Shown piece by piece: positions 1 to 46,547 of a DNA stretch of 46,547 nucleotides. The position numbers and the translations under genes are program-made. Every line of letters begins with the position of its first letter. Positions within the stretch are counted from its first letter, which is position 1. The notes below the pieces were generated by a model. The model worked only from the letters and a program-made list of their open reading frames with translations, did not search any database and was not told where the DNA came from. Source of the DNA: Leptotrichia trevisanii DSM 22070 (GTDB lineage: Bacteria; Fusobacteriota; Fusobacteriia; Fusobacteriales; Leptotrichiaceae); contig NZ_KI519444.1 in assembly GCF_000482505.1 (NCBI RefSeq), positions 1-46,547 of the forward strand, in the 5' to 3' direction.

Positions 1-3000
1 AAGTAGTCGTTCCCTTTTACTTCCAGTCTCATTTCCCCTCTGTCTTCCTTGATGTCGTTAAATCTTCCATATTCCATCTTCAAGGCTCCATATGGACGGA
101 AATGTGTTCTCTCACTCAATCTTACATCATATCCCAAATCAGTCTTCAAAGCAGCACCATAAGAATGATAATCAGATTTAGCCTGGAATACGTCATCCAC
201 AACCAAATATCTACGTTTCATGTCATTAATACCTACAAATACATCTCCACCGATTGTCCATTGCAATGCCCCGTTGTAATCCTTCTTCGGTGACATTGTC
301 TTGAACACTCCTGCTTTAAGTATTGTCTGATTTTCTTTTGATTTTCCGATGTCCTTGAACTTGAATCTGTTTGTTACAGCTCCTGCATACCATCCGCTTG
401 AGTTACCCATCTTGATTTTTTCATCCTCATGAACGTAAGCCACACCGTAGGCATTACTTGTGTAATTAATAATTCCAGCAGTATCAGTGTTGTATTCATC
501 TCTCATACCGAACACTTTAATCTTGTTGTTTTGTTTAGATGGATTTCTCCAGTCGTGTTTTAAGTATCTGAACTCTTTGTCCAGCAAGTTTCCAGTTGCA
601 TTGATTCTTTGTTGTAGGTTTCCATACTGGTGTCCCATCATTTCATCAAAAGCTTGGAATAACAAGATTTGTTCATTCTTTCCTATTCCATTTAATTTTT
701 GGAACACTTGATTTTCTCTTGAACCTAATTTTTCAACACCGTATCTTTGTTCCAATCCATCTGTAAAGTTATACGTATCTTTCTTATCAACTGGTGTTGA
801 TTGATTTCCTGCCCAATGAGTATATGGTATTTTTGCTAAGTAGGCATTTTGCATAGTACCATCAGTTTGGTTTTGAGAAACTGTCGCCATCCAAGTTAAT
901 GATCCTGCATAGATATTCCACTTTTTAATTTGTGGATTTTTCTTTATCATTTCATTATATGGTTCCAATATCTTTTGTGCAACTTGGATATATTTACTTG
1001 TTGTATTTTGTGTAGCTTCATTACCCATTATTAAATCAGCTGTTTTTAAACCAGATAATGCACTTAAACCATTAATAGGATTTGTAAATCTCTTATTAGA
1101 TGTGTCTATATACATACCAATCTTTGACAATTGCATATCTTTATATTCTTCAGCAGTTGTTGTTGCTAATGTTGGAACTACTGGTTTTCCATTTACAGTT
1201 ATAGTTCCAGTGGTAGAACCAGCAGGTACATCTATTTTAACTCTTCCCATTGACTTTCCTAAGTCTTGTCCTCCTGAATCTTTCTTTATAACTGATGAAT
1301 TAGTAGGATCTGTAACTCCATTGATATTGAAAGTTCCATAGTTCTTAATTATACCAGGGTTTGCCCCAGCTGCATTTCCTTTAGATAAAATTCCAACTGC
1401 ATCTTCTGCTGATAATTCTATCTTTCCATGGTTTTCTATTGTAGAGCCATTTTTAACAACTATTCCAACTACTTTACTTAAACCAGTACCAGTAGATTTA
1501 ATTGTACCATAGTTATATCCATAAGCTCCATTGTCTAAGTACATTCCAGTAGTATTACTTGCACCTAAATTTATTGTTGCTGATGAACCAGGTGCTGTAC
1601 CATTATATACTTTTGTTCCTGCTTCTGTTCCATACATACCTATACTGTATTGACCATTTACATTAATAGTTCCTTCGTTAACTATATTTCCTGTGTATGC
1701 TTTTGCAGGATTACCATCTCCATTAAATCCAGCTGCCATACCTACTGCATATCTATCTTTCAATGGATCAGTAGGGTCTTTATAAGAAGCACCAACGGTT
1801 ATATTTCTTCCTGCTAAGTTAGTTGCTCTTCCTCCATAAGTACTATAAATTCCTACATTTCCTAATCCATTTCCAAAGTTTATATCAGCATTATTTGTTA
1901 CTGTTCCTGATGAATATAATCCATAGTTATATGAACCTATTGATGTCAATTTAGTATTATTATTAACAACTCCTGTTCTATCACTTGAATAAATATAAGT
2001 TCCATCATTTCTTAATGTTTGGTTTGCAACATTACTATTTATAGTATTTCCTTTTCCTTCATTTAAGAAACCAAATGAACTATCTCCTATTGACATAGTG
2101 CTTCCTGCATTTGCAGTTATTGTTTGTCCAGCACCTTTTGTGAAGACTCCAACGGCTTTATCAGATCCAGTATTTATTTTACTTGTTGAATCTAAAGTAA
2201 CATTTCCACCTTCACTATATAGTCCTGTTCCACCATTACCAATAGTTACTATTCCTTTTTGTACTATTTCTTTTCCAAAAATACCAACAGAGTTGTTTCC
2301 AACAGTTACTGTTCCTGTATTTGTTATTTTATTTCCAGCTTGTGTTAGTATTCCTACACTAGGTTTAGAAGATGTCAATGGATTTGTCAAAGTTATATTA
2401 CCTGTATTTTCTACTTCGGCTCCATTTGATATGATTCCATAGCCTTTATCACCTGTTATTTTTGCATTATTAGTTAACTTTCCTCCACCAGCAGTATAAA
2501 GTCCTACAAGTCCAGCAGTTGTTCCAACAGTATCTGTTAGTTTTACATTTGTTCCATTTACAATATTGGCTCCTGTTCCACCTTCATAGAATAAACCTAC
2601 TCCTGTTCCAGTGTTTGAACCACTATATTTTAACTCAAATGTGTTTGAACCAGAAGATAAACTGCTTCCATCATTTTTAATGAATACTCCTGTTCCACCA
2701 TCTTTAACTTCAATTCCATAATTTGAATTTATATTTACAGGTGATTTTTCAGCATAAACTCCTATACCTTTTTTACCTACAACTATATCTGAGCTTCCTG
2801 TTCCATTTAAATTAACTGTTGCTCTTTTAGAAACTATACCTACTGATTCATTTCCTGTTAAAGTTATCTTACCACTATTAGTTATAACTCCATTTACTGC
2901 ACTTAGTTTTGATGAACTTCCATTTGTATCTCCATATAGTCCAACAGATTTATTTCCATTAACAGTTACTTGACCTTTATTTATTATTTCAAATGTCTTA

Positions 3001-6000
3001 TCAGCAGCTGTTAATGTACCATCATTAATTTTCTTATCTGTTCCATAACTTTGTAATGAACTTGCTGATGTAAATGCAGCCATTCCTACACCTTGAGTAG
3101 TAATATTTATTTTACCTGTTGTATCATTTGTTAAGGTACTTCCATTTATTCCATAAGCGCCTATTCCATTTTCAACATTGACAACATTTTTATTATGTAT
3201 TTGTCCATAACTTATATTAAGACCTATTGTTCCTGCTGATAAACTTCCACCTTTGATATCAACAGTTCCATTGTTTATAAACTGAGTCTTAGCATTATTT
3301 CCATCAGCATTAGCAGAGTCATTAGATCCCATTGCTAATCCTTTTCCTACTGTTGAACTAACAGTTTTCCCAGCATTTATAGTGACAACTTCTCTTGATA
3401 ATCCTACTTTATTAAAGTCATCTGATGCATTACCTACATCAATATTTGAGTCTATATCAAATTGTCCATTAATGTAGTAAATCTTATATGAATGTTTATT
3501 ATCATTAAAAGCAGCCACTTTCATAGTACTTTTTACTAAATTAGCTATTGTAGTTCCATCCCATATTTTATGTATTCCATTATTTGAAGCTAAAACTACA
3601 TTATCTCCTGTAAGATTTACAGTTACGTTAGACATTCCATTATATTTTGTTGTTGTTCCTGTTGCTGCTGCATAGTCAGTAGCAGTTCCTGGAATTAATA
3701 CACCATGTGATATATTTAATGTTGTAGCTCCTGTAAAGTTAATATGAGAACTACTATCAGCATTAAATGGAGTTGATGAATCATGGTCACCAGAGAAATT
3801 TTCTGAATGAGTTATTGTTCCTCCTCCAAAATTAACTCTTCCTCCATTTGTTGCGACCAATGCTCCTGATTTACCACTTCTAATTGTATTACCAGTTCCA
3901 TTCAAATTGGCTACTGCATTTGCACCTGATGCCATTGCACCTATACCATAAATATCAGCATTTCCTGACACATTTACTTTTCCATTTGCTCCAGCATAAG
4001 CTCCTATATTATTGTATAAGTAAGGTTTTGTTGCAGCATCTTGTGCAGCTGCTCCATCCTTTGCAATAATATCTTTTGCTGCATTTACTACACCATTATT
4101 TTGTGCTAATGCTACTATTGAAGAATAACCCAATGCAGTTACTTTGTCTTTTGCATTTACTACACCTTTATTATCTCCTATTAAAGCTACTGATCTATTT
4201 AACTGATTAGAAGCATCTAGTTTTGCTCTTCCTGTCATAACCACAGGTTTATATAAATTAATTTCACTTGGTTTATTTGTTAATCCTGCTGCTGTCCCAC
4301 CAGGCATATTAGCATTATTCCATACACCTGTTGAATAAGCAATAACTGTTCCTGTTGCTGCTTGGTTTGCATTATCATCATAAGAACTTGTAACATCTGT
4401 TGCTGCATCTCTTATTTCTGTTTGGGCTGCAGCTGCATCTTTTACTTCAGTTACATAGTTAGTTTCTCCAGTGGCATCTTTATCAGCTTTTTTAGCTTTT
4501 CCAATATCCATTACAGTACCACTTTCACTTGCAAACATGACACCATCTGTTGAATATTTTCCAAAATATATCTTTGCTGCCCCTATTTCAAGATTGTGCA
4601 CTTTATCTAGATCATAATCAGGATGCTTATTTCCTTCGGCTGCTCTTGCAACACTATCAGGTGCTCCTAAATCTTTTGTAGGAACTATACCTTTTCTTTG
4701 TCCTGATTTAGAATAAACCCCAACATTTCCTACTGAACTAGATGTCATTCCAATCTTTGCATTGACATCTATTTCTCCTTGATATATACCTATTATACTT
4801 TTTGCCCAATTATCACTATTTCCTACAGGTCCTCTATTACCGTCATAATGTGGTGTTGATGATGAACCATATCTATTTCCAAAATATAGTACAGCATTTC
4901 TATTTCCATTAACATTAGTTTTTGATAATTGTATACTTGGTGTTAAATCTTTATCAACTTTTGCATAAGTTTCATCTTTAACACTACCACTATTTCTAAG
5001 ATTTTCCCAGTTAGGTGAGTATCCTAAGCCTAAATAAACTATGTCATTATCTGAATTTATATTATAATCTCCTGTACTTTTAATTTTAAAAGCACCTTGA
5101 ACGCCTAAAACTGTATAAATATAATTATTTTTCGCATTTATATTAGCTGTTAAACTTCCGTTGTATTCTCCTCTTTGATGCCAAGAGTTATAATCATCAT
5201 TATTAAATCCTAAAGAATAATATGAAGATGGATATCCATAAAATACACTATTATATTCTCCTGTAACAGTTACATCTACACCATTTAACTGTACTTTTCC
5301 TGAATGCCAAGTTTCAGATGATATAAATGTTCCATACCCATGTAAATATCCATGTACATTTGTTATACTTCCATTCCATACTGTATGTAGAGCAATAGTT
5401 CCTATTGGATCCCATCCTTGCTTTCCTGCAACATGTACTGTTGCATCTTTAAGTGTCCATTTACTATCAGGATAGCTAGTACCAACTGCATGAATTCTTT
5501 TTCCTGTATTTAAATAAAATACATTTGGAGTTCTTCCAGAACTTGTTAAAACATTTCCTGATGCATCACGTTCATATGCAGATTCTGTCTCTGTTATTGT
5601 CCCATTTTTCCAACCTGACCAATATGTTTTATTCATACCGTCATTATTATCATTATATGTACTTCCTCCCCTTATCAAGCTACGTCCCCAAAATTTAAAT
5701 GATACAACTGGTTGAGCATTTATAGTTGGTACTTTACTAGGTGCTGTCACTGGATCTGGTGTAGGTATATCCAATGATGGTGGCAACAAATTAGGTACAT
5801 TTAATGCTTGTAACACTGGTGCGGCTACATTTACAGTAGGAGCTGTTACAGGATCTCTATATACATCTTTTGGTCTAATTGATGCATCAACATTCATTAC
5901 TGTCAAAGGTTCTTGTTTTGGTGTTGTGCTTGCAATACCGTAGCCTAATACTCCACTTCTATTACTTGTTGAAGCTGAATATGGATTAGTTGATTTAGAT

Positions 6001-6476
6001 AACAATCCATAATTTTTACTTAAAGGTGAAGTATATCTTTCAAAAGAATTTAAACTTCTTTGGAATATCCCTTCATAAGGATATTTTTCCTGTTTATCTC
6101 CACGTCCTTTGTATGTCCCGTTCCAGTTATTATTAAAATAATTTATACCATATTGCCAACTGCTCCAAGGTGATTTTACAACATGATCCCCTTGTTCCAT
6201 TAGTTGAATAAGTTCAAGATTTGTATTTTTTAATAGTTTGTTGTTTTCTCTTCTTGTTTCCTTAACCTTTTGGTGCATACCTTTTATTGAAGATGAAATC
6301 TCCTGTTTCTGATTTTCTATGTTTTTATCCATTGTTGCTGAAAACAAATTACTTGTAACTGATACTATTCCTGTCATTAAAAATGTAACTAATGCAGAAT
6401 CTGTATATTTAAAATCTTTTGTTCTTTTTGCAAATGCTCTCAAATCCTGCGAAACTTTTCTAAGATTATTTGTCAT
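1..6476 (-). CDS. Giant autotransporter adhesin (fusobacterial type), C-terminus cut by window edge
   Basis: Surface-exposed type V secretion protein, inferred to act in adhesion. The frame is open from ATG 6476 (ribosome site AAGGAG at 6488-6493) to base 1, giving about 2158 residues without a stop. Order of parts: a basic N-terminus beginning MTNNLRKVSQDLRAFAKRTK with a hydrophobic stretch (residues about 27-45), the kind of N-terminal region shared by fusobacterial autotransporters; a coiled-coil-like K/E/N-rich segment (about 48-90); a proline-rich linker (about 195-255); then a very long Gly/Asn/Thr/Val-rich passenger built of degenerate beta-helix units such as N.G.ITV.GN.SVGI. From about nucleotide 700 down to base 1 the sequence changes to aromatic, alternating strands (for example GWYAGAVTNRFKF and YGAALKTDLGYDV), matching the start of an autotransporter beta-barrel. 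The barrel end and stop lie outside the window. Ligand and serology cannot be read from the sequence. Confidence 0.93.
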   Translation of the reverse strand, partial: MTNNLRKVSQDLRAFAKRTKDFKYTDSALVTFLMTGIVSVTSNLFSATMDKNIENQKQEISSSIKGMHQKVKETRRENNKLLKNTNLELIQLMEQGDHVVKSPWSSWQYGINYFNNNWNGTYKGRGDKQEKYPYEGIFQRSLNSFERYTSPLSKNYGLLSKSTNPYSASTSNRSGVLGYGIASTTPKQEPLTVMNVDASIRPKDVYRDPVTAPTVNVAAPVLQALNVPNLLPPSLDIPTPDPVTAPSKVPTINAQPVVSFKFWGRSLIRGGSTYNDNNDGMNKTYWSGWKNGTITETESAYERDASGNVLTSSGRTPNVFYLNTGKRIHAVGTSYPDSKWTLKDATVHVAGKQGWDPIGTIALHTVWNGSITNVHGYLHGYGTFISSETWHSGKVQLNGVDVTVTGEYNSVFYGYPSSYYSLGFNNDDYNSWHQRGEYNGSLTANINAKNNYIYTVLGVQGAFKIKSTGDYNINSDNDIVYLGLGYSPNWENLRNSGSVKDETYAKVDKDLTPSIQLSKTNVNGNRNAVLYFGNRYGSSSTPHYDGNRGPVGNSDNWAKSIIGIYQGEIDVNAKIGMTSSSVGNVGVYSKSGQRKGIVPTKDLGAPDSVARAAEGNKHPDYDLDKVHNLEIGAAKIYFGKYSTDGVMFASESGTVMDIGKAKKADKDATGETNYVTEVKDAAAAQTEIRDAATDVTSSYDDNANQAATGTVIAYSTGVWNNANMPGGTAAGLTNKPSEINLYKPVVMTGRAKLDASNQLNRSVALIGDNKGVVNAKDKVTALGYSSIVALAQNNGVVNAAKDIIAKDGAAAQDAATKPYLYNNIGAYAGANGKVNVSGNADIYGIGAMASGANAVANLNGTGNTIRSGKSGALVATNGGRVNFGGGTITHSENFSGDHDSSTPFNADSSSHINFTGATTLNISHGVLIPGTATDYAAATGTTTKYNGMSNVTVNLTGDNVVLASNNGIHKIWDGTTIANLVKSTMKVAAFNDNKHSYKIYYINGQFDIDSNIDVGNASDDFNKVGLSREVVTINAGKTVSSTVGKGLAMGSNDSANADGNNAKTQFINNGTVDIKGGSLSAGTIGLNISYGQIHNKNVVNVENGIGAYGINGSTLTNDTTGKINITTQGVGMAAFTSASSLQSYGTDKKINDGTLTAADKTFEIINKGQVTVNGNKSVGLYGDTNGSSSKLSAVNGVITNSGKITLTGNESVGIVSKRATVNLNGTGSSDIVVGKKGIGVYAEKSPVNINSNYGIEVKDGGTGVFIKNDGSSLSSGSNTFELKYSGSNTGTGVGLFYEGGTGANIVNGTNVKLTDTVGTTAGLVGLYTAGGGKLTNNAKITGDKGYGIISNGAEVENTGNITLTNPLTSSKPSVGILTQAGNKITNTGTVTVGNNSVGIFGKEIVQKGIVTIGNGGTGLYSEGGNVTLDSTSKINTGSDKAVGVFTKGAGQTITANAGSTMSIGDSSFGFLNEGKGNTINSNVANQTLRNDGTYIYSSDRTGVVNNNTKLTSIGSYNYGLYSSGTVTNNADINFGNGLGNVGIYSTYGGRATNLAGRNITVGASYKDPTDPLKDRYAVGMAAGFNGDGNPAKAYTGNIVNEGTINVNGQYSIGMYGTEAGTKVYNGTAPGSSATINLGASNTTGMYLDNGAYGYNYGTIKSTGTGLSKVVGIVVKNGSTIENHGKIELSAEDAVGILSKGNAAGANPGIIKNYGTFNINGVTDPTNSSVIKKDSGGQDLGKSMGRVKIDVPAGSTTGTITVNGKPVVPTLATTTAEEYKDMQLSKIGMYIDTSNKRFTNPINGLSALSGLKTADLIMGNEATQNTTSKYIQVAQKILEPYNEMIKKNPQIKKWNIYAGSLTWMATVSQNQTDGTMQNAYLAKIPYTHWAGNQSTPVDKKDTYNFTDGLEQRYGVEKLGSRENQVFQKLNGIGKNEQILLFQAFDEMMGHQYGNLQQRINATGNLLDKEFRYLKHDWRNPSKQNNKIKVFGMRDEYNTDTAGIINYTSNAYGVAYVHEDEKIKMGNSSGWYAGAVTNRFKFKDIGKSKENQTILKAGVFKTMSPKKDYNGALQWTIGGDVFVGINDMKRRYLVVDDVFQAKSDYHSYGAALKTDLGYDVRLSERTHFRPYGALKMEYGRFNDIKEDRGEMRLEVKGNDY

Positions 6477-7022
6477 TTTGTTTTACACTCCTTAATTGTT
6501 AAATAATATTTCTGTAATTTTAAAATCCTTTTATTTCCAAAGAAAAATTTATTATTCCACACATTTAACAAACACAAAATTTACTAAATAGCCAATTTTG
6601 AACTCCTTTTATTTTAAATATGTGCATTTTCAAAAAAACTTTTGTTAAATTTTTTTTATTATACAGATACATTTGATAACAATACTTAATCATATGTTGA
6701 AATTCAAATTTTTTAATAAAAAATTCTACAAATTAATATGTTTTTACCATCACTTAACTTTGAAAAACATTTAAAGTTTTTTTATTGTTAATAAAAGTTT
6801 TTAAAAATTTATTACGATATATTGTATCAAAAACAATAAAAAAATACAAGTCATATTTTAAAAATATTTAACTTTTTTACTTAAAATTTATTCACAGAAA
6901 TATTAGAGTTTATTTTAAAATTATCTTATAATTAACTTCCTTTAATATCAAACCAATGAAACTAAACAATCTTTGAAGTTAAATAATATAATCATAATTT
7001 TCAAGTTTTGCTTTATTATTAC
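6477..7022. other. Long AT-rich intergenic region upstream of the autotransporter
   Basis: About 545 bases with no credible reading frame, lying between the autotransporter start and the dusA terminator. It is almost pure A/T with homopolymer runs. A weak minus-strand promoter candidate is TTGTAT (6844-6849), a 17-base spacer and TACAAT (6821-6826), which would give a leader of about 340 bases. Another TATAAT on the minus strand (6658-6663) lacks a good -35 at normal spacing. I see no repeat, RNA gene or clear operator here. Confidence 0.5.
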
Positions 7023-7053
7023 AAAAAAATCGCTGTCTTTTAAAACAACGATT
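7023..7053 (-). terminator. Rho-independent terminator of dusA
   Basis: On the minus strand, arms AATCGTTGT (7045-7053) and ACAGCGATT (7028-7036) form a 9-pair stem with one G-U pair and an 8-base loop, followed at once by seven T. It lies just downstream of the dusA stop. Confidence 0.8.
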
Positions 7054-7095
7054 AATTAAGAATTTTATTTTTTAATCAAAACAATATTTCCATTT

Positions 7096-8085
7096 TTACA
7101 TTCCCTCTAATAATTCCCTCAATGTCCCAGAATCTGCCTTTGGTTCATTAATCGTCCTTTTCCAAGCCTTACTGCCACGTACGTTGTGAAAAAGTCCATG
7201 AGTGTGCATTAGGAACAGATGTGGACGAAGATTTTGTTTTTCCATATTTTCGACGTAATAAATCATTTTTTCTATAATTTCCTTACGGATGATATTTATT
7301 TCCTTTCCATAATATTTACCAAATTCAGTTAAAATCATAGGATTGTCGTAAATTTCACGTCCTAGCATTGTAGAATCCACGTATTTCAAATGCTCGTCAA
7401 TTTCTTTGACACTTTTAATTCCACCATTGATTTCTATGTGTAAATCTGGGTTTTCATTTTTTACACGGTAAACTTCATCGTATCTCAGTGGCGGAATACT
7501 TCTATTCTGTTTTGGATCAAGTCCTGCCAGTATTGCTATTCGTGCGTGAATTATATATTTGTTCACACCAGCATTCTTCGTAATGTTAATAAAGTTCATC
7601 ATATCTTCATATTTATCCAGCAATGTCCGCTCAAAAGTGTCAGGAAGTATATTTTTCCCATCAATCCCAATTCTATGTTTTATAGACACAGGTTTACTTG
7701 TTGCATCTTTCATTGCACTCACAATATCTGCCACTTCTTTTGGAAATGCCATAAGATAAGCTCCCATCATATTTCCTGAAACTCTGTCAGACGGACAACC
7801 GACATTTAAATTGATTTCATCATAATTATATTTTTCAGCAATTTTTATTGCCTCATATGCCTCTTTTGGATTAGTTGCCGCAATTTGCAGCACAATCGGA
7901 TGTTCCACTTCATCAAAGCCCAGAATATACTCCAAATCCCCATTTAAAATCGCCTGTGCCGTTATCATCTCTGTATACAGCAAAACATCCTTATTTATCA
8001 TTCTCACAAAATTTCTAAAATTCCTATCCGTCCTGTCCACCATCGGAGCTATACTTATCTTATTATTCACAATATTCCCTTTCAT
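7096..8085 (-). CDS. dusA: tRNA-dihydrouridine synthase, DusA type
   Basis: FMN enzyme that reduces specific uridines of the tRNA D-loop to dihydrouridine using NAD(P)H. At up to 329 residues it has the usual Dus length. The DusA signature is clear: APMVDRTDRNFR near residue 13, LYTEM, the catalytic-cysteine motif NLNVGCPSDRV (Cys near residue 97), and the substrate/FMN segment KPVSIKHRIG (near 131-140), then HARIAILAGLDPKQNR, which is specific for the DusA subgroup. The first ATG (8085) has no good ribosome site; a GTG at 8070 preceded by AAAGGGA would give a protein starting MNNKISIAPM, closer to the family N-terminus. It is followed by a strong terminator. Upstream is the M48 protease, about 100 bases away. 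Confidence 0.93.
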   Translation of the reverse strand: MKGNIVNNKISIAPMVDRTDRNFRNFVRMINKDVLLYTEMITAQAILNGDLEYILGFDEVEHPIVLQIAATNPKEAYEAIKIAEKYNYDEINLNVGCPSDRVSGNMMGAYLMAFPKEVADIVSAMKDATSKPVSIKHRIGIDGKNILPDTFERTLLDKYEDMMNFINITKNAGVNKYIIHARIAILAGLDPKQNRSIPPLRYDEVYRVKNENPDLHIEINGGIKSVKEIDEHLKYVDSTMLGREIYDNPMILTEFGKYYGKEINIIRKEIIEKMIYYVENMEKQNLRPHLFLMHTHGLFHNVRGSKAWKRTINEPKADSGTLRELLEGM

Positions 8086-8185
8086 ACTTTTATTCGGATT
8101 ATTTTATTCAATGACTATTTTTCCCCTATCAAAATCCTATTAAGATTGGAACAAGGAGTTTACACTGATTTTTTAATTTATTGTT

Positions 8186-8980
8186 TTATCTTGCCTTATA
8201 ATATTTCATTGCTTCGGGTAAGAATTTTCTGGCTGCTTCAATTCTGTTTTTTCCAGATGGATGTGTTGACAAAATTTCCGCACCTTTTCCTCCGCCTATC
8301 GAATCCATTCTCTCAAGAGCAGTAATTGCTTCATTTGGATTATATCCAGCCATTGCCATGAATATCATTCCATATTTGTCCGCCTCATATTCCTGCGTTC
8401 TGTTAAATTTCAGAAGAGTAATGGAAAGTCCGCTTGAAACAAGGGAAGATACAGCATTTCCACCTGTTACGGCATCTGTCACAGTCGCAGCAATTCCAGC
8501 AAGAGCCTTATTACTTGAGGCTTCCGCATGGTGTCCCCCGATAACATGTCCAATCTCATGCCCCATTACAAATGCAATTCTTGCATCAGTGTTTAGAACT
8601 GGCAATATCCCAGTGTAAAAGGCAATTTTACCACCTGGCATAGCAAACGCATTTATCTCGTTAGTTTTTATTAAATTAAATTCCCATTGTAAATCTGAAA
8701 CTTTTTTTGACATTCCATTTTCATTCAGATATTGCTCCACCGCTGACGAAATTCTTCCTCCAATTCTTCTCAATCTCTGTCCATCCGCCGTGTTATTTGC
8801 AAGCAGCCCCTTTGCATTTGCCTGCTGGATAAGCTGTCTATAAGCAGAAACTGAACTTTCTGCCACACTTTTATCACTCACAAGTTTAAGCTGCCTTCTC
8901 CCTGTAAGTGGTGCCACTGTACAGCTGGCAACCATTCCTAAAGCTGTTACTAAAAACAATATTTTTGAATATTTTTTCAT
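8186..8980 (-). CDS. M48-family zinc metalloprotease, lipoprotein
   Basis: Predicted periplasmic membrane-anchored protease of the M48 (Ste24/HtpX-like, LoiP/BepA) family, which helps in outer-membrane protein quality control in other Gram-negatives. At 264 residues it is single-domain, without the TPR extension of BepA. A lipoprotein signal is visible with lipid-site Cys near residue 20 (MVASC). Zinc site: HEIGHVIGGHH (His 141, Glu 142, His 145), with the third ligand in the EYEAD segment (Glu near 197); a further conserved element is STHPSGKNRIEA. Ribosome site AAAGGAGAG lies before ATG 8980. A promoter lies at 9027-9055, back to back with the promoter of the plus-strand transporter. The substrate is unknown. 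Confidence 0.92.
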   Translation of the reverse strand: MKKYSKILFLVTALGMVASCTVAPLTGRRQLKLVSDKSVAESSVSAYRQLIQQANAKGLLANNTADGQRLRRIGGRISSAVEQYLNENGMSKKVSDLQWEFNLIKTNEINAFAMPGGKIAFYTGILPVLNTDARIAFVMGHEIGHVIGGHHAEASSNKALAGIAATVTDAVTGGNAVSSLVSSGLSITLLKFNRTQEYEADKYGMIFMAMAGYNPNEAITALERMDSIGGGKGAEILSTHPSGKNRIEAARKFLPEAMKYYKAR

Positions 8981-9026
8981 TATTAATTTTCTCTCCTTTT
9001 TTATTTTATAAATTATTCTTTATATA

Positions 9027-9055
9027 ATTTTACAATTTTTTCTTATAATTTTCAA
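9027..9055 (-). promoter_or_regulatory. Predicted sigma-70 promoter for the M48 protease
   Basis: On the minus strand TTGAAA (9050-9055), a 17-base spacer and TAAAAT (9027-9032). Predicted transcript start is near 9020, leaving a leader of about 40 bases with the ribosome site AAAGGAG. Judged only by match and spacing in an AT-rich background. Confidence 0.45.
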
Positions 9056-9171
9056 TATTAATTCTCTTATAATTGTTTTAAAATTTATAAGTTACAATAA
9101 ACTTTATCTCAAAATTTTTATTTGGATTTTTATTTTTCCAAAATTTAACATACAAATAAAACAAAATTCCA

Positions 9172-9201
9172 TTGACAAATACCCCAAAAATGAAGTAAAA
9201 T
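9172..9201 (+). promoter_or_regulatory. Predicted sigma-70 promoter for the OPT transporter
   Basis: Perfect -35 TTGACA (9172-9177), an 18-base spacer and TAAAAT (9196-9201). The start would fall near 9208, just before the ribosome site GAGGAGG (9216-9222) and ATG 9230. Confidence 0.6.
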
Positions 9202-9229
9202 TTTAACAACAAAATGAGGAGGAAACTTA

Positions 9230-10897
9230 ATGGCAAAAAGGAAAGCATCAAAAACACCATATAAAAAAAATAATAGTAAAAACAGTGGATTAAATATAAC
9301 ATTCGCATCAGTTTTAATTGGAATTATCGGAGCAATACTTGTATCCGCCAGCTCCTTTTACATCGTACTGAAATTTGGAGCGTTGCCATGGCCCACGATA
9401 ATGGTTACGCTTTTGTCGATGATGGCACTAAAATTCTTTAAAAAGACGAATAATAAGGAAATTACGATTACACATACGATTATGAGTGCTGGTTCGATGG
9501 TAGCAGGAGGAGTTGCCTTCACGGTTCCAGCCTACATTATTATAGGTGGAAAATTAACAGACATAAATCAGCATCTGCTTTTTATCACAATTTTGATTGG
9601 AAGCGTTGCAGGTTCATTTTTGTCCTACATTTTTCGTTCAAAGCTAATTGAAGAAGAAGAATTGGAATTTCCAATTGGAGAAGCGGCATACAATCTTGTG
9701 GATTCTGGGAAAAATATTGACAGTATTCGTTATGTGGCCTTCGGAACATTATTCAGTTCTATTGTCGCCCTTTTCCGTGATTTCAGCTTTACAAAGGGAA
9801 AAACTCCTATTATTCCAGCATTAGTTTCACTAAAAAATGTGCCTTTCAGTTTTTATGTATCGCCTCTTTTAGTTGGAATCGGATATGTGCTTGGATTTGT
9901 AAATACATTTGTCTGGTTTTTAGGCGGTGCTGCTGTAATTTTTGTTGGGGAACCGCTTGCAAAAATGTTTAAAATTGCTGATTTTCCCATTATGAAAAAT
10001 AGTTTTGGAATGGGATTTATGATTGGAATTGGAATTGCTGTAATTTTGAAGATTATTTTTTCAAATAAGTCAAAGAATAATTCAGAAAATAGAAGTATCA
10101 TCACCAAATTATTTATTTTATCAGCCATTTCAATAATTGTAATAATTTTTATTTATAAACTTCCTATATTTCTTGCATTAGTTTTAGTCCTAATCTCGAT
10201 TTTATGCACGATAATCGCAGGTTATTCGACTGGAAAGACTGGAGTTAATCCAATGGAAATTTATGCCATAATTACAATCCTAATAATTTCATTTTTAAAT
10301 AAAATGTTAAATGGATTAAACATTGGCGGAATAAAATTTTCTACAAACTTAAACACTCTGACGCTATTTTTACTGGCTTGCATTATAGCTGTCGCATGCG
10401 GACTTTCTGGCGATATTCTAAACGATTTTAAATCAGGATATAAAATGAAAGTAAATCCATCGGAACAGCTTTTTGGTGAATTAATCGGCTCAATCGCAAG
10501 TTCTTTTGTAATAACATTCTTATTTTTTGTATTTTTCAAAGTCTATAAAACTATCGGTCCAGTAGAAAATACCGATTTGATAGCATTACAAGCCTCAATT
10601 GTAGCAACGGTAATAAATGGAATTCCGTTTTTGAATATTTTCTTTATTGGACTTGTAACGGGACTGCTTTTTAGCCTGTTAAATTTACCAGTTTTAACTT
10701 TTGGAATTGGAATCTATGTACCGTTTTATTTAACTTCAACTGTATTTTTAGGCGGACTTGCAAGTTTTTTTGGAAACAGAATTTCACAAAAATCTCACTC
10801 AAACCTGCTTTTAATTTCAAATGGATTAATGAGCGGAGAAGCGATTATAGGCGTTATTTTATCAATTGTTGCTTATATCAAGCTGTTTGTAAAATAA
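9230..10897 (+). CDS. OPT-family oligopeptide/metal-chelate transporter
   Basis: Inner-membrane secondary transporter of the OPT (oligopeptide transporter / YSL) family; bacterial members are thought to import small peptides or metal chelates with protons. The 555 residues begin with a Lys-rich cytoplasmic tail of about 22 residues followed by many hydrophobic segments (roughly 14). Family-like features include EEEELEFPIGEAAYNLV (about residues 141-157), the segment SLKNVPFSFYVSPLLVGIGY, and a late GDILNDFKSGYK loop followed by GELIGSIASSF. The start is set by GAGGAGG seven bases upstream and an excellent promoter (9172-9201). There is no obvious terminator before coaX, 78 bases downstream, so read-through is possible. 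Substrate cannot be assigned. Confidence 0.87.
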   Translation: MAKRKASKTPYKKNNSKNSGLNITFASVLIGIIGAILVSASSFYIVLKFGALPWPTIMVTLLSMMALKFFKKTNNKEITITHTIMSAGSMVAGGVAFTVPAYIIIGGKLTDINQHLLFITILIGSVAGSFLSYIFRSKLIEEEELEFPIGEAAYNLVDSGKNIDSIRYVAFGTLFSSIVALFRDFSFTKGKTPIIPALVSLKNVPFSFYVSPLLVGIGYVLGFVNTFVWFLGGAAVIFVGEPLAKMFKIADFPIMKNSFGMGFMIGIGIAVILKIIFSNKSKNNSENRSIITKLFILSAISIIVIIFIYKLPIFLALVLVLISILCTIIAGYSTGKTGVNPMEIYAIITILIISFLNKMLNGLNIGGIKFSTNLNTLTLFLLACIIAVACGLSGDILNDFKSGYKMKVNPSEQLFGELIGSIASSFVITFLFFVFFKVYKTIGPVENTDLIALQASIVATVINGIPFLNIFFIGLVTGLLFSLLNLPVLTFGIGIYVPFYLTSTVFLGGLASFFGNRISQKSHSNLLLISNGLMSGEAIIGVILSIVAYIKLFVK

Positions 10898-10975
10898 AAT
10901 ATCTTTATATATTTAAATTTAGACAAGATTTTGAGTTTAATCTTTTAATAAACTCACTAACAGAAAGGAAAAATA

Positions 10976-11749
10976 ATGATTTTAGGATTTGATATTGGAA
11001 ATACACATATTATACCGATTTTTTATAATGAAAATGGCGATATTCTAGCAACATTCAGAATACCGACACATCTGGAATTTACGGAAGATACTCTTTTTGT
11101 AATGTTAAAGGAATTTGCAAAAAACAGCAATTTAGAAATTTCAGATATTAAAAATATTGTTATTTCATCAGTTGTTCCAAATATTAACGAAAATTTTACA
11201 AGGCTTGGAAAAAAATATTTTAACATCAATCCAATGTTTGTAACACTTGACAATGTAGAAAATGAAATAAAAATTTTGCCAAATATGGAACGTGGTCTCG
11301 GTGCAGACAGGATTGTAGACATTTTGGCGGCAAAAAAACTATATCCAGAAAAAGAACTTTTAATAATTGATTTTGGTACAGCCACAACTTTTGACATGAT
11401 AAAAGATTCCACTTATATGGGTGGCTGCATTCTTCCTGGAATCACACTTTCAATAAATGCCTTGTTTAGCAATACCGCTGCTTTACCAAAAATCGAATTT
11501 ACCGAACCTGAAACAGTTTTAGGGATAAATACAATTTCGCAAATCAATGCCGGTATCTTTTACGGAAATGTTGGCGCAATAAAAGAATTAATTTTACAAT
11601 ACCAAAATTCCTTTCCAAACGCTTACGTTATCGCAACTGGCGGACAGGGACAAAAAATTTCAGAATATATCGAAGAAATTGATGAATATGTAGCAAAACT
11701 TGGGGAAATGGGAATTTTTGAATTTTACAGCTTAAATAAAAAAATATGA
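10976..11749 (+). CDS. coaX: Type III pantothenate kinase
   Basis: First step of coenzyme A synthesis: phosphorylates pantothenate with ATP. Type III (CoaX) enzymes belong to the ASKHA fold and are not inhibited by CoA. The 257 residues are the normal length. Visible motifs: DIGNTHI near the N-terminus (phosphate-1 loop), ERGLGADR (about residues 104-111, pantothenate side), IDFGTATTFD (about 130-139, phosphate-2), GGCILPGI and the late ATGGQG (adenosine site). Ribosome site AGAAAGGA precedes ATG 10976. A short palindrome without a T run (arms 10933-10938 and 10950-10955) lies in the gap upstream. The next gene follows after 13 bases, so coaX heads a three-gene cluster with the lipase-like and PLD-like genes. 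Confidence 0.95.
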   Translation: MILGFDIGNTHIIPIFYNENGDILATFRIPTHLEFTEDTLFVMLKEFAKNSNLEISDIKNIVISSVVPNINENFTRLGKKYFNINPMFVTLDNVENEIKILPNMERGLGADRIVDILAAKKLYPEKELLIIDFGTATTFDMIKDSTYMGGCILPGITLSINALFSNTAALPKIEFTEPETVLGINTISQINAGIFYGNVGAIKELILQYQNSFPNAYVIATGGQGQKISEYIEEIDEYVAKLGEMGIFEFYSLNKKI

Positions 11750-11762
11750 TAAAGGAAATAAT

Positions 11763-12674
11763 ATGAATAAAATAGCAAAAAATATATTAATTGTCTCAAT
11801 AATTACAGTAGCTGGAGCAATTGCAGCTCAAAATGTTGTTGCTGGAATTCTTTACCATGAGTACAAAATCAAGACATATTATGAAAAAGATGATAAATCT
11901 CGGAAAAATCAGGATTTTATGGTACTTCTTCATGGGATTTATGGGAAAAGTTCAGATATGGAAAGTATCGCACAAAAATTTAAAAATGATTACAGGATTA
12001 TCAATATTCAGTATCCTACCACTAAGGAAACTGCTGAAGAGATTGTTGAACGTTATATAAAGCCAAATATTGAGGACGTTAATGGACAGATTTATGCTGA
12101 CAATTTGCATAGAAAAATAGAAAATCAGTATTATGAAATTGATGAAAATGGAAAACGAAAAGAGAAAACAAATGATGAAAATGCACAAAAAAATGTAAAG
12201 ATTAGTTTTGTAGCACACTCGATGGGAACTGGGATTTTACGATATTATTTAAAGGAAAATCCTCTTGAAAATTTAGGAAAAGTTGTATTTATTTCACCAC
12301 CATCGCACGGAAGCCATCTGGCAGATGTTCCATTTGTAGACAAACTCCCAGTTATGCTTGGAAAAGTCGTTCCACAATTTAGCACAAAAAAGGATAGTTT
12401 TGTAAATCAGCTTGGCGAACCTAATTACAATTATATGATTCTGATTGGAAATAAGACAAATAATCCACTATATTCAATGATTATTCGTGGAAAGGACGAT
12501 GGAATGGTGCCTTTGGAAACTGCGAAAATGGAATCTGATAATTTTAAAATTATTAATAACACTACTCACACGAGTATTTTGAAAGATAACCGAACAATGA
12601 AGGAGATTTCTGACTTTTTAAAAAGTTCTGATATAAAAGAAAATGATGAAAAAAACAACAACAAGACGAACTAA
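11763..12674 (+). CDS. Membrane-anchored or secreted alpha/beta hydrolase (lipase-like)
   Basis: Alpha/beta-hydrolase fold protein of 303 residues with an N-terminal hydrophobic signal or anchor (about residues 7-30). Catalytic residues can be placed: nucleophile Ser 153 in the elbow AHSMG, likely acid Asp 245 or 246 in GKDDGMVPL, and His 269 in NTTHTSIL; LLHGIYG near residue 57 supplies the oxyanion hole. The layout resembles small secreted lipases or esterases of the PGAP1/LipA type, so lipid or ester hydrolysis at the envelope is inferred; the natural substrate is unknown. It is 13 bases behind coaX and its last 32 bases overlap the PLD-like gene, so translation of the two is probably coupled. 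The C-terminal tail is Asn/Lys-rich and probably disordered. Confidence 0.85.
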   Translation: MNKIAKNILIVSIITVAGAIAAQNVVAGILYHEYKIKTYYEKDDKSRKNQDFMVLLHGIYGKSSDMESIAQKFKNDYRIINIQYPTTKETAEEIVERYIKPNIEDVNGQIYADNLHRKIENQYYEIDENGKRKEKTNDENAQKNVKISFVAHSMGTGILRYYLKENPLENLGKVVFISPPSHGSHLADVPFVDKLPVMLGKVVPQFSTKKDSFVNQLGEPNYNYMILIGNKTNNPLYSMIIRGKDDGMVPLETAKMESDNFKIINNTTHTSILKDNRTMKEISDFLKSSDIKENDEKNNNKTN

Positions 12675-13458
12675 CTACACAACAAAAAAAACTACAAGAA
12701 CAAGAAATATTCCAAAACATGAGCACCCTTTCTTAGAAGGGATTTCCTGTGATATCTATGTTGGAAAAAAGGCTGGCATTAGTGTACGAAACGCAATCCA
12801 AAAAGCCAAAAAATCAATCACAGTAATTTCTCCCTTTTTAAGTGGAAATATGATAACTGAAGATATTTTTAGTTCATTAAATAAAGATGTGCAGGTAAAT
12901 ATTATTTCAAAAGATAATGAAAAAATTTATCCTTTTTTACGAAAAAACTTATTTAAATATCATTCAATGCCAGGTTTTGGAAAATTTATTATCCTCTTGG
13001 GAAAACTTATACTGATAATACTCTATTTAATTTTGTCAATTTTAATACTGGAAATTTTTACACTGTTTCTCTTTGATGTTTCCTTTATAAAGTCTGTATT
13101 TCCAATTGCAAAAGCTAATCTTTTAGCTTTAACAATTTTTCTAGGACTTTTTACATTTTTTTTAAAAACAGTAATAAAAAACAATGAATTTTACTATTCA
13201 TTGCGTGATAATTTTAATATTCATATTTTAAGCAAGAACTACGATCTTCACAGCAAAATCTACATAATTGACAATAAAATTGCATTTTTAGGTTCCTTAA
13301 ACTTTACCGACACAGGATTTATGCTAAATCACGAAACTTGCATAAAAACAACTGACAAAACTGCGATTAAGCACCTGAATAACGTTTATAAAGATTTGCT
13401 AAAAGTAAACTCAATATCACTAAAAGAATTGAAATATAAAATTAGCAAAAAAAATTAG
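12643..13458 (+). CDS. Phospholipase-D-like protein with one HKD motif and a central membrane hairpin
   Basis: PLD-superfamily protein of 271 residues. A strongly basic Thr/Arg/Lys-rich start (residues 1-25) is followed by a half-domain (about 35-100, AKKSITVISPFLSG), then two closely spaced hydrophobic segments (about 110-185), and finally a complete HKD motif, LHSKIYIIDNKIAFLGSLNF (His 203, Lys 205, Asp 210, then GSxN). PLD enzymes need two HKD motifs, so with one visible it should work as a homodimer, as the single-HKD nucleases and endonuclease-like PLDs do. The membrane hairpin would hold the active site at the inner membrane. The overlap with the lipase gene and the poor ribosome site suggest translational coupling. 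Whether it cuts lipid or nucleic acid cannot be told. A bidirectional terminator overlaps the stop codon. Confidence 0.8.
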   Translation: MMKKTTTRRTNYTTKKTTRTRNIPKHEHPFLEGISCDIYVGKKAGISVRNAIQKAKKSITVISPFLSGNMITEDIFSSLNKDVQVNIISKDNEKIYPFLRKNLFKYHSMPGFGKFIILLGKLILIILYLILSILILEIFTLFLFDVSFIKSVFPIAKANLLALTIFLGLFTFFLKTVIKNNEFYYSLRDNFNIHILSKNYDLHSKIYIIDNKIAFLGSLNFTDTGFMLNHETCIKTTDKTAIKHLNNVYKDLLKVNSISLKELKYKISKKN

Positions 13459-13495
13459 AGTTGCCTAGTTTAACAATTTAGACAACTCTTTTTTT
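13457..13495. terminator. Bidirectional terminator between convergent genes
   Basis: Arms AGAGTTG (13457-13463) and CAACTCT (13483-13489) with an inner C-G pair; followed by a T run (13489-13495) on the plus strand and by a T run on the minus strand opposite 13447-13454. It serves the coaX/lipase/PLD cluster and the gene at 13510-13878. Confidence 0.8.
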
Positions 13496-13509
13496 AAATA
13501 CAATTACAA

Positions 13510-13878
13510 TTAATCTATCGGATTATAGCTTCCGTCCCATTCCAACCCTAAACTGTTAGCATAATCAAAGTTATCTGTTGCAAGTTTACCAGTTCTCTTA
13601 TTTACAGTATAACTGAACAAACGTGGCTCAATATTCGGATCTCTACCACATTTCGCATTATTGCTTCGCACATCAATTTCAAATTCCTCATCAGTTTCAT
13701 CAACATAAAATCTCATGCATTCTATCCCTTCACTACCACCAAATTTATGCTTAACTATTGAATTTTGCACAAGTCTCACTGCTTCATTCTCACTTCTCAC
13801 AGGTACAGCATTTGCCAATCCCGCACATACCAAAGAAAAAATCAAAACACCAATCTTTTTATTAAAAATTTTTTTCAT
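13510..13878 (-). CDS. Small secreted protein of unknown function
   Basis: Not recognised. The 122-residue product has a classical Sec signal, MKKIFNKKIGVLIFSL and onward, with a likely cleavage after ANA near residue 24. The mature part is acidic to neutral, contains two cysteines (IECMRF and NAKCGRD) that could form a disulfide in the periplasm, and ends with aromatic and polar residues (LGLEWDGSYNPID). The pattern (small, exported, NEAVRLVQNSI and YTVNKRTGKL segments) recalls periplasmic PepSY-like or DUF-type modules, but I cannot assign a family. ATG 13878 was chosen because AAGGTGG sits six bases upstream; the frame can be extended to TTG 13899, which would spoil the signal peptide. Confidence 0.75.
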   Translation of the reverse strand: MKKIFNKKIGVLIFSLVCAGLANAVPVRSENEAVRLVQNSIVKHKFGGSEGIECMRFYVDETDEEFEIDVRSNNAKCGRDPNIEPRLFSYTVNKRTGKLATDNFDYANSLGLEWDGSYNPID

Positions 13879-14094
13879 CAAAACCACCTTCTCTTTCAAT
13901 CTTTTTCATAATAATTATACCATATTTTTTTATAATGCAAAACTCGATTTTTAAAATAGAAATAAAATTCTATAAATTAATTTGATAGTTTTGCTAAAAT
14001 TCTTAATTATTCATCTTAAAGACTTTTATAATTTTATTTATAAATATTATTATTAATAAATGTTTTTTCTTATTTTATTTATATATTTTTTAAC

Positions 14095-14122
14095 GTAAGG
14101 GCATCAAACGCCATGCCCTTAC
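14095..14122. repeat. Perfect GC-rich palindrome in an AT-rich gap
   Basis: Arms GTAAGGGCAT (14095-14104) and ATGCCCTTAC (14113-14122), 10 of 10 paired, with an 8-base loop. No T run follows on either strand, so it is not a standard terminator. The gap 13900-14251 holds no gene; this palindrome and the repeat fragment at 14160-14200 are its only structured parts. Confidence 0.6.
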
Positions 14123-14159
14123 AACCCCGCTTTACGCAAAACTTTCTTATAAAGAAAAA

Positions 14160-14200
14160 ATAAAACTCGCTTCGTAGAAACTACGCTCAGACAGTTATTT
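14160..14200. repeat. Fragment of the dispersed structured repeat
   Basis: Contains GCTCAGACAGTT (14185-14196), also present at about 39510-39521 in the copy at 39371-39615, and nearby CTCGC in the same order. It carries a tight hairpin, CGTAG-aaa-CTACG (14173-14185), absent from the other copy, and ends in a T run. It looks like a decayed or partial member of the family described at 14945-15176. Confidence 0.5.
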
Positions 14201-14251
14201 TTTTTTAACGAAATTTTGCTTATTTAATGTTTTTCAAATTTCAGAACCATA

Positions 14252-14524
14252 CTAAAACAGTTCTGAGTGTGAACCTAATCTATACAATACAAGTACCAGC
14301 ACATTATCTATTATTTCATAAACTAACAACCAATCAGGCTCAATATGGCATTCTCTTGTTCCTTTATATTTTCCAGATAAACTATGGTCTCTATATTTAT
14401 CATCAAGTTTTTCACCTTTTTCTAAAATTTTTATCACGTTAAATAATGTATCAAGGTTTTTTCTTTGTTTTTTTGCCAATTTCAAATCTTTTTTAAATTG
14501 TCCTGTAAATTTAACTTTATACAC
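14252..14524 (-). CDS. yafQ: YafQ-family mRNA interferase toxin
   Basis: Type II toxin of the RelE/ParE superfamily, YafQ branch, which cuts mRNA in the ribosomal A site. About 90 residues, normal length. The family pattern is clear: FTGQFKKDLKLAKKQRKN at the start, LDDKYRDHSLSGKYKGTRECHIEPDWLLVY in the middle (His and Asp residues of the YafQ active region, split here for reading as KYRDHSL, then RECHIEPDW), and a C-terminal LVLYRLGSHSELF with the conserved His and the final Phe. The start GTG 14524, spaced six bases after AGAGAGG, overlaps the antitoxin stop by 8 bases; the TTG one codon earlier is less well placed. It is cotranscribed with dinJ. Confidence 0.92.
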   Translation of the reverse strand: MYKVKFTGQFKKDLKLAKKQRKNLDTLFNVIKILEKGEKLDDKYRDHSLSGKYKGTRECHIEPDWLLVYEIIDNVLVLVLYRLGSHSELF

Positions 14525-14792
14525 CAAGTGCCTCTCTCAACTCCTCTATGCTGTCATATCCCTTTACACTATCATCTTTTGCTATCCGTCTTCCTTCTTC
14601 AATTGCTTTCATTGTCACTTCATTTGGTTCTTCTTCCAATTTCAATTCAAAAGGGATTCTATTTTCTCTAATTGCAGTTTTTAAGAACATATTTACTGCT
14701 GTTGTCATTGTCAAGCCAAATTTGTTAAATAATTCGTTCGCTTTTTCTTTTGTTTCTTTATCAACTCTAATACTTAAATTTGCATTTGCCAT
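14517..14792 (-). CDS. dinJ: DinJ/RelB-family antitoxin
   Basis: Antitoxin for the adjoining YafQ toxin. The 91-residue protein starts with the ribbon-helix-helix DNA-binding segment ANANLSIRVDKETKEKANEL, followed by FGLTMTTAVNMFLKTAI, the DinJ hallmark, and an acidic, Lys-containing C-terminal arm (about 50-91) that would wrap the toxin. ATG 14792 has a strong AAAGGAGG ribosome site. A near-consensus promoter with flanking inverted repeats lies at 14816-14850, consistent with autoregulation by the DinJ-YafQ complex. Confidence 0.93.
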   Translation of the reverse strand: MANANLSIRVDKETKEKANELFNKFGLTMTTAVNMFLKTAIRENRIPFELKLEEEPNEVTMKAIEEGRRIAKDDSVKGYDSIEELREALGV

Positions 14793-14815
14793 AACAAATA
14801 CCTCCTTTTTTCTTC

Positions 14816-14850
14816 ATTGTATCAATTTTTAATTACATTGTCAATACAAT
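14816..14850 (-). promoter_or_regulatory. Promoter and candidate operator of dinJ-yafQ
   Basis: On the minus strand TTGACA (14839-14844), exactly 17 bases, then TACAAT (14816-14821). Inverted heptamers ATTGTAT (14816-14822) and ATACAAT (14844-14850) bracket it, so one half-site overlaps the -10 and the other touches the -35. That placement suits repression by a ribbon-helix-helix antitoxin; binding itself is inferred. Confidence 0.65.
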
Positions 14851-14944
14851 AAACTGGTATTATTAATATTTAAAACCGAATTGATTTTATACTAAACCCC
14901 ATTTAAATAAAAAATTTATTACAAACTTTTCCAACAAAGAATAA

Positions 14945-15176
14945 AAATTTAGTATTTCAAAATAATTAAAGTATAATTTTTAATAAACCGGCGGAGCTTT
15001 TATTTGTTCAACTACGACTGTTTGACGACTGAAAGGAGGAGTTTCGGAGTTGAATAAATAAAAGTCGTAGTCTAGCCATAGGTATTGCGTAGCAATCTTG
15101 CCACAATTTTAATTTTAGGATAAACCTTTAATGCAAGATAAGGATTTGCGGCAATGAGCAATCCTGCGAAAAAAAG
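14945..15176. repeat. Dispersed structured repeat, copy A
   Basis: Copy A of a repeat also present, inverted, at 39371-39615. The best conserved part is 15065-15176 against 39371-39477, roughly nine in ten bases alike. Next to it is a large hairpin: arms 14997-15013 and 15048-15064 (16 of 17 paired) around a 34-base loop. The hairpin is bounded by CGGAG on one side and TCGTAG on the other in both copies, although the arm sequences differ. The element sits in the gene-free stretch 14851-15332, between dinJ and a small lipoprotein. Near-direct repeats resembling ATACTAAACCCCATT occur at about 14889 and 15226. No reading frame is credible inside. Confidence 0.7.
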
Positions 15177-15332
15177 AAAAAAACTAATAAAAACAGTAAA
15201 AATTAATATTAAATAAGATAGTCTAATACTAAATCCCATTATAAAATAGAAACTATATTAAGGACAAAAAATTTAATTCTTTATTAATATAGTATGTAAT
15301 TCAAAATTTATTAAAAAATAGAATTATTTAAC

Positions 15333-15384
15333 TAAAAGAAAAAGAGCAAGATGCATCCTCCCCAAACGAGAATCCTCTGCTCTT
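15333..15384 (-). terminator. Probable terminator of the 57-residue lipoprotein gene
   Basis: On the minus strand AAGAGCA (15378-15384) and TGCTCTT (15342-15348) pair around a 29-base loop and are followed by TTTTTCTTTT. It lies about 55 bases after the stop of the small lipoprotein gene. Confidence 0.55.
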
Positions 15385-15438
15385 CCTATATAAATTAATA
15401 ATTTCCTTTACATTATGATTTTAACTTTCACATTCTAA

Positions 15439-15612
15439 TTAGTAATTGTTTCCATCTTTATCCTCACAGTACACATTTCCACTAGGATATTTGTAACATT
15501 TCACTCCTCTTTCAGCTCTTCTTTGACGCGCTTCTCTCCATTCATCTACGTCAAATAAACTACAACTGAACGTTGTCATAACCAATATAACCAACATAAT
15601 AATCTTTTTCAT
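15439..15612 (-). CDS. 57-residue predicted lipoprotein
   Basis: A very short gene. ATG 15612 to TAA 15439-15441 gives a product starting MKKIIMLVILVMTTFSCSLF, a lipoprotein signal with lipid-site Cys near residue 17. The mature part is about 40 residues: an Arg/Glu-rich helix (DEWREARQRRAERG), then VKCYKYPSGNVYCEDKDG with two cysteines nine residues apart that could form a small disulfide loop. A weak ribosome site (AGATGGTG) precedes it and a probable terminator follows. Family unknown. The same short-signal lipoprotein style occurs at 23896 and 25323. Signal plus terminator make it more likely real than chance. Confidence 0.65.
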   Translation of the reverse strand: MKKIIMLVILVMTTFSCSLFDVDEWREARQRRAERGVKCYKYPSGNVYCEDKDGNNY

Positions 15613-15757
15613 AAATACACCATCTCTTTTTATATTGTTTTTTTCTATATCAAATTATCATTCCGTTTTATGTATTAACTATTTATGTGTTTTTTTATAT
15701 TTTTATTATACAATATTTTGAGTTTGGGTGCACGTTACTTTATATTTTAATATTTTT

Positions 15758-17557
15758 CTACAACTTACTAATTTCCACTTCCAATTTATCTAACAGAAAA
15801 TTAAACTGTTTTGCCACAGCCTCAATCGTTTCAATTCTTGATAAGTCAACTCCTGCCTTTTTAAGCTGTTCCATTGGGAAGTCATTTCCTCCTGAGCTTA
15901 ATAATTGGATGTATTTGTCTAGTGTTTGTTTTTTCTCGCTTTCATCATTTGAATTTATCATTTTTTCATATAAAATTGCTGATGAGGCAAAGCAAGTGGC
16001 GTATTGATACACGTAAAATGGCGAGTTGAAAAAGTGTGGAACTCTTGCCCAGAAAATATAGATTAAATCATCTTTTTCGATTATATCGCCGTAATATTTG
16101 TCAAACAAATCTTCCATAATTTTGCTCAAAACTTCCGCTGTGATTGGCTCTCCAGCTTCTGCCAGCTTGTGTGCCTGATATTCATAATCTGCCAGCAATG
16201 CCTGAAAATAGAAAGTTCCAACAATATTTCCAATTTCCTGCTCTAGTAATGCGATTCTTTCTTTTGGATCATTGGTATTTTCCAGCATATAGTCGAGCAG
16301 TAATCTTTCGTTAAATGTGGAAGCCACTTCTGCTACGAAAATTGTGTAGTCTGCCATCGAGAAAGGCTGATTTTCATCTGAATAAAGAGTGTGCAAGGTA
16401 TGTCCCAGTTCGTGTGCCAATGTAAATACGCTGTCTAAAGTCTTGTTGTAATTTAGAAGCATATATGGATGAACTCCGTAAACTCCAGCAGAATAGGCTC
16501 CCGTTCTTTTCCCTTTTGCCTCAAATACATCCAGCCAGCCTTCTGAAATCGCTTTTTTCATTTTTTCTACATAATTTTTTCCAAGTGGAGCAACTGAATT
16601 TAACACTATTTCCTGAGCATCATCATACTCGTATTCCTTGTCAAATTCTATTAGGTTAATTGAACCGTCAAAATTATAGTATTTTTCAAGTCCCAAAATT
16701 TTCTTTCTCAATTTTAAATATCTTTGCAATGGTTTTGTATTATTTTTCGCCGTATTGACAAGATTTAAGTAAATTTCTTCTGGAATATTGTCACTTTCCA
16801 GATGGCTTAACAAAAATGAATCGTAATTGTAGGCTTTCTTTGAAGCAATTCCTTTTTGCAAAATTGAGTTATAAATTGCCCCAATCGTATTTTTTTTCTT
16901 TTCATAAATTGTATAAAACGTCTTAAACATCAGTTTTCTGTCTTCCTGATTTCTATTTGTAGACAAAATTTTAGAATAATTGGCAGGCGTTACATCCACT
17001 TTTTCTCCAGAACTAAGCGTAACTTGAGGCCATTCCACATCCGTAACCGTAACTTCCGAATAAATGCTTCTCGGTGCTGAAAAGAATGAGCTGTAGTACG
17101 ACAGCAATTTGCTTTCCTTTTCTTCCAGAATATGCTTTTGCAACCTAAATAAATTTTTTAGTCCAAATCTATAATCATCAAATTCTTTTTTTTCAATCCA
17201 TTTTTGAATATTCTCACGATTATCAACCAGTTCTGAATTTACCCAGGACAATTCAGTAGAAACCTCCGCAAACAAAAACTGCACCTTCTGCAAATGCTCC
17301 ACAGCCTCCTTATCCGATGAGTTCAAATCCCTCGCAAGCTGAGGATACCGATACAATTTATAAGAAATCTTATCCATCTCCTCCTGCTTCTGAAAAAACT
17401 CCAACAACTTCCCTTCGTTCCCAAATTGTCCTTTAAATCCAGCCAATTCTTTTTTCAGTTCACTAACTTTCTCAAAATCCTTCTCCCAAGCTGAATAATT
17501 TTCATAAATATCCGATAAATTCCATTTATATTCCTGTTTTATTTCATTTCTTTCCAT
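15758..17557 (-). CDS. pepF: Oligoendopeptidase F (M3B metallopeptidase)
   Basis: Cytosolic zinc oligopeptidase that trims peptides of roughly 7-17 residues. The 599 residues match the family length. The zinc motif is HELGHTLHTLYS (His 382, Glu 383, His 386), with the third ligand in the following helix (VAEVASTFNERLL). Other PepF marks are the N-terminal WNLSDIYENYSAWEKDF and the C-terminal FFNSPFYVYQYATCFASS segment shaping the peptide channel. ATG 17557 has AAGGAA eight bases upstream. A promoter candidate lies at 17585-17612, so it is probably its own unit. Nothing unusual is seen. Confidence 0.95.
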   Translation of the reverse strand: MERNEIKQEYKWNLSDIYENYSAWEKDFEKVSELKKELAGFKGQFGNEGKLLEFFQKQEEMDKISYKLYRYPQLARDLNSSDKEAVEHLQKVQFLFAEVSTELSWVNSELVDNRENIQKWIEKKEFDDYRFGLKNLFRLQKHILEEKESKLLSYYSSFFSAPRSIYSEVTVTDVEWPQVTLSSGEKVDVTPANYSKILSTNRNQEDRKLMFKTFYTIYEKKKNTIGAIYNSILQKGIASKKAYNYDSFLLSHLESDNIPEEIYLNLVNTAKNNTKPLQRYLKLRKKILGLEKYYNFDGSINLIEFDKEYEYDDAQEIVLNSVAPLGKNYVEKMKKAISEGWLDVFEAKGKRTGAYSAGVYGVHPYMLLNYNKTLDSVFTLAHELGHTLHTLYSDENQPFSMADYTIFVAEVASTFNERLLLDYMLENTNDPKERIALLEQEIGNIVGTFYFQALLADYEYQAHKLAEAGEPITAEVLSKIMEDLFDKYYGDIIEKDDLIYIFWARVPHFFNSPFYVYQYATCFASSAILYEKMINSNDESEKKQTLDKYIQLLSSGGNDFPMEQLKKAGVDLSRIETIEAVAKQFNFLLDKLEVEISKL

Positions 17558-17584
17558 CTTTTCATTCCTTTTCTATTTTTTATA

Positions 17585-17612
17585 ATAATACTTTTTCAAA
17601 TCCAAATGTAAA
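17585..17612 (-). promoter_or_regulatory. Predicted promoter of pepF
   Basis: On the minus strand TTTACA (17607-17612), 16 bases, TATTAT (17585-17590); leader about 20 bases. Modest matches in an AT-rich gap. Confidence 0.35.
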
Positions 17613-17676
17613 AGTTACATATTTTCAAGCCCTAAAATTACTTAATTATCAATTTGATAAAAATTTTTTAAAAAAA

Positions 17677-17859
17677 CTATTTTTCTTTAAATTTTTCATA
17701 CAAAAATAATATCAACGCAATAGGAATTATCCAACCTGCAACTGATAAAAATACCGAAAGTGCTAATTTCAGAAATGCAATCACTGCTACAATTCCAATT
17801 GCTATTACAAGACATCTTATCAATATTTCAAAATTACTTTTTGGCGTAACATCTTTCAT
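17677..17859 (-). CDS. Small two-helix membrane protein, unknown function
   Basis: The 60-residue protein has a polar start (MKDVTPKSNFEI), two hydrophobic helices (about 12-33 and 36-54) separated by a Gly-Trp turn, and a Lys/Glu tail (YEKFKEK). No family is recognised. ATG 17859 follows GAAGGTAG at good spacing. It lies 73 bases behind ylmH and may be the last gene of the ykvA-ylmH transcript. Its function cannot be inferred. Confidence 0.7.
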   Translation of the reverse strand: MKDVTPKSNFEILIRCLVIAIGIVAVIAFLKLALSVFLSVAGWIIPIALILFLYEKFKEK

Positions 17860-17932
17860 TTTTCTACCTTCTTTCTTTAATTTAGAACATTTAAACCAAG
17901 TTCAATAAATCTATTTTTATTATTCCAAGATT

Positions 17933-18829
17933 CTAAATGTATTTCTTCACAAGTATGCGTTCCTTCCCCTTTTTCGTTTCCCCCTTATCCAAAAACAATT
18001 TATACTTCCCAAACCCTCTAATCGTAATCAAACTGCCAATTTCAAGCATTCTAGACTTATCCTTTTCTTCCACATAATCAACTAGAACCTTTCCTTTTTC
18101 AATCGGCTCAATTACCTTTGTCCGAGATAAATTTGTAATCGTTGAAACAATGCTGTCCAGACGCTTGGAGAGAACTGTAATTAACTTATTATCATATTTA
18201 TATTGCGGAAGAATATTTTTATTTTTTGTGTCAATAATTTCAATTTCACAAGATGCTTTTCCAATTTGCTTTAATTCCGAAATAATATAATCTGCAATTT
18301 TCTCTGATACTGGAATATACCCTGATATTTTCCTGCCCTCATTTTCCAAAATCAAATCTCCCATAAGTTCCCTTTTTATATTAAGACCCATAAGACTTCC
18401 TAAAAAATCCTTATGAAGATATTCACGAAATCTTGAATCTATTGATATTTTTAACAATTTATTTGGAAATTGAAAACTATTCTCATTAAACTCATTATTA
18501 CAATCCGCATAATCTTCAAATTTTTCATCATCTTGTACCAAACTTTTGTCATTTTTTCCAAAATTATCATAAACATCTCTATTTCCAGCTACAAAACTAT
18601 CAGGCACAAATGCAATTTGCCGTCTATCACTATCTGCAAAAACTCCATCACAAATAACATTAAGTCCATCCATCCTTTTCCCCAGTTTCTTCCAAAAATT
18701 CGGCGTATAAAACTCCTCAGTAAAGCTCACAATCTCATATTCCTTCGCCACTTCATAAGAATTATACAATTTACTAGCCAAATACTCCATTTCTTTTGGA
18801 AATTGCCTCAAAAAATTTTCTTTTTTCAT
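17933..18829 (-). CDS. ylmH: YlmH-family RNA-binding protein with S4 domain
   Basis: YlmH proteins bind RNA through a C-terminal S4 domain; in Firmicutes they act on stalled ribosomes carrying peptidyl-tRNA on the 50S subunit and are encoded near division genes. This 298-residue protein shows the family parts: N-terminal region with FYTPNFW and IAFVPDS, the middle domain with the signature FLGSLMGLNIKRELMGDLIL (about residues 145-164), and an S4 domain from about 215 (LDSIVSTITNLSRTKVIEPI, GKVLVDY, IGSLITIRGFGKYKL). It is 12 bases downstream of the YkvA-family gene, so the two are cotranscribed. It lacks the usual sepF/divIVA neighbours. A rescue role is inferred from the family. Confidence 0.88.
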   Translation of the reverse strand: MKKENFLRQFPKEMEYLASKLYNSYEVAKEYEIVSFTEEFYTPNFWKKLGKRMDGLNVICDGVFADSDRRQIAFVPDSFVAGNRDVYDNFGKNDKSLVQDDEKFEDYADCNNEFNENSFQFPNKLLKISIDSRFREYLHKDFLGSLMGLNIKRELMGDLILENEGRKISGYIPVSEKIADYIISELKQIGKASCEIEIIDTKNKNILPQYKYDNKLITVLSKRLDSIVSTITNLSRTKVIEPIEKGKVLVDYVEEKDKSRMLEIGSLITIRGFGKYKLFLDKGETKKGKERILVKKYI

Positions 18830-18841
18830 ATTTCTCCATTC

Positions 18842-19249
18842 TTAATCCTCATTCACAACTTGTAAATTATCCCAATCTACATTTCTGTCCTTCTCTTCCC
18901 TTTTCTTCTGAAGCTCAAATTTTTCATATTCAGAAATCAAACTTCCCAGCTTTGAAATCACATACGCCACAACACCTATATCATCACCAAACCCAATAAT
19001 TGGCAAAATATCAGGCACCGCATCAATCGTAGAAATCACATAAATAATCGCTCCAATAATTTTTACCTTATCCATCGTTGGAATCTTAAATTCCCCTCTT
19101 TTGTCCGCTTGCAACATTCTCACAAGAAGTCCAAACTTTGATGCAACTGCTCCTAAATTATTTTTCAACTTTCCAGCCTTTTTCAAATCTTCTGCTGTAA
19201 TATTTGTTTTTTTATATTTCTCATATAATTTTTTCGCTCTTTTTAACAT
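18842..19249 (-). CDS. YkvA/DUF1232-family membrane protein
   Basis: DUF1232 (YkvA-like) protein of 135 residues. The diagnostic stretch is YVISTIDAVPDILPIIGFGD (about residues 71-90) with the DxxPDxxPxxGxxDD pattern inside a hydrophobic hairpin; the N-terminal third is basic and helical and the C-terminus is charged. Family members are membrane associated with unknown function. ATG 19249 has AAGGGGG nine bases upstream and an excellent promoter at 19289-19317. It precedes ylmH by 12 bases, which hints at a shared condition of expression but not at a shared mechanism. Confidence 0.87.
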   Translation of the reverse strand: MLKRAKKLYEKYKKTNITAEDLKKAGKLKNNLGAVASKFGLLVRMLQADKRGEFKIPTMDKVKIIGAIIYVISTIDAVPDILPIIGFGDDIGVVAYVISKLGSLISEYEKFELQKKREEKDRNVDWDNLQVVNED

Positions 19250-19288
19250 AATTTTCCCCCTTTCGTAAATGAAACTTTTGGTAACCTA

Positions 19289-19317
19289 ATTATACTAAAA
19301 AATTTCTTACAATTCAA
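19289..19317 (-). promoter_or_regulatory. Strong predicted promoter of the ykvA-ylmH unit
   Basis: On the minus strand TTGAAT (19312-19317), 17 bases, TATAAT (19289-19294). Transcript start near 19282, leader about 33 bases. Confidence 0.65.
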
Positions 19318-19349
19318 CTTAAATAATTATGGATTATTTTAATTAAATT

Positions 19350-19375
19350 ATAAAAGCTCCGCCAGTTTATTAAAA
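19350..19375. repeat. End fragment of the dispersed structured repeat
   Basis: ATAAAAGCTCCGCCAGTTTATT (22 bases from 19350, quoted here in two parts: ATAAAAGCTCC and GCCAGTTTATT) matches the inverted sequence at 14982-15003 with one change, and a few more A follow in both. This is the CGGAG end of copy A without the rest of the element. It lies in the 19250-19532 gap, which otherwise holds the ykvA promoter and a terminator. Confidence 0.5.
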
Positions 19376-19435
19376 CTAAAAAGTTTATTTTATTAAAGAA
19401 AAAACATTTATTATAAATTTGAATATAAATAAAAT

Positions 19436-19482
19436 AAAAAAAGTGATATTTAAAAGTTTAAAACTCTATACATCACTTTTTT
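19436..19482. terminator. Terminator after the first GNAT module
   Basis: Arms AAAAAAGTGAT (19437-19447) and ATCACTTTTTT (19472-19482), 11 pairs, loop 24 bases. T runs exist on both strands, so it could act both ways; only the minus-strand GNAT gene ends into it. Confidence 0.65.
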
Positions 19483-19532
19483 AAATTCTTATAATTTTAT
19501 CCATTTAATCTCAATAGTAAATTCAATATACT

Positions 19533-20105
19533 TCATTTAAGTTCCATTATCATTACTTTCAATCCTTCATCAGAAATAATATGCTCCAAAAGTTTAAATC
19601 CAAAATCTCTATAAAAATTAATCAATCTAGATTCATTCTGACATTCCAACCAGACATATTTAGTATTTATCAATTCCTTTATCTTCAATAACAAATTATA
19701 TGCCGAAGTTAGTAAACCTTTTCCTGTAATTTTTTTCAAAATATCATCTGAATAATTTTTCCCCAGTTGTCCCAACAAAAAACTACTTGTCATCAAATCG
19801 CCATTTCTTAATACACTTCCGCTATTACTCAGTTTCTTTTGCTGTGTTTTTGAAAGCACATTCAATTCTTCTTTTGAAAGAATTAAACTTCTATTTGCAA
19901 TTGTAAAATATCCTAACATTTCTTCAATATTATCATCAAATATTAAATGGGTTGTAGAAACACATGATTTTTCGAATCTAATAGATTTTTCTTGTAAAAA
20001 TATTTCTATATCATTTTTAGGATAAACTGAGATACTTTTAAATTTTTTTAATTCTTTTATAACATCTAGTTCGTCATATTTATTCAATAACTCCTGTAAC
20101 CTCAT
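19533..20105 (-). CDS. GNAT-family acetyltransferase, probable toxin of a toxin-antitoxin pair (module 1)
   Basis: N-acetyltransferase fold of about 190 residues. Visible elements: substrate-side strand STTHLIFDD followed by MLGYFTIANR, the acyl-CoA region GQLGKNYSDDILKKITGKGLL (about residues 113-133, here read in two parts, GQLGKNYS and ITGKGLL), and the C-terminal motif NESRLINFYRDFGFKLL. This arrangement matches GNAT toxins of the TacT/AtaT type, which acetylate aminoacyl-tRNA; toxicity is inferred. It overlaps the end of the small upstream gene (20080-20292) by 26 bases, a common toxin-antitoxin layout. ATG 20105 was chosen; a TTG at 20114 is possible. A close paralogue lies at 20440-21003. 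A terminator follows at 19436-19482. Confidence 0.75.
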   Translation of the reverse strand: MRLQELLNKYDELDVIKELKKFKSISVYPKNDIEIFLQEKSIRFEKSCVSTTHLIFDDNIEEMLGYFTIANRSLILSKEELNVLSKTQQKKLSNSGSVLRNGDLMTSSFLLGQLGKNYSDDILKKITGKGLLTSAYNLLLKIKELINTKYVWLECQNESRLINFYRDFGFKLLEHIISDEGLKVMIMELK

Positions 20106-20292
20106 TCTCTTCAATTGCTATTTCCCCTTTTTTTCTCAATTTAAATTTTTTACCTATTTCTTCTATATCAGCTTCCTCGCATTTCAAATCCTCATTTTTA
20201 TTTACAGTAAATCCTTCTTCCATCATTTTAATCAGCTCTTCAGCCGCTTCCTTATTCAATTCTAAATTTTTGAAAAAACTGCTTGTAGCCAT
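20080..20292 (-). CDS. Putative antitoxin of GNAT module 1
   Basis: The 70-residue acidic protein begins MATSSFFKNLELNKEAAEEL and continues with a Glu/Lys-rich chain ending in EENEVTGVIE. The N-terminal pattern (MAT-S-F-K near the start, then a Glu-Ala-Ala helix) recurs in small proteins placed immediately before GNAT genes in other low-GC bacteria, from memory; I see no ribbon-helix-helix or helix-turn-helix motif. ATG 20292 is preceded by AAGGGGTG and a promoter at 20331-20359. It overlaps the GNAT gene by 26 bases. Its homologue at 21039-21194 is shorter. Antitoxin function is inferred from position and size. Confidence 0.65.
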   Translation of the reverse strand: MATSSFFKNLELNKEAAEELIKMMEEGFTVNKNEDLKCEEADIEEIGKKFKLRKKGEIAIEENEVTGVIE

Positions 20293-20330
20293 AACTATCA
20301 CCCCTTATCTTTTATTTCTTAATTAATATA

Positions 20331-20359
20331 ATTATACCACATAAGAAATAAAATTTCCA
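20331..20359 (-). promoter_or_regulatory. Predicted promoter of GNAT module 1
   Basis: On the minus strand TGGAAA (20354-20359), 17 bases, TATAAT (20331-20336), about 38 bases before the antitoxin-like start. It gives module 1 its own expression despite lying behind module 2. Confidence 0.5.
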
Positions 20360-20393
20360 CAAAATTTTAAAAAATAGTTAAAAAAATTAATAC

Positions 20394-20422
20394 AAAAAAG
20401 GAACTGTATACTAACAATTCCT
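20394..20422 (-). terminator. Terminator between the two GNAT modules
   Basis: On the minus strand AGGAATTG (20415-20422) and CAGTTCCT (20399-20406) pair with one G-U, 8-base loop, followed by TTTTTTG. It ends the gltX/module 2 transcript. Confidence 0.7.
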
Positions 20423-20439
20423 CTTTTAGTAAAAATTTA

Positions 20440-21003
20440 TTATATTTTCATAAACATAACTTTTAAATCATTTTCAAATCCATCAATTAAGTCAAAGCCA
20501 AATTCTTTATAAAAATTTATCAACTTACTATTATTTTCACATTCTAACCAAATATATTTCACATTGACTAATTTTTTTGCTTCCAATAACAATATCCAGA
20601 TTTCGTTTAACAAATCTTTTCCTGTAATTTTTTCGCCTTTTATTTCTTGTGAAAAATTTATTCCCAATTGCCCAATCAAATAACTGTTAATTTCATAACT
20701 TCCATCTTTTTTTATATTTGAACTTTGTCCTATTTTTTTTAATTTTGTTTTTGAAAAAGTCTTTACAACTTCCTTAGGAATATTTAATTTTTTATTTGCA
20801 ATAGAAAAATATCCTACTAATTCATTATTTTCATTTATTAATAAATGTGTAGTTGAAAGTGTCTTTTTTTCAAATTCAATAGCATTATTATGTAAAAAAT
20901 ATTCAACTTCATTTGTTGTTGCAAAATTACTTTTGAAAGTTTTTAAAAATTTTTCAATTTTTTCTATTTGATTCTCTGATTCTAATAATTTTTGTAACCC
21001 CAC
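20440..21003 (-). CDS. GNAT-family acetyltransferase, probable toxin (module 2, paralogue of module 1)
   Basis: Clear paralogue of the module 1 GNAT protein over its full length. Shared landmarks: LQKLLES near the start, STTHLLINENNELVGYFSIA, LIGQLGINFSQE, ITGKDLL, and YIWLECENNSKLINFYKEFG. All GNAT core elements are present, so the enzyme looks intact. The frame extends upstream to GTG 21027 and TTG 21018; GTG 21003 is preferred because it aligns with the ATG of module 1, but the ribosome site is weak for every choice. The small antitoxin-like gene lies immediately upstream (36 bases), and gltX before that, so this pair probably shares the gltX transcript. A terminator follows at 20394-20422. 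Confidence 0.72.
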   Translation of the reverse strand: MGLQKLLESENQIEKIEKFLKTFKSNFATTNEVEYFLHNNAIEFEKKTLSTTHLLINENNELVGYFSIANKKLNIPKEVVKTFSKTKLKKIGQSSNIKKDGSYEINSYLIGQLGINFSQEIKGEKITGKDLLNEIWILLLEAKKLVNVKYIWLECENNSKLINFYKEFGFDLIDGFENDLKVMFMKI

Positions 21004-21038
21004 TCTTTCTATACTCAATTTCCTCACCTTTTAACTAA

Positions 21039-21194
21039 TTATTTTAAAATTTCTTTTATTCTTTTACTACTTTGTATTTCTTTAACATTTGAAGTCAGAT
21101 TTTTTTTTGTTGTTTTCTTATCCATTATTTTAAAAAAATTATTTGCGGCTTCATTTGTAAATATTAAATCTTTTTTAAAACTTTTTGTTGCCAT
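21039..21194 (-). CDS. Short antitoxin-like protein of GNAT module 2 (51 residues)
   Basis: ATG 21194 to TAA 21039-21041. The product starts MATKSFKKDLIFTNEAANNF, matching the module 1 protein (MATSSFFKNLELNKEAAEEL) position by position for about 23 residues, then diverges into a short Lys-rich tail (KRIKEILK), whereas the module 1 protein is longer and acidic. A good ribosome site (GGGAGG) stands seven bases upstream and the gltX stop is only 25 bases away. It may be a naturally short antitoxin or a truncated one. Function is inferred from its homologue and position. Confidence 0.6.
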   Translation of the reverse strand: MATKSFKKDLIFTNEAANNFFKIMDKKTTKKNLTSNVKEIQSSKRIKEILK

Positions 21195-21219
21195 AACTAA
21201 CCTCCCAAAATATAAAATA

Positions 21220-22731
21220 CTATTTTAAATTTCCTAAAATATTATTTATTCTAGCCAACGTTCTTTCTTTCCCAATAACTGCGATTACCGTGTACAAATC
21301 CGCTCCTCTGGCTTTTCCTGTAATAACTGCCCTAAGTGGCATCAATACTGCTGCTGGGCCTTCTCCTATTTCATCTTGCAGTTCGTGAAGGATTTGTTTT
21401 GCTTCGTCTTCTGAAATTTCTTCATTTAATTTATTGATTTTTTCAATAAACATTTGAATGGATTTTTTACCAGTTTCTGTTTCAAGTGAAGAAGTTAATC
21501 TTTCAATTGATTTTCTTTCTTTTTTATTCATTCCTTCTTCAATTATTGGCAATTCAAATTCATCTTCAAAATAAATTGCTGCATTTACTGGCAGCTCTTT
21601 TAATGTCTGTGAACCTTCCCTTGTAATTTCCACAATTCTTTTTAATTTTGAAAATTCTTCATCTGGCAAGTTTTCATTTTCATAATAACCAGCTTGCACA
21701 AAATATGGAATAGCCAATTTTGTCAATTCATCCAAATCCTTTAATCTCATGTGATGATTGTTTACCCATCCTAATTTAACCAAGTCAAACACAGGCCCTC
21801 CAAGAGAAATTTTATCAAATGAGAAATTTTGTATCATTTCATCAATAGTAAAAATTTCCTTGTTTTCTCCAAAGCTCCATCCCATAAGTGCAAGGAAGTT
21901 TAGAAGCCCTTCTTTCAAATAACCTTCTTCTCTGTAATAGTTCAACGAAACTGGATTTTTTCTCTTAGAAATTTTAGTCTTATCCGCATTTCTTAAAAGT
22001 GGCATATGATACCATTTAGGCTCATCCCATCCAAATGCTTTGTATAACTGAATATGCTTAGGCGTAGAAGAAATCCACTCTTCTGCTCTTATAACGTGAG
22101 TTATCCCCATCAAATGATCATCAACAATATTTGCCAAATGATAAGTTGGGAATCCATCAGATTTTAACAACACTTGATCATCAATTTTACTATTCTCAAA
22201 TCTAATTTCTCCTCTTAATCCATCATTTACAATAGTTTCTCCTTCATAAGGCATTTTAAGTCTAATAACATAAGGCTCTCCAGCCGCTAATTTTGCTTCC
22301 ACTTCTTCTTTTGACAAGTTTCTGCAATGCCCGTCGTATCCTGGTGCTTGTTTCATAGCTGCTTGTCTTTCTCTTAATTTTTGCAATCTTTCAGCAGTAC
22401 AGAAACAATAATATGCTTCCCCTTTTTCCACCAATTGTTCAGCATAATTCTTATAAATCGAAAATCTTTCCGATTGTCTATAAGGCCCAGCTTTTCCCCC
22501 AACATCTGGACCTTCATCATAATTTAGCCCAAGCCATTTCATCGCATCAAAAATCTGCTGTTCTGAATCTCCTGAAAATCTGGTTCTATCCGTATCTTCT
22601 ATTCTTAAAATAAAATCTCCACCATTATGTTTTACAAACGCATAATTAAATAGTCCAATGTAGGCAGTTCCTACGTGTGGATCTCCAGTTGGAGACGGTG
22701 CTATTCTAACTCTTACTTTTTTTTCTGACAT
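21220..22731 (-). CDS. gltX: Glutamyl-tRNA synthetase
   Basis: Class I aminoacyl-tRNA synthetase that charges tRNA-Glu; in bacteria lacking glutaminyl-tRNA synthetase it also charges tRNA-Gln for later amidation. About 503 residues, typical. The nucleotide-binding motif is [14 protein letters not shown] (HIGH-type, PHVG) near the N-terminus, and the KMSKS-type loop is KISKRKNP (about residue 250). [12 protein letters not shown] and [10 protein letters not shown] are further GluRS marks; the C-terminal helical anticodon domain is complete. ATG 22731 is preferred; ATG 22743 has GGAG only one base away, too close for use. Module 2 of the GNAT pair follows after 25 bases. Confidence 0.96.
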
Positions 22732-22817
22732 TTTTACTTTCATTCTCCTATTCTATTCTTTTTTATTTGCTTATATTATATAATAAAATTTAACTTACTG
22801 CAACTTGCTATAAAAAA

Positions 22818-22928
22818 TTATTGATTTTTATATTCTTTGTCTGGTACTACATCTTCTTTTAAATATTTACCAACTTCTTCCAATTTTTTCTTTACTTCAT
22901 CTGCAGTTATTCCATATTTTTCGAATCT
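22818..22928 (-). pseudogene. Possible 3' remnant of a small gene
   Basis: A stretch upstream of gltX reads, without a start codon, RFEKYGITADEVKKKLEEVG and ends DKEYKNQ before TAA at 22818-22820; it has a protein-like amphipathic composition unlike the surrounding A/T-rich spacer. A stop precedes it in frame, and a neighbouring frame reads GDLIVRDSKNME just upstream, so a frameshift or deletion is possible. No family is recognised. The surrounding gap 22744-23009 is otherwise empty. Confidence 0.35.
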
Positions 22929-23009
22929 CTAACTATCAAGTCGCCATTATCCTTATTTTATTTATTTTTTTCGCAGGAAAATATAGATAACAGCAGTATT
23001 CAATTATAA

Positions 23010-23164
23010 GAGGGTGTCTCATAAGTCAGAAATAATTTTACTAACATAAATGTTATATATTTTCAAAAATCAACAGATATTATTTTTATTGATTTTATAA
23101 ATATAGTAAAATATATAAAATTTATGATTTAGTAATTTTATTTATCTTATAAGACAGCCCCCCT
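23010..23164. mobile_element. MITE-like element with imperfect terminal inverted repeats
   Basis: About 155 bases bounded by long imperfect inverted repeats: left GAGGGTGTCTCATAAG onward (23010-23051), right, read on the minus strand, GGGGCTGTCTTATAAG onward (23121-23164). They match over about 40 bases, including ATTTTACTAA / AAATTACTAA and CATAAAT. The centre is about 70 bases of A/T with no frame. The ends resemble IS termini beginning GGGCTGTCTCATAAG, so a non-autonomous derivative of an IS is likely. No clear target duplication was found. It abuts the yjdF stop, where it may also act as a terminator. Confidence 0.6.
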
Positions 23165-23166
23165 TC

Positions 23167-23583
23167 TTATCTTCCTCTATGTTTCTTTTTCTTTTTCTCC
23201 TGTTTCAATAAAAATTTTTTCTGTTTTTCAAGTTCTTTTTCTTGTTTTGTTTTAACTTTCCGTTCCCTTTTATTCTCTTCGTGTTGTAATTTTAAAATTT
23301 CTTCCGATTTTTTCAAAAATTTTTTACTTTGAAGCTCTTTTTTTATTTCCCTTTGTCTACGTTTTGGATTTTTGGCTTTCTCATTAAAATTTGACTTCAT
23401 TTCATTACTAAATCGAAGATTATAAAACTTTTTTAATATAAAATCATAAATTTCATATTCTTTAGGTTCCGAACCAAAAGTTACTTTACAAACTGATAAA
23501 TTATCATTTTCAAAATTTTCAAAAATTCCTACCCAAAAAGGATTTTCAAAAAAAACTGTCAATTTTCCTGAAATCTTTCTCAT
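23167..23583 (-). CDS. yjdF: YjdF family protein (DUF2992)
   Basis: The 138-residue protein matches the YjdF/DUF2992 family: KLTVFFENPFWVGIFE at the N-terminus, VTFGSEPKEYEIYDFIL in the middle, LRFS, then a very basic Lys/Arg/Glu tail (about 75-138, including NPKRRQREIKKE) with coiled-coil character. In Firmicutes yjdF genes stand behind the yjdF (azaaromatic-sensing) riboswitch; the protein function is unknown, possibly handling toxic aromatic compounds. ATG 23583 has the strong ribosome site AAGGAGGC (23591-23598). The leader contains an exact complement of that site (see 23584-23690). The MITE-like element follows at once. Function beyond family membership is not known. Confidence 0.85.
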   Translation of the reverse strand: MRKISGKLTVFFENPFWVGIFENFENDNLSVCKVTFGSEPKEYEIYDFILKKFYNLRFSNEMKSNFNEKAKNPKRRQREIKKELQSKKFLKKSEEILKLQHEENKRERKVKTKQEKELEKQKKFLLKQEKKKKKHRGR

Positions 23584-23690
23584 AATTTCAGCCTCCTTAA
23601 AAAAATTTATAATAAAGAATGGACAACCTAAGGAGGCAGGTTACTTACATTACTGCGTCTGGACTACCAACCAGAACTGTGTTTTTATCT
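23584..23690 (-). ncRNA. Candidate yjdF-type riboswitch leader
   Basis: The leader of yjdF is unusually GC-rich and structured for this genome. In transcript order it has a hairpin TCTGG-TTGGTAGT-CCAGA (about 23658-23675), then GCAG...CTGC, then AACCT-GCCTCCTT-AGGTT, whose loop GCCTCCTT (23630-23637) is an exact 8-base complement of the ribosome site AAGGAGGC (23591-23598); pairing can extend by an A-U and two G-U. Two exclusive states (loop closed in its own hairpin, or paired with the ribosome site) would switch translation. The known yjdF RNA sits in front of the same gene family, so that class is the first guess; I could not match its consensus from memory. Confidence 0.6.
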
Positions 23691-23895
23691 TTATTTATAT
23701 TTATCAACTTTTTACTTTTTTATCTTGCAACAAGAACAAGAATTAAAAACCCTTTACTCAATTATTTCCAAAAGTTCTTAAAGTATTTTTTTTACTTTTT
23801 TAGGCACTCTTTATCTCTATACCCAAAACTTACCATCACTAAAACTCCGTATTTCTTGAATTCAAATACACTTTTTTGGAAAAACATTTTCTACT

Positions 23896-24504
23896 TTAAT
23901 ATCTTATAGCTCTTTTATATTTATCAAAAGCATCACTTATTGCCTGCTTGTATTCTTCCTTTTCATAAAGATTTTCTAAAATATATGAATAATATATGGA
24001 CTCGCTAATCCGTTCTTTCTTATCTAAATCAAAAAACTGAACAATTACAAATTTATATTTTGTTCCCTTATCTTTGCACCACTTCCCAATAGTTTCAATA
24101 ATATCAACTCTATCAATAATAATTTCCTTAGCAGTTTCTTCTTTATTTGCAGGATCATTAACTGCTTGCATTACAAAAAATCGTCCATCAGCTGTTACAG
24201 CAGTTATTATTGAATTTTTAAATTTTTTTTGGATAATCTGTTTTATTTCAGTCACATTTTGATCACTTAATTGTTTATAATCAGAACCTCCATCTACCTT
24301 AACTTTCATTAAATCTTTCTCATAAGCTGCTTCTGTTTCTATTCTTTTTTTCTTTGTTTCTTCCGATAACTGTTCTGAACTTTCTTGCTTTTGACTTGTT
24401 TGTTCAGCTGTATTATTTGGCCTATTTTCATTTTCATTTTGATTATTTTTATTACCACACGAAAATGCCATTACCAGCAACATCATTACAAAAATTTTTT
24501 TCAT
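23896..24504 (-). CDS. Predicted lipoprotein, paralogue of the one at 25323-25823
   Basis: The 202-residue protein carries a lipoprotein signal (MKKIFVMMLLVMAFSCGNKN, Cys near 16) and an Asn/Gln/Glu/Ser-rich linker (about 17-50), then a conserved domain: LMKVKVDGGSDYKQLSDQNV, AVTADGRFFVMQAV, IIIDRVDIIETIGKWCKDKG, YKFVIVQFFDLDKKERISES and IYYSYILENLYEKEEYKQAI. The second copy lacks the linker and is about half identical over the domain, including the single Cys in the (K/E)WC motif. No family is recognised. ATG 24504 is preferred over ATG 24546 because it gives a proper lipoprotein signal and has AGAGGA upstream. Export to the membrane surface is inferred. Confidence 0.75.
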   Translation of the reverse strand: MKKIFVMMLLVMAFSCGNKNNQNENENRPNNTAEQTSQKQESSEQLSEETKKKRIETEAAYEKDLMKVKVDGGSDYKQLSDQNVTEIKQIIQKKFKNSIITAVTADGRFFVMQAVNDPANKEETAKEIIIDRVDIIETIGKWCKDKGTKYKFVIVQFFDLDKKERISESIYYSYILENLYEKEEYKQAISDAFDKYKRAIRY

Positions 24505-24564
24505 AAAAATCCTCTTTCTGCAATAAATTAATTTGAGTATATTCAAAATTCAAGTATTCAAAAA

Positions 24565-25239
24565 CTACTCAACAACCTCATAAACTTCCGAAAGTTCTCT
24601 TCTAGTTTTTGGAGTAATATCTTCATCTCTATATCCAAAACTTACAAAATATGAAATTCCATATTCCTTCAAATCAAAGATACCTTTTTCAGAGAAGTAT
24701 TTTTCAGCCATTTCTTTATTAAATCCTTCAATTGCACAGCTGTCAACCCCAAGAGCTGCAGCCATATTCATCATATTTACCATTGCAATGTAAGTCTGTT
24801 TTGAAGCCCAGTCAAATAATGCTCTTTCATTTTCCAGCAACTTAAAATGATTTTCTTGAAATTTTGTAAAAAATTCTTTTCTAATCTTCAAATTTTCATC
24901 AGAAATATTTTTTATTTCCTTCCCAATTTTTTCAAAATACTTGCTATCACCAGTAACACCTTTTCTAGCCAATACCATAACAATATGGCTCGCCCCATTC
25001 AAGCTGTTAATTGCTCCCCAAGCAAACTCTCTCATATCATTCAGCATTTCCTCATTTTTCACAAGAATAAATTTCCAAGGCTCAAGCCCAAAAGAACTAG
25101 GAGAAAGTCTCCCTGCCTCAATAATTGCCTTAAAATCTTCGTTTGAAACAACTTTTGCCTTATCGTATTTTTTGCACGCATATCTTCTGTTAAATATTTC
25201 AAACATTTCCTTTTTTGTTAATTCTTTATCTTTTAGCAT
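24565..25239 (-). CDS. Nitroreductase-family NAD(P)H-dependent oxidoreductase (NfsB-like)
   Basis: FMN-dependent nitroreductase/oxidoreductase of about 224 residues. FMN-site elements: NRRYACKKYDKAKVV near the N-terminus (Arg for the phosphate), EAGRLSPSSFGLEPWKFILV (about 42-61), and GVDSCAIEGFNKEM with ISYFVSFGYRDEDITPKTRR at the C-terminus. These are NfsB-type signatures. Physiological substrate unknown; such enzymes reduce nitroaromatics, quinones or act as dihydropteridine reductase. ATG 25239 is preferred over ATG 25269, which has no ribosome site. The gene lies between two paralogous lipoprotein genes, 83 and 60 bases away. Confidence 0.92.
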   Translation of the reverse strand: MLKDKELTKKEMFEIFNRRYACKKYDKAKVVSNEDFKAIIEAGRLSPSSFGLEPWKFILVKNEEMLNDMREFAWGAINSLNGASHIVMVLARKGVTGDSKYFEKIGKEIKNISDENLKIRKEFFTKFQENHFKLLENERALFDWASKQTYIAMVNMMNMAAALGVDSCAIEGFNKEMAEKYFSEKGIFDLKEYGISYFVSFGYRDEDITPKTRRELSEVYEVVE

Positions 25240-25322
25240 TTTTATCACTTCTTTCTGTATATTTATCATATCTTATATAAACTTTACTATTTTTTTATTT
25301 ATTTAAAAAATTATTTTCTATT

Positions 25323-25823
25323 CTAAAATCTTGTAGCTTTTGAATACTGAGAAAACCCTTCTTTAAGTGCTTTTTTATAATCTTCATCTTCGTATTTGAT
25401 TTGTAAAATATGAGAATAATAAATAGAACGACTAATTTCTTTATTCTGTTTTTTATCATAAAATTGATTAATTATAAATTTAAACTCTATACCCTTTTCC
25501 TCACACCATTCTCCAATGGTATCAATAATATCTACTCTATCAATTGTAACTTCTTTTCCTGTTAATTCTTTATTATTACCATCGGTTACGTTTTTTCTTA
25601 TAAAAAATCGTCCATCTTTTGTTACGGCTATTAATTCTAAATTGTCAAATTTTTTCCGAAGCATCTTTTTTATCTCTTTTACATTACTCTCGCTAAATTG
25701 TTTAGAATTATCGTACCCGCTAACTTCAATATTCATTAATTCTTTTTCATATATTTTTTCTTCTTTATTACCACACGAAACCAAAAACAACAAAAATAAT
25801 AAAAATAATCCTTTTTTTATCAT
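25323..25823 (-). CDS. Predicted lipoprotein, shorter paralogue of 23896-24504
   Basis: The 166-residue protein has the lipoprotein signal MIKKGLFLLFLLFLVSCGNK (Cys near 17) and almost no linker before the domain shared with its paralogue: LMNIEVSGYDNSKQFSESNV, AVTKDGRFFIRKNV, VTIDRVDIIDTIGEWCEEKG, FKFIINQFYDKKQNKEISRS, IYYSHILQ. The alternating hydrophobic strands and conserved acidic and aromatic positions suggest a compact alpha/beta domain held at the membrane by lipid. Family unrecognised. ATG 25823 has AAGGAA upstream and restores the signal; an earlier in-frame ATG at 25847 would bury it. It follows nfo by 37 bases, so it may be in that operon. Confidence 0.75.
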   Translation of the reverse strand: MIKKGLFLLFLLFLVSCGNKEEKIYEKELMNIEVSGYDNSKQFSESNVKEIKKMLRKKFDNLELIAVTKDGRFFIRKNVTDGNNKELTGKEVTIDRVDIIDTIGEWCEEKGIEFKFIINQFYDKKQNKEISRSIYYSHILQIKYEDEDYKKALKEGFSQYSKATRF

Positions 25824-25860
25824 GCACCGATTCCTTTCATACTTCAAATAATAATAAATT

Positions 25861-26784
25861 TTACTGATTTTTTATTTTCTCCATAACGTCTTTGTCAAAC
25901 TTGCCAGCTCGCAACATCTCAATCTCAAATTTATATGGCGGAACTTTTTTAGCCTTTTTATCATCGCTCAAAGCCACATAAGGTGTTTCCAAAATTTTTG
26001 GCAAATGAGAAAATTTTTCAAAATGTGCAATTTTATTTAACACTTCAAATCCGATTTTTCCAAATCCTATATTTTCATGCCTATCTTTATGTGCACCGCA
26101 CACATTCTTACTATCATTCAAGTGAATTACTGATATTCTGTCAATTCCAACAATTTTGTCAAACTGTTCAATAACTCCCTCAAAATCGTTTACAATATCA
26201 TATCCAGCATCGTGAACGTGGCAAGTATCAAAACAAACTGTCAGTTTTTCCTTCAATTTTACACCATCAATAATTTTTGCAATTTCTTCAAAACTTCTCC
26301 CGCATTCTGTACCTTTTCCAGCCATCGTCTCAAGTGCCACAGTCGTTTTCTGATCTTTCGTCAAAACTTCATTCAATCCTTCAATAATCTTATTAATCCC
26401 AACTTCTTCACCTTCCCCAACGTGAGCGCCTGGATGAAGAACAATTCTTTTTGCTCCAATAGCATCTGTCCTTTCAATCTCCGTTCTCAAAAACTGCACT
26501 GCAATCTCAAAAGTTTCAGGCTTTACAGCATTCCCAAGATTAATTATATAAGGAGCATGCACAACAATATCATCAATATCAATATTATTCTCCTTCATAA
26601 GTTTAAGCCCAGTCTCAATATTCAGCTCATCAATCGGCTTTCTCCGTGTATTCTGTGGTGCTCCAGTATATATCATAAAAGTATTCGATCCATAAGAAAC
26701 CGCTTCCTTAACCGATCCCAAAAGCATATCTTTCCCACTCATTCCCACATGTGATCCAATTTTAAAAATTTCTTTTTTCGACAT
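25861..26784 (-). CDS. nfo: Endonuclease IV (deoxyribonuclease IV)
   Basis: Zinc-dependent AP endonuclease of base excision repair, cleaving 5' to abasic sites and removing 3'-blocking groups. At 307 residues it is a little longer than the E. coli enzyme. Signatures: [20 protein letters not shown] at the start, [23 protein letters not shown] (metal His), [16 protein letters not shown] (metal Glu), [39 protein letters not shown], and a late LETPYV. All metal-ligand blocks are present. ATG 26784 has AAAGGT upstream. It is 23 bases behind the TfoX-domain gene, in one likely operon with Bro-N. Confidence 0.96.
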
Positions 26785-26807
26785 TTCTATTTTACCTTTC
26801 TTTATTT

Positions 26808-27128
26808 CTATTGTTTCTTTTTTTTCTTCAAAACAGGAAGTTCATCATACATTGCTTCAAATAAATTCTTCAAAAACTCTTCATTTTCAACATCATCAAC
26901 AAGCAACATTTTCTTTGCTCCTTCATAAGGAACTTCATGCAAAGCATTCGGCATAAGTTCTTTCGCCGATTTTACAGCCTTCACAAGAAACCTGTCATCA
27001 TAAATCCCACCAATAACTTTTTCCCTATAATAAAGAATATATTCCCCCATCATCGTTCTATATCTAATATTTTCCACTTCCGACAGCTGTTCCAATACAA
27101 AATTTAAATATTCTTTACTTGAAGCCAT
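26808..27128 (-). CDS. TfoX N-terminal domain protein
   Basis: The 106-residue protein consists only of the TfoX/Sxy N-terminal domain: [35 protein letters not shown], and [20 protein letters not shown], followed by a conserved acidic helix and a Lys-only end. In gamma-proteobacteria the two-domain TfoX is a competence regulator; single-domain versions are widespread and uncharacterised, so no competence role is claimed. The ribosome site AAGGAGTG lies in the final codons of the Bro-N gene (7-base gap), so the two are probably coupled; nfo follows after 23 bases. Confidence 0.87.
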
Positions 27129-27135
27129 ATTTAAT

Positions 27136-28020
27136 TCACTCCTTGCTTTTTACTTCATCTTTACAATTTTTAACTATATCAGGAATATCTTTTACTACAT
27201 CTTCAATTAATTTAGAAAAATCTACTGCATTTTTAGTTGTAATAACAGATCTTCCAGTATCTGCTTCAATCTCTTTTCTAGTATTTCCTGCTATTGTTCC
27301 ACCTCGTTTTGCAACTTTTTTATTTTCTTCCAAGCCATTTGGATTATGAATATTAGTTAATTCTGTGGTTGTAGCTTCTGCAAGCATATTAAGTACAAGT
27401 TCCAAAGTTGACATATTATCCCTTAAGTTTTCTTTTTTTAATCCTTTTAAATCTTTATATTCTTTGGTTGCCATTCCAGACCACGCCTTTGAAATTTCAT
27501 CTGTAAGAATTGCATATTCTATTCCCTTTTTTACTCCATGCTCTTGCCAAGCATCTGTCAATTCCTTTCTAACTTGAATCGCCTGTAACCTCTGATTTAT
27601 CCATTCTTTTGAATATCCTTTTTTCAAATATGTTTCCAATGCCCTGTCAATAGTTAATTCTGGATCTGTAATTTCATCTATTCTGTCTTTTCCCACTTGT
27701 GCCAACCACATTTTAAATGGTTCTGCCTTAGGAGACGGAATTGACTGAATAATTCGGAAAATTCCTTGTATATCAGCAACATCTGTTAATCTCATTTTTC
27801 CATCAGGTGCTTTTAACTTCAACTGTCGACAAATTGTCGACAATTCACTTTTTTCCTCATCTGTCATTCTTTTTTTCATTTTATACCAATAATCTCTAGC
27901 ATTTACACTATCCGTTAATGCTCCTACAACATCGACAACAGAAAAATACCATTCTTCCTTTTCATTATCCCAAACAGACCTAATTTTTTTACCTTCAAAT
28001 ATTTGTATATTATTCTCCAT
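27136..28020 (-). CDS. Bro-N domain protein (phage antirepressor-like)
   Basis: The 294-residue protein begins with a Bro-N type domain: IQIFEGKKIRSVWDNEKEEW, YFSVVDVVGALTDSVNARDY, then RQLKLKAPDGKMRLTDVADI, the layout of phage antirepressors and baculovirus BRO proteins. The C-terminal half has a conserved helical core (WINQRLQAIQVRKELTDAWQ, EISKAWSGMATKEYKDLKGL) and KRGGTIAGNTRKEIEADTGR. Full-length homologues of this architecture are chromosomal in many bacteria, without phage context. DNA binding is likely from the fold; target unknown. AAGGGGTGG precedes ATG 28020. No integrase or structural phage gene is nearby, and it is followed directly by the TfoX-domain gene and nfo. Confidence 0.87.
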   Translation of the reverse strand: MENNIQIFEGKKIRSVWDNEKEEWYFSVVDVVGALTDSVNARDYWYKMKKRMTDEEKSELSTICRQLKLKAPDGKMRLTDVADIQGIFRIIQSIPSPKAEPFKMWLAQVGKDRIDEITDPELTIDRALETYLKKGYSKEWINQRLQAIQVRKELTDAWQEHGVKKGIEYAILTDEISKAWSGMATKEYKDLKGLKKENLRDNMSTLELVLNMLAEATTTELTNIHNPNGLEENKKVAKRGGTIAGNTRKEIEADTGRSVITTKNAVDFSKLIEDVVKDIPDIVKNCKDEVKSKE

Positions 28021-28117
28021 TATTTGCCACCCCTTATGTAGTTTTTCGAACTTTATTAATATTTATATTATTTTGCATAATCACAAAATTTCACTCGTAT
28101 TATTATCTCCACAATTT

Positions 28118-28888
28118 TTATAAGCATTGCAATTTCTCCCTCATCTTATAAAGAAAAATCCCTGTCGCTACACTCACATTCAATGATTCTATATTCCCAT
28201 AAATCGGAATAATCGCCTTTATATCAGAATTTTCTATCAGATATTCAGACACTCCGCCACCTTCGTGTCCAAAAATAAACGCATTATTTTCGCATAATTC
28301 TATTTTTTCATAGGAAATCGAATCTTCGTGTAAAGCAGTCGCTATTTTTAAATAATTTTTATTATTCAAAAATTCCACAATTTTTTCAGGTGTTTCATAA
28401 ATTATGTTTAACTTGAAAATCCCACTCATTGTAGCACGTACCGTCTTTGGATTATAAACATCTACTGAACCCTTTGTTAGAATTAAATTCTGAAAGTTTG
28501 CAGCAATCATTGTTCTAATGATAGTTCCGGCATTTCCCGGATCCTGAATATCATCCAGAATTACAACATCACCCTGTATATCCTCAATTGTATTTAAGTT
28601 TTTAGAATACAGGAATATTATTCCCTGACTATTTTCCTGAGTTGAAACTTCATCAAACAGATTATCCTTCAAAATTGTCAAGTTATCATGTCTAGAAATT
28701 TTATATTTTTCATCAAAATATTCAAATTTCGATTCCTTTACAATAATTTTATTAAAATTGATATTCTCATTTAGAAACTTTTCGCCTTCAGCCTTAAAAA
28801 TACTGTTTTCATCACGATACTTCTTTTTATCCAGTTTTTTCAACAATTTATAAAATTTGTTATCTGGACTTGCTATTACATCTCTCAT
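28118..28888 (-). CDS. TrmH/SpoU-family RNA 2'-O-methyltransferase
   Basis: SPOUT methyltransferase that methylates ribose 2'-O in rRNA or tRNA with S-adenosylmethionine. It has 256 residues: an N-terminal substrate-binding part (NKFYKLLKKLDKKKYRDENS, FKAEGEKF), then the SpoU domain with motif 1 ILDDIQDPGNAGTIIRTMIA (about residues 110-129), motif 2 FIFGHEGGGVSEYLI and motif 3 IPIYGNIESLNVSVATGIFL. These give the knotted SAM site. It resembles RlmB-like 23S rRNA enzymes but the target cannot be fixed. Start ATG 28888 has a weak AGTGGA site. It lies between the DKNYY array and the Bro-N operon. Confidence 0.93.
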   Translation of the reverse strand: MRDVIASPDNKFYKLLKKLDKKKYRDENSIFKAEGEKFLNENINFNKIIVKESKFEYFDEKYKISRHDNLTILKDNLFDEVSTQENSQGIIFLYSKNLNTIEDIQGDVVILDDIQDPGNAGTIIRTMIAANFQNLILTKGSVDVYNPKTVRATMSGIFKLNIIYETPEKIVEFLNNKNYLKIATALHEDSISYEKIELCENNAFIFGHEGGGVSEYLIENSDIKAIIPIYGNIESLNVSVATGIFLYKMREKLQCL

Positions 28889-28923
28889 TTTATATTTTCC
28901 ACTTTCTACTTATTTAAAAGTAC

Positions 28924-28971
28924 AAAAATCCCAATCTATTCAATTCATAAAGCTCAATTTTAGAGGGATTT
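28924..28971 (-). terminator. Possible terminator of the DKNYY array
   Basis: On the minus strand AAATCCC (28965-28971) and GGGATTT (28926-28932) pair over 7 bases with a 32-base loop, followed by TTTTG. It lies just after the last DKNYY gene; the long loop keeps confidence modest. Confidence 0.45.
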
Positions 28972-28999
28972 CTGTATAATTTAAAATATTTATGTTTAA

Positions 29000-30952
29000 T
29001 TATTGTTCACAACTGTCTGTGTATTTATAAATTTTATTTTCATCTTTTATTACATCTTCACCATCTATAGTAAATGCTGCAAAGCTTTCAACATCTGCAC
29101 CTTTAACTTCCTTAGTTCCACAATATACTTTATTTTTATCTTTTGCATAACCTGCCATATATTGTAAAAATGATGGAATATCAGCATTTTCAACTTTAGA
29201 TAAAATATTATTTGAAGTTAATTTAGCTAATCCATTAAAATAATAAACTCCATTTTTATCTTGAAAATAACCAGTATAATTTGAATTAATTAATTCATAA
29301 AAACCGTTATTAGAATATTTAAAGGTCTTACTGTCAAAGTTTAAAGGCATTATTTCATATTTTTCATTTCCAATTTTCCCTTTCAAATAATAAACATTAT
29401 TTTTATCTTTTATGAAAGAAACAAAATCTTCATGATTTTTAAATACAAATTTGTTTCCAACAAACTCCAATCCATCTGGACTTACACCGTTTATTTTATT
29501 TCCATAATAATAAACATTGTTTTTGTCTTTTGAAAATTCATCATTCAAAACCTTAAAACTTTTTCTGTCTGCACCTGCTATTTTTTTTAAGCCCATTTTA
29601 TACAATTCATTTTCATAATATACATTATTTTTATCACGGAAATAATTTTCCCAGTAATCAAATATTTCAAAAGTTTTAGAATCTACTTTAGGATTTTTTA
29701 CTGCAACTACTTTTACACTTTTCAGTTTATCAGTTTTTTCATCATATACTGTAACAAGTTTATATATATTTTTACTATCACTCAAAAAATTAAGTGGTAT
29801 ATTTCGTCTATTAACAAGCCTTACAACTTTAAAGCCATTTGGGCTTATATCATTTAGTTTTCTTCCTCTATAATAAACATTTTTTTTATCATATGAAAAA
29901 TCTTCATCTTCTACAATAGTAAAACTATTTTTATCTACATCTTGTAATTGGATAACATCCATTCTTGTATAATAAATATTATTTTTATCTTTAGAATAAT
30001 TGCTATCTTTCATTACTTCAAAAGTATCTTTATCAGCATTTTTTATTATAAGATACCCAGTTTCTTTGTATGGTGTTATGGCATATATGTTTTCATTATC
30101 TTTTCCATAAATAATCGTACTTGAATTACTTGAATTATTTTTTATTATTTCAAATTCTTCAGGATTTTTTATACCTAATTTTTCTCCAGAATAAAATATT
30201 TCATTTCCATTTTTAATCAAATCATTATCCAAAACTTTAAAATCTTTTTCATTTATTTTCCCAAGATTTTTAACATCTCCAAAGTAATAATACAGGTTAT
30301 TCTTATCTCTGGCATAATTTGTTCCAGAAACTTCCTTAAAAGTTTGGGGATCTGCACCTTTTACAATGTCTAATCCAGCATACACATTTTTATCATCTTT
30401 GGAATATGATCCGTCTGAAATCACCTTAAATGTTTTTGGATTCGCACCTTCAATTTTTTCTCCTGAATAATAGACTGAATTTTTGTCTTTTGCATGACTA
30501 TGGTCTCCCTCCAGAACCACAAACGAATTTATGTCTGCATTTAAAATTTTATCTGAATTATAAAATACATTTTTATCATCTTTTGAATAATATTGACTCA
30601 AAACTTTTATTGTTTTTGGATTTGCCCCATTTATTTTCTGAATCCATTCGTTAATTGGACTGTAAACATTATTTTTATCTTTTGAATAATTATTTGGTAG
30701 CACTTCAAAAGTTTTACTATCTACATCTTCAAAAGATTTATTTCCCCAAAAATAAACGCTTTTATCATCTTTCGCATATTTATCATTCAATATTTTAAAG
30801 GTATTCAAATCCACATTTTCAACTTTAAATCCTGAATCATCTTCTTTACCATATTTATAATAAATTTCATTATCCTTTTTCACATATTCCGCCATTCCAA
30901 AATTTGCTAAAATAAACACCCCTAATATAACTTTAAAAAATTTAGTTTTCAT
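29000..30952 (-). CDS. DKNYY-repeat secreted protein 1
   Basis: Exported repeat protein of about 650 residues. It starts with a signal peptide (MKTKFFKVILGVFILANF, cleavage near GMA-E) and then consists almost entirely of DKNYY-type units, each combining a strand such as KDKNNVYYYGNKI with a spacer like NADKDTFEVMKDSNYS (an 'AD..TF.v' half and a 'kDKNnVYY' half). I count about 18 units; the region near residues 395-440 is less regular. The units are expected to stack into an elongated beta-rich fold; role unknown. The frame extends to ATG 30991, but ATG 30952 with AAGGAA nine bases upstream restores the signal. It is the last gene of a three-member tandem array. Confidence 0.85.
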   Translation of the reverse strand: MKTKFFKVILGVFILANFGMAEYVKKDNEIYYKYGKEDDSGFKVENVDLNTFKILNDKYAKDDKSVYFWGNKSFEDVDSKTFEVLPNNYSKDKNNVYSPINEWIQKINGANPKTIKVLSQYYSKDDKNVFYNSDKILNADINSFVVLEGDHSHAKDKNSVYYSGEKIEGANPKTFKVISDGSYSKDDKNVYAGLDIVKGADPQTFKEVSGTNYARDKNNLYYYFGDVKNLGKINEKDFKVLDNDLIKNGNEIFYSGEKLGIKNPEEFEIIKNNSSNSSTIIYGKDNENIYAITPYKETGYLIIKNADKDTFEVMKDSNYSKDKNNIYYTRMDVIQLQDVDKNSFTIVEDEDFSYDKKNVYYRGRKLNDISPNGFKVVRLVNRRNIPLNFLSDSKNIYKLVTVYDEKTDKLKSVKVVAVKNPKVDSKTFEIFDYWENYFRDKNNVYYENELYKMGLKKIAGADRKSFKVLNDEFSKDKNNVYYYGNKINGVSPDGLEFVGNKFVFKNHEDFVSFIKDKNNVYYLKGKIGNEKYEIMPLNFDSKTFKYSNNGFYELINSNYTGYFQDKNGVYYFNGLAKLTSNNILSKVENADIPSFLQYMAGYAKDKNKVYCGTKEVKGADVESFAAFTIDGEDVIKDENKIYKYTDSCEQ

Positions 30953-31040
30953 AAAAATTCCTTCAAATCCTTTTCTAAATAATTTATTCAAAAAATGCTT
31001 AAAAATATTTAAAACTCTTCAAAATTGAACTAGATAATTA

Positions 31041-31103
31041 AAAAGAATTTTAGTAGAATAATTATGATTTCTAAATTCTTTTTCAAAGCAGTCTTACTAA
31101 AAT
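31041..31103 (-). terminator. Conserved hairpin in the spacer between DKNYY genes 2 and 1
   Basis: On the minus strand ATTTTAGTA (31095-31103) and TACTAAAAT (31047-31055) pair fully; TTCTTTTT follows. The spacer 30992-31127 is nearly identical to 33393-33521, where the arms have changed but still pair through G-U. It may terminate, attenuate or shape the transcript between the array genes. Confidence 0.55.
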
Positions 31104-31127
31104 ATAAATCAAAATAATTTTTACTTG

Positions 31128-33347
31128 TCACTCACAATCATTTTCATAAATCTTATTTTTATCCTTAACTACAACTCCCTCATCTGCATAAAATATAATA
31201 AAACTTTCTGCATCTGCACCTTTAACTTCCTTATTTTTACAATACACTCTATTCCTATCTTTTGAATATCCAAATTGAAGTTCCCTGAATGTCGGAACAT
31301 CTACGCCTTCTATTTTAAAAAATAGTTTATTTTGGATATCCTCAGTTTTCTCAGTGTCCAATTTTTCCAAATTTGAATAATCAAAATAATAAATCCCGTT
31401 TTTATCTTTAAAATATCCACTGCGTTTATGAACAGGCTTAAAGGAACTGCTGTCAAATTTAAAAGGTATAAGTTTATATTTTTTTTCTTCATTTTTAGCT
31501 TTCAAAAAATAAACATTATTTTTATTTTTAAAAATTATAGCATTTTCATCTAAAATTTCAAATCCATCAGAATTTACGCCTTCCAATTTATTTCCATTAT
31601 AATAAACATTCTTATCATCTTTTCCAAAGTTTGCTTCCAAACTTACAAAACTATTACTGTCAGCTGCTTCCAGTTTTTTCAATTCTTTGCCAAAATCTGC
31701 ATCATAATAATAAACAGTATTTTTATCTCTATAATAAATATCAAAGTTTTTATTTATCACTTCAAAACTTTTAGTATCCACTTTTGGATTTTCTATGGTA
31801 ACTAACTTAGTTTTTGCAATTTTACCACTATCTTCATCAAAAATAGTAATCAATTTATATAAATTTTTATTGTCAGTCAGGAAATAGAAAGATTCATTTC
31901 TGTTATTCAAATCTATAATTCTAAACTCACTAGAACTTATTCCATTTATTTTTTTCCCCATAAAATATACACTATTTTTATCGTAAGAGAAGTCGTTCTC
32001 ATTTTCTTGAATAACAAAACTATCTTTATCAGCACCTTCCAACTTTACAACATCGTTTCGTGTAAAATAAATATTATTTTTATCTTTTGTATACATATTA
32101 TTTTTCATTACTTCAAAAGAATTTACATCTGCATTTTTTATTATTTTGCTTGAATAAGTTTCATCAAATTTTGTTGATTTTGAAATTACATACACATTTT
32201 TATCATCTTTTCCGTAAATTAAATTTGGAACATTATAATACTTGCTCAAAATTATTTCAAAAGTTTCTGGACTTTTTATATTCAGTTTTTCCCCTTCTGC
32301 AAAAATTCTATTCCCATTTTTTACCACGTCAATTCCACCAGAATACAAAATTTTAAGATTTTTCTTATCAATTTTATCAATTTTCAATTCCCGATAGTAA
32401 AGATTATTTCTATCCTTTGAATAATCAGTTGTTCCAGAAAGCCTTTCAAAAGTTTTCAAATCAGCCTCTTTTATTTTTCGGCCTCCAATAAAGACGTTAT
32501 TTTTATCTTTTGAATACATTTGAACAAGATCGCTAGGCTCTAAAATGACTTCAAAAGATTTTGCATCAGCTCCTTTTATTTTTTCACCAAGATAATAGAC
32601 ATTATTTTTATCTTTTCCATAAGCTCCATTTTCTTCTATTACTTCAAAAGTAGCCGCATCGGCATTTTTTATCTTCTGTCCAAAATTCAGAAATACATTT
32701 TTATCATCCTTCAAATAAACCTGATTTAATATTTTTATTGTATCAGGATTCGCATCCTTTATTTTATCAGAACCACTGTACACATTATTCTTATCTTTTG
32801 CGTAATAATCAGGCATTATTACCTGAAATGTACTTTTATCAACATCATATATCGGCGTTCCAGCATAATAAATATTATACTTGTCCTTTGAATAACCTTG
32901 ATCAATTACCTCAAAACTATTCAAATCCTGAACATACTCAACTTCAAGAAAACTTCCTCCAATATACAATTTGCCATTATTTCTAAAATACAAAAGTTTG
33001 TCCTTATTTTTATAAAGTTTGAAATCTTTCGGATTTATCTCCATTTTTTCATCATAATTATAAATATATTTTTTATCTTTTCCATTGACTTCCCCAATTA
33101 CCTGAAAAGTCTTAATATCAGCATCTATTAACTTCTTATCAAGATAAAAAACACTTTTCCCATCTTTCCCATAAATATCATTTAATTTTACAAATGTCTT
33201 AAAATCCGCATTTTCTACTTTTCTCTCATCAGCTTGCTCTGTTTCATCCTTATAGTAAACAGCGTTATCTTTTTTTATATATTCAGCTATTCCCAGATTT
33301 GCCACAAGAAAGACAAGAATTACAATTTTAGAAAGTTTGCTTTTCAT
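31128..33347 (-). CDS. DKNYY-repeat secreted protein 2
   Basis: Second member of the array, about 739 residues. The signal MKSKLSKIVILVFLVANL is identical at these residues to that of member 3, and AEYIKKDN follows. Roughly 20 DKNYY units follow (e.g. KDKNNVYYLGEKIKGADAKS, KDKNNVFIGGRKIKEADL, KDDKNVYYNGNKLEGVN), ending in a charged tail (KDKNKIYENDCE) with a Cys before the last residue, as in the others. The frame extends upstream to ATG 33392; ATG 33347, preceded by GGAGGA, is chosen by alignment to member 3. No family function is known. The similarity in order to members 1 and 3 shows tandem duplication. It is one of the few gene sets here without a housekeeping role. Confidence 0.85.
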   Translation of the reverse strand: MKSKLSKIVILVFLVANLGIAEYIKKDNAVYYKDETEQADERKVENADFKTFVKLNDIYGKDGKSVFYLDKKLIDADIKTFQVIGEVNGKDKKYIYNYDEKMEINPKDFKLYKNKDKLLYFRNNGKLYIGGSFLEVEYVQDLNSFEVIDQGYSKDKYNIYYAGTPIYDVDKSTFQVIMPDYYAKDKNNVYSGSDKIKDANPDTIKILNQVYLKDDKNVFLNFGQKIKNADAATFEVIEENGAYGKDKNNVYYLGEKIKGADAKSFEVILEPSDLVQMYSKDKNNVFIGGRKIKEADLKTFERLSGTTDYSKDRNNLYYRELKIDKIDKKNLKILYSGGIDVVKNGNRIFAEGEKLNIKSPETFEIILSKYYNVPNLIYGKDDKNVYVISKSTKFDETYSSKIIKNADVNSFEVMKNNMYTKDKNNIYFTRNDVVKLEGADKDSFVIQENENDFSYDKNSVYFMGKKINGISSSEFRIIDLNNRNESFYFLTDNKNLYKLITIFDEDSGKIAKTKLVTIENPKVDTKSFEVINKNFDIYYRDKNTVYYYDADFGKELKKLEAADSNSFVSLEANFGKDDKNVYYNGNKLEGVNSDGFEILDENAIIFKNKNNVYFLKAKNEEKKYKLIPFKFDSSSFKPVHKRSGYFKDKNGIYYFDYSNLEKLDTEKTEDIQNKLFFKIEGVDVPTFRELQFGYSKDRNRVYCKNKEVKGADAESFIIFYADEGVVVKDKNKIYENDCE

Positions 33348-33434
33348 AAAATTTCCTCCAACTCCTTTTATAAACAATTTATCAAAAAACATTTAAAAAT
33401 ATTTAAAACTTTTCAAAATTAAATCAGATAATTA

Positions 33435-33497
33435 AAAAGAATTTTAGCAGGATAATTATGATTTCTAAATTATGTTTTAAAGCAATCTTACCAAAAT
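33435..33497 (-). terminator. Conserved hairpin in the spacer between DKNYY genes 3 and 2
   Basis: On the minus strand ATTTTGGTA (33489-33497) and TGCTAAAAT (33441-33449) pair over all nine positions with two G-U pairs, followed by TTCTTTTT. Position and loop match the hairpin at 31041-31103. Confidence 0.55.
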
Positions 33498-33521
33498 ATA
33501 ACTCAAAATAATTTTTACTTG

Positions 33522-35708
33522 TCACTCACATTCATTTTTATAAATCCTATTTTTATCCTTAACTACAACTCCCTCATCTTCCAGTACAACAGTAAAACTT
33601 GGGACATCCACCCCTTTAAATTCCTTATATTCACAATAAACTTTATTCTTATCTTTGGAATACCCATATCCAAATGCTTTAAATGTTGGAATATCAGCTC
33701 CTTCGAGTTTAATAAAGGCATTTTGTACATCCTTTGATTCTGAATTTAACAATTTACCGTAATCAAGATAATAAATTCCATTTTTATCTTTAAAATAATT
33801 ACTCGTATCCTTATTCGCTATATCAAATGAAGCACCGTCAAAATTTAAAGGTACTATCTCATAGTCTCCTGTCCCAGTTTCATCTTTCCAAAAATATACA
33901 CCATTTTTATTTTTAAAAATATCTGGACCAACAAATTTAAATCCTTCTGAGCTGATATTTCTAATCTGCTTCCCAAAATAATAGATATTTTTATTATCCT
34001 TTGCGAAAAAATTATCCATTTCGACAAAGCTGTTTCTATCACCACCTTCGACCTTTCTCAGTTCTTTTTTATTCATATCATAATAAAAAACGCTGTCCTT
34101 GTCTTTATAATAACTTCCTGTATCTTCTTTAACAATCTCAAAACTCGGAGCATCTACTTTTACATTCGTTACAGTAACCAATTTTGTATTTTTCAATTTA
34201 TACGTTTCAGGATCAAATTCATAAATAAATTTATATAAATTTTTACTGTCTGTCAATAGTGCAAATGTTACAGAATCCCCAAAATTAACAGCTAAATCAA
34301 CTATTTTAAATCCTTTTGGACTTATTCCATCTATCTTTTTCCCATAAAAATACACATTGTTCTTGTCGTAAGAAAAGCCATGTTCTCCAATAGTAAAACT
34401 GTCTTTGTCTACATCTTTTATTTTCACAACATCAGAATGCGTAAAATAAATATTATTTTTATCTCGTGAATATGCACCAATTTCCATTATTTCAAAAGAG
34501 TTTATGTCCGCATCTTTTATTACTTTACTACGAATTTTTTGTCCATTTCCTATAATTACATATATATTTTTATTGTTTTTTCCATAAATTATATTTGGAT
34601 TATTGTAATAATCATTTTTTATTATTTTAAAATTTTCTGGATTTTCTATATCAAGCCTATTTCCATTAGCATAAATTCTGTTTCCATTTTTTATAATACC
34701 AAGCACTCCAGCACTCATAATTTTTAAGTTATCTTTAATTTCATCAATTTTTTTCCCAGAATAATACAAGTACTTTTTATCCTTTGAATAAGACGGCTCT
34801 TCTTTTATAATTTCAAAAGTTTTCGGATCTGCTCCTTCTATAATGTATGTTTCCAAATAAACATTATTCTTATCTTTTGAATAGTGATCAAAAGATTCTT
34901 CTGAAATTACCCGAAAAGTTTTTACATCAGCTTTTTTTATTTTTTTCCCCATTAAATACACATTGTTTTTATCTTTTCCGTAGTATTGTCCTAATGCTTC
35001 AAAAGACTTAACATCTGCATTTTTAAGTGTATTACTAAAAGAAAAATCTGAAAAAACAGTTTTATCGTCTTTTATATATACAATATTCAAAACTTTTATT
35101 GTTTTTGGATTTGCCCCTTTAATTTTTTTATGTCTTGAATACACGCTATTTTTATCTTTAGCATAGTAATTTGGCATTATTATCTGAAAAGTATCCATAT
35201 CCACATCAGACAAAGTTACTCCTCCATAATAAATATTATGTTTATCTTTTGAATATTCATCATCCAGTACTTCAAAAGTATCTACATCCTCAATTTCATT
35301 AAGTTCATTTAATCCTTTTAAATCATATATTTTACCATTATTTCTAAAATATACTATTTTATCCTTATTTTTATAAAATTTAAAATCTTTTGGATTTATT
35401 TTTACTTTCTGGTTATACCAATAAAAGTTATCTTTGTCTTTTCCAATATTTTCCCCAACTGCCTGAAATGTTTTTAAATCGGCATTTTTTAGTTTTCCAT
35501 CTTCATAAAAAACATTTTTACTGTCTTTCCCGTAAATTTTATTCAGCTCTACAAATGTTTTAAAATCCGCATCATTTACCTTTTTCTCATCAGTCTGCCA
35601 TATTTCATCCTTATAGTAAACAGTATTATCTTTTTTTATATATTCAGCCATTCCTAGATTTGCCACAAGAAAGACAAGAATTACAATTTTAGAAAGTTTG
35701 CTTTTCAT
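33522..35708 (-). CDS. DKNYY-repeat secreted protein 3 (first of the array)
   Basis: The first-transcribed member, 728 residues. It begins MKSKLSKIVILVFLVANLGM, a Sec signal with likely cleavage before AEYIKKDN, and carries about 20 DKNYY units, such as KDKNNVYLMGKKIKKADV and YDKNNVYFYGKKIDGISP. The last residues are NRIYKNECE with a terminal-region Cys shared by all three members. The gene starts 36 bases after the HIT gene stop, with the strong ribosome site GGAGGA. Domain order and signal match member 2 closely; member 1 is more diverged. Cell-surface or periplasmic location is inferred from the signal; there is no anchor or transmembrane segment after it. Function is unknown. Confidence 0.85.
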   Translation of the reverse strand: MKSKLSKIVILVFLVANLGMAEYIKKDNTVYYKDEIWQTDEKKVNDADFKTFVELNKIYGKDSKNVFYEDGKLKNADLKTFQAVGENIGKDKDNFYWYNQKVKINPKDFKFYKNKDKIVYFRNNGKIYDLKGLNELNEIEDVDTFEVLDDEYSKDKHNIYYGGVTLSDVDMDTFQIIMPNYYAKDKNSVYSRHKKIKGANPKTIKVLNIVYIKDDKTVFSDFSFSNTLKNADVKSFEALGQYYGKDKNNVYLMGKKIKKADVKTFRVISEESFDHYSKDKNNVYLETYIIEGADPKTFEIIKEEPSYSKDKKYLYYSGKKIDEIKDNLKIMSAGVLGIIKNGNRIYANGNRLDIENPENFKIIKNDYYNNPNIIYGKNNKNIYVIIGNGQKIRSKVIKDADINSFEIMEIGAYSRDKNNIYFTHSDVVKIKDVDKDSFTIGEHGFSYDKNNVYFYGKKIDGISPKGFKIVDLAVNFGDSVTFALLTDSKNLYKFIYEFDPETYKLKNTKLVTVTNVKVDAPSFEIVKEDTGSYYKDKDSVFYYDMNKKELRKVEGGDRNSFVEMDNFFAKDNKNIYYFGKQIRNISSEGFKFVGPDIFKNKNGVYFWKDETGTGDYEIVPLNFDGASFDIANKDTSNYFKDKNGIYYLDYGKLLNSESKDVQNAFIKLEGADIPTFKAFGYGYSKDKNKVYCEYKEFKGVDVPSFTVVLEDEGVVVKDKNRIYKNECE

Positions 35709-35744
35709 GTACTTCCTCCATAATTTTAGAAAATTTGACTATTT

Positions 35745-36086
35745 CTATTTCAATTTAACTGGCAACTTTTCTCCACCTAAAATATGATAATGAATATGCA
35801 AAACTTCCTGTCCGCCATTTTCTCCAATATTAGTTATAACTCTATATCCATCCTTATCTAATTCCAAAATTCTAGCCACTTTTGCTATCGTAAGCTGCAA
35901 TTTTCCCAACAATAAAGCATCTTCTTCAGTTGCTGCATCCAAACTTTTGATTTCTTTTTTTGGAATTACAAGCACGTGAACTTTTGCCGCTGGATTTATA
36001 TCATGAAAAGCCAGGAACTCCTCATCTTCATACACGATATTTGCTGGTATTTCCTTATCTATTATCTTTTTAAAAATTGTTGACAT
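35745..36086 (-). CDS. HIT-family nucleotide hydrolase/transferase
   Basis: Histidine-triad protein of 113 residues, of the Hint (purine nucleoside phosphoramidase) type. The active site HIHYHILGG is near the C-terminus, with the upstream elements STIFKKIIDKEIPANIVYED, FHDINPAAKVHVLVIPKK and NIGENGGQEVLHIH. These enzymes hydrolyse adenosine 5'-monophosphoramidates; the exact substrate is unknown. ATG 36086 with AAGGAAG eight bases upstream is preferred over the GTG at 36095. The DKNYY array begins 36 bases downstream and may be read from the same transcript. Confidence 0.95.
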   Translation of the reverse strand: MSTIFKKIIDKEIPANIVYEDEEFLAFHDINPAAKVHVLVIPKKEIKSLDAATEEDALLLGKLQLTIAKVARILELDKDGYRVITNIGENGGQEVLHIHYHILGGEKLPVKLK

Positions 36087-36155
36087 AAAAATCACTTCCT
36101 TATTTTATTTTTTTAAAATAGATGTGTTCAAAAACTCGATGTTTTTTTATTTTAA

Positions 36156-36175
36156 CAAGGGGCCAAAACCCCTTG
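36156..36175. repeat. Short GC-rich palindrome between rpiB and the HIT gene
   Basis: CAAGGGG (36156-36162) and CCCCTTG (36169-36175) with the 6-base loop CCAAAA. A run of T/A follows on the minus strand but not a clean T tract, so terminator activity for rpiB is uncertain. The intergenic gap 36096-36279 has no other feature. Confidence 0.45.
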
Positions 36176-36279
36176 CTTCATAATAATATTTGTTCTATTA
36201 AACCTTGATAATTTCCAGACAAGTCTAACAAATATTTAGCGATAAAATTTTAATTAGAATTTTTAAGATATTTTCTAAA

Positions 36280-36708
36280 TTACAATTCTATTTTTCCGAC
36301 TCTTTTAGCGTGTCTGCCACCTTCAAATTCTGTATTTACAAATGCCTCAACACAAGCCAGCCCTAAATCTTCACCTAAAACTCTCGCTCCTAATGCTATA
36401 ATATTTGCATCATTGTGAAGTCTTGCAAGTTTTGCTGTGTACTCATTGTGGCAAAGAGCTGCACGAATTCCTTTTATTTTATTTGCAGCGATAGAAATTC
36501 CAATCCCTGTTCCACAAATCAAAATCCCAAAATTCACTTCTCCACTAAGAACTTTCTTACTAACTTCCTTAGCAATATCAGGATAATCAACCGAATCCAA
36601 CGTATCAGTCCCCACATTTACAATTTCATATCCTTTCCCTCTCAATTCCTGCATAATTTTATTCTTAAATTCCACTCCTGCATGATCATTTCCAATCGCT
36701 ATTTTCAT
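36280..36708 (-). CDS. rpiB: Ribose-5-phosphate isomerase B
   Basis: Interconverts ribose 5-phosphate and ribulose 5-phosphate in the pentose phosphate pathway. The 142 residues are typical. Motifs: IGNDHAGVEFKNKI at the N-terminus (substrate Asp-His), NVGTD, DYPDIA, the active-site ILICGTGIGISIAANKI (Cys near residue 65), ALCHNEYTAKLARLHNDANI and the C-terminal GGRHAKRV. The family also contains allose-6-phosphate and LacAB-type isomerases, but the CGTGIG motif and the arginine positions fit RpiB. A promoter is at 36766-36794; the HIT gene follows after about 190 bases. Confidence 0.95.
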   Translation of the reverse strand: MKIAIGNDHAGVEFKNKIMQELRGKGYEIVNVGTDTLDSVDYPDIAKEVSKKVLSGEVNFGILICGTGIGISIAANKIKGIRAALCHNEYTAKLARLHNDANIIALGARVLGEDLGLACVEAFVNTEFEGGRHAKRVGKIEL

Positions 36709-36765
36709 TTGTAAAACCTCTTTTCTTCTTATTTAATAGGTGATTAATAATTTTAGTTTATTATT

Positions 36766-36794
36766 ATCATACCATTCCCCATTTACATAGTGAA
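36766..36794 (-). promoter_or_regulatory. Predicted promoter of rpiB
   Basis: On the minus strand TTCACT (36789-36794), 17 bases, TATGAT (36766-36771). A similar TATGAT lies upstream of rlmN (46521-46526). Confidence 0.45.
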
Positions 36795-36912
36795 TATTTC
36801 TAATTTCTAATGAAGTTTAGTATCAGATTATTTTGTTTAATAATGGCTTTTACTATTTTTAGTATATTTTACAAAACTCTAATTTTAACAGTAATATAAA
36901 TATTCAAAATAA

Positions 36913-37305
36913 TTATTTAATAAGCTCCTCCAGCAATTCATTTGAAATTCTCTTTAATTTTCCGCTTTCATCAACAAAAACATTTACCGTTTCAGCCTTT
37001 GCCTTTAAAACTCCGTCTGAATTGTATATTTCATAAGAAAATCTGATTTTGATATTATTTATTTCCTCAATTTTTACAGAAATTTCAATTTCCTCGTCAT
37101 ACTTTGCTGAATTAATATATTCAATATTTAGCGTCTTTACTGGTAAAATAAATCCCATATCTTCCATATTCTTATATGGAAAAACATCCCTAAAATATTC
37201 AGTCCGTGCCATTTCCATCCATTTTAGATAATTCGAATGGTACACAACTCCCATTTTATCAGTATCGTAATAATAAACTCTAAGTTTAAAACTCTTCTTT
37301 TTCAT
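36913..37305 (-). CDS. YbgC/FadM-type acyl-CoA thioesterase
   Basis: Hot-dog-fold thioesterase of about 130 residues. The 4-hydroxybenzoyl-CoA thioesterase-like signature YYYDTDKMGVVYHSNYLKWM near the N-terminus carries the catalytic Asp and the active-site region; PVKTLNIEYINSAKYDEEIE and KAETVNVFVDESGKLKRIS are further family blocks. Such enzymes hydrolyse short acyl-CoA esters; the substrate is unknown. ATG 37305 is chosen because it restores the family N-terminus and is 5 bases after the khpA stop (TAA at 37310-37312); AAGGAAA stands upstream. An earlier TTG is possible. It is cotranscribed with khpA. Confidence 0.9.
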   Translation of the reverse strand: MKKKSFKLRVYYYDTDKMGVVYHSNYLKWMEMARTEYFRDVFPYKNMEDMGFILPVKTLNIEYINSAKYDEEIEISVKIEEINNIKIRFSYEIYNSDGVLKAKAETVNVFVDESGKLKRISNELLEELIK

Positions 37306-37309
37306 TATA

Positions 37310-37552
37310 TTACATTTCCTTAACTTCAATTTTTACACTTTTTCTATCTTTTTTTGCAACCGAAGACATAAGAACTCTAAGTGCTGTGATAATTCTTCCA
37401 TTTTTCCCAATCACTTTCCCCATATCATCTTTTGTCACATTAATCGTAATATCCACAAATTTCCCTTTTTCATTGCTTTCAATTGTATAGCTTTCAGTCG
37501 AATCCAATAAATTTTCAACCCAAAAATCCACAGTTTCAAAATATTTACTCAT
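37310..37552 (-). CDS. khpA: KH-domain RNA-binding protein KhpA
   Basis: Small KH protein of 80 residues; in Firmicutes KhpA pairs with KhpB to bind many RNAs and affects cell size. The KH signature GKVIGKNGRIITALRVLMSS (GxxG = GKNG, about residue 52-55) is present; the rest is a short N-terminal helix-strand. ATG 37552 (GGAGGA ten bases upstream) is preferred over ATG 37570, which lies on that site. The gene precedes the thioesterase by 4 bases. It is not next to rpsP/ffh, its usual neighbours in many genomes. The KhpB partner is not in the window. Confidence 0.9.
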   Translation of the reverse strand: MSKYFETVDFWVENLLDSTESYTIESNEKGKFVDITINVTKDDMGKVIGKNGRIITALRVLMSSVAKKDRKSVKIEVKEM

Positions 37553-37702
37553 TTTATTTCTTTCCTCCATTTTTTATTTAAAATTTTATTTTCTTACAAT
37601 TATTATAACACAATTTCAATATTCTTATCAAATTTTGTTTATTAATTTTTTGAAGAAAATTTTTTGGTATGAATTATTATAAAATTTAATTGTAAATATC
37701 GC

Positions 37703-37848
37703 TTGTATGTATTTGTTTGTTTTTACAATATATAATTAATCAAAAACGTCCGATAATATAAGTTTTTCAAACACTCTTCAAAAGGATTAAAAAAAGAGTT
37801 AGGTATTTAAAATTCATAAAATCACAGTTATTTTGACTGTGTTTTTTT
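37703..37848 (+). ncRNA. Candidate short terminated leader or small RNA upstream of argH
   Basis: In the divergent gap 37571-37962, a promoter-like pair (TTGTAT 37703-37708, TACAAT 37724-37729, 15-base spacer; also TATAAT 37731-37736) is followed about 100 bases later by a good terminator (37823-37848). No gene lies between. A small hairpin, ACTCTT...AAGAGT (about 37773-37799), lies inside. This could be a small RNA, or an early-terminated argH leader; argH has its own strong promoter at 37896-37924, which favours the first. Confidence 0.4.
37823..37848 (+). terminator. Rho-independent terminator in the argH upstream region
   Basis: CACAGT (37823-37828) and ACTGTG (37836-37841) with a 7-base loop, followed by seven T (37842-37848). 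It is oriented for the plus strand although no plus-strand gene lies before it. Confidence 0.75.
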
Positions 37849-37895
37849 ATCCAAAATTTTTTTTATACATAATTTTAATTTATACTTTTAAACTC

Positions 37896-37924
37896 TTTAA
37901 AAATAAGGTTTTATTTGATATAAT
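37896..37924 (+). promoter_or_regulatory. Strong predicted promoter of argH
   Basis: TTTAAA (37896-37901), 17 bases, TATAAT (37919-37924) with an extended -10 (TGATATAAT). Leader about 32 bases, with ribosome site AAAGGA before ATG 37963. Confidence 0.65.
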
Positions 37925-37962
37925 ATACAAATAAATTATGTTTTTAGAAAGGACTGAAAAAT

Positions 37963-39342
37963 ATGAAAAAAATGTGGGAAGGTCGATTCCATAAGGAAAC
38001 TAATAAATTGTTAGAAAAATTTAATGCGTCAATTACGTTTGATAAAAGAATGTATGAAGAGGATATTACTGGGAGTATTGCACATAGCAGAATGCTTGCT
38101 AAGCAAGGGATTATTGCGGAAAATGAACAAAAAGATATTGAAAATGGGTTGCTTCAGATAAAGGATGAAATTGAAAAGGGAGAATTTGAGTTTAGAATTG
38201 AAGATGAAGATATTCATATGTCGATTGAGAAAAGGTTGACACAGATTATCGGGGCTGTGGCTGGGAAATTGCATACTGCCAGAAGCCGAAACGATCAGGT
38301 GGCTCTTGACGTGCGAATGTATGTACGAAAAGAGGCCCGTGAAATCTCAAATTTACTTGTAAAAATGGAAAATGTACTGCTAGGACTCGCTGAAAAATAT
38401 AAAAATGTTATTATTCCTGGGTATACTCATTTACAAAGGGCTCAGCCAATTTTATTCTCTCATCACCTGATGGCTTACTTCCAAATGTTTAAAAGGGATA
38501 TTTCAAGAATCGAGGACTTTTTGGAAAGAAGTGACGAGATGCCGCTTGGAGCAGGAGCTTTGGCTGGAACTACGTTTAATCTGGATAGACATTTCGTGGC
38601 AAAAGAACTTGGATTTTCAAAGCCTACAGAAAACAGCCTTGATTCTGTAAGCGACAGGGATTTTATAATTGAACTTGCAATGATTATTTCAGTAATTTCA
38701 ATGCACTTGTCAAGATTTTCAGAAGAAATTATTATCTGGTGCACATCTGAATTTTCATTTATAAATCTGGACGATGCCTTTGCAACAGGCTCTTCAATTA
38801 TGCCGCAGAAAAAAAATCCTGACATTGCCGAACTTGTAAGAGGGAAAACAGGCAGAATCTACGGAAATCTTATGGGAATTTTAACAACAATGAAGGCACT
38901 TCCGCTGGCTTACAACAAGGATATGCAGGAGGACAAGGAAGGAATTTTTGATTCAATTGACAATATCAAATTATCCATCGAAATCTTCTACCTAATGCTT
39001 GACACAATAACAGTAAACAACGAAAAAATCTACACTTCAATGCGAGCAGGTTTCCTAAATGCAACAGACGTAGCCGATTACCTTGCAAAACACAATATTC
39101 CATTCAGACAGGCACATAAAATCGTTGGAGAAATAGTATCCTACTGCGAAGATAAGAAAATCGCAATTGATGACATGAAACTCGAAGAATTTCATAAATT
39201 TTCTGAGGTTTTCAAAAATGCCATTCTTTCAGAAATCACAATTGAAAACTGCGTAAACAAGCGAAATTCATTTGGTGGAACCTCCATAAAAAATGTCGAA
39301 ATGCAAATTGAAAATGGAAAGAAATTTTTAGAAACTTTATAA
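37963..39342 (+). CDS. argH: Argininosuccinate lyase
   Basis: Last step of arginine synthesis: splits argininosuccinate into arginine and fumarate. The 459 residues are the normal length. The fumarase/aspartase-superfamily signature SSIMPQKKNPD is near residue 280, preceded by the active-site blocks EDEDIHMSIEKRLT, HTARSRNDQVALDVR and GYTHLQRAQPILFSHH; the N-terminus MWEGRF(H)K is typical. All catalytic blocks are present, so it should be active. No argG, argF or other arginine gene lies nearby. It has its own promoter. After the stop comes T-rich sequence and the dispersed repeat copy B. Confidence 0.97.
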   Translation: MKKMWEGRFHKETNKLLEKFNASITFDKRMYEEDITGSIAHSRMLAKQGIIAENEQKDIENGLLQIKDEIEKGEFEFRIEDEDIHMSIEKRLTQIIGAVAGKLHTARSRNDQVALDVRMYVRKEAREISNLLVKMENVLLGLAEKYKNVIIPGYTHLQRAQPILFSHHLMAYFQMFKRDISRIEDFLERSDEMPLGAGALAGTTFNLDRHFVAKELGFSKPTENSLDSVSDRDFIIELAMIISVISMHLSRFSEEIIIWCTSEFSFINLDDAFATGSSIMPQKKNPDIAELVRGKTGRIYGNLMGILTTMKALPLAYNKDMQEDKEGIFDSIDNIKLSIEIFYLMLDTITVNNEKIYTSMRAGFLNATDVADYLAKHNIPFRQAHKIVGEIVSYCEDKKIAIDDMKLEEFHKFSEVFKNAILSEITIENCVNKRNSFGGTSIKNVEMQIENGKKFLETL

Positions 39343-39370
39343 CAGAGTTTTTTCTTTTTTATTTTTTATT

Positions 39371-39615
39371 TTCGTAGGATTGCTCATTGCCGCAAAACCT
39401 TATCTTGCAGTAAAAGTTTATCCTAGTAATTAAAATTGTGGCAAGATTGCTACGCAATAACCTATGGCTAGTCTACGACATTTTTCAGCACTGACAAAAA
39501 AATCGCTATGCTCAGACAGTTTTGCCAGCACAGAAAAATGCTCCGATGGAATATTTATACTAAAATCTGTTTGAAAAATGAAAATTATATTTTAATTATT
39601 TGAAAATGTTAAGTT
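39371..39615. repeat. Dispersed structured repeat, copy B
   Basis: Inverted relative to copy A (14945-15176). The block 39371-39477 matches 15065-15176 nearly throughout, for example CCTATGGCTAG, TTGCTACGCAATA and GGATTGCTCATTGCCGC. Its hairpin has arms 39479-39493 and 39526-39540 (12 of 15 paired) around a 32-base loop containing GCTCAGACAGTTTTG, and the CGGAG-side boundary (39541-39545, read on the minus strand) is conserved. Beyond that end, AAAATTATATTTTAATTATT also resembles the flank of copy A. It fills the gene-free gap 39343-39707 after argH. The terminator role for argH is unclear. Confidence 0.7.
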
Positions 39616-39728
39616 TATATCCTTATAAATTAGTAAAAAAAATTGGTAAAATGTCGCAATTAATATTGCAATTTATGATTTATTAAAATCATTATATAAA
39701 AATACAAATGAAAGGAAAAATTATTACA

Positions 39729-40202
39729 ATGAAAGAAATTAGGTTAGCACAAGAAAAAGATATTCCAAAAATAGAAAATTTACTGGAACAAATTTTATTA
39801 ATTCATCACGAAGGTCGTCCAGACATTTTCAAGGCAACTGGGAAAAAATACACAGCAAAAGAATTAACAGAAATGTTAAACGACTCAAACAAGCCAATAT
39901 TCGTAGCAACTGATAAAAATGATAACGTAATTGGCTATATTTTCTGTATTTTCAAGCAACAAACAAATCACAACGTCCTAACTGATATAAAAACGTTATT
40001 TATTGACGATCTTTGTGTTGATGAAAGCACTCGTGGGCAGAACATTGGAAAGAAATTATACGATTTTGCCTTAGATTTTGCAAAAAAAGAAGGCTGTTAC
40101 AATTTAACATTGGATGCTTGGGCTGATAATGCTGGAGCTGTCAGATTTTATGAAAAATTGGGAATGAAAGTTCAGAAGTATGTTTTCGAGGAGATTTTAT
40201 AA
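39729..40202 (+). CDS. GNAT-family N-acetyltransferase
   Basis: Acetyltransferase of about 157 residues, not closely related to the GNAT toxins at 19533 and 20440. GNAT marks: MKEIRLAQEKDIPKIENLL at the N-terminus, KPIFVATDKNDNVIGYIFCI, the acetyl-CoA loop DLCVDESTRGQNIGKKLYDF (Q/RxxGxG/A, near residue 110), and ADNAGAVRFYEKLGM at the end. It may acetylate a small molecule or a protein amino group; no substrate is indicated. ATG 39729 is preferred, as the family N-terminus starts at it; ATG 39708 has no ribosome site. The gene stands alone between the repeat and the CNNM-type gene. Confidence 0.87.
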   Translation: MKEIRLAQEKDIPKIENLLEQILLIHHEGRPDIFKATGKKYTAKELTEMLNDSNKPIFVATDKNDNVIGYIFCIFKQQTNHNVLTDIKTLFIDDLCVDESTRGQNIGKKLYDFALDFAKKEGCYNLTLDAWADNAGAVRFYEKLGMKVQKYVFEEIL

Positions 40203-40235
40203 TTTTAAAATCAATTTTTAAATTTTTTAAAAATA

Positions 40236-40244
40236 TGCTATAAT
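40236..40244 (+). promoter_or_regulatory. Extended -10 promoter element before the CNNM-type gene
   Basis: TGCTATAAT, an extended -10 (TGnTATAAT). The -35 region is T-rich without a clear match. The distance to ATG 40378 is about 130 bases. Confidence 0.35.
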
Positions 40245-40377
40245 ATGCTTAAACTCTTTAAATTAATACAAAATAAAAAGTTAGAGTTTGAATAAATAGT
40301 TACATTTTTTAAGTTTAGTTTTAAAATTTGTTACTATAAAAGTTGGTAAATTTAAAAAATTTAGGAGGAAAAATAAA

Positions 40378-41733
40378 ATGTCTGAGGGCAGTTTATTATT
40401 ACAGATTGTAATAATAATAATTTTAACGGGAATTAACGCTTTCTTTTCCAGTGCGGAAATGGCGATTGTTTCGTTAAATAAAAATAAATTAAAAATATTA
40501 ATTGAAGATGGAAATAAAAAAGCAGTTTTACTTGATAATTTGCTGCAGGAACCAAGCAAATTCCTGTCTACTATTCAGGTTGGAATCACTTTAGCAAGTT
40601 TTTTTGCGTCAGCATCAGCGGCAACTGGTTTATCCCAATATTTGTCAAGTGCATTACAACCTTTGAATATTCCGTATAACTATCAAATTTCAATGATTTT
40701 AATAACTTTTCTGTTGTCATATATCACGCTTGTTTTTGGGGAACTGATTCCAAAAAGAATCGCACTTAGAAATTCAGAGAATATCGCATTATCGTCAGTT
40801 GGAGTTGTTGTGTTTATTTCAAAATTATTTTCTCCATTTGTAAAATTTTTGACATTTTCTACAAATCTGGTACTTACAATTTTGAAAATGAAGGAAGATA
40901 ATATTGAAGAGAAGGTTTCTAAGGAGGAATTACGTTCACTGGTGGAAGTCGGTAAGGAACATGGTGTTATTAACGAAGCTGAACAGGAAATGATTGAAAA
41001 TATTATTGAATTTGATGAGAAAATTGCACGGGAAATAATGATTCCGAGAACAAAAGTATTTTTGATTGACAAAAATATTTCGATTCACGAACTTTTTGAA
41101 AACAAGGAATTTGGAAAATATTCACGTATTCCAGTTTATGAAAATGAAGCTGACAACATTATCGGAATTTTATTAACTAAGGATTTGATGATGGAAGCCT
41201 ATAAAAAGGGATTTGATAACATAAAAGTGGCTGATTTGCTGCAAGAAGCATATTTTGTACCTGAAACAAAAAATGTAAATGAACTTTTTAACGAAATGCA
41301 GCTTGAGAAAAAACACATCACTATTCTGATTGATGAATATGGAGGTTTTTCAGGAATTGTTACGCTTGAGGACTTGATTGAGGAAGTTATGGGAAATATT
41401 GCCGATGAATTTGACGATGAGGACTTGTCAATTCGTCAGTTATCACGAAATAAATACTTAATTAGTGGAGAAGTTTCATTAAATGACTTGAATGATAATT
41501 TCCACTTTGAGCTTGAATCCAAATATTATGATACTTTAAGCGGGATTTTAATTGAAAATTTAGGATACATTCCCGAAGATAATGAAAATATTGAGCCAAT
41601 CACAATTAATGGTGTTGTATTCAAGCCACAACGAGTCAGAAATAAAAAAATCGAAAAAGTTGTTATGACTTTCGATAAAGATAATAAAGAAGAAGATGAA
41701 AAAGCTAAAACCAAATCAAATGAAGATGAATAA
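40378..41733 (+). CDS. CNNM/CorC (HlyC-type) membrane protein
   Basis: Hemolysin-family transporter-like protein of 451 residues with three parts: an N-terminal CNNM (DUF21) membrane domain (about 1-180; NAFFSSAEMAIVSLNKNKLK marks it, with GELIPKRIALRNSENIAL), two CBS domains (about 210-325; IPRTKVFLIDKNISIHELFE and ILIDEYGGFSGIVTLEDLIE), and a C-terminal CorC_HlyC domain (about 345-435). Homologues are linked to magnesium or cobalt efflux and to nucleotide sensing through the CBS pair; the name hemolysin is historical. Ribosome site AGGAGG precedes ATG 40378. The NCS2 permease follows after 49 bases. The C-terminal 15 residues are Asp/Glu/Lys-rich. Confidence 0.93.
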   Translation: MSEGSLLLQIVIIIILTGINAFFSSAEMAIVSLNKNKLKILIEDGNKKAVLLDNLLQEPSKFLSTIQVGITLASFFASASAATGLSQYLSSALQPLNIPYNYQISMILITFLLSYITLVFGELIPKRIALRNSENIALSSVGVVVFISKLFSPFVKFLTFSTNLVLTILKMKEDNIEEKVSKEELRSLVEVGKEHGVINEAEQEMIENIIEFDEKIAREIMIPRTKVFLIDKNISIHELFENKEFGKYSRIPVYENEADNIIGILLTKDLMMEAYKKGFDNIKVADLLQEAYFVPETKNVNELFNEMQLEKKHITILIDEYGGFSGIVTLEDLIEEVMGNIADEFDDEDLSIRQLSRNKYLISGEVSLNDLNDNFHFELESKYYDTLSGILIENLGYIPEDNENIEPITINGVVFKPQRVRNKKIEKVVMTFDKDNKEEDEKAKTKSNEDE

Positions 41734-41782
41734 TATTTTGTAACAACTAAATAATACATAGAAATGGAGTTGATTAATCAAA

Positions 41783-43165
41783 ATGAGCATCACTAATGTT
41801 CAACAGACAAGCGGACTTAAACGACTTTTCCCGCTTCTAGCAAATGAAAATATCAATATGAAGAAGGAAATTATGGCAGGAATTACAACATTTCTTACAA
41901 TGGCGTACATAATTGCCGTAAATCCAAATATTTTATCAAAAACAGGAATGAATGCAGGTGCATTAGTTACAGCAACTTGTTTTTCAGCCGCAATCGGTTG
42001 TTTTCTTATGGGACTCATCGCAAACTTGCCTTTCGCTCTTGCCTCAGGTATGGGATTAAACGCATTTTTTGCATTTACAGTTGTATTAAAAGGTGGTATC
42101 AGCTGGCAAACTGCCTTGACTGCCGTATTCTGTGAAGGGATTATATTTATATTTTTAACGCTTTTTAAAGTGCGTGAAGCCGTAGTAAATTCTATTCCAG
42201 AAAATATGAAACATGCTGTTACTGGTGGAATTGGAGTGTTTATTGCATTCGTAGGTTTTTCAGGAAGTGGACTGATTGTTTTAAGCGAATCGACCAAAGT
42301 TAGCATGGGGCATTTTTCTCCAGCCGTTATTATTTCATTTATCGGATTATTTTTAATAGCAATTCTGGATAAAAAGAATGTACGTGGTTCAATTCTTTAT
42401 GGAATTATTTTAAGTTCTTTACTGGCTTGGGGATATGCACTTATAAATCCTGCACACGCAAAAGATTTAGGAATTTATTTACCATCTGGTATCTTTAAAT
42501 ATGAGTCAATGATGCCTGTTATGGGGAAATTAGACTTTAAGCTATTTACAGATTTTAAAACATTTGGAAATTTATTCGTTATAGTTTGTACATTCTTATT
42601 TGTAGATTTCTTTGATACTGTCGGAACATTGATAGGGGTATGCTCAAAAGCAGATATGCTGGATGAAAATGGAAACGTACCAAACGTAGGACGAGCCTTA
42701 ATGGCAGACGCAATCGCAACTACAGCTGGTGCTGCACTTGGAGTTTCAACAGTTACAACTTATGTAGAAAGTTCAACAGGAGTTATCGCAGGAGGAAGAA
42801 CAGGATGGACAGCCATTACAACAGGATTCCTATTCCTAATATCAATGTTTTTCTCTCCAATATTTATCTCAATACCAGGATGTGCTACAGCTCCAGCCTT
42901 AATTTACGTTGGTTACTTAATGCTAAGTTCAGTTAAAAATATAGACTTGCACGATATTCTAGAAGGTGTTCCATCTTTCATTACAATTACAACAATGGCT
43001 TTGACTTACAGTATCGGAGATGGATTAACATTAGGAATTTTATCTTATGTATTAATAAATCTGTTTTACAATTTATTCTCGAAAAAAGAAGACAGAAGGC
43101 ATGTTTCGTGGGTAATGATTATTTTGGGTGCATTATTTATAGTTAAATTATTATTTATGTCATAA
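41783..43165 (+). CDS. NCS2-family purine permease (AzgA/PbuG-like)
   Basis: Inner-membrane proton symporter for adenine, guanine or hypoxanthine, AzgA-like branch. The 460 residues are typical with about 13-14 hydrophobic segments. Diagnostic blocks: MKKEIMAGITTFLTMAYIIA near the N-terminus, NPNILSKTGMNAGALVTATC, LASGMGLNAFFAFTVV, the segment FVDFFDTVGTLIGVCSKADM, and ATTAGAALGVSTVTTYVESS. Substrate within the purines cannot be settled by eye. Ribosome site GGAG is about 14 bases from ATG 41783, a little far. No purine riboswitch is visible in the 49-base gap before it. A bidirectional terminator follows at 43198. Confidence 0.93.
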   Translation: MSITNVQQTSGLKRLFPLLANENINMKKEIMAGITTFLTMAYIIAVNPNILSKTGMNAGALVTATCFSAAIGCFLMGLIANLPFALASGMGLNAFFAFTVVLKGGISWQTALTAVFCEGIIFIFLTLFKVREAVVNSIPENMKHAVTGGIGVFIAFVGFSGSGLIVLSESTKVSMGHFSPAVIISFIGLFLIAILDKKNVRGSILYGIILSSLLAWGYALINPAHAKDLGIYLPSGIFKYESMMPVMGKLDFKLFTDFKTFGNLFVIVCTFLFVDFFDTVGTLIGVCSKADMLDENGNVPNVGRALMADAIATTAGAALGVSTVTTYVESSTGVIAGGRTGWTAITTGFLFLISMFFSPIFISIPGCATAPALIYVGYLMLSSVKNIDLHDILEGVPSFITITTMALTYSIGDGLTLGILSYVLINLFYNLFSKKEDRRHVSWVMIILGALFIVKLLFMS

Positions 43166-43197
43166 TTAATAATCAAATAAAAAAATTTTCATAAACA

Positions 43198-43247
43198 AAA
43201 AATATGATCTCTTGTACATTAATTTGTATTTGAAATCATATTTTTTT
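43198..43247. terminator. Bidirectional terminator between the purine permease and PBP
   Basis: AAAAATATGAT (43198-43208) and ATCATATTTTT (43235-43245), 11 pairs with T tracts on both strands. It closes the plus-strand permease gene and the minus-strand PBP gene, which ends at 43274. Confidence 0.75.
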
Positions 43248-43273
43248 ATTGATTTTTAAATTTTATTCTGTTT

Positions 43274-45319
43274 CTAAAAAGTTATCCCATTCCTAAACTT
43301 GCCTTCTGACTCAATCGGCTCTGTTCCAGCCTTAAACAATGCTGTCCGTTTATTCACTCCATCTCTGTCAAGAAGTCCTATTTGTAAGTCAATATCTCTT
43401 GTTGTCAAGTCTTTTCTCGTAATATAATCGTCTATAAACTCAAAGACTCCAACATTGTAATTTGGTAAATCTACCACTGTCTGCATATAAGTTTTCCAGA
43501 TTGGTGCAGCTGCAGCTCCTCCTGTCATTCCAGGCCCCATTGACTTGTTGTCATCGTTTCCAACGTAAACTACTGTGGCAAGAGTTGGTGTGTAACCTGT
43601 AAACCACGCTGAAACATAGTCAGAAGTTGTTCCTGTTTTTCCAGCCATTGGAATAAGCTGTCCATTTTTAAAGACTTTCGCAGATTGTCCAGTTCCATAA
43701 TTTACAGCATTTTCAAGCATATAAGTTAGTATTGCGACATCTTTTGAATCGTAAACTTTTTTCATTTTTGGTTTTGCCTCATAAACGACTTCTCCGTATT
43801 TATTTTCAATTTTATAAATATATTGAGGCTGCACCTGATAACCTCCGTTTGCAAGTGCTGCATAAAACATCGCCATATCTACTGGCCTTGTGGAAATTGA
43901 ACCAAGTGCCAATGTATAGTTTTTAGGAAAATCTCCTCCTACAATTCCTGCATCACGCCATACTTTTTCAGCCGAATTGATTCCAACACGCTGCAGCAGT
44001 TTTACTGGGATTATATTATTGGAAATTTCCAATGCCTTGGCAAGTGTCATACTATCCCTGAAAACTCCATCATAGTTCTTTGGACTCCAGTTTCCAATTT
44101 TTATTGGTGAATCTTCCATAACACTGTTCATTGCCATATTTTTTTGCAGTGCCGCAAGATAAACTACTGGTTTGTATGATGAACCTGGTTGTCTTAATGA
44201 ACTTAATGCACGGTTAAAGTTTCCTTTTTTATAGTTTTTCCCTCCAACCATTGCTTTTACAAATCCGTTACTTGGATCAATCGAAAATAACGCACCGTTC
44301 AAATTTGCACGACTCTTCAAGTTATAATTGTTGTTAAAGGCTGAGTAGGCTGCCCTTTGTAAGTCTAAATCAACTGTTGCATAAATTTTATAACCGTCAA
44401 ACAGGAATTTTTGATCTTCTTCAGGTATTTTCAATATTTTTCTCACTTCACTTAATACAACTGTTGTAAATTCAGGTGCTACATTTGAAGTCGAAATCTG
44501 TTCCTCTTCATTACGGCTTTTAATATTTCCATTTACAAATGTAATTTTTTCTTTAACTGCCTCATTATACTCCTCATCTGTTATAAATCCAAAGTTTCTC
44601 ATTTGATGAAGTACAATTTTCTGTCTTTCCAACGCATTTTCTATTTTGGAGTATTTTGTCGGTGACTTAGGCAGGCTGGCTAAAATTGCCGCTTGTGCAA
44701 TGGAAAGCTGTTTTGGCTGTTTATTAAAATATTTTATTGCCGCATTTTTTATACCATAAGCCCCTTGTCCAAAATAAATTGTATTCAGGTAATTTTCCAG
44801 AATTTCATCTTTTGTATATTTTCTTTCAATTTCTATTGCCAAAATTGCTTCCTTAATTTTTCTTGTCATTGTCTGTTCTGGCGACAAAAAAGCATTTTTT
44901 GCAAGCTGCTGAGTAAGTGTACTTCCCCCTTCACGTCGTCTTCCCGTAATTGTCAAAAATGCCGCTCTTGCCGTTCTTATAAAGTCAAATCCATGGTGAG
45001 TCCTAAATTTTCTGTCCTCTATCGCCAAAAACGCATTTTGTACATGCGGAGGAATTTCTCCAATACCTATTGGTGCCCTGTTTTGAACCATTATCGTATC
45101 TATCTGGTTCCCATTGATGTCATAAATTACTGAAGGTGACACAGGTGCATAACCATCTATTAAATCAACTGGCGTTTCCTTACTCACTGTATAAACAAGA
45201 TAAGCTCCAGCTCCAAATGTAATTACAAATAAAAATACGAAGACTTTGAAAAAAAACGAAAATAAACTAAATTTTTTTCCAGGTTTTTCCACTTTTACTC
45301 TTTTATTATTCTTTTTCAT
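43274..45319 (-). CDS. Class A penicillin-binding protein (PBP1A type)
   Basis: Bifunctional peptidoglycan synthase. About 681 residues: a short basic tail, one membrane anchor (about 20-50), a GT51 glycosyltransferase domain (ENAIEDRKF-type motif is AFLAIEDRKFRTHHGFDFIR; then GGSTLTQQLAKNAFLSPEQT and YLNTIYFGQGAYGIKNAAIK), and a transpeptidase domain with SxxK = SSYK in RQPGSSYKPVVYL, SxN = SNN in KALEISNNIIP, and KTG in AGKTGTTSDYVSAWFTGYTP. All three catalytic boxes are intact. ATG 45319 is chosen for its AGAGGT site; the frame extends to TTG 45346. It lies 34 bases downstream of rlmN, probably cotranscribed. The C-terminus lacks large additions. Confidence 0.95.
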   Translation of the reverse strand: MKKNNKRVKVEKPGKKFSLFSFFFKVFVFLFVITFGAGAYLVYTVSKETPVDLIDGYAPVSPSVIYDINGNQIDTIMVQNRAPIGIGEIPPHVQNAFLAIEDRKFRTHHGFDFIRTARAAFLTITGRRREGGSTLTQQLAKNAFLSPEQTMTRKIKEAILAIEIERKYTKDEILENYLNTIYFGQGAYGIKNAAIKYFNKQPKQLSIAQAAILASLPKSPTKYSKIENALERQKIVLHQMRNFGFITDEEYNEAVKEKITFVNGNIKSRNEEEQISTSNVAPEFTTVVLSEVRKILKIPEEDQKFLFDGYKIYATVDLDLQRAAYSAFNNNYNLKSRANLNGALFSIDPSNGFVKAMVGGKNYKKGNFNRALSSLRQPGSSYKPVVYLAALQKNMAMNSVMEDSPIKIGNWSPKNYDGVFRDSMTLAKALEISNNIIPVKLLQRVGINSAEKVWRDAGIVGGDFPKNYTLALGSISTRPVDMAMFYAALANGGYQVQPQYIYKIENKYGEVVYEAKPKMKKVYDSKDVAILTYMLENAVNYGTGQSAKVFKNGQLIPMAGKTGTTSDYVSAWFTGYTPTLATVVYVGNDDNKSMGPGMTGGAAAAPIWKTYMQTVVDLPNYNVGVFEFIDDYITRKDLTTRDIDLQIGLLDRDGVNKRTALFKAGTEPIESEGKFRNGITF

Positions 45320-45353
45320 TACTACCTCTTTTCGTAACTGTTTCAATATTTAT

Positions 45354-46466
45354 TTAAATATTCTGAATAGAATCCATCTGTTTTTTCGCCTTCAACTGTC
45401 CACAGGCTGCTGCAATGTCCTGCCCTTTAGTTTCCCGCAATGTTACATTAACATTTTTGTCTTTTAATAATTTATAAAATTCCCTTTGTTTTTGTTTTGG
45501 CGGTGTCTTGTAGGGCTTTCCACCAACAGGGTTATAAGGAATCAAGTTCACTAAACACGAAAATGAATTTAAAAATCCAGCCAGTTCCCTCGCATCCTCA
45601 GGCTCACAATTCAAGTCATCAATCAGAATATATTCAAATGTAATCCGATTTTTAGTCTGTTTCTGATATTCCAGAAGTGATTCCTTCAGCTGTTTTACTC
45701 CCCATCTTTTATTTATCGGCATAATCTCGCTTCTTACATCATCCCTTACCGAATGCAACGAAATCGCCAAATTTATCTGATTTTCATTTTCTGTAAATTT
45801 TTTTATTCCATTCACAATCCCGCTTGTAGAAATCGTAAAATTTCTTTTTGAAAAATTCTGTCCTTTCGGGGAATTTAATATATTAATTGAACCAAGAACT
45901 GCATCATAATTTAAAAATGGCTCTCCCATTCCCATATAAACCACATTTCCCAGCTTTTCTCCACGCTGTAGCAGATGTTTCTGCACATAATAATATTGCA
46001 GTAAAATTTCGGAAATTGATAAATTTCTTTCATAAGTCATTGTCGCTGTTGCACAGAAATCACATCCGATAAGACACCCAATTTGCGAAGAAACACAAAG
46101 TGTATGCCTATTTTTATGAGAAATAAGAACACTTTCAATCAGCCTTCTATCCTTCAATTCAAACAGAAATTTCTCAGTATCCCCATCTTCCGAAACCTGA
46201 TGCGTCTTAAACTCAAGTTTTGCCACATAAAATTTCTCTTTCAAAATTTCCCTGTCTTTCTTTGAAATATTGGAAAACTCATCAAAATCAAATACCAATT
46301 TATTGTGTAGCCAGTCAAAAACTTGGCTTGCATTAAACTTCTTCATCCCAATTTCAACAAATTTCTCTTGCAGATTCTCCAAGCTCATTCCCAGAATATC
46401 AATTTTTTCAATTGTATCTAAATTTTTTTCCTCTTCATTTATCATTTCGTTATCATTTCTCTCCAT
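45354..46466 (-). CDS. rlmN: 23S rRNA and tRNA adenine-C2 methyltransferase RlmN
   Basis: Radical-SAM enzyme that methylates C2 of A2503 in 23S rRNA and A37 of some tRNAs. The iron-sulfur motif is SSQIGCLIGCDFCATATMTY (CxxxCxxC). Other blocks: VVYMGMGEPFLNYDAVLGSI, ISTSGIVNGIKKF, LAISLHSVRDDVRSEIMPIN, EYILIDDLNCEPEDARELAG, LIPYNPVGGKPYKTP, and the C-terminal QDIAAACGQL holding the methyl-carrying Cys. The frame opens as far as ATG 46532, but a TATGAT promoter element (46521-46526) places the transcript start inside that extension, so a start at ATG 46466 (about 370 residues) is taken; a TTG at 46484 near GGAGG is the alternative. PBP1A follows after 34 bases. Confidence 0.94.
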   Translation of the reverse strand: MERNDNEMINEEEKNLDTIEKIDILGMSLENLQEKFVEIGMKKFNASQVFDWLHNKLVFDFDEFSNISKKDREILKEKFYVAKLEFKTHQVSEDGDTEKFLFELKDRRLIESVLISHKNRHTLCVSSQIGCLIGCDFCATATMTYERNLSISEILLQYYYVQKHLLQRGEKLGNVVYMGMGEPFLNYDAVLGSINILNSPKGQNFSKRNFTISTSGIVNGIKKFTENENQINLAISLHSVRDDVRSEIMPINKRWGVKQLKESLLEYQKQTKNRITFEYILIDDLNCEPEDARELAGFLNSFSCLVNLIPYNPVGGKPYKTPPKQKQREFYKLLKDKNVNVTLRETKGQDIAAACGQLKAKKQMDSIQNI

Positions 46467-46547
46467 ATTTTTTAATCTTTTCAATTTCCTCCTTTTATTT
46501 CTCCAATTTTTATTGTTTATATCATACCACATTTTACAAAAATATTA

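Follow-up and report, generated by a model that had tools for sequence, protein, structure and literature searches.

An azaaromatic (yjdF) riboswitch ahead of yjdF in Leptotrichia trevisanii, with a P4 segment complementary to the ribosome site

Earlier work placed the yjdF motif in Firmicutes (Weinberg 2010, PMC2864571), and examples have since been described in Actinobacteria, Fusobacteria, Spirochaetes and Synergistetes as well (Li 2016, PMC4793209, whose main text does not contain the name Leptotrichia). As the mechanism is described in PMC4793209 and PMC9142559, nucleotides of P4 pair with the ribosome-binding site (RBS) when ligand is absent, and ligand switches translation on. The P4:RBS complement is reported as 11 nt in Bacillus subtilis (PMC4793209) and as generally 9–11 nt (PMC9142559), and the description of the crystal structure locates an RBS-complementary motif in P4 (PMC10987639). 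Here, we analyse a stretch of 46,547 bases from L. trevisanii DSM 22070 (the window) and conclude that it very probably carries an azaaromatic riboswitch of the yjdF class that turns on translation of yjdF.

Class membership and the identity of the controlled gene were computed directly. When the whole window was scanned against all 4,227 Rfam families, RF01764 (azaaromatic/yjdF riboswitch) was the only family above threshold, scoring 92 bits in cmscan against a gathering cut-off of 45 (E = 7.3e-18 over the window). The match lies on the minus strand and is the only one to RF01764 in the organism's own genome; no tRNA genes were found in the window. Directly downstream of the aptamer stands yjdF, whose product matches PF11208 (DUF2992/YjdF) over profile positions 1–132 of 132 (E = 6e-46). 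The original prediction that the leader is a yjdF RNA ahead of a yjdF gene is thereby borne out, the covariance search that it proposed having given a full-length match above cut-off. Its suggestion of a variant finds no such backing, as the match covers model positions 1–101 of 101 and so is no outlying variant. Nor would the locus extend the range of the class into fusobacteria, because members from Fusobacteria were already reported in 2016 (PMC4793209). It appears to be a typical representative of an established class of riboswitch, both class and mechanism being already published.

In its anatomy (Table 1), the locus spans the whole RF01764 model and has the four stems and the conserved joining strands of the class, as well as its site before yjdF and a P4 complementary to the RBS. 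It departs from the class in P3, which has 3 pairs as against 6 in the RF01764 consensus, and in the G(P4)-C(SD) pair beside GGAGG, where 26 of 56 distinct leaders have C-G. Aligned with the consensus, the pocket sequence UAAAAACACAG, the GGUAGU loop, AGUAACC and GUCC are all present, and these letters are identical in all eight members of the genus that carry the RNA. Their roles in the pocket would be those assigned from PMC10987639, and we equate the P2 hairpin with the P2b/L2b ligand-pocket element in that crystal structure. In our reading, the register of P4 agrees with the residues named there.

Table 1. Positions in the window of the riboswitch elements, the competing helices and the controlled gene
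Feature	Position	Strand	Basis
Azaaromatic (yjdF) riboswitch aptamer, RF01764	23603..23698	-	cmscan, Rfam alignment
P1 5′ strand, 8 pairs with 23611-23618	23688..23695	-	Rfam alignment, pair list
P1 3′ strand	23611..23618	-	Rfam alignment, pair list
P2 hairpin, 6 pairs, one bulged U, conserved GGUAGU loop	23657..23677	-	Rfam alignment, pair list
P3, 3 pairs (G-U, C-G, A-U), GUAA cap	23647..23656	-	Rfam alignment, pair list
P4: GCCU / CCUU loop / AGGU	23626..23637	-	Rfam structure line
Anti-SD GCCTCCTT; 4 nt of P4 5′ strand and 4 nt of P4 loop	23630..23637	-	
Predicted OFF-state helix, 5′ arm, 11 nt	23627..23637	-	MFE fold, duplex
Predicted OFF-state helix, 3′ arm, including Shine-Dalgarno AAGGAGGC at 23591-23598	23591..23601	-	MFE fold, duplex
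Alternative hairpin AACCT-GCCTCCTT-AGGTT (RNA: AACCU/GCCUCCUU/AGGUU)	23625..23642	-	outside family model
yjdF (DUF2992), 138 aa, controlled gene	23167..23583	-	PF11208 profile

Central to the proposed control is the 8-mer GCCTCCTT, which, as originally noted, is perfectly complementary to AAGGAGGC, the ribosome site of yjdF; this site ends 7 nt ahead of the yjdF ATG at 23583. With both strands of the window considered, one further copy of either 8-mer is found, at 17304. Shuffling with dinucleotides preserved, 20,000 times for each sequence, yielded the 8-mer in 26 cases for the 122-nt leader and in 31 for the 297-nt intergenic gap. Of the mechanically called ORFs in the window, 11 reach 100 aa or more and have a Shine-Dalgarno (SD)-like site; yjdF is the only one of these with an exact 8-mer SD complement within 120 nt upstream. 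The pairing extends to a helix of 11 contiguous pairs between GCCUCCUUAGG and UUUAAGGAGGC, likewise computed here; with 9 Watson-Crick and 2 G-U pairs, it gives the P4 segment the complementarity to the RBS described for the class.

The predicted energies are consistent with a default OFF state. The minimum free energy (MFE) fold of the leader is the OFF helix, at −22.5 kcal/mol, with a mean unpaired probability of 0.002 for the SD. The Rfam aptamer fold with the SD free comes to −13.3 kcal/mol, tertiary and ligand energy excluded, and the best SD-free fold to −17.1 kcal/mol; the apo RNA is therefore predicted to be OFF. These values fit an RNA that would stay OFF unless ligand pays the difference. 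It had also been claimed that structure is much richer in the leader than in the gap around it. This is not borne out: the 119-nt leader, folded alone, has a z of −0.72 relative to dinucleotide shuffles of itself, 38 of the 200 shuffles folding as well or better, and stability above chance is not seen.

By analogy with the published class, ligand binding, a pocket, the ON direction and a response to toxic compounds would be expected at this locus too. Without ligand, GCCUCCUUAGG in the P4 segment would pair with UUUAAGGAGGC and bury the ribosome site. A planar azaaromatic compound would enter the pocket made by the P2 loop and strands J1/2, J3/4 and J4/1, and stabilise the four-stem aptamer. 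The anti-SD would then be held in P4, half in the stem (GCCU/AGGU) and half in the loop (CCUU), leaving the ribosome site free so that YjdF can be made.

Two exclusive states had been proposed from the outset, and they are supported by the mechanism described for the class (PMC4793209, PMC9142559, PMC10987639). The small hairpin drawn for the open state is a different matter: it is not the aptamer P4, which is GCCU-CCUU-AGGU. The AACC that it uses is unpaired in the RF01764 family model, and the crystal structure, if we have matched the positions correctly, places AACC in J3/4 and the base of P4 (PMC10987639). The hairpin can form, at −2.8 kcal/mol in isolation versus −2.3 for the Rfam P4, and a longer version of it is present in the most favourable SD-free fold. 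It is possibly a register-shifted competitor, rather than the ligand-bound P4.

According to another proposal for the class (JBC 2022), such aptamers activate translation chiefly through tRNA mimicry and ribosome binding, SD release being secondary. In support of that proposal, aptamers of S. aureus and S. ratti are reported to bind the ribosome, and tRNA-like leaders to enhance expression (PMC9142559); P1 at the present locus has 8 pairs, the best-working acceptor-stem length in that paper. P3, the equivalent of the anticodon stem, has 3 pairs as against a best-working 5, so that the tRNA-like combination of an 8-pair acceptor and a 5-pair anticodon stem is absent, although the S. ratti member is described as departing from the best stem lengths and still binding ribosomes, less well (PMC9142559). 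Also counting against tRNA mimicry as the main route are the predicted 11-pair SD helix, its core conserved in the genus, and the description in PMC9142559 of P4:RBS pairing in the off state, which makes the two routes compatible. We consider it unlikely that mimicry predominates here, and favour release of the ribosome site as the main step.

Control by transcription termination is very unlikely. For riboswitches whose members come mostly from Firmicutes, translational control is called unusual (PMC4793209), which would favour termination, but in a consensus scan of 22700-25400 the minus strand showed nothing resembling a terminator from the aptamer to yjdF; the scan did pick out a terminator-like site at 23658-23675 on the plus strand.

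The riboswitch and its gene occur together within the genus. In a panel of 98 genomes of the phylum, scanned for RF01764 under stricter filters at the cost of some weak matches, eight genomes score above threshold, all of them among the 13 of the window's genus and including the window's own. All eight have yjdF; within the genus, then, the RNA is present in 8/8 genomes with the gene, and no match was found in the 5/5 without it. PF11208 occurs in 11 of the 98, namely the same eight plus a genome of another family (G046), one with a partial match (G089) and one with a match below cut-off (G011). No RF01764 match was found at the yjdF loci of G089 and G011. The G046 contig begins partway through the leader; the 44 bases at its start match model positions 58–101 at 33 bits, below the cut-off of 45, and its P4 sequence CCCCUCC faces GGAGGGG in its SD. 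Because the completeness of this assembly is 70% and its contamination 4%, assignment to that family is uncertain.

Conservation of the leader in relatives, whose absence together with the lack of a model match had been named as refuting the original prediction, is clear: the leader is nearly invariant in eight genus members while the sequence upstream diverges. Of the 96 window positions in the aptamer, 91 are invariant in all eight, and one genome (G078) has a single T inserted between P4 and GUCC. In five of seven comparisons, leaving out those with L004 and L008, identity is 98–100% in the leader, 92–98% in the first 390 nt of yjdF and 48–83% in the 152 nt upstream; that conservation of yjdF comes close to that of the leader is a point against the riboswitch reading. 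The core of the alternative helix is likewise conserved, the 8-mer match to the SD being exact in six of eight genus members and changed from A to G, leaving a G-U pair, in the other two. Decay of the riboswitch does occur in the genus, since in one genome without yjdF (G080) the leader has been reduced to its 3′ end, SD included. That the window's copy is such a relic is nevertheless highly improbable: it is complete, yjdF is open, and the YjdF protein is 87–96% identical to those of the seven other genus members that encode one.

Outside the genus, the closest reporter-tested system is the B. subtilis yjdF leader (PMC4793209). The likeness, which is to the published description and not to an alignment of the two sequences, consists in 11 contiguous RBS-complementary nucleotides in the P4 region and a downstream DUF2992 gene, and the B. 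subtilis control genome matches both RF01764 and PF11208; the difference is in host phylum. In a collection of species genomes, at least 244 stretches encode YjdF relatives, of which the best 80 were kept; this list may omit genomes near the window's, so the true nearest relative need not be among them. The 80 loci are mostly from Lachnospiraceae and other Clostridia, some titled only 'bacterium', and their proteins are 50–59% identical to the window's. With a model built from the genus, 65 of these 80 loci give an aptamer match at E up to 1 and 59 at E up to 0.01. Four of the 15 loci without it (L040, L060, L072, L099) have less than 150 nt before the gene, and the five of them that were run against Rfam at the gathering threshold (L040, L043, L047, L059, L061) gave no RF01764 match. 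Unlike the Clostridia leaders, in which the P3 interval is 15–16 nt in the 31 that could be parsed, all eight genus members have an interval of 11 nt; in total, 39 of 73 leaders were parsed for this feature and 34 were not. The base after the SD GGAGG also differs, being A or G in Clostridia where read and C in the window's genus.

The 73 leaders (65 plus the eight of the genus) comprise 56 distinct P4/SD pairs. At least 6 contiguous Watson-Crick P4:SD pairs are present in 55 of the 56, the longest run being only 4 in the remaining one. When partners are swapped, the mean duplex energy changes from −14.57 kcal/mol for own partners to −13.62 (sd 0.18), and none of 10,000 swaps reaches the former, kinship uncorrected. 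The longest Watson-Crick run shows no significant effect in the same test (6.96 versus 6.87, reached in 1195 of 10,000 swaps), again with kinship uncorrected. Next to GGAGG, the pair is G(P4)-C(SD) in the window's genus (6/56), C-G in 26/56 and C facing A in 2/56; another 22/56 are unparsed at this flank, 19 of them with an SD A facing C as judged by eye. On the other flank, G faces A in 22 of the 56 distinct leaders. Many relatives thus lack pairing beside GGAGG, which counts against the riboswitch reading. The exchange of G-C for C-G beside GGAGG is consistent with a compensated change, with few independent events. That the leader is non-functional and its complementarity due to chance, for which one could cite the fact that CCTCC-like stretches complement any strong SD and that swapped partners still pair well, is so improbable as to be negligible, given the full-length RF01764 match, the rarity of the 8-mer in shuffles (26/20,000) and among SD-bearing ORFs (1/11), and a leader that is conserved while the sequence upstream diverges.

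Among these relatives, four of the 73 leaders (L053, L055, L056, L065) have 71–109 nt between aptamer and start, as against 28–40 in the others, and by eye carry similar inserts before the ribosome site. Copies are also found on mobile elements. A yjdF riboswitch with a YjdF-like gene occurs in two Streptococcus phage records (L100 5920-6482 and L101 5994-6520); the Javan105 copy lies between tail genes and the tape-measure gene, and the Javan311 copy at the record end. Javan102, 108 and 112 have the same match as Javan105, and we take Javan105 and Javan311 to be prophages. Plasmid records encoding a YjdF relative number 27. On a Lactiplantibacillus plantarum plasmid (L102 5006-5540) a yjdF riboswitch is found with a YjdF gene, and a Paraclostridium plasmid (L103 4993-5700) has a full-length RF01764 match followed by a broken yjdF-like reading frame, which is missing from the incomplete gene table of PLSDB; this record also has a T-box leader at 213-476. 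The control genome of Deinobacterium chartae matches both RF01764 and PF11208, and belongs to a phylum that section 5 of PMC4793209 does not list. Separately, another genome of the phylum (L019 2218-2286) has a RAGATH-18 RNA match of 54.5 bits against a cut-off of 44.9.

The surroundings of the riboswitch vary within the genus. In all eight members, gltX stands downstream of yjdF in the same orientation, at up to 1 kb in four and about 7 to 19 kb in four. A second nitroreductase gene stands directly upstream of the leader, near full length in two of the eight (L004, L008) and as a 3′ remnant in six, including the window, where its decayed 3′ end lies in the A/T-rich gap upstream of the leader, at 23753-23890. 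Further upstream, two paralogous small genes (23896-24546 and 25323-25847; 52% identical over 145 aa) flank a nitroreductase; both appear lipoprotein-like by eye, and the product of 23896-24546 has no Pfam match. In three of the genomes without yjdF (G071, G072, G077), the region before gltX contains nfo, a nitroreductase and a lipoprotein-like gene but no yjdF; in a fourth (G075), none of the nfo, nitroreductase or lipoprotein-like neighbours was found in the 16.5 kb examined. In the fifth, G080, the leader remnant with its SD and ATG is left behind a nitroreductase (L132 1059-1470; G080:C1, about 863058-863470), followed by a fragment that is transposase-like by eye. A tblastn search (E up to 1e-4) for the nitroreductase, the two lipoprotein-like proteins, GltX and Nfo, reaching at most 4 kb to either side of yjdF and less at contig ends, found them in 0 of the 80 loci, so the neighbourhood looks particular to the window's genus. 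Five nucleotides past the yjdF stop, the window also has a 152-bp imperfect palindrome (23010-23161), whose 52-nt arms (23012-23063 and 23108-23159) are 73% complementary; with five near-full copies in the genome including itself, at 94–100% identity, it resembles a MITE-like element.

Finally, the locus presents the class complete as published, linked with yjdF, in what is probably a second phylum. A slight further interest lies in the minimal P3 and the adjoining nitroreductase. It is improbable, in our estimation, that the cut-down P3 makes the riboswitch of this genus work by ribosome-site release alone and that the upstream nitroreductase also shared its response. If both were true, a nitroreductase in the same response would point to a nitro- or aza-aromatic natural signal, and the cut-down P3 would be a natural test separating the two published mechanisms. 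A naturally minimal P3 could in any case help to separate SD release from the tRNA-mimic proposal.
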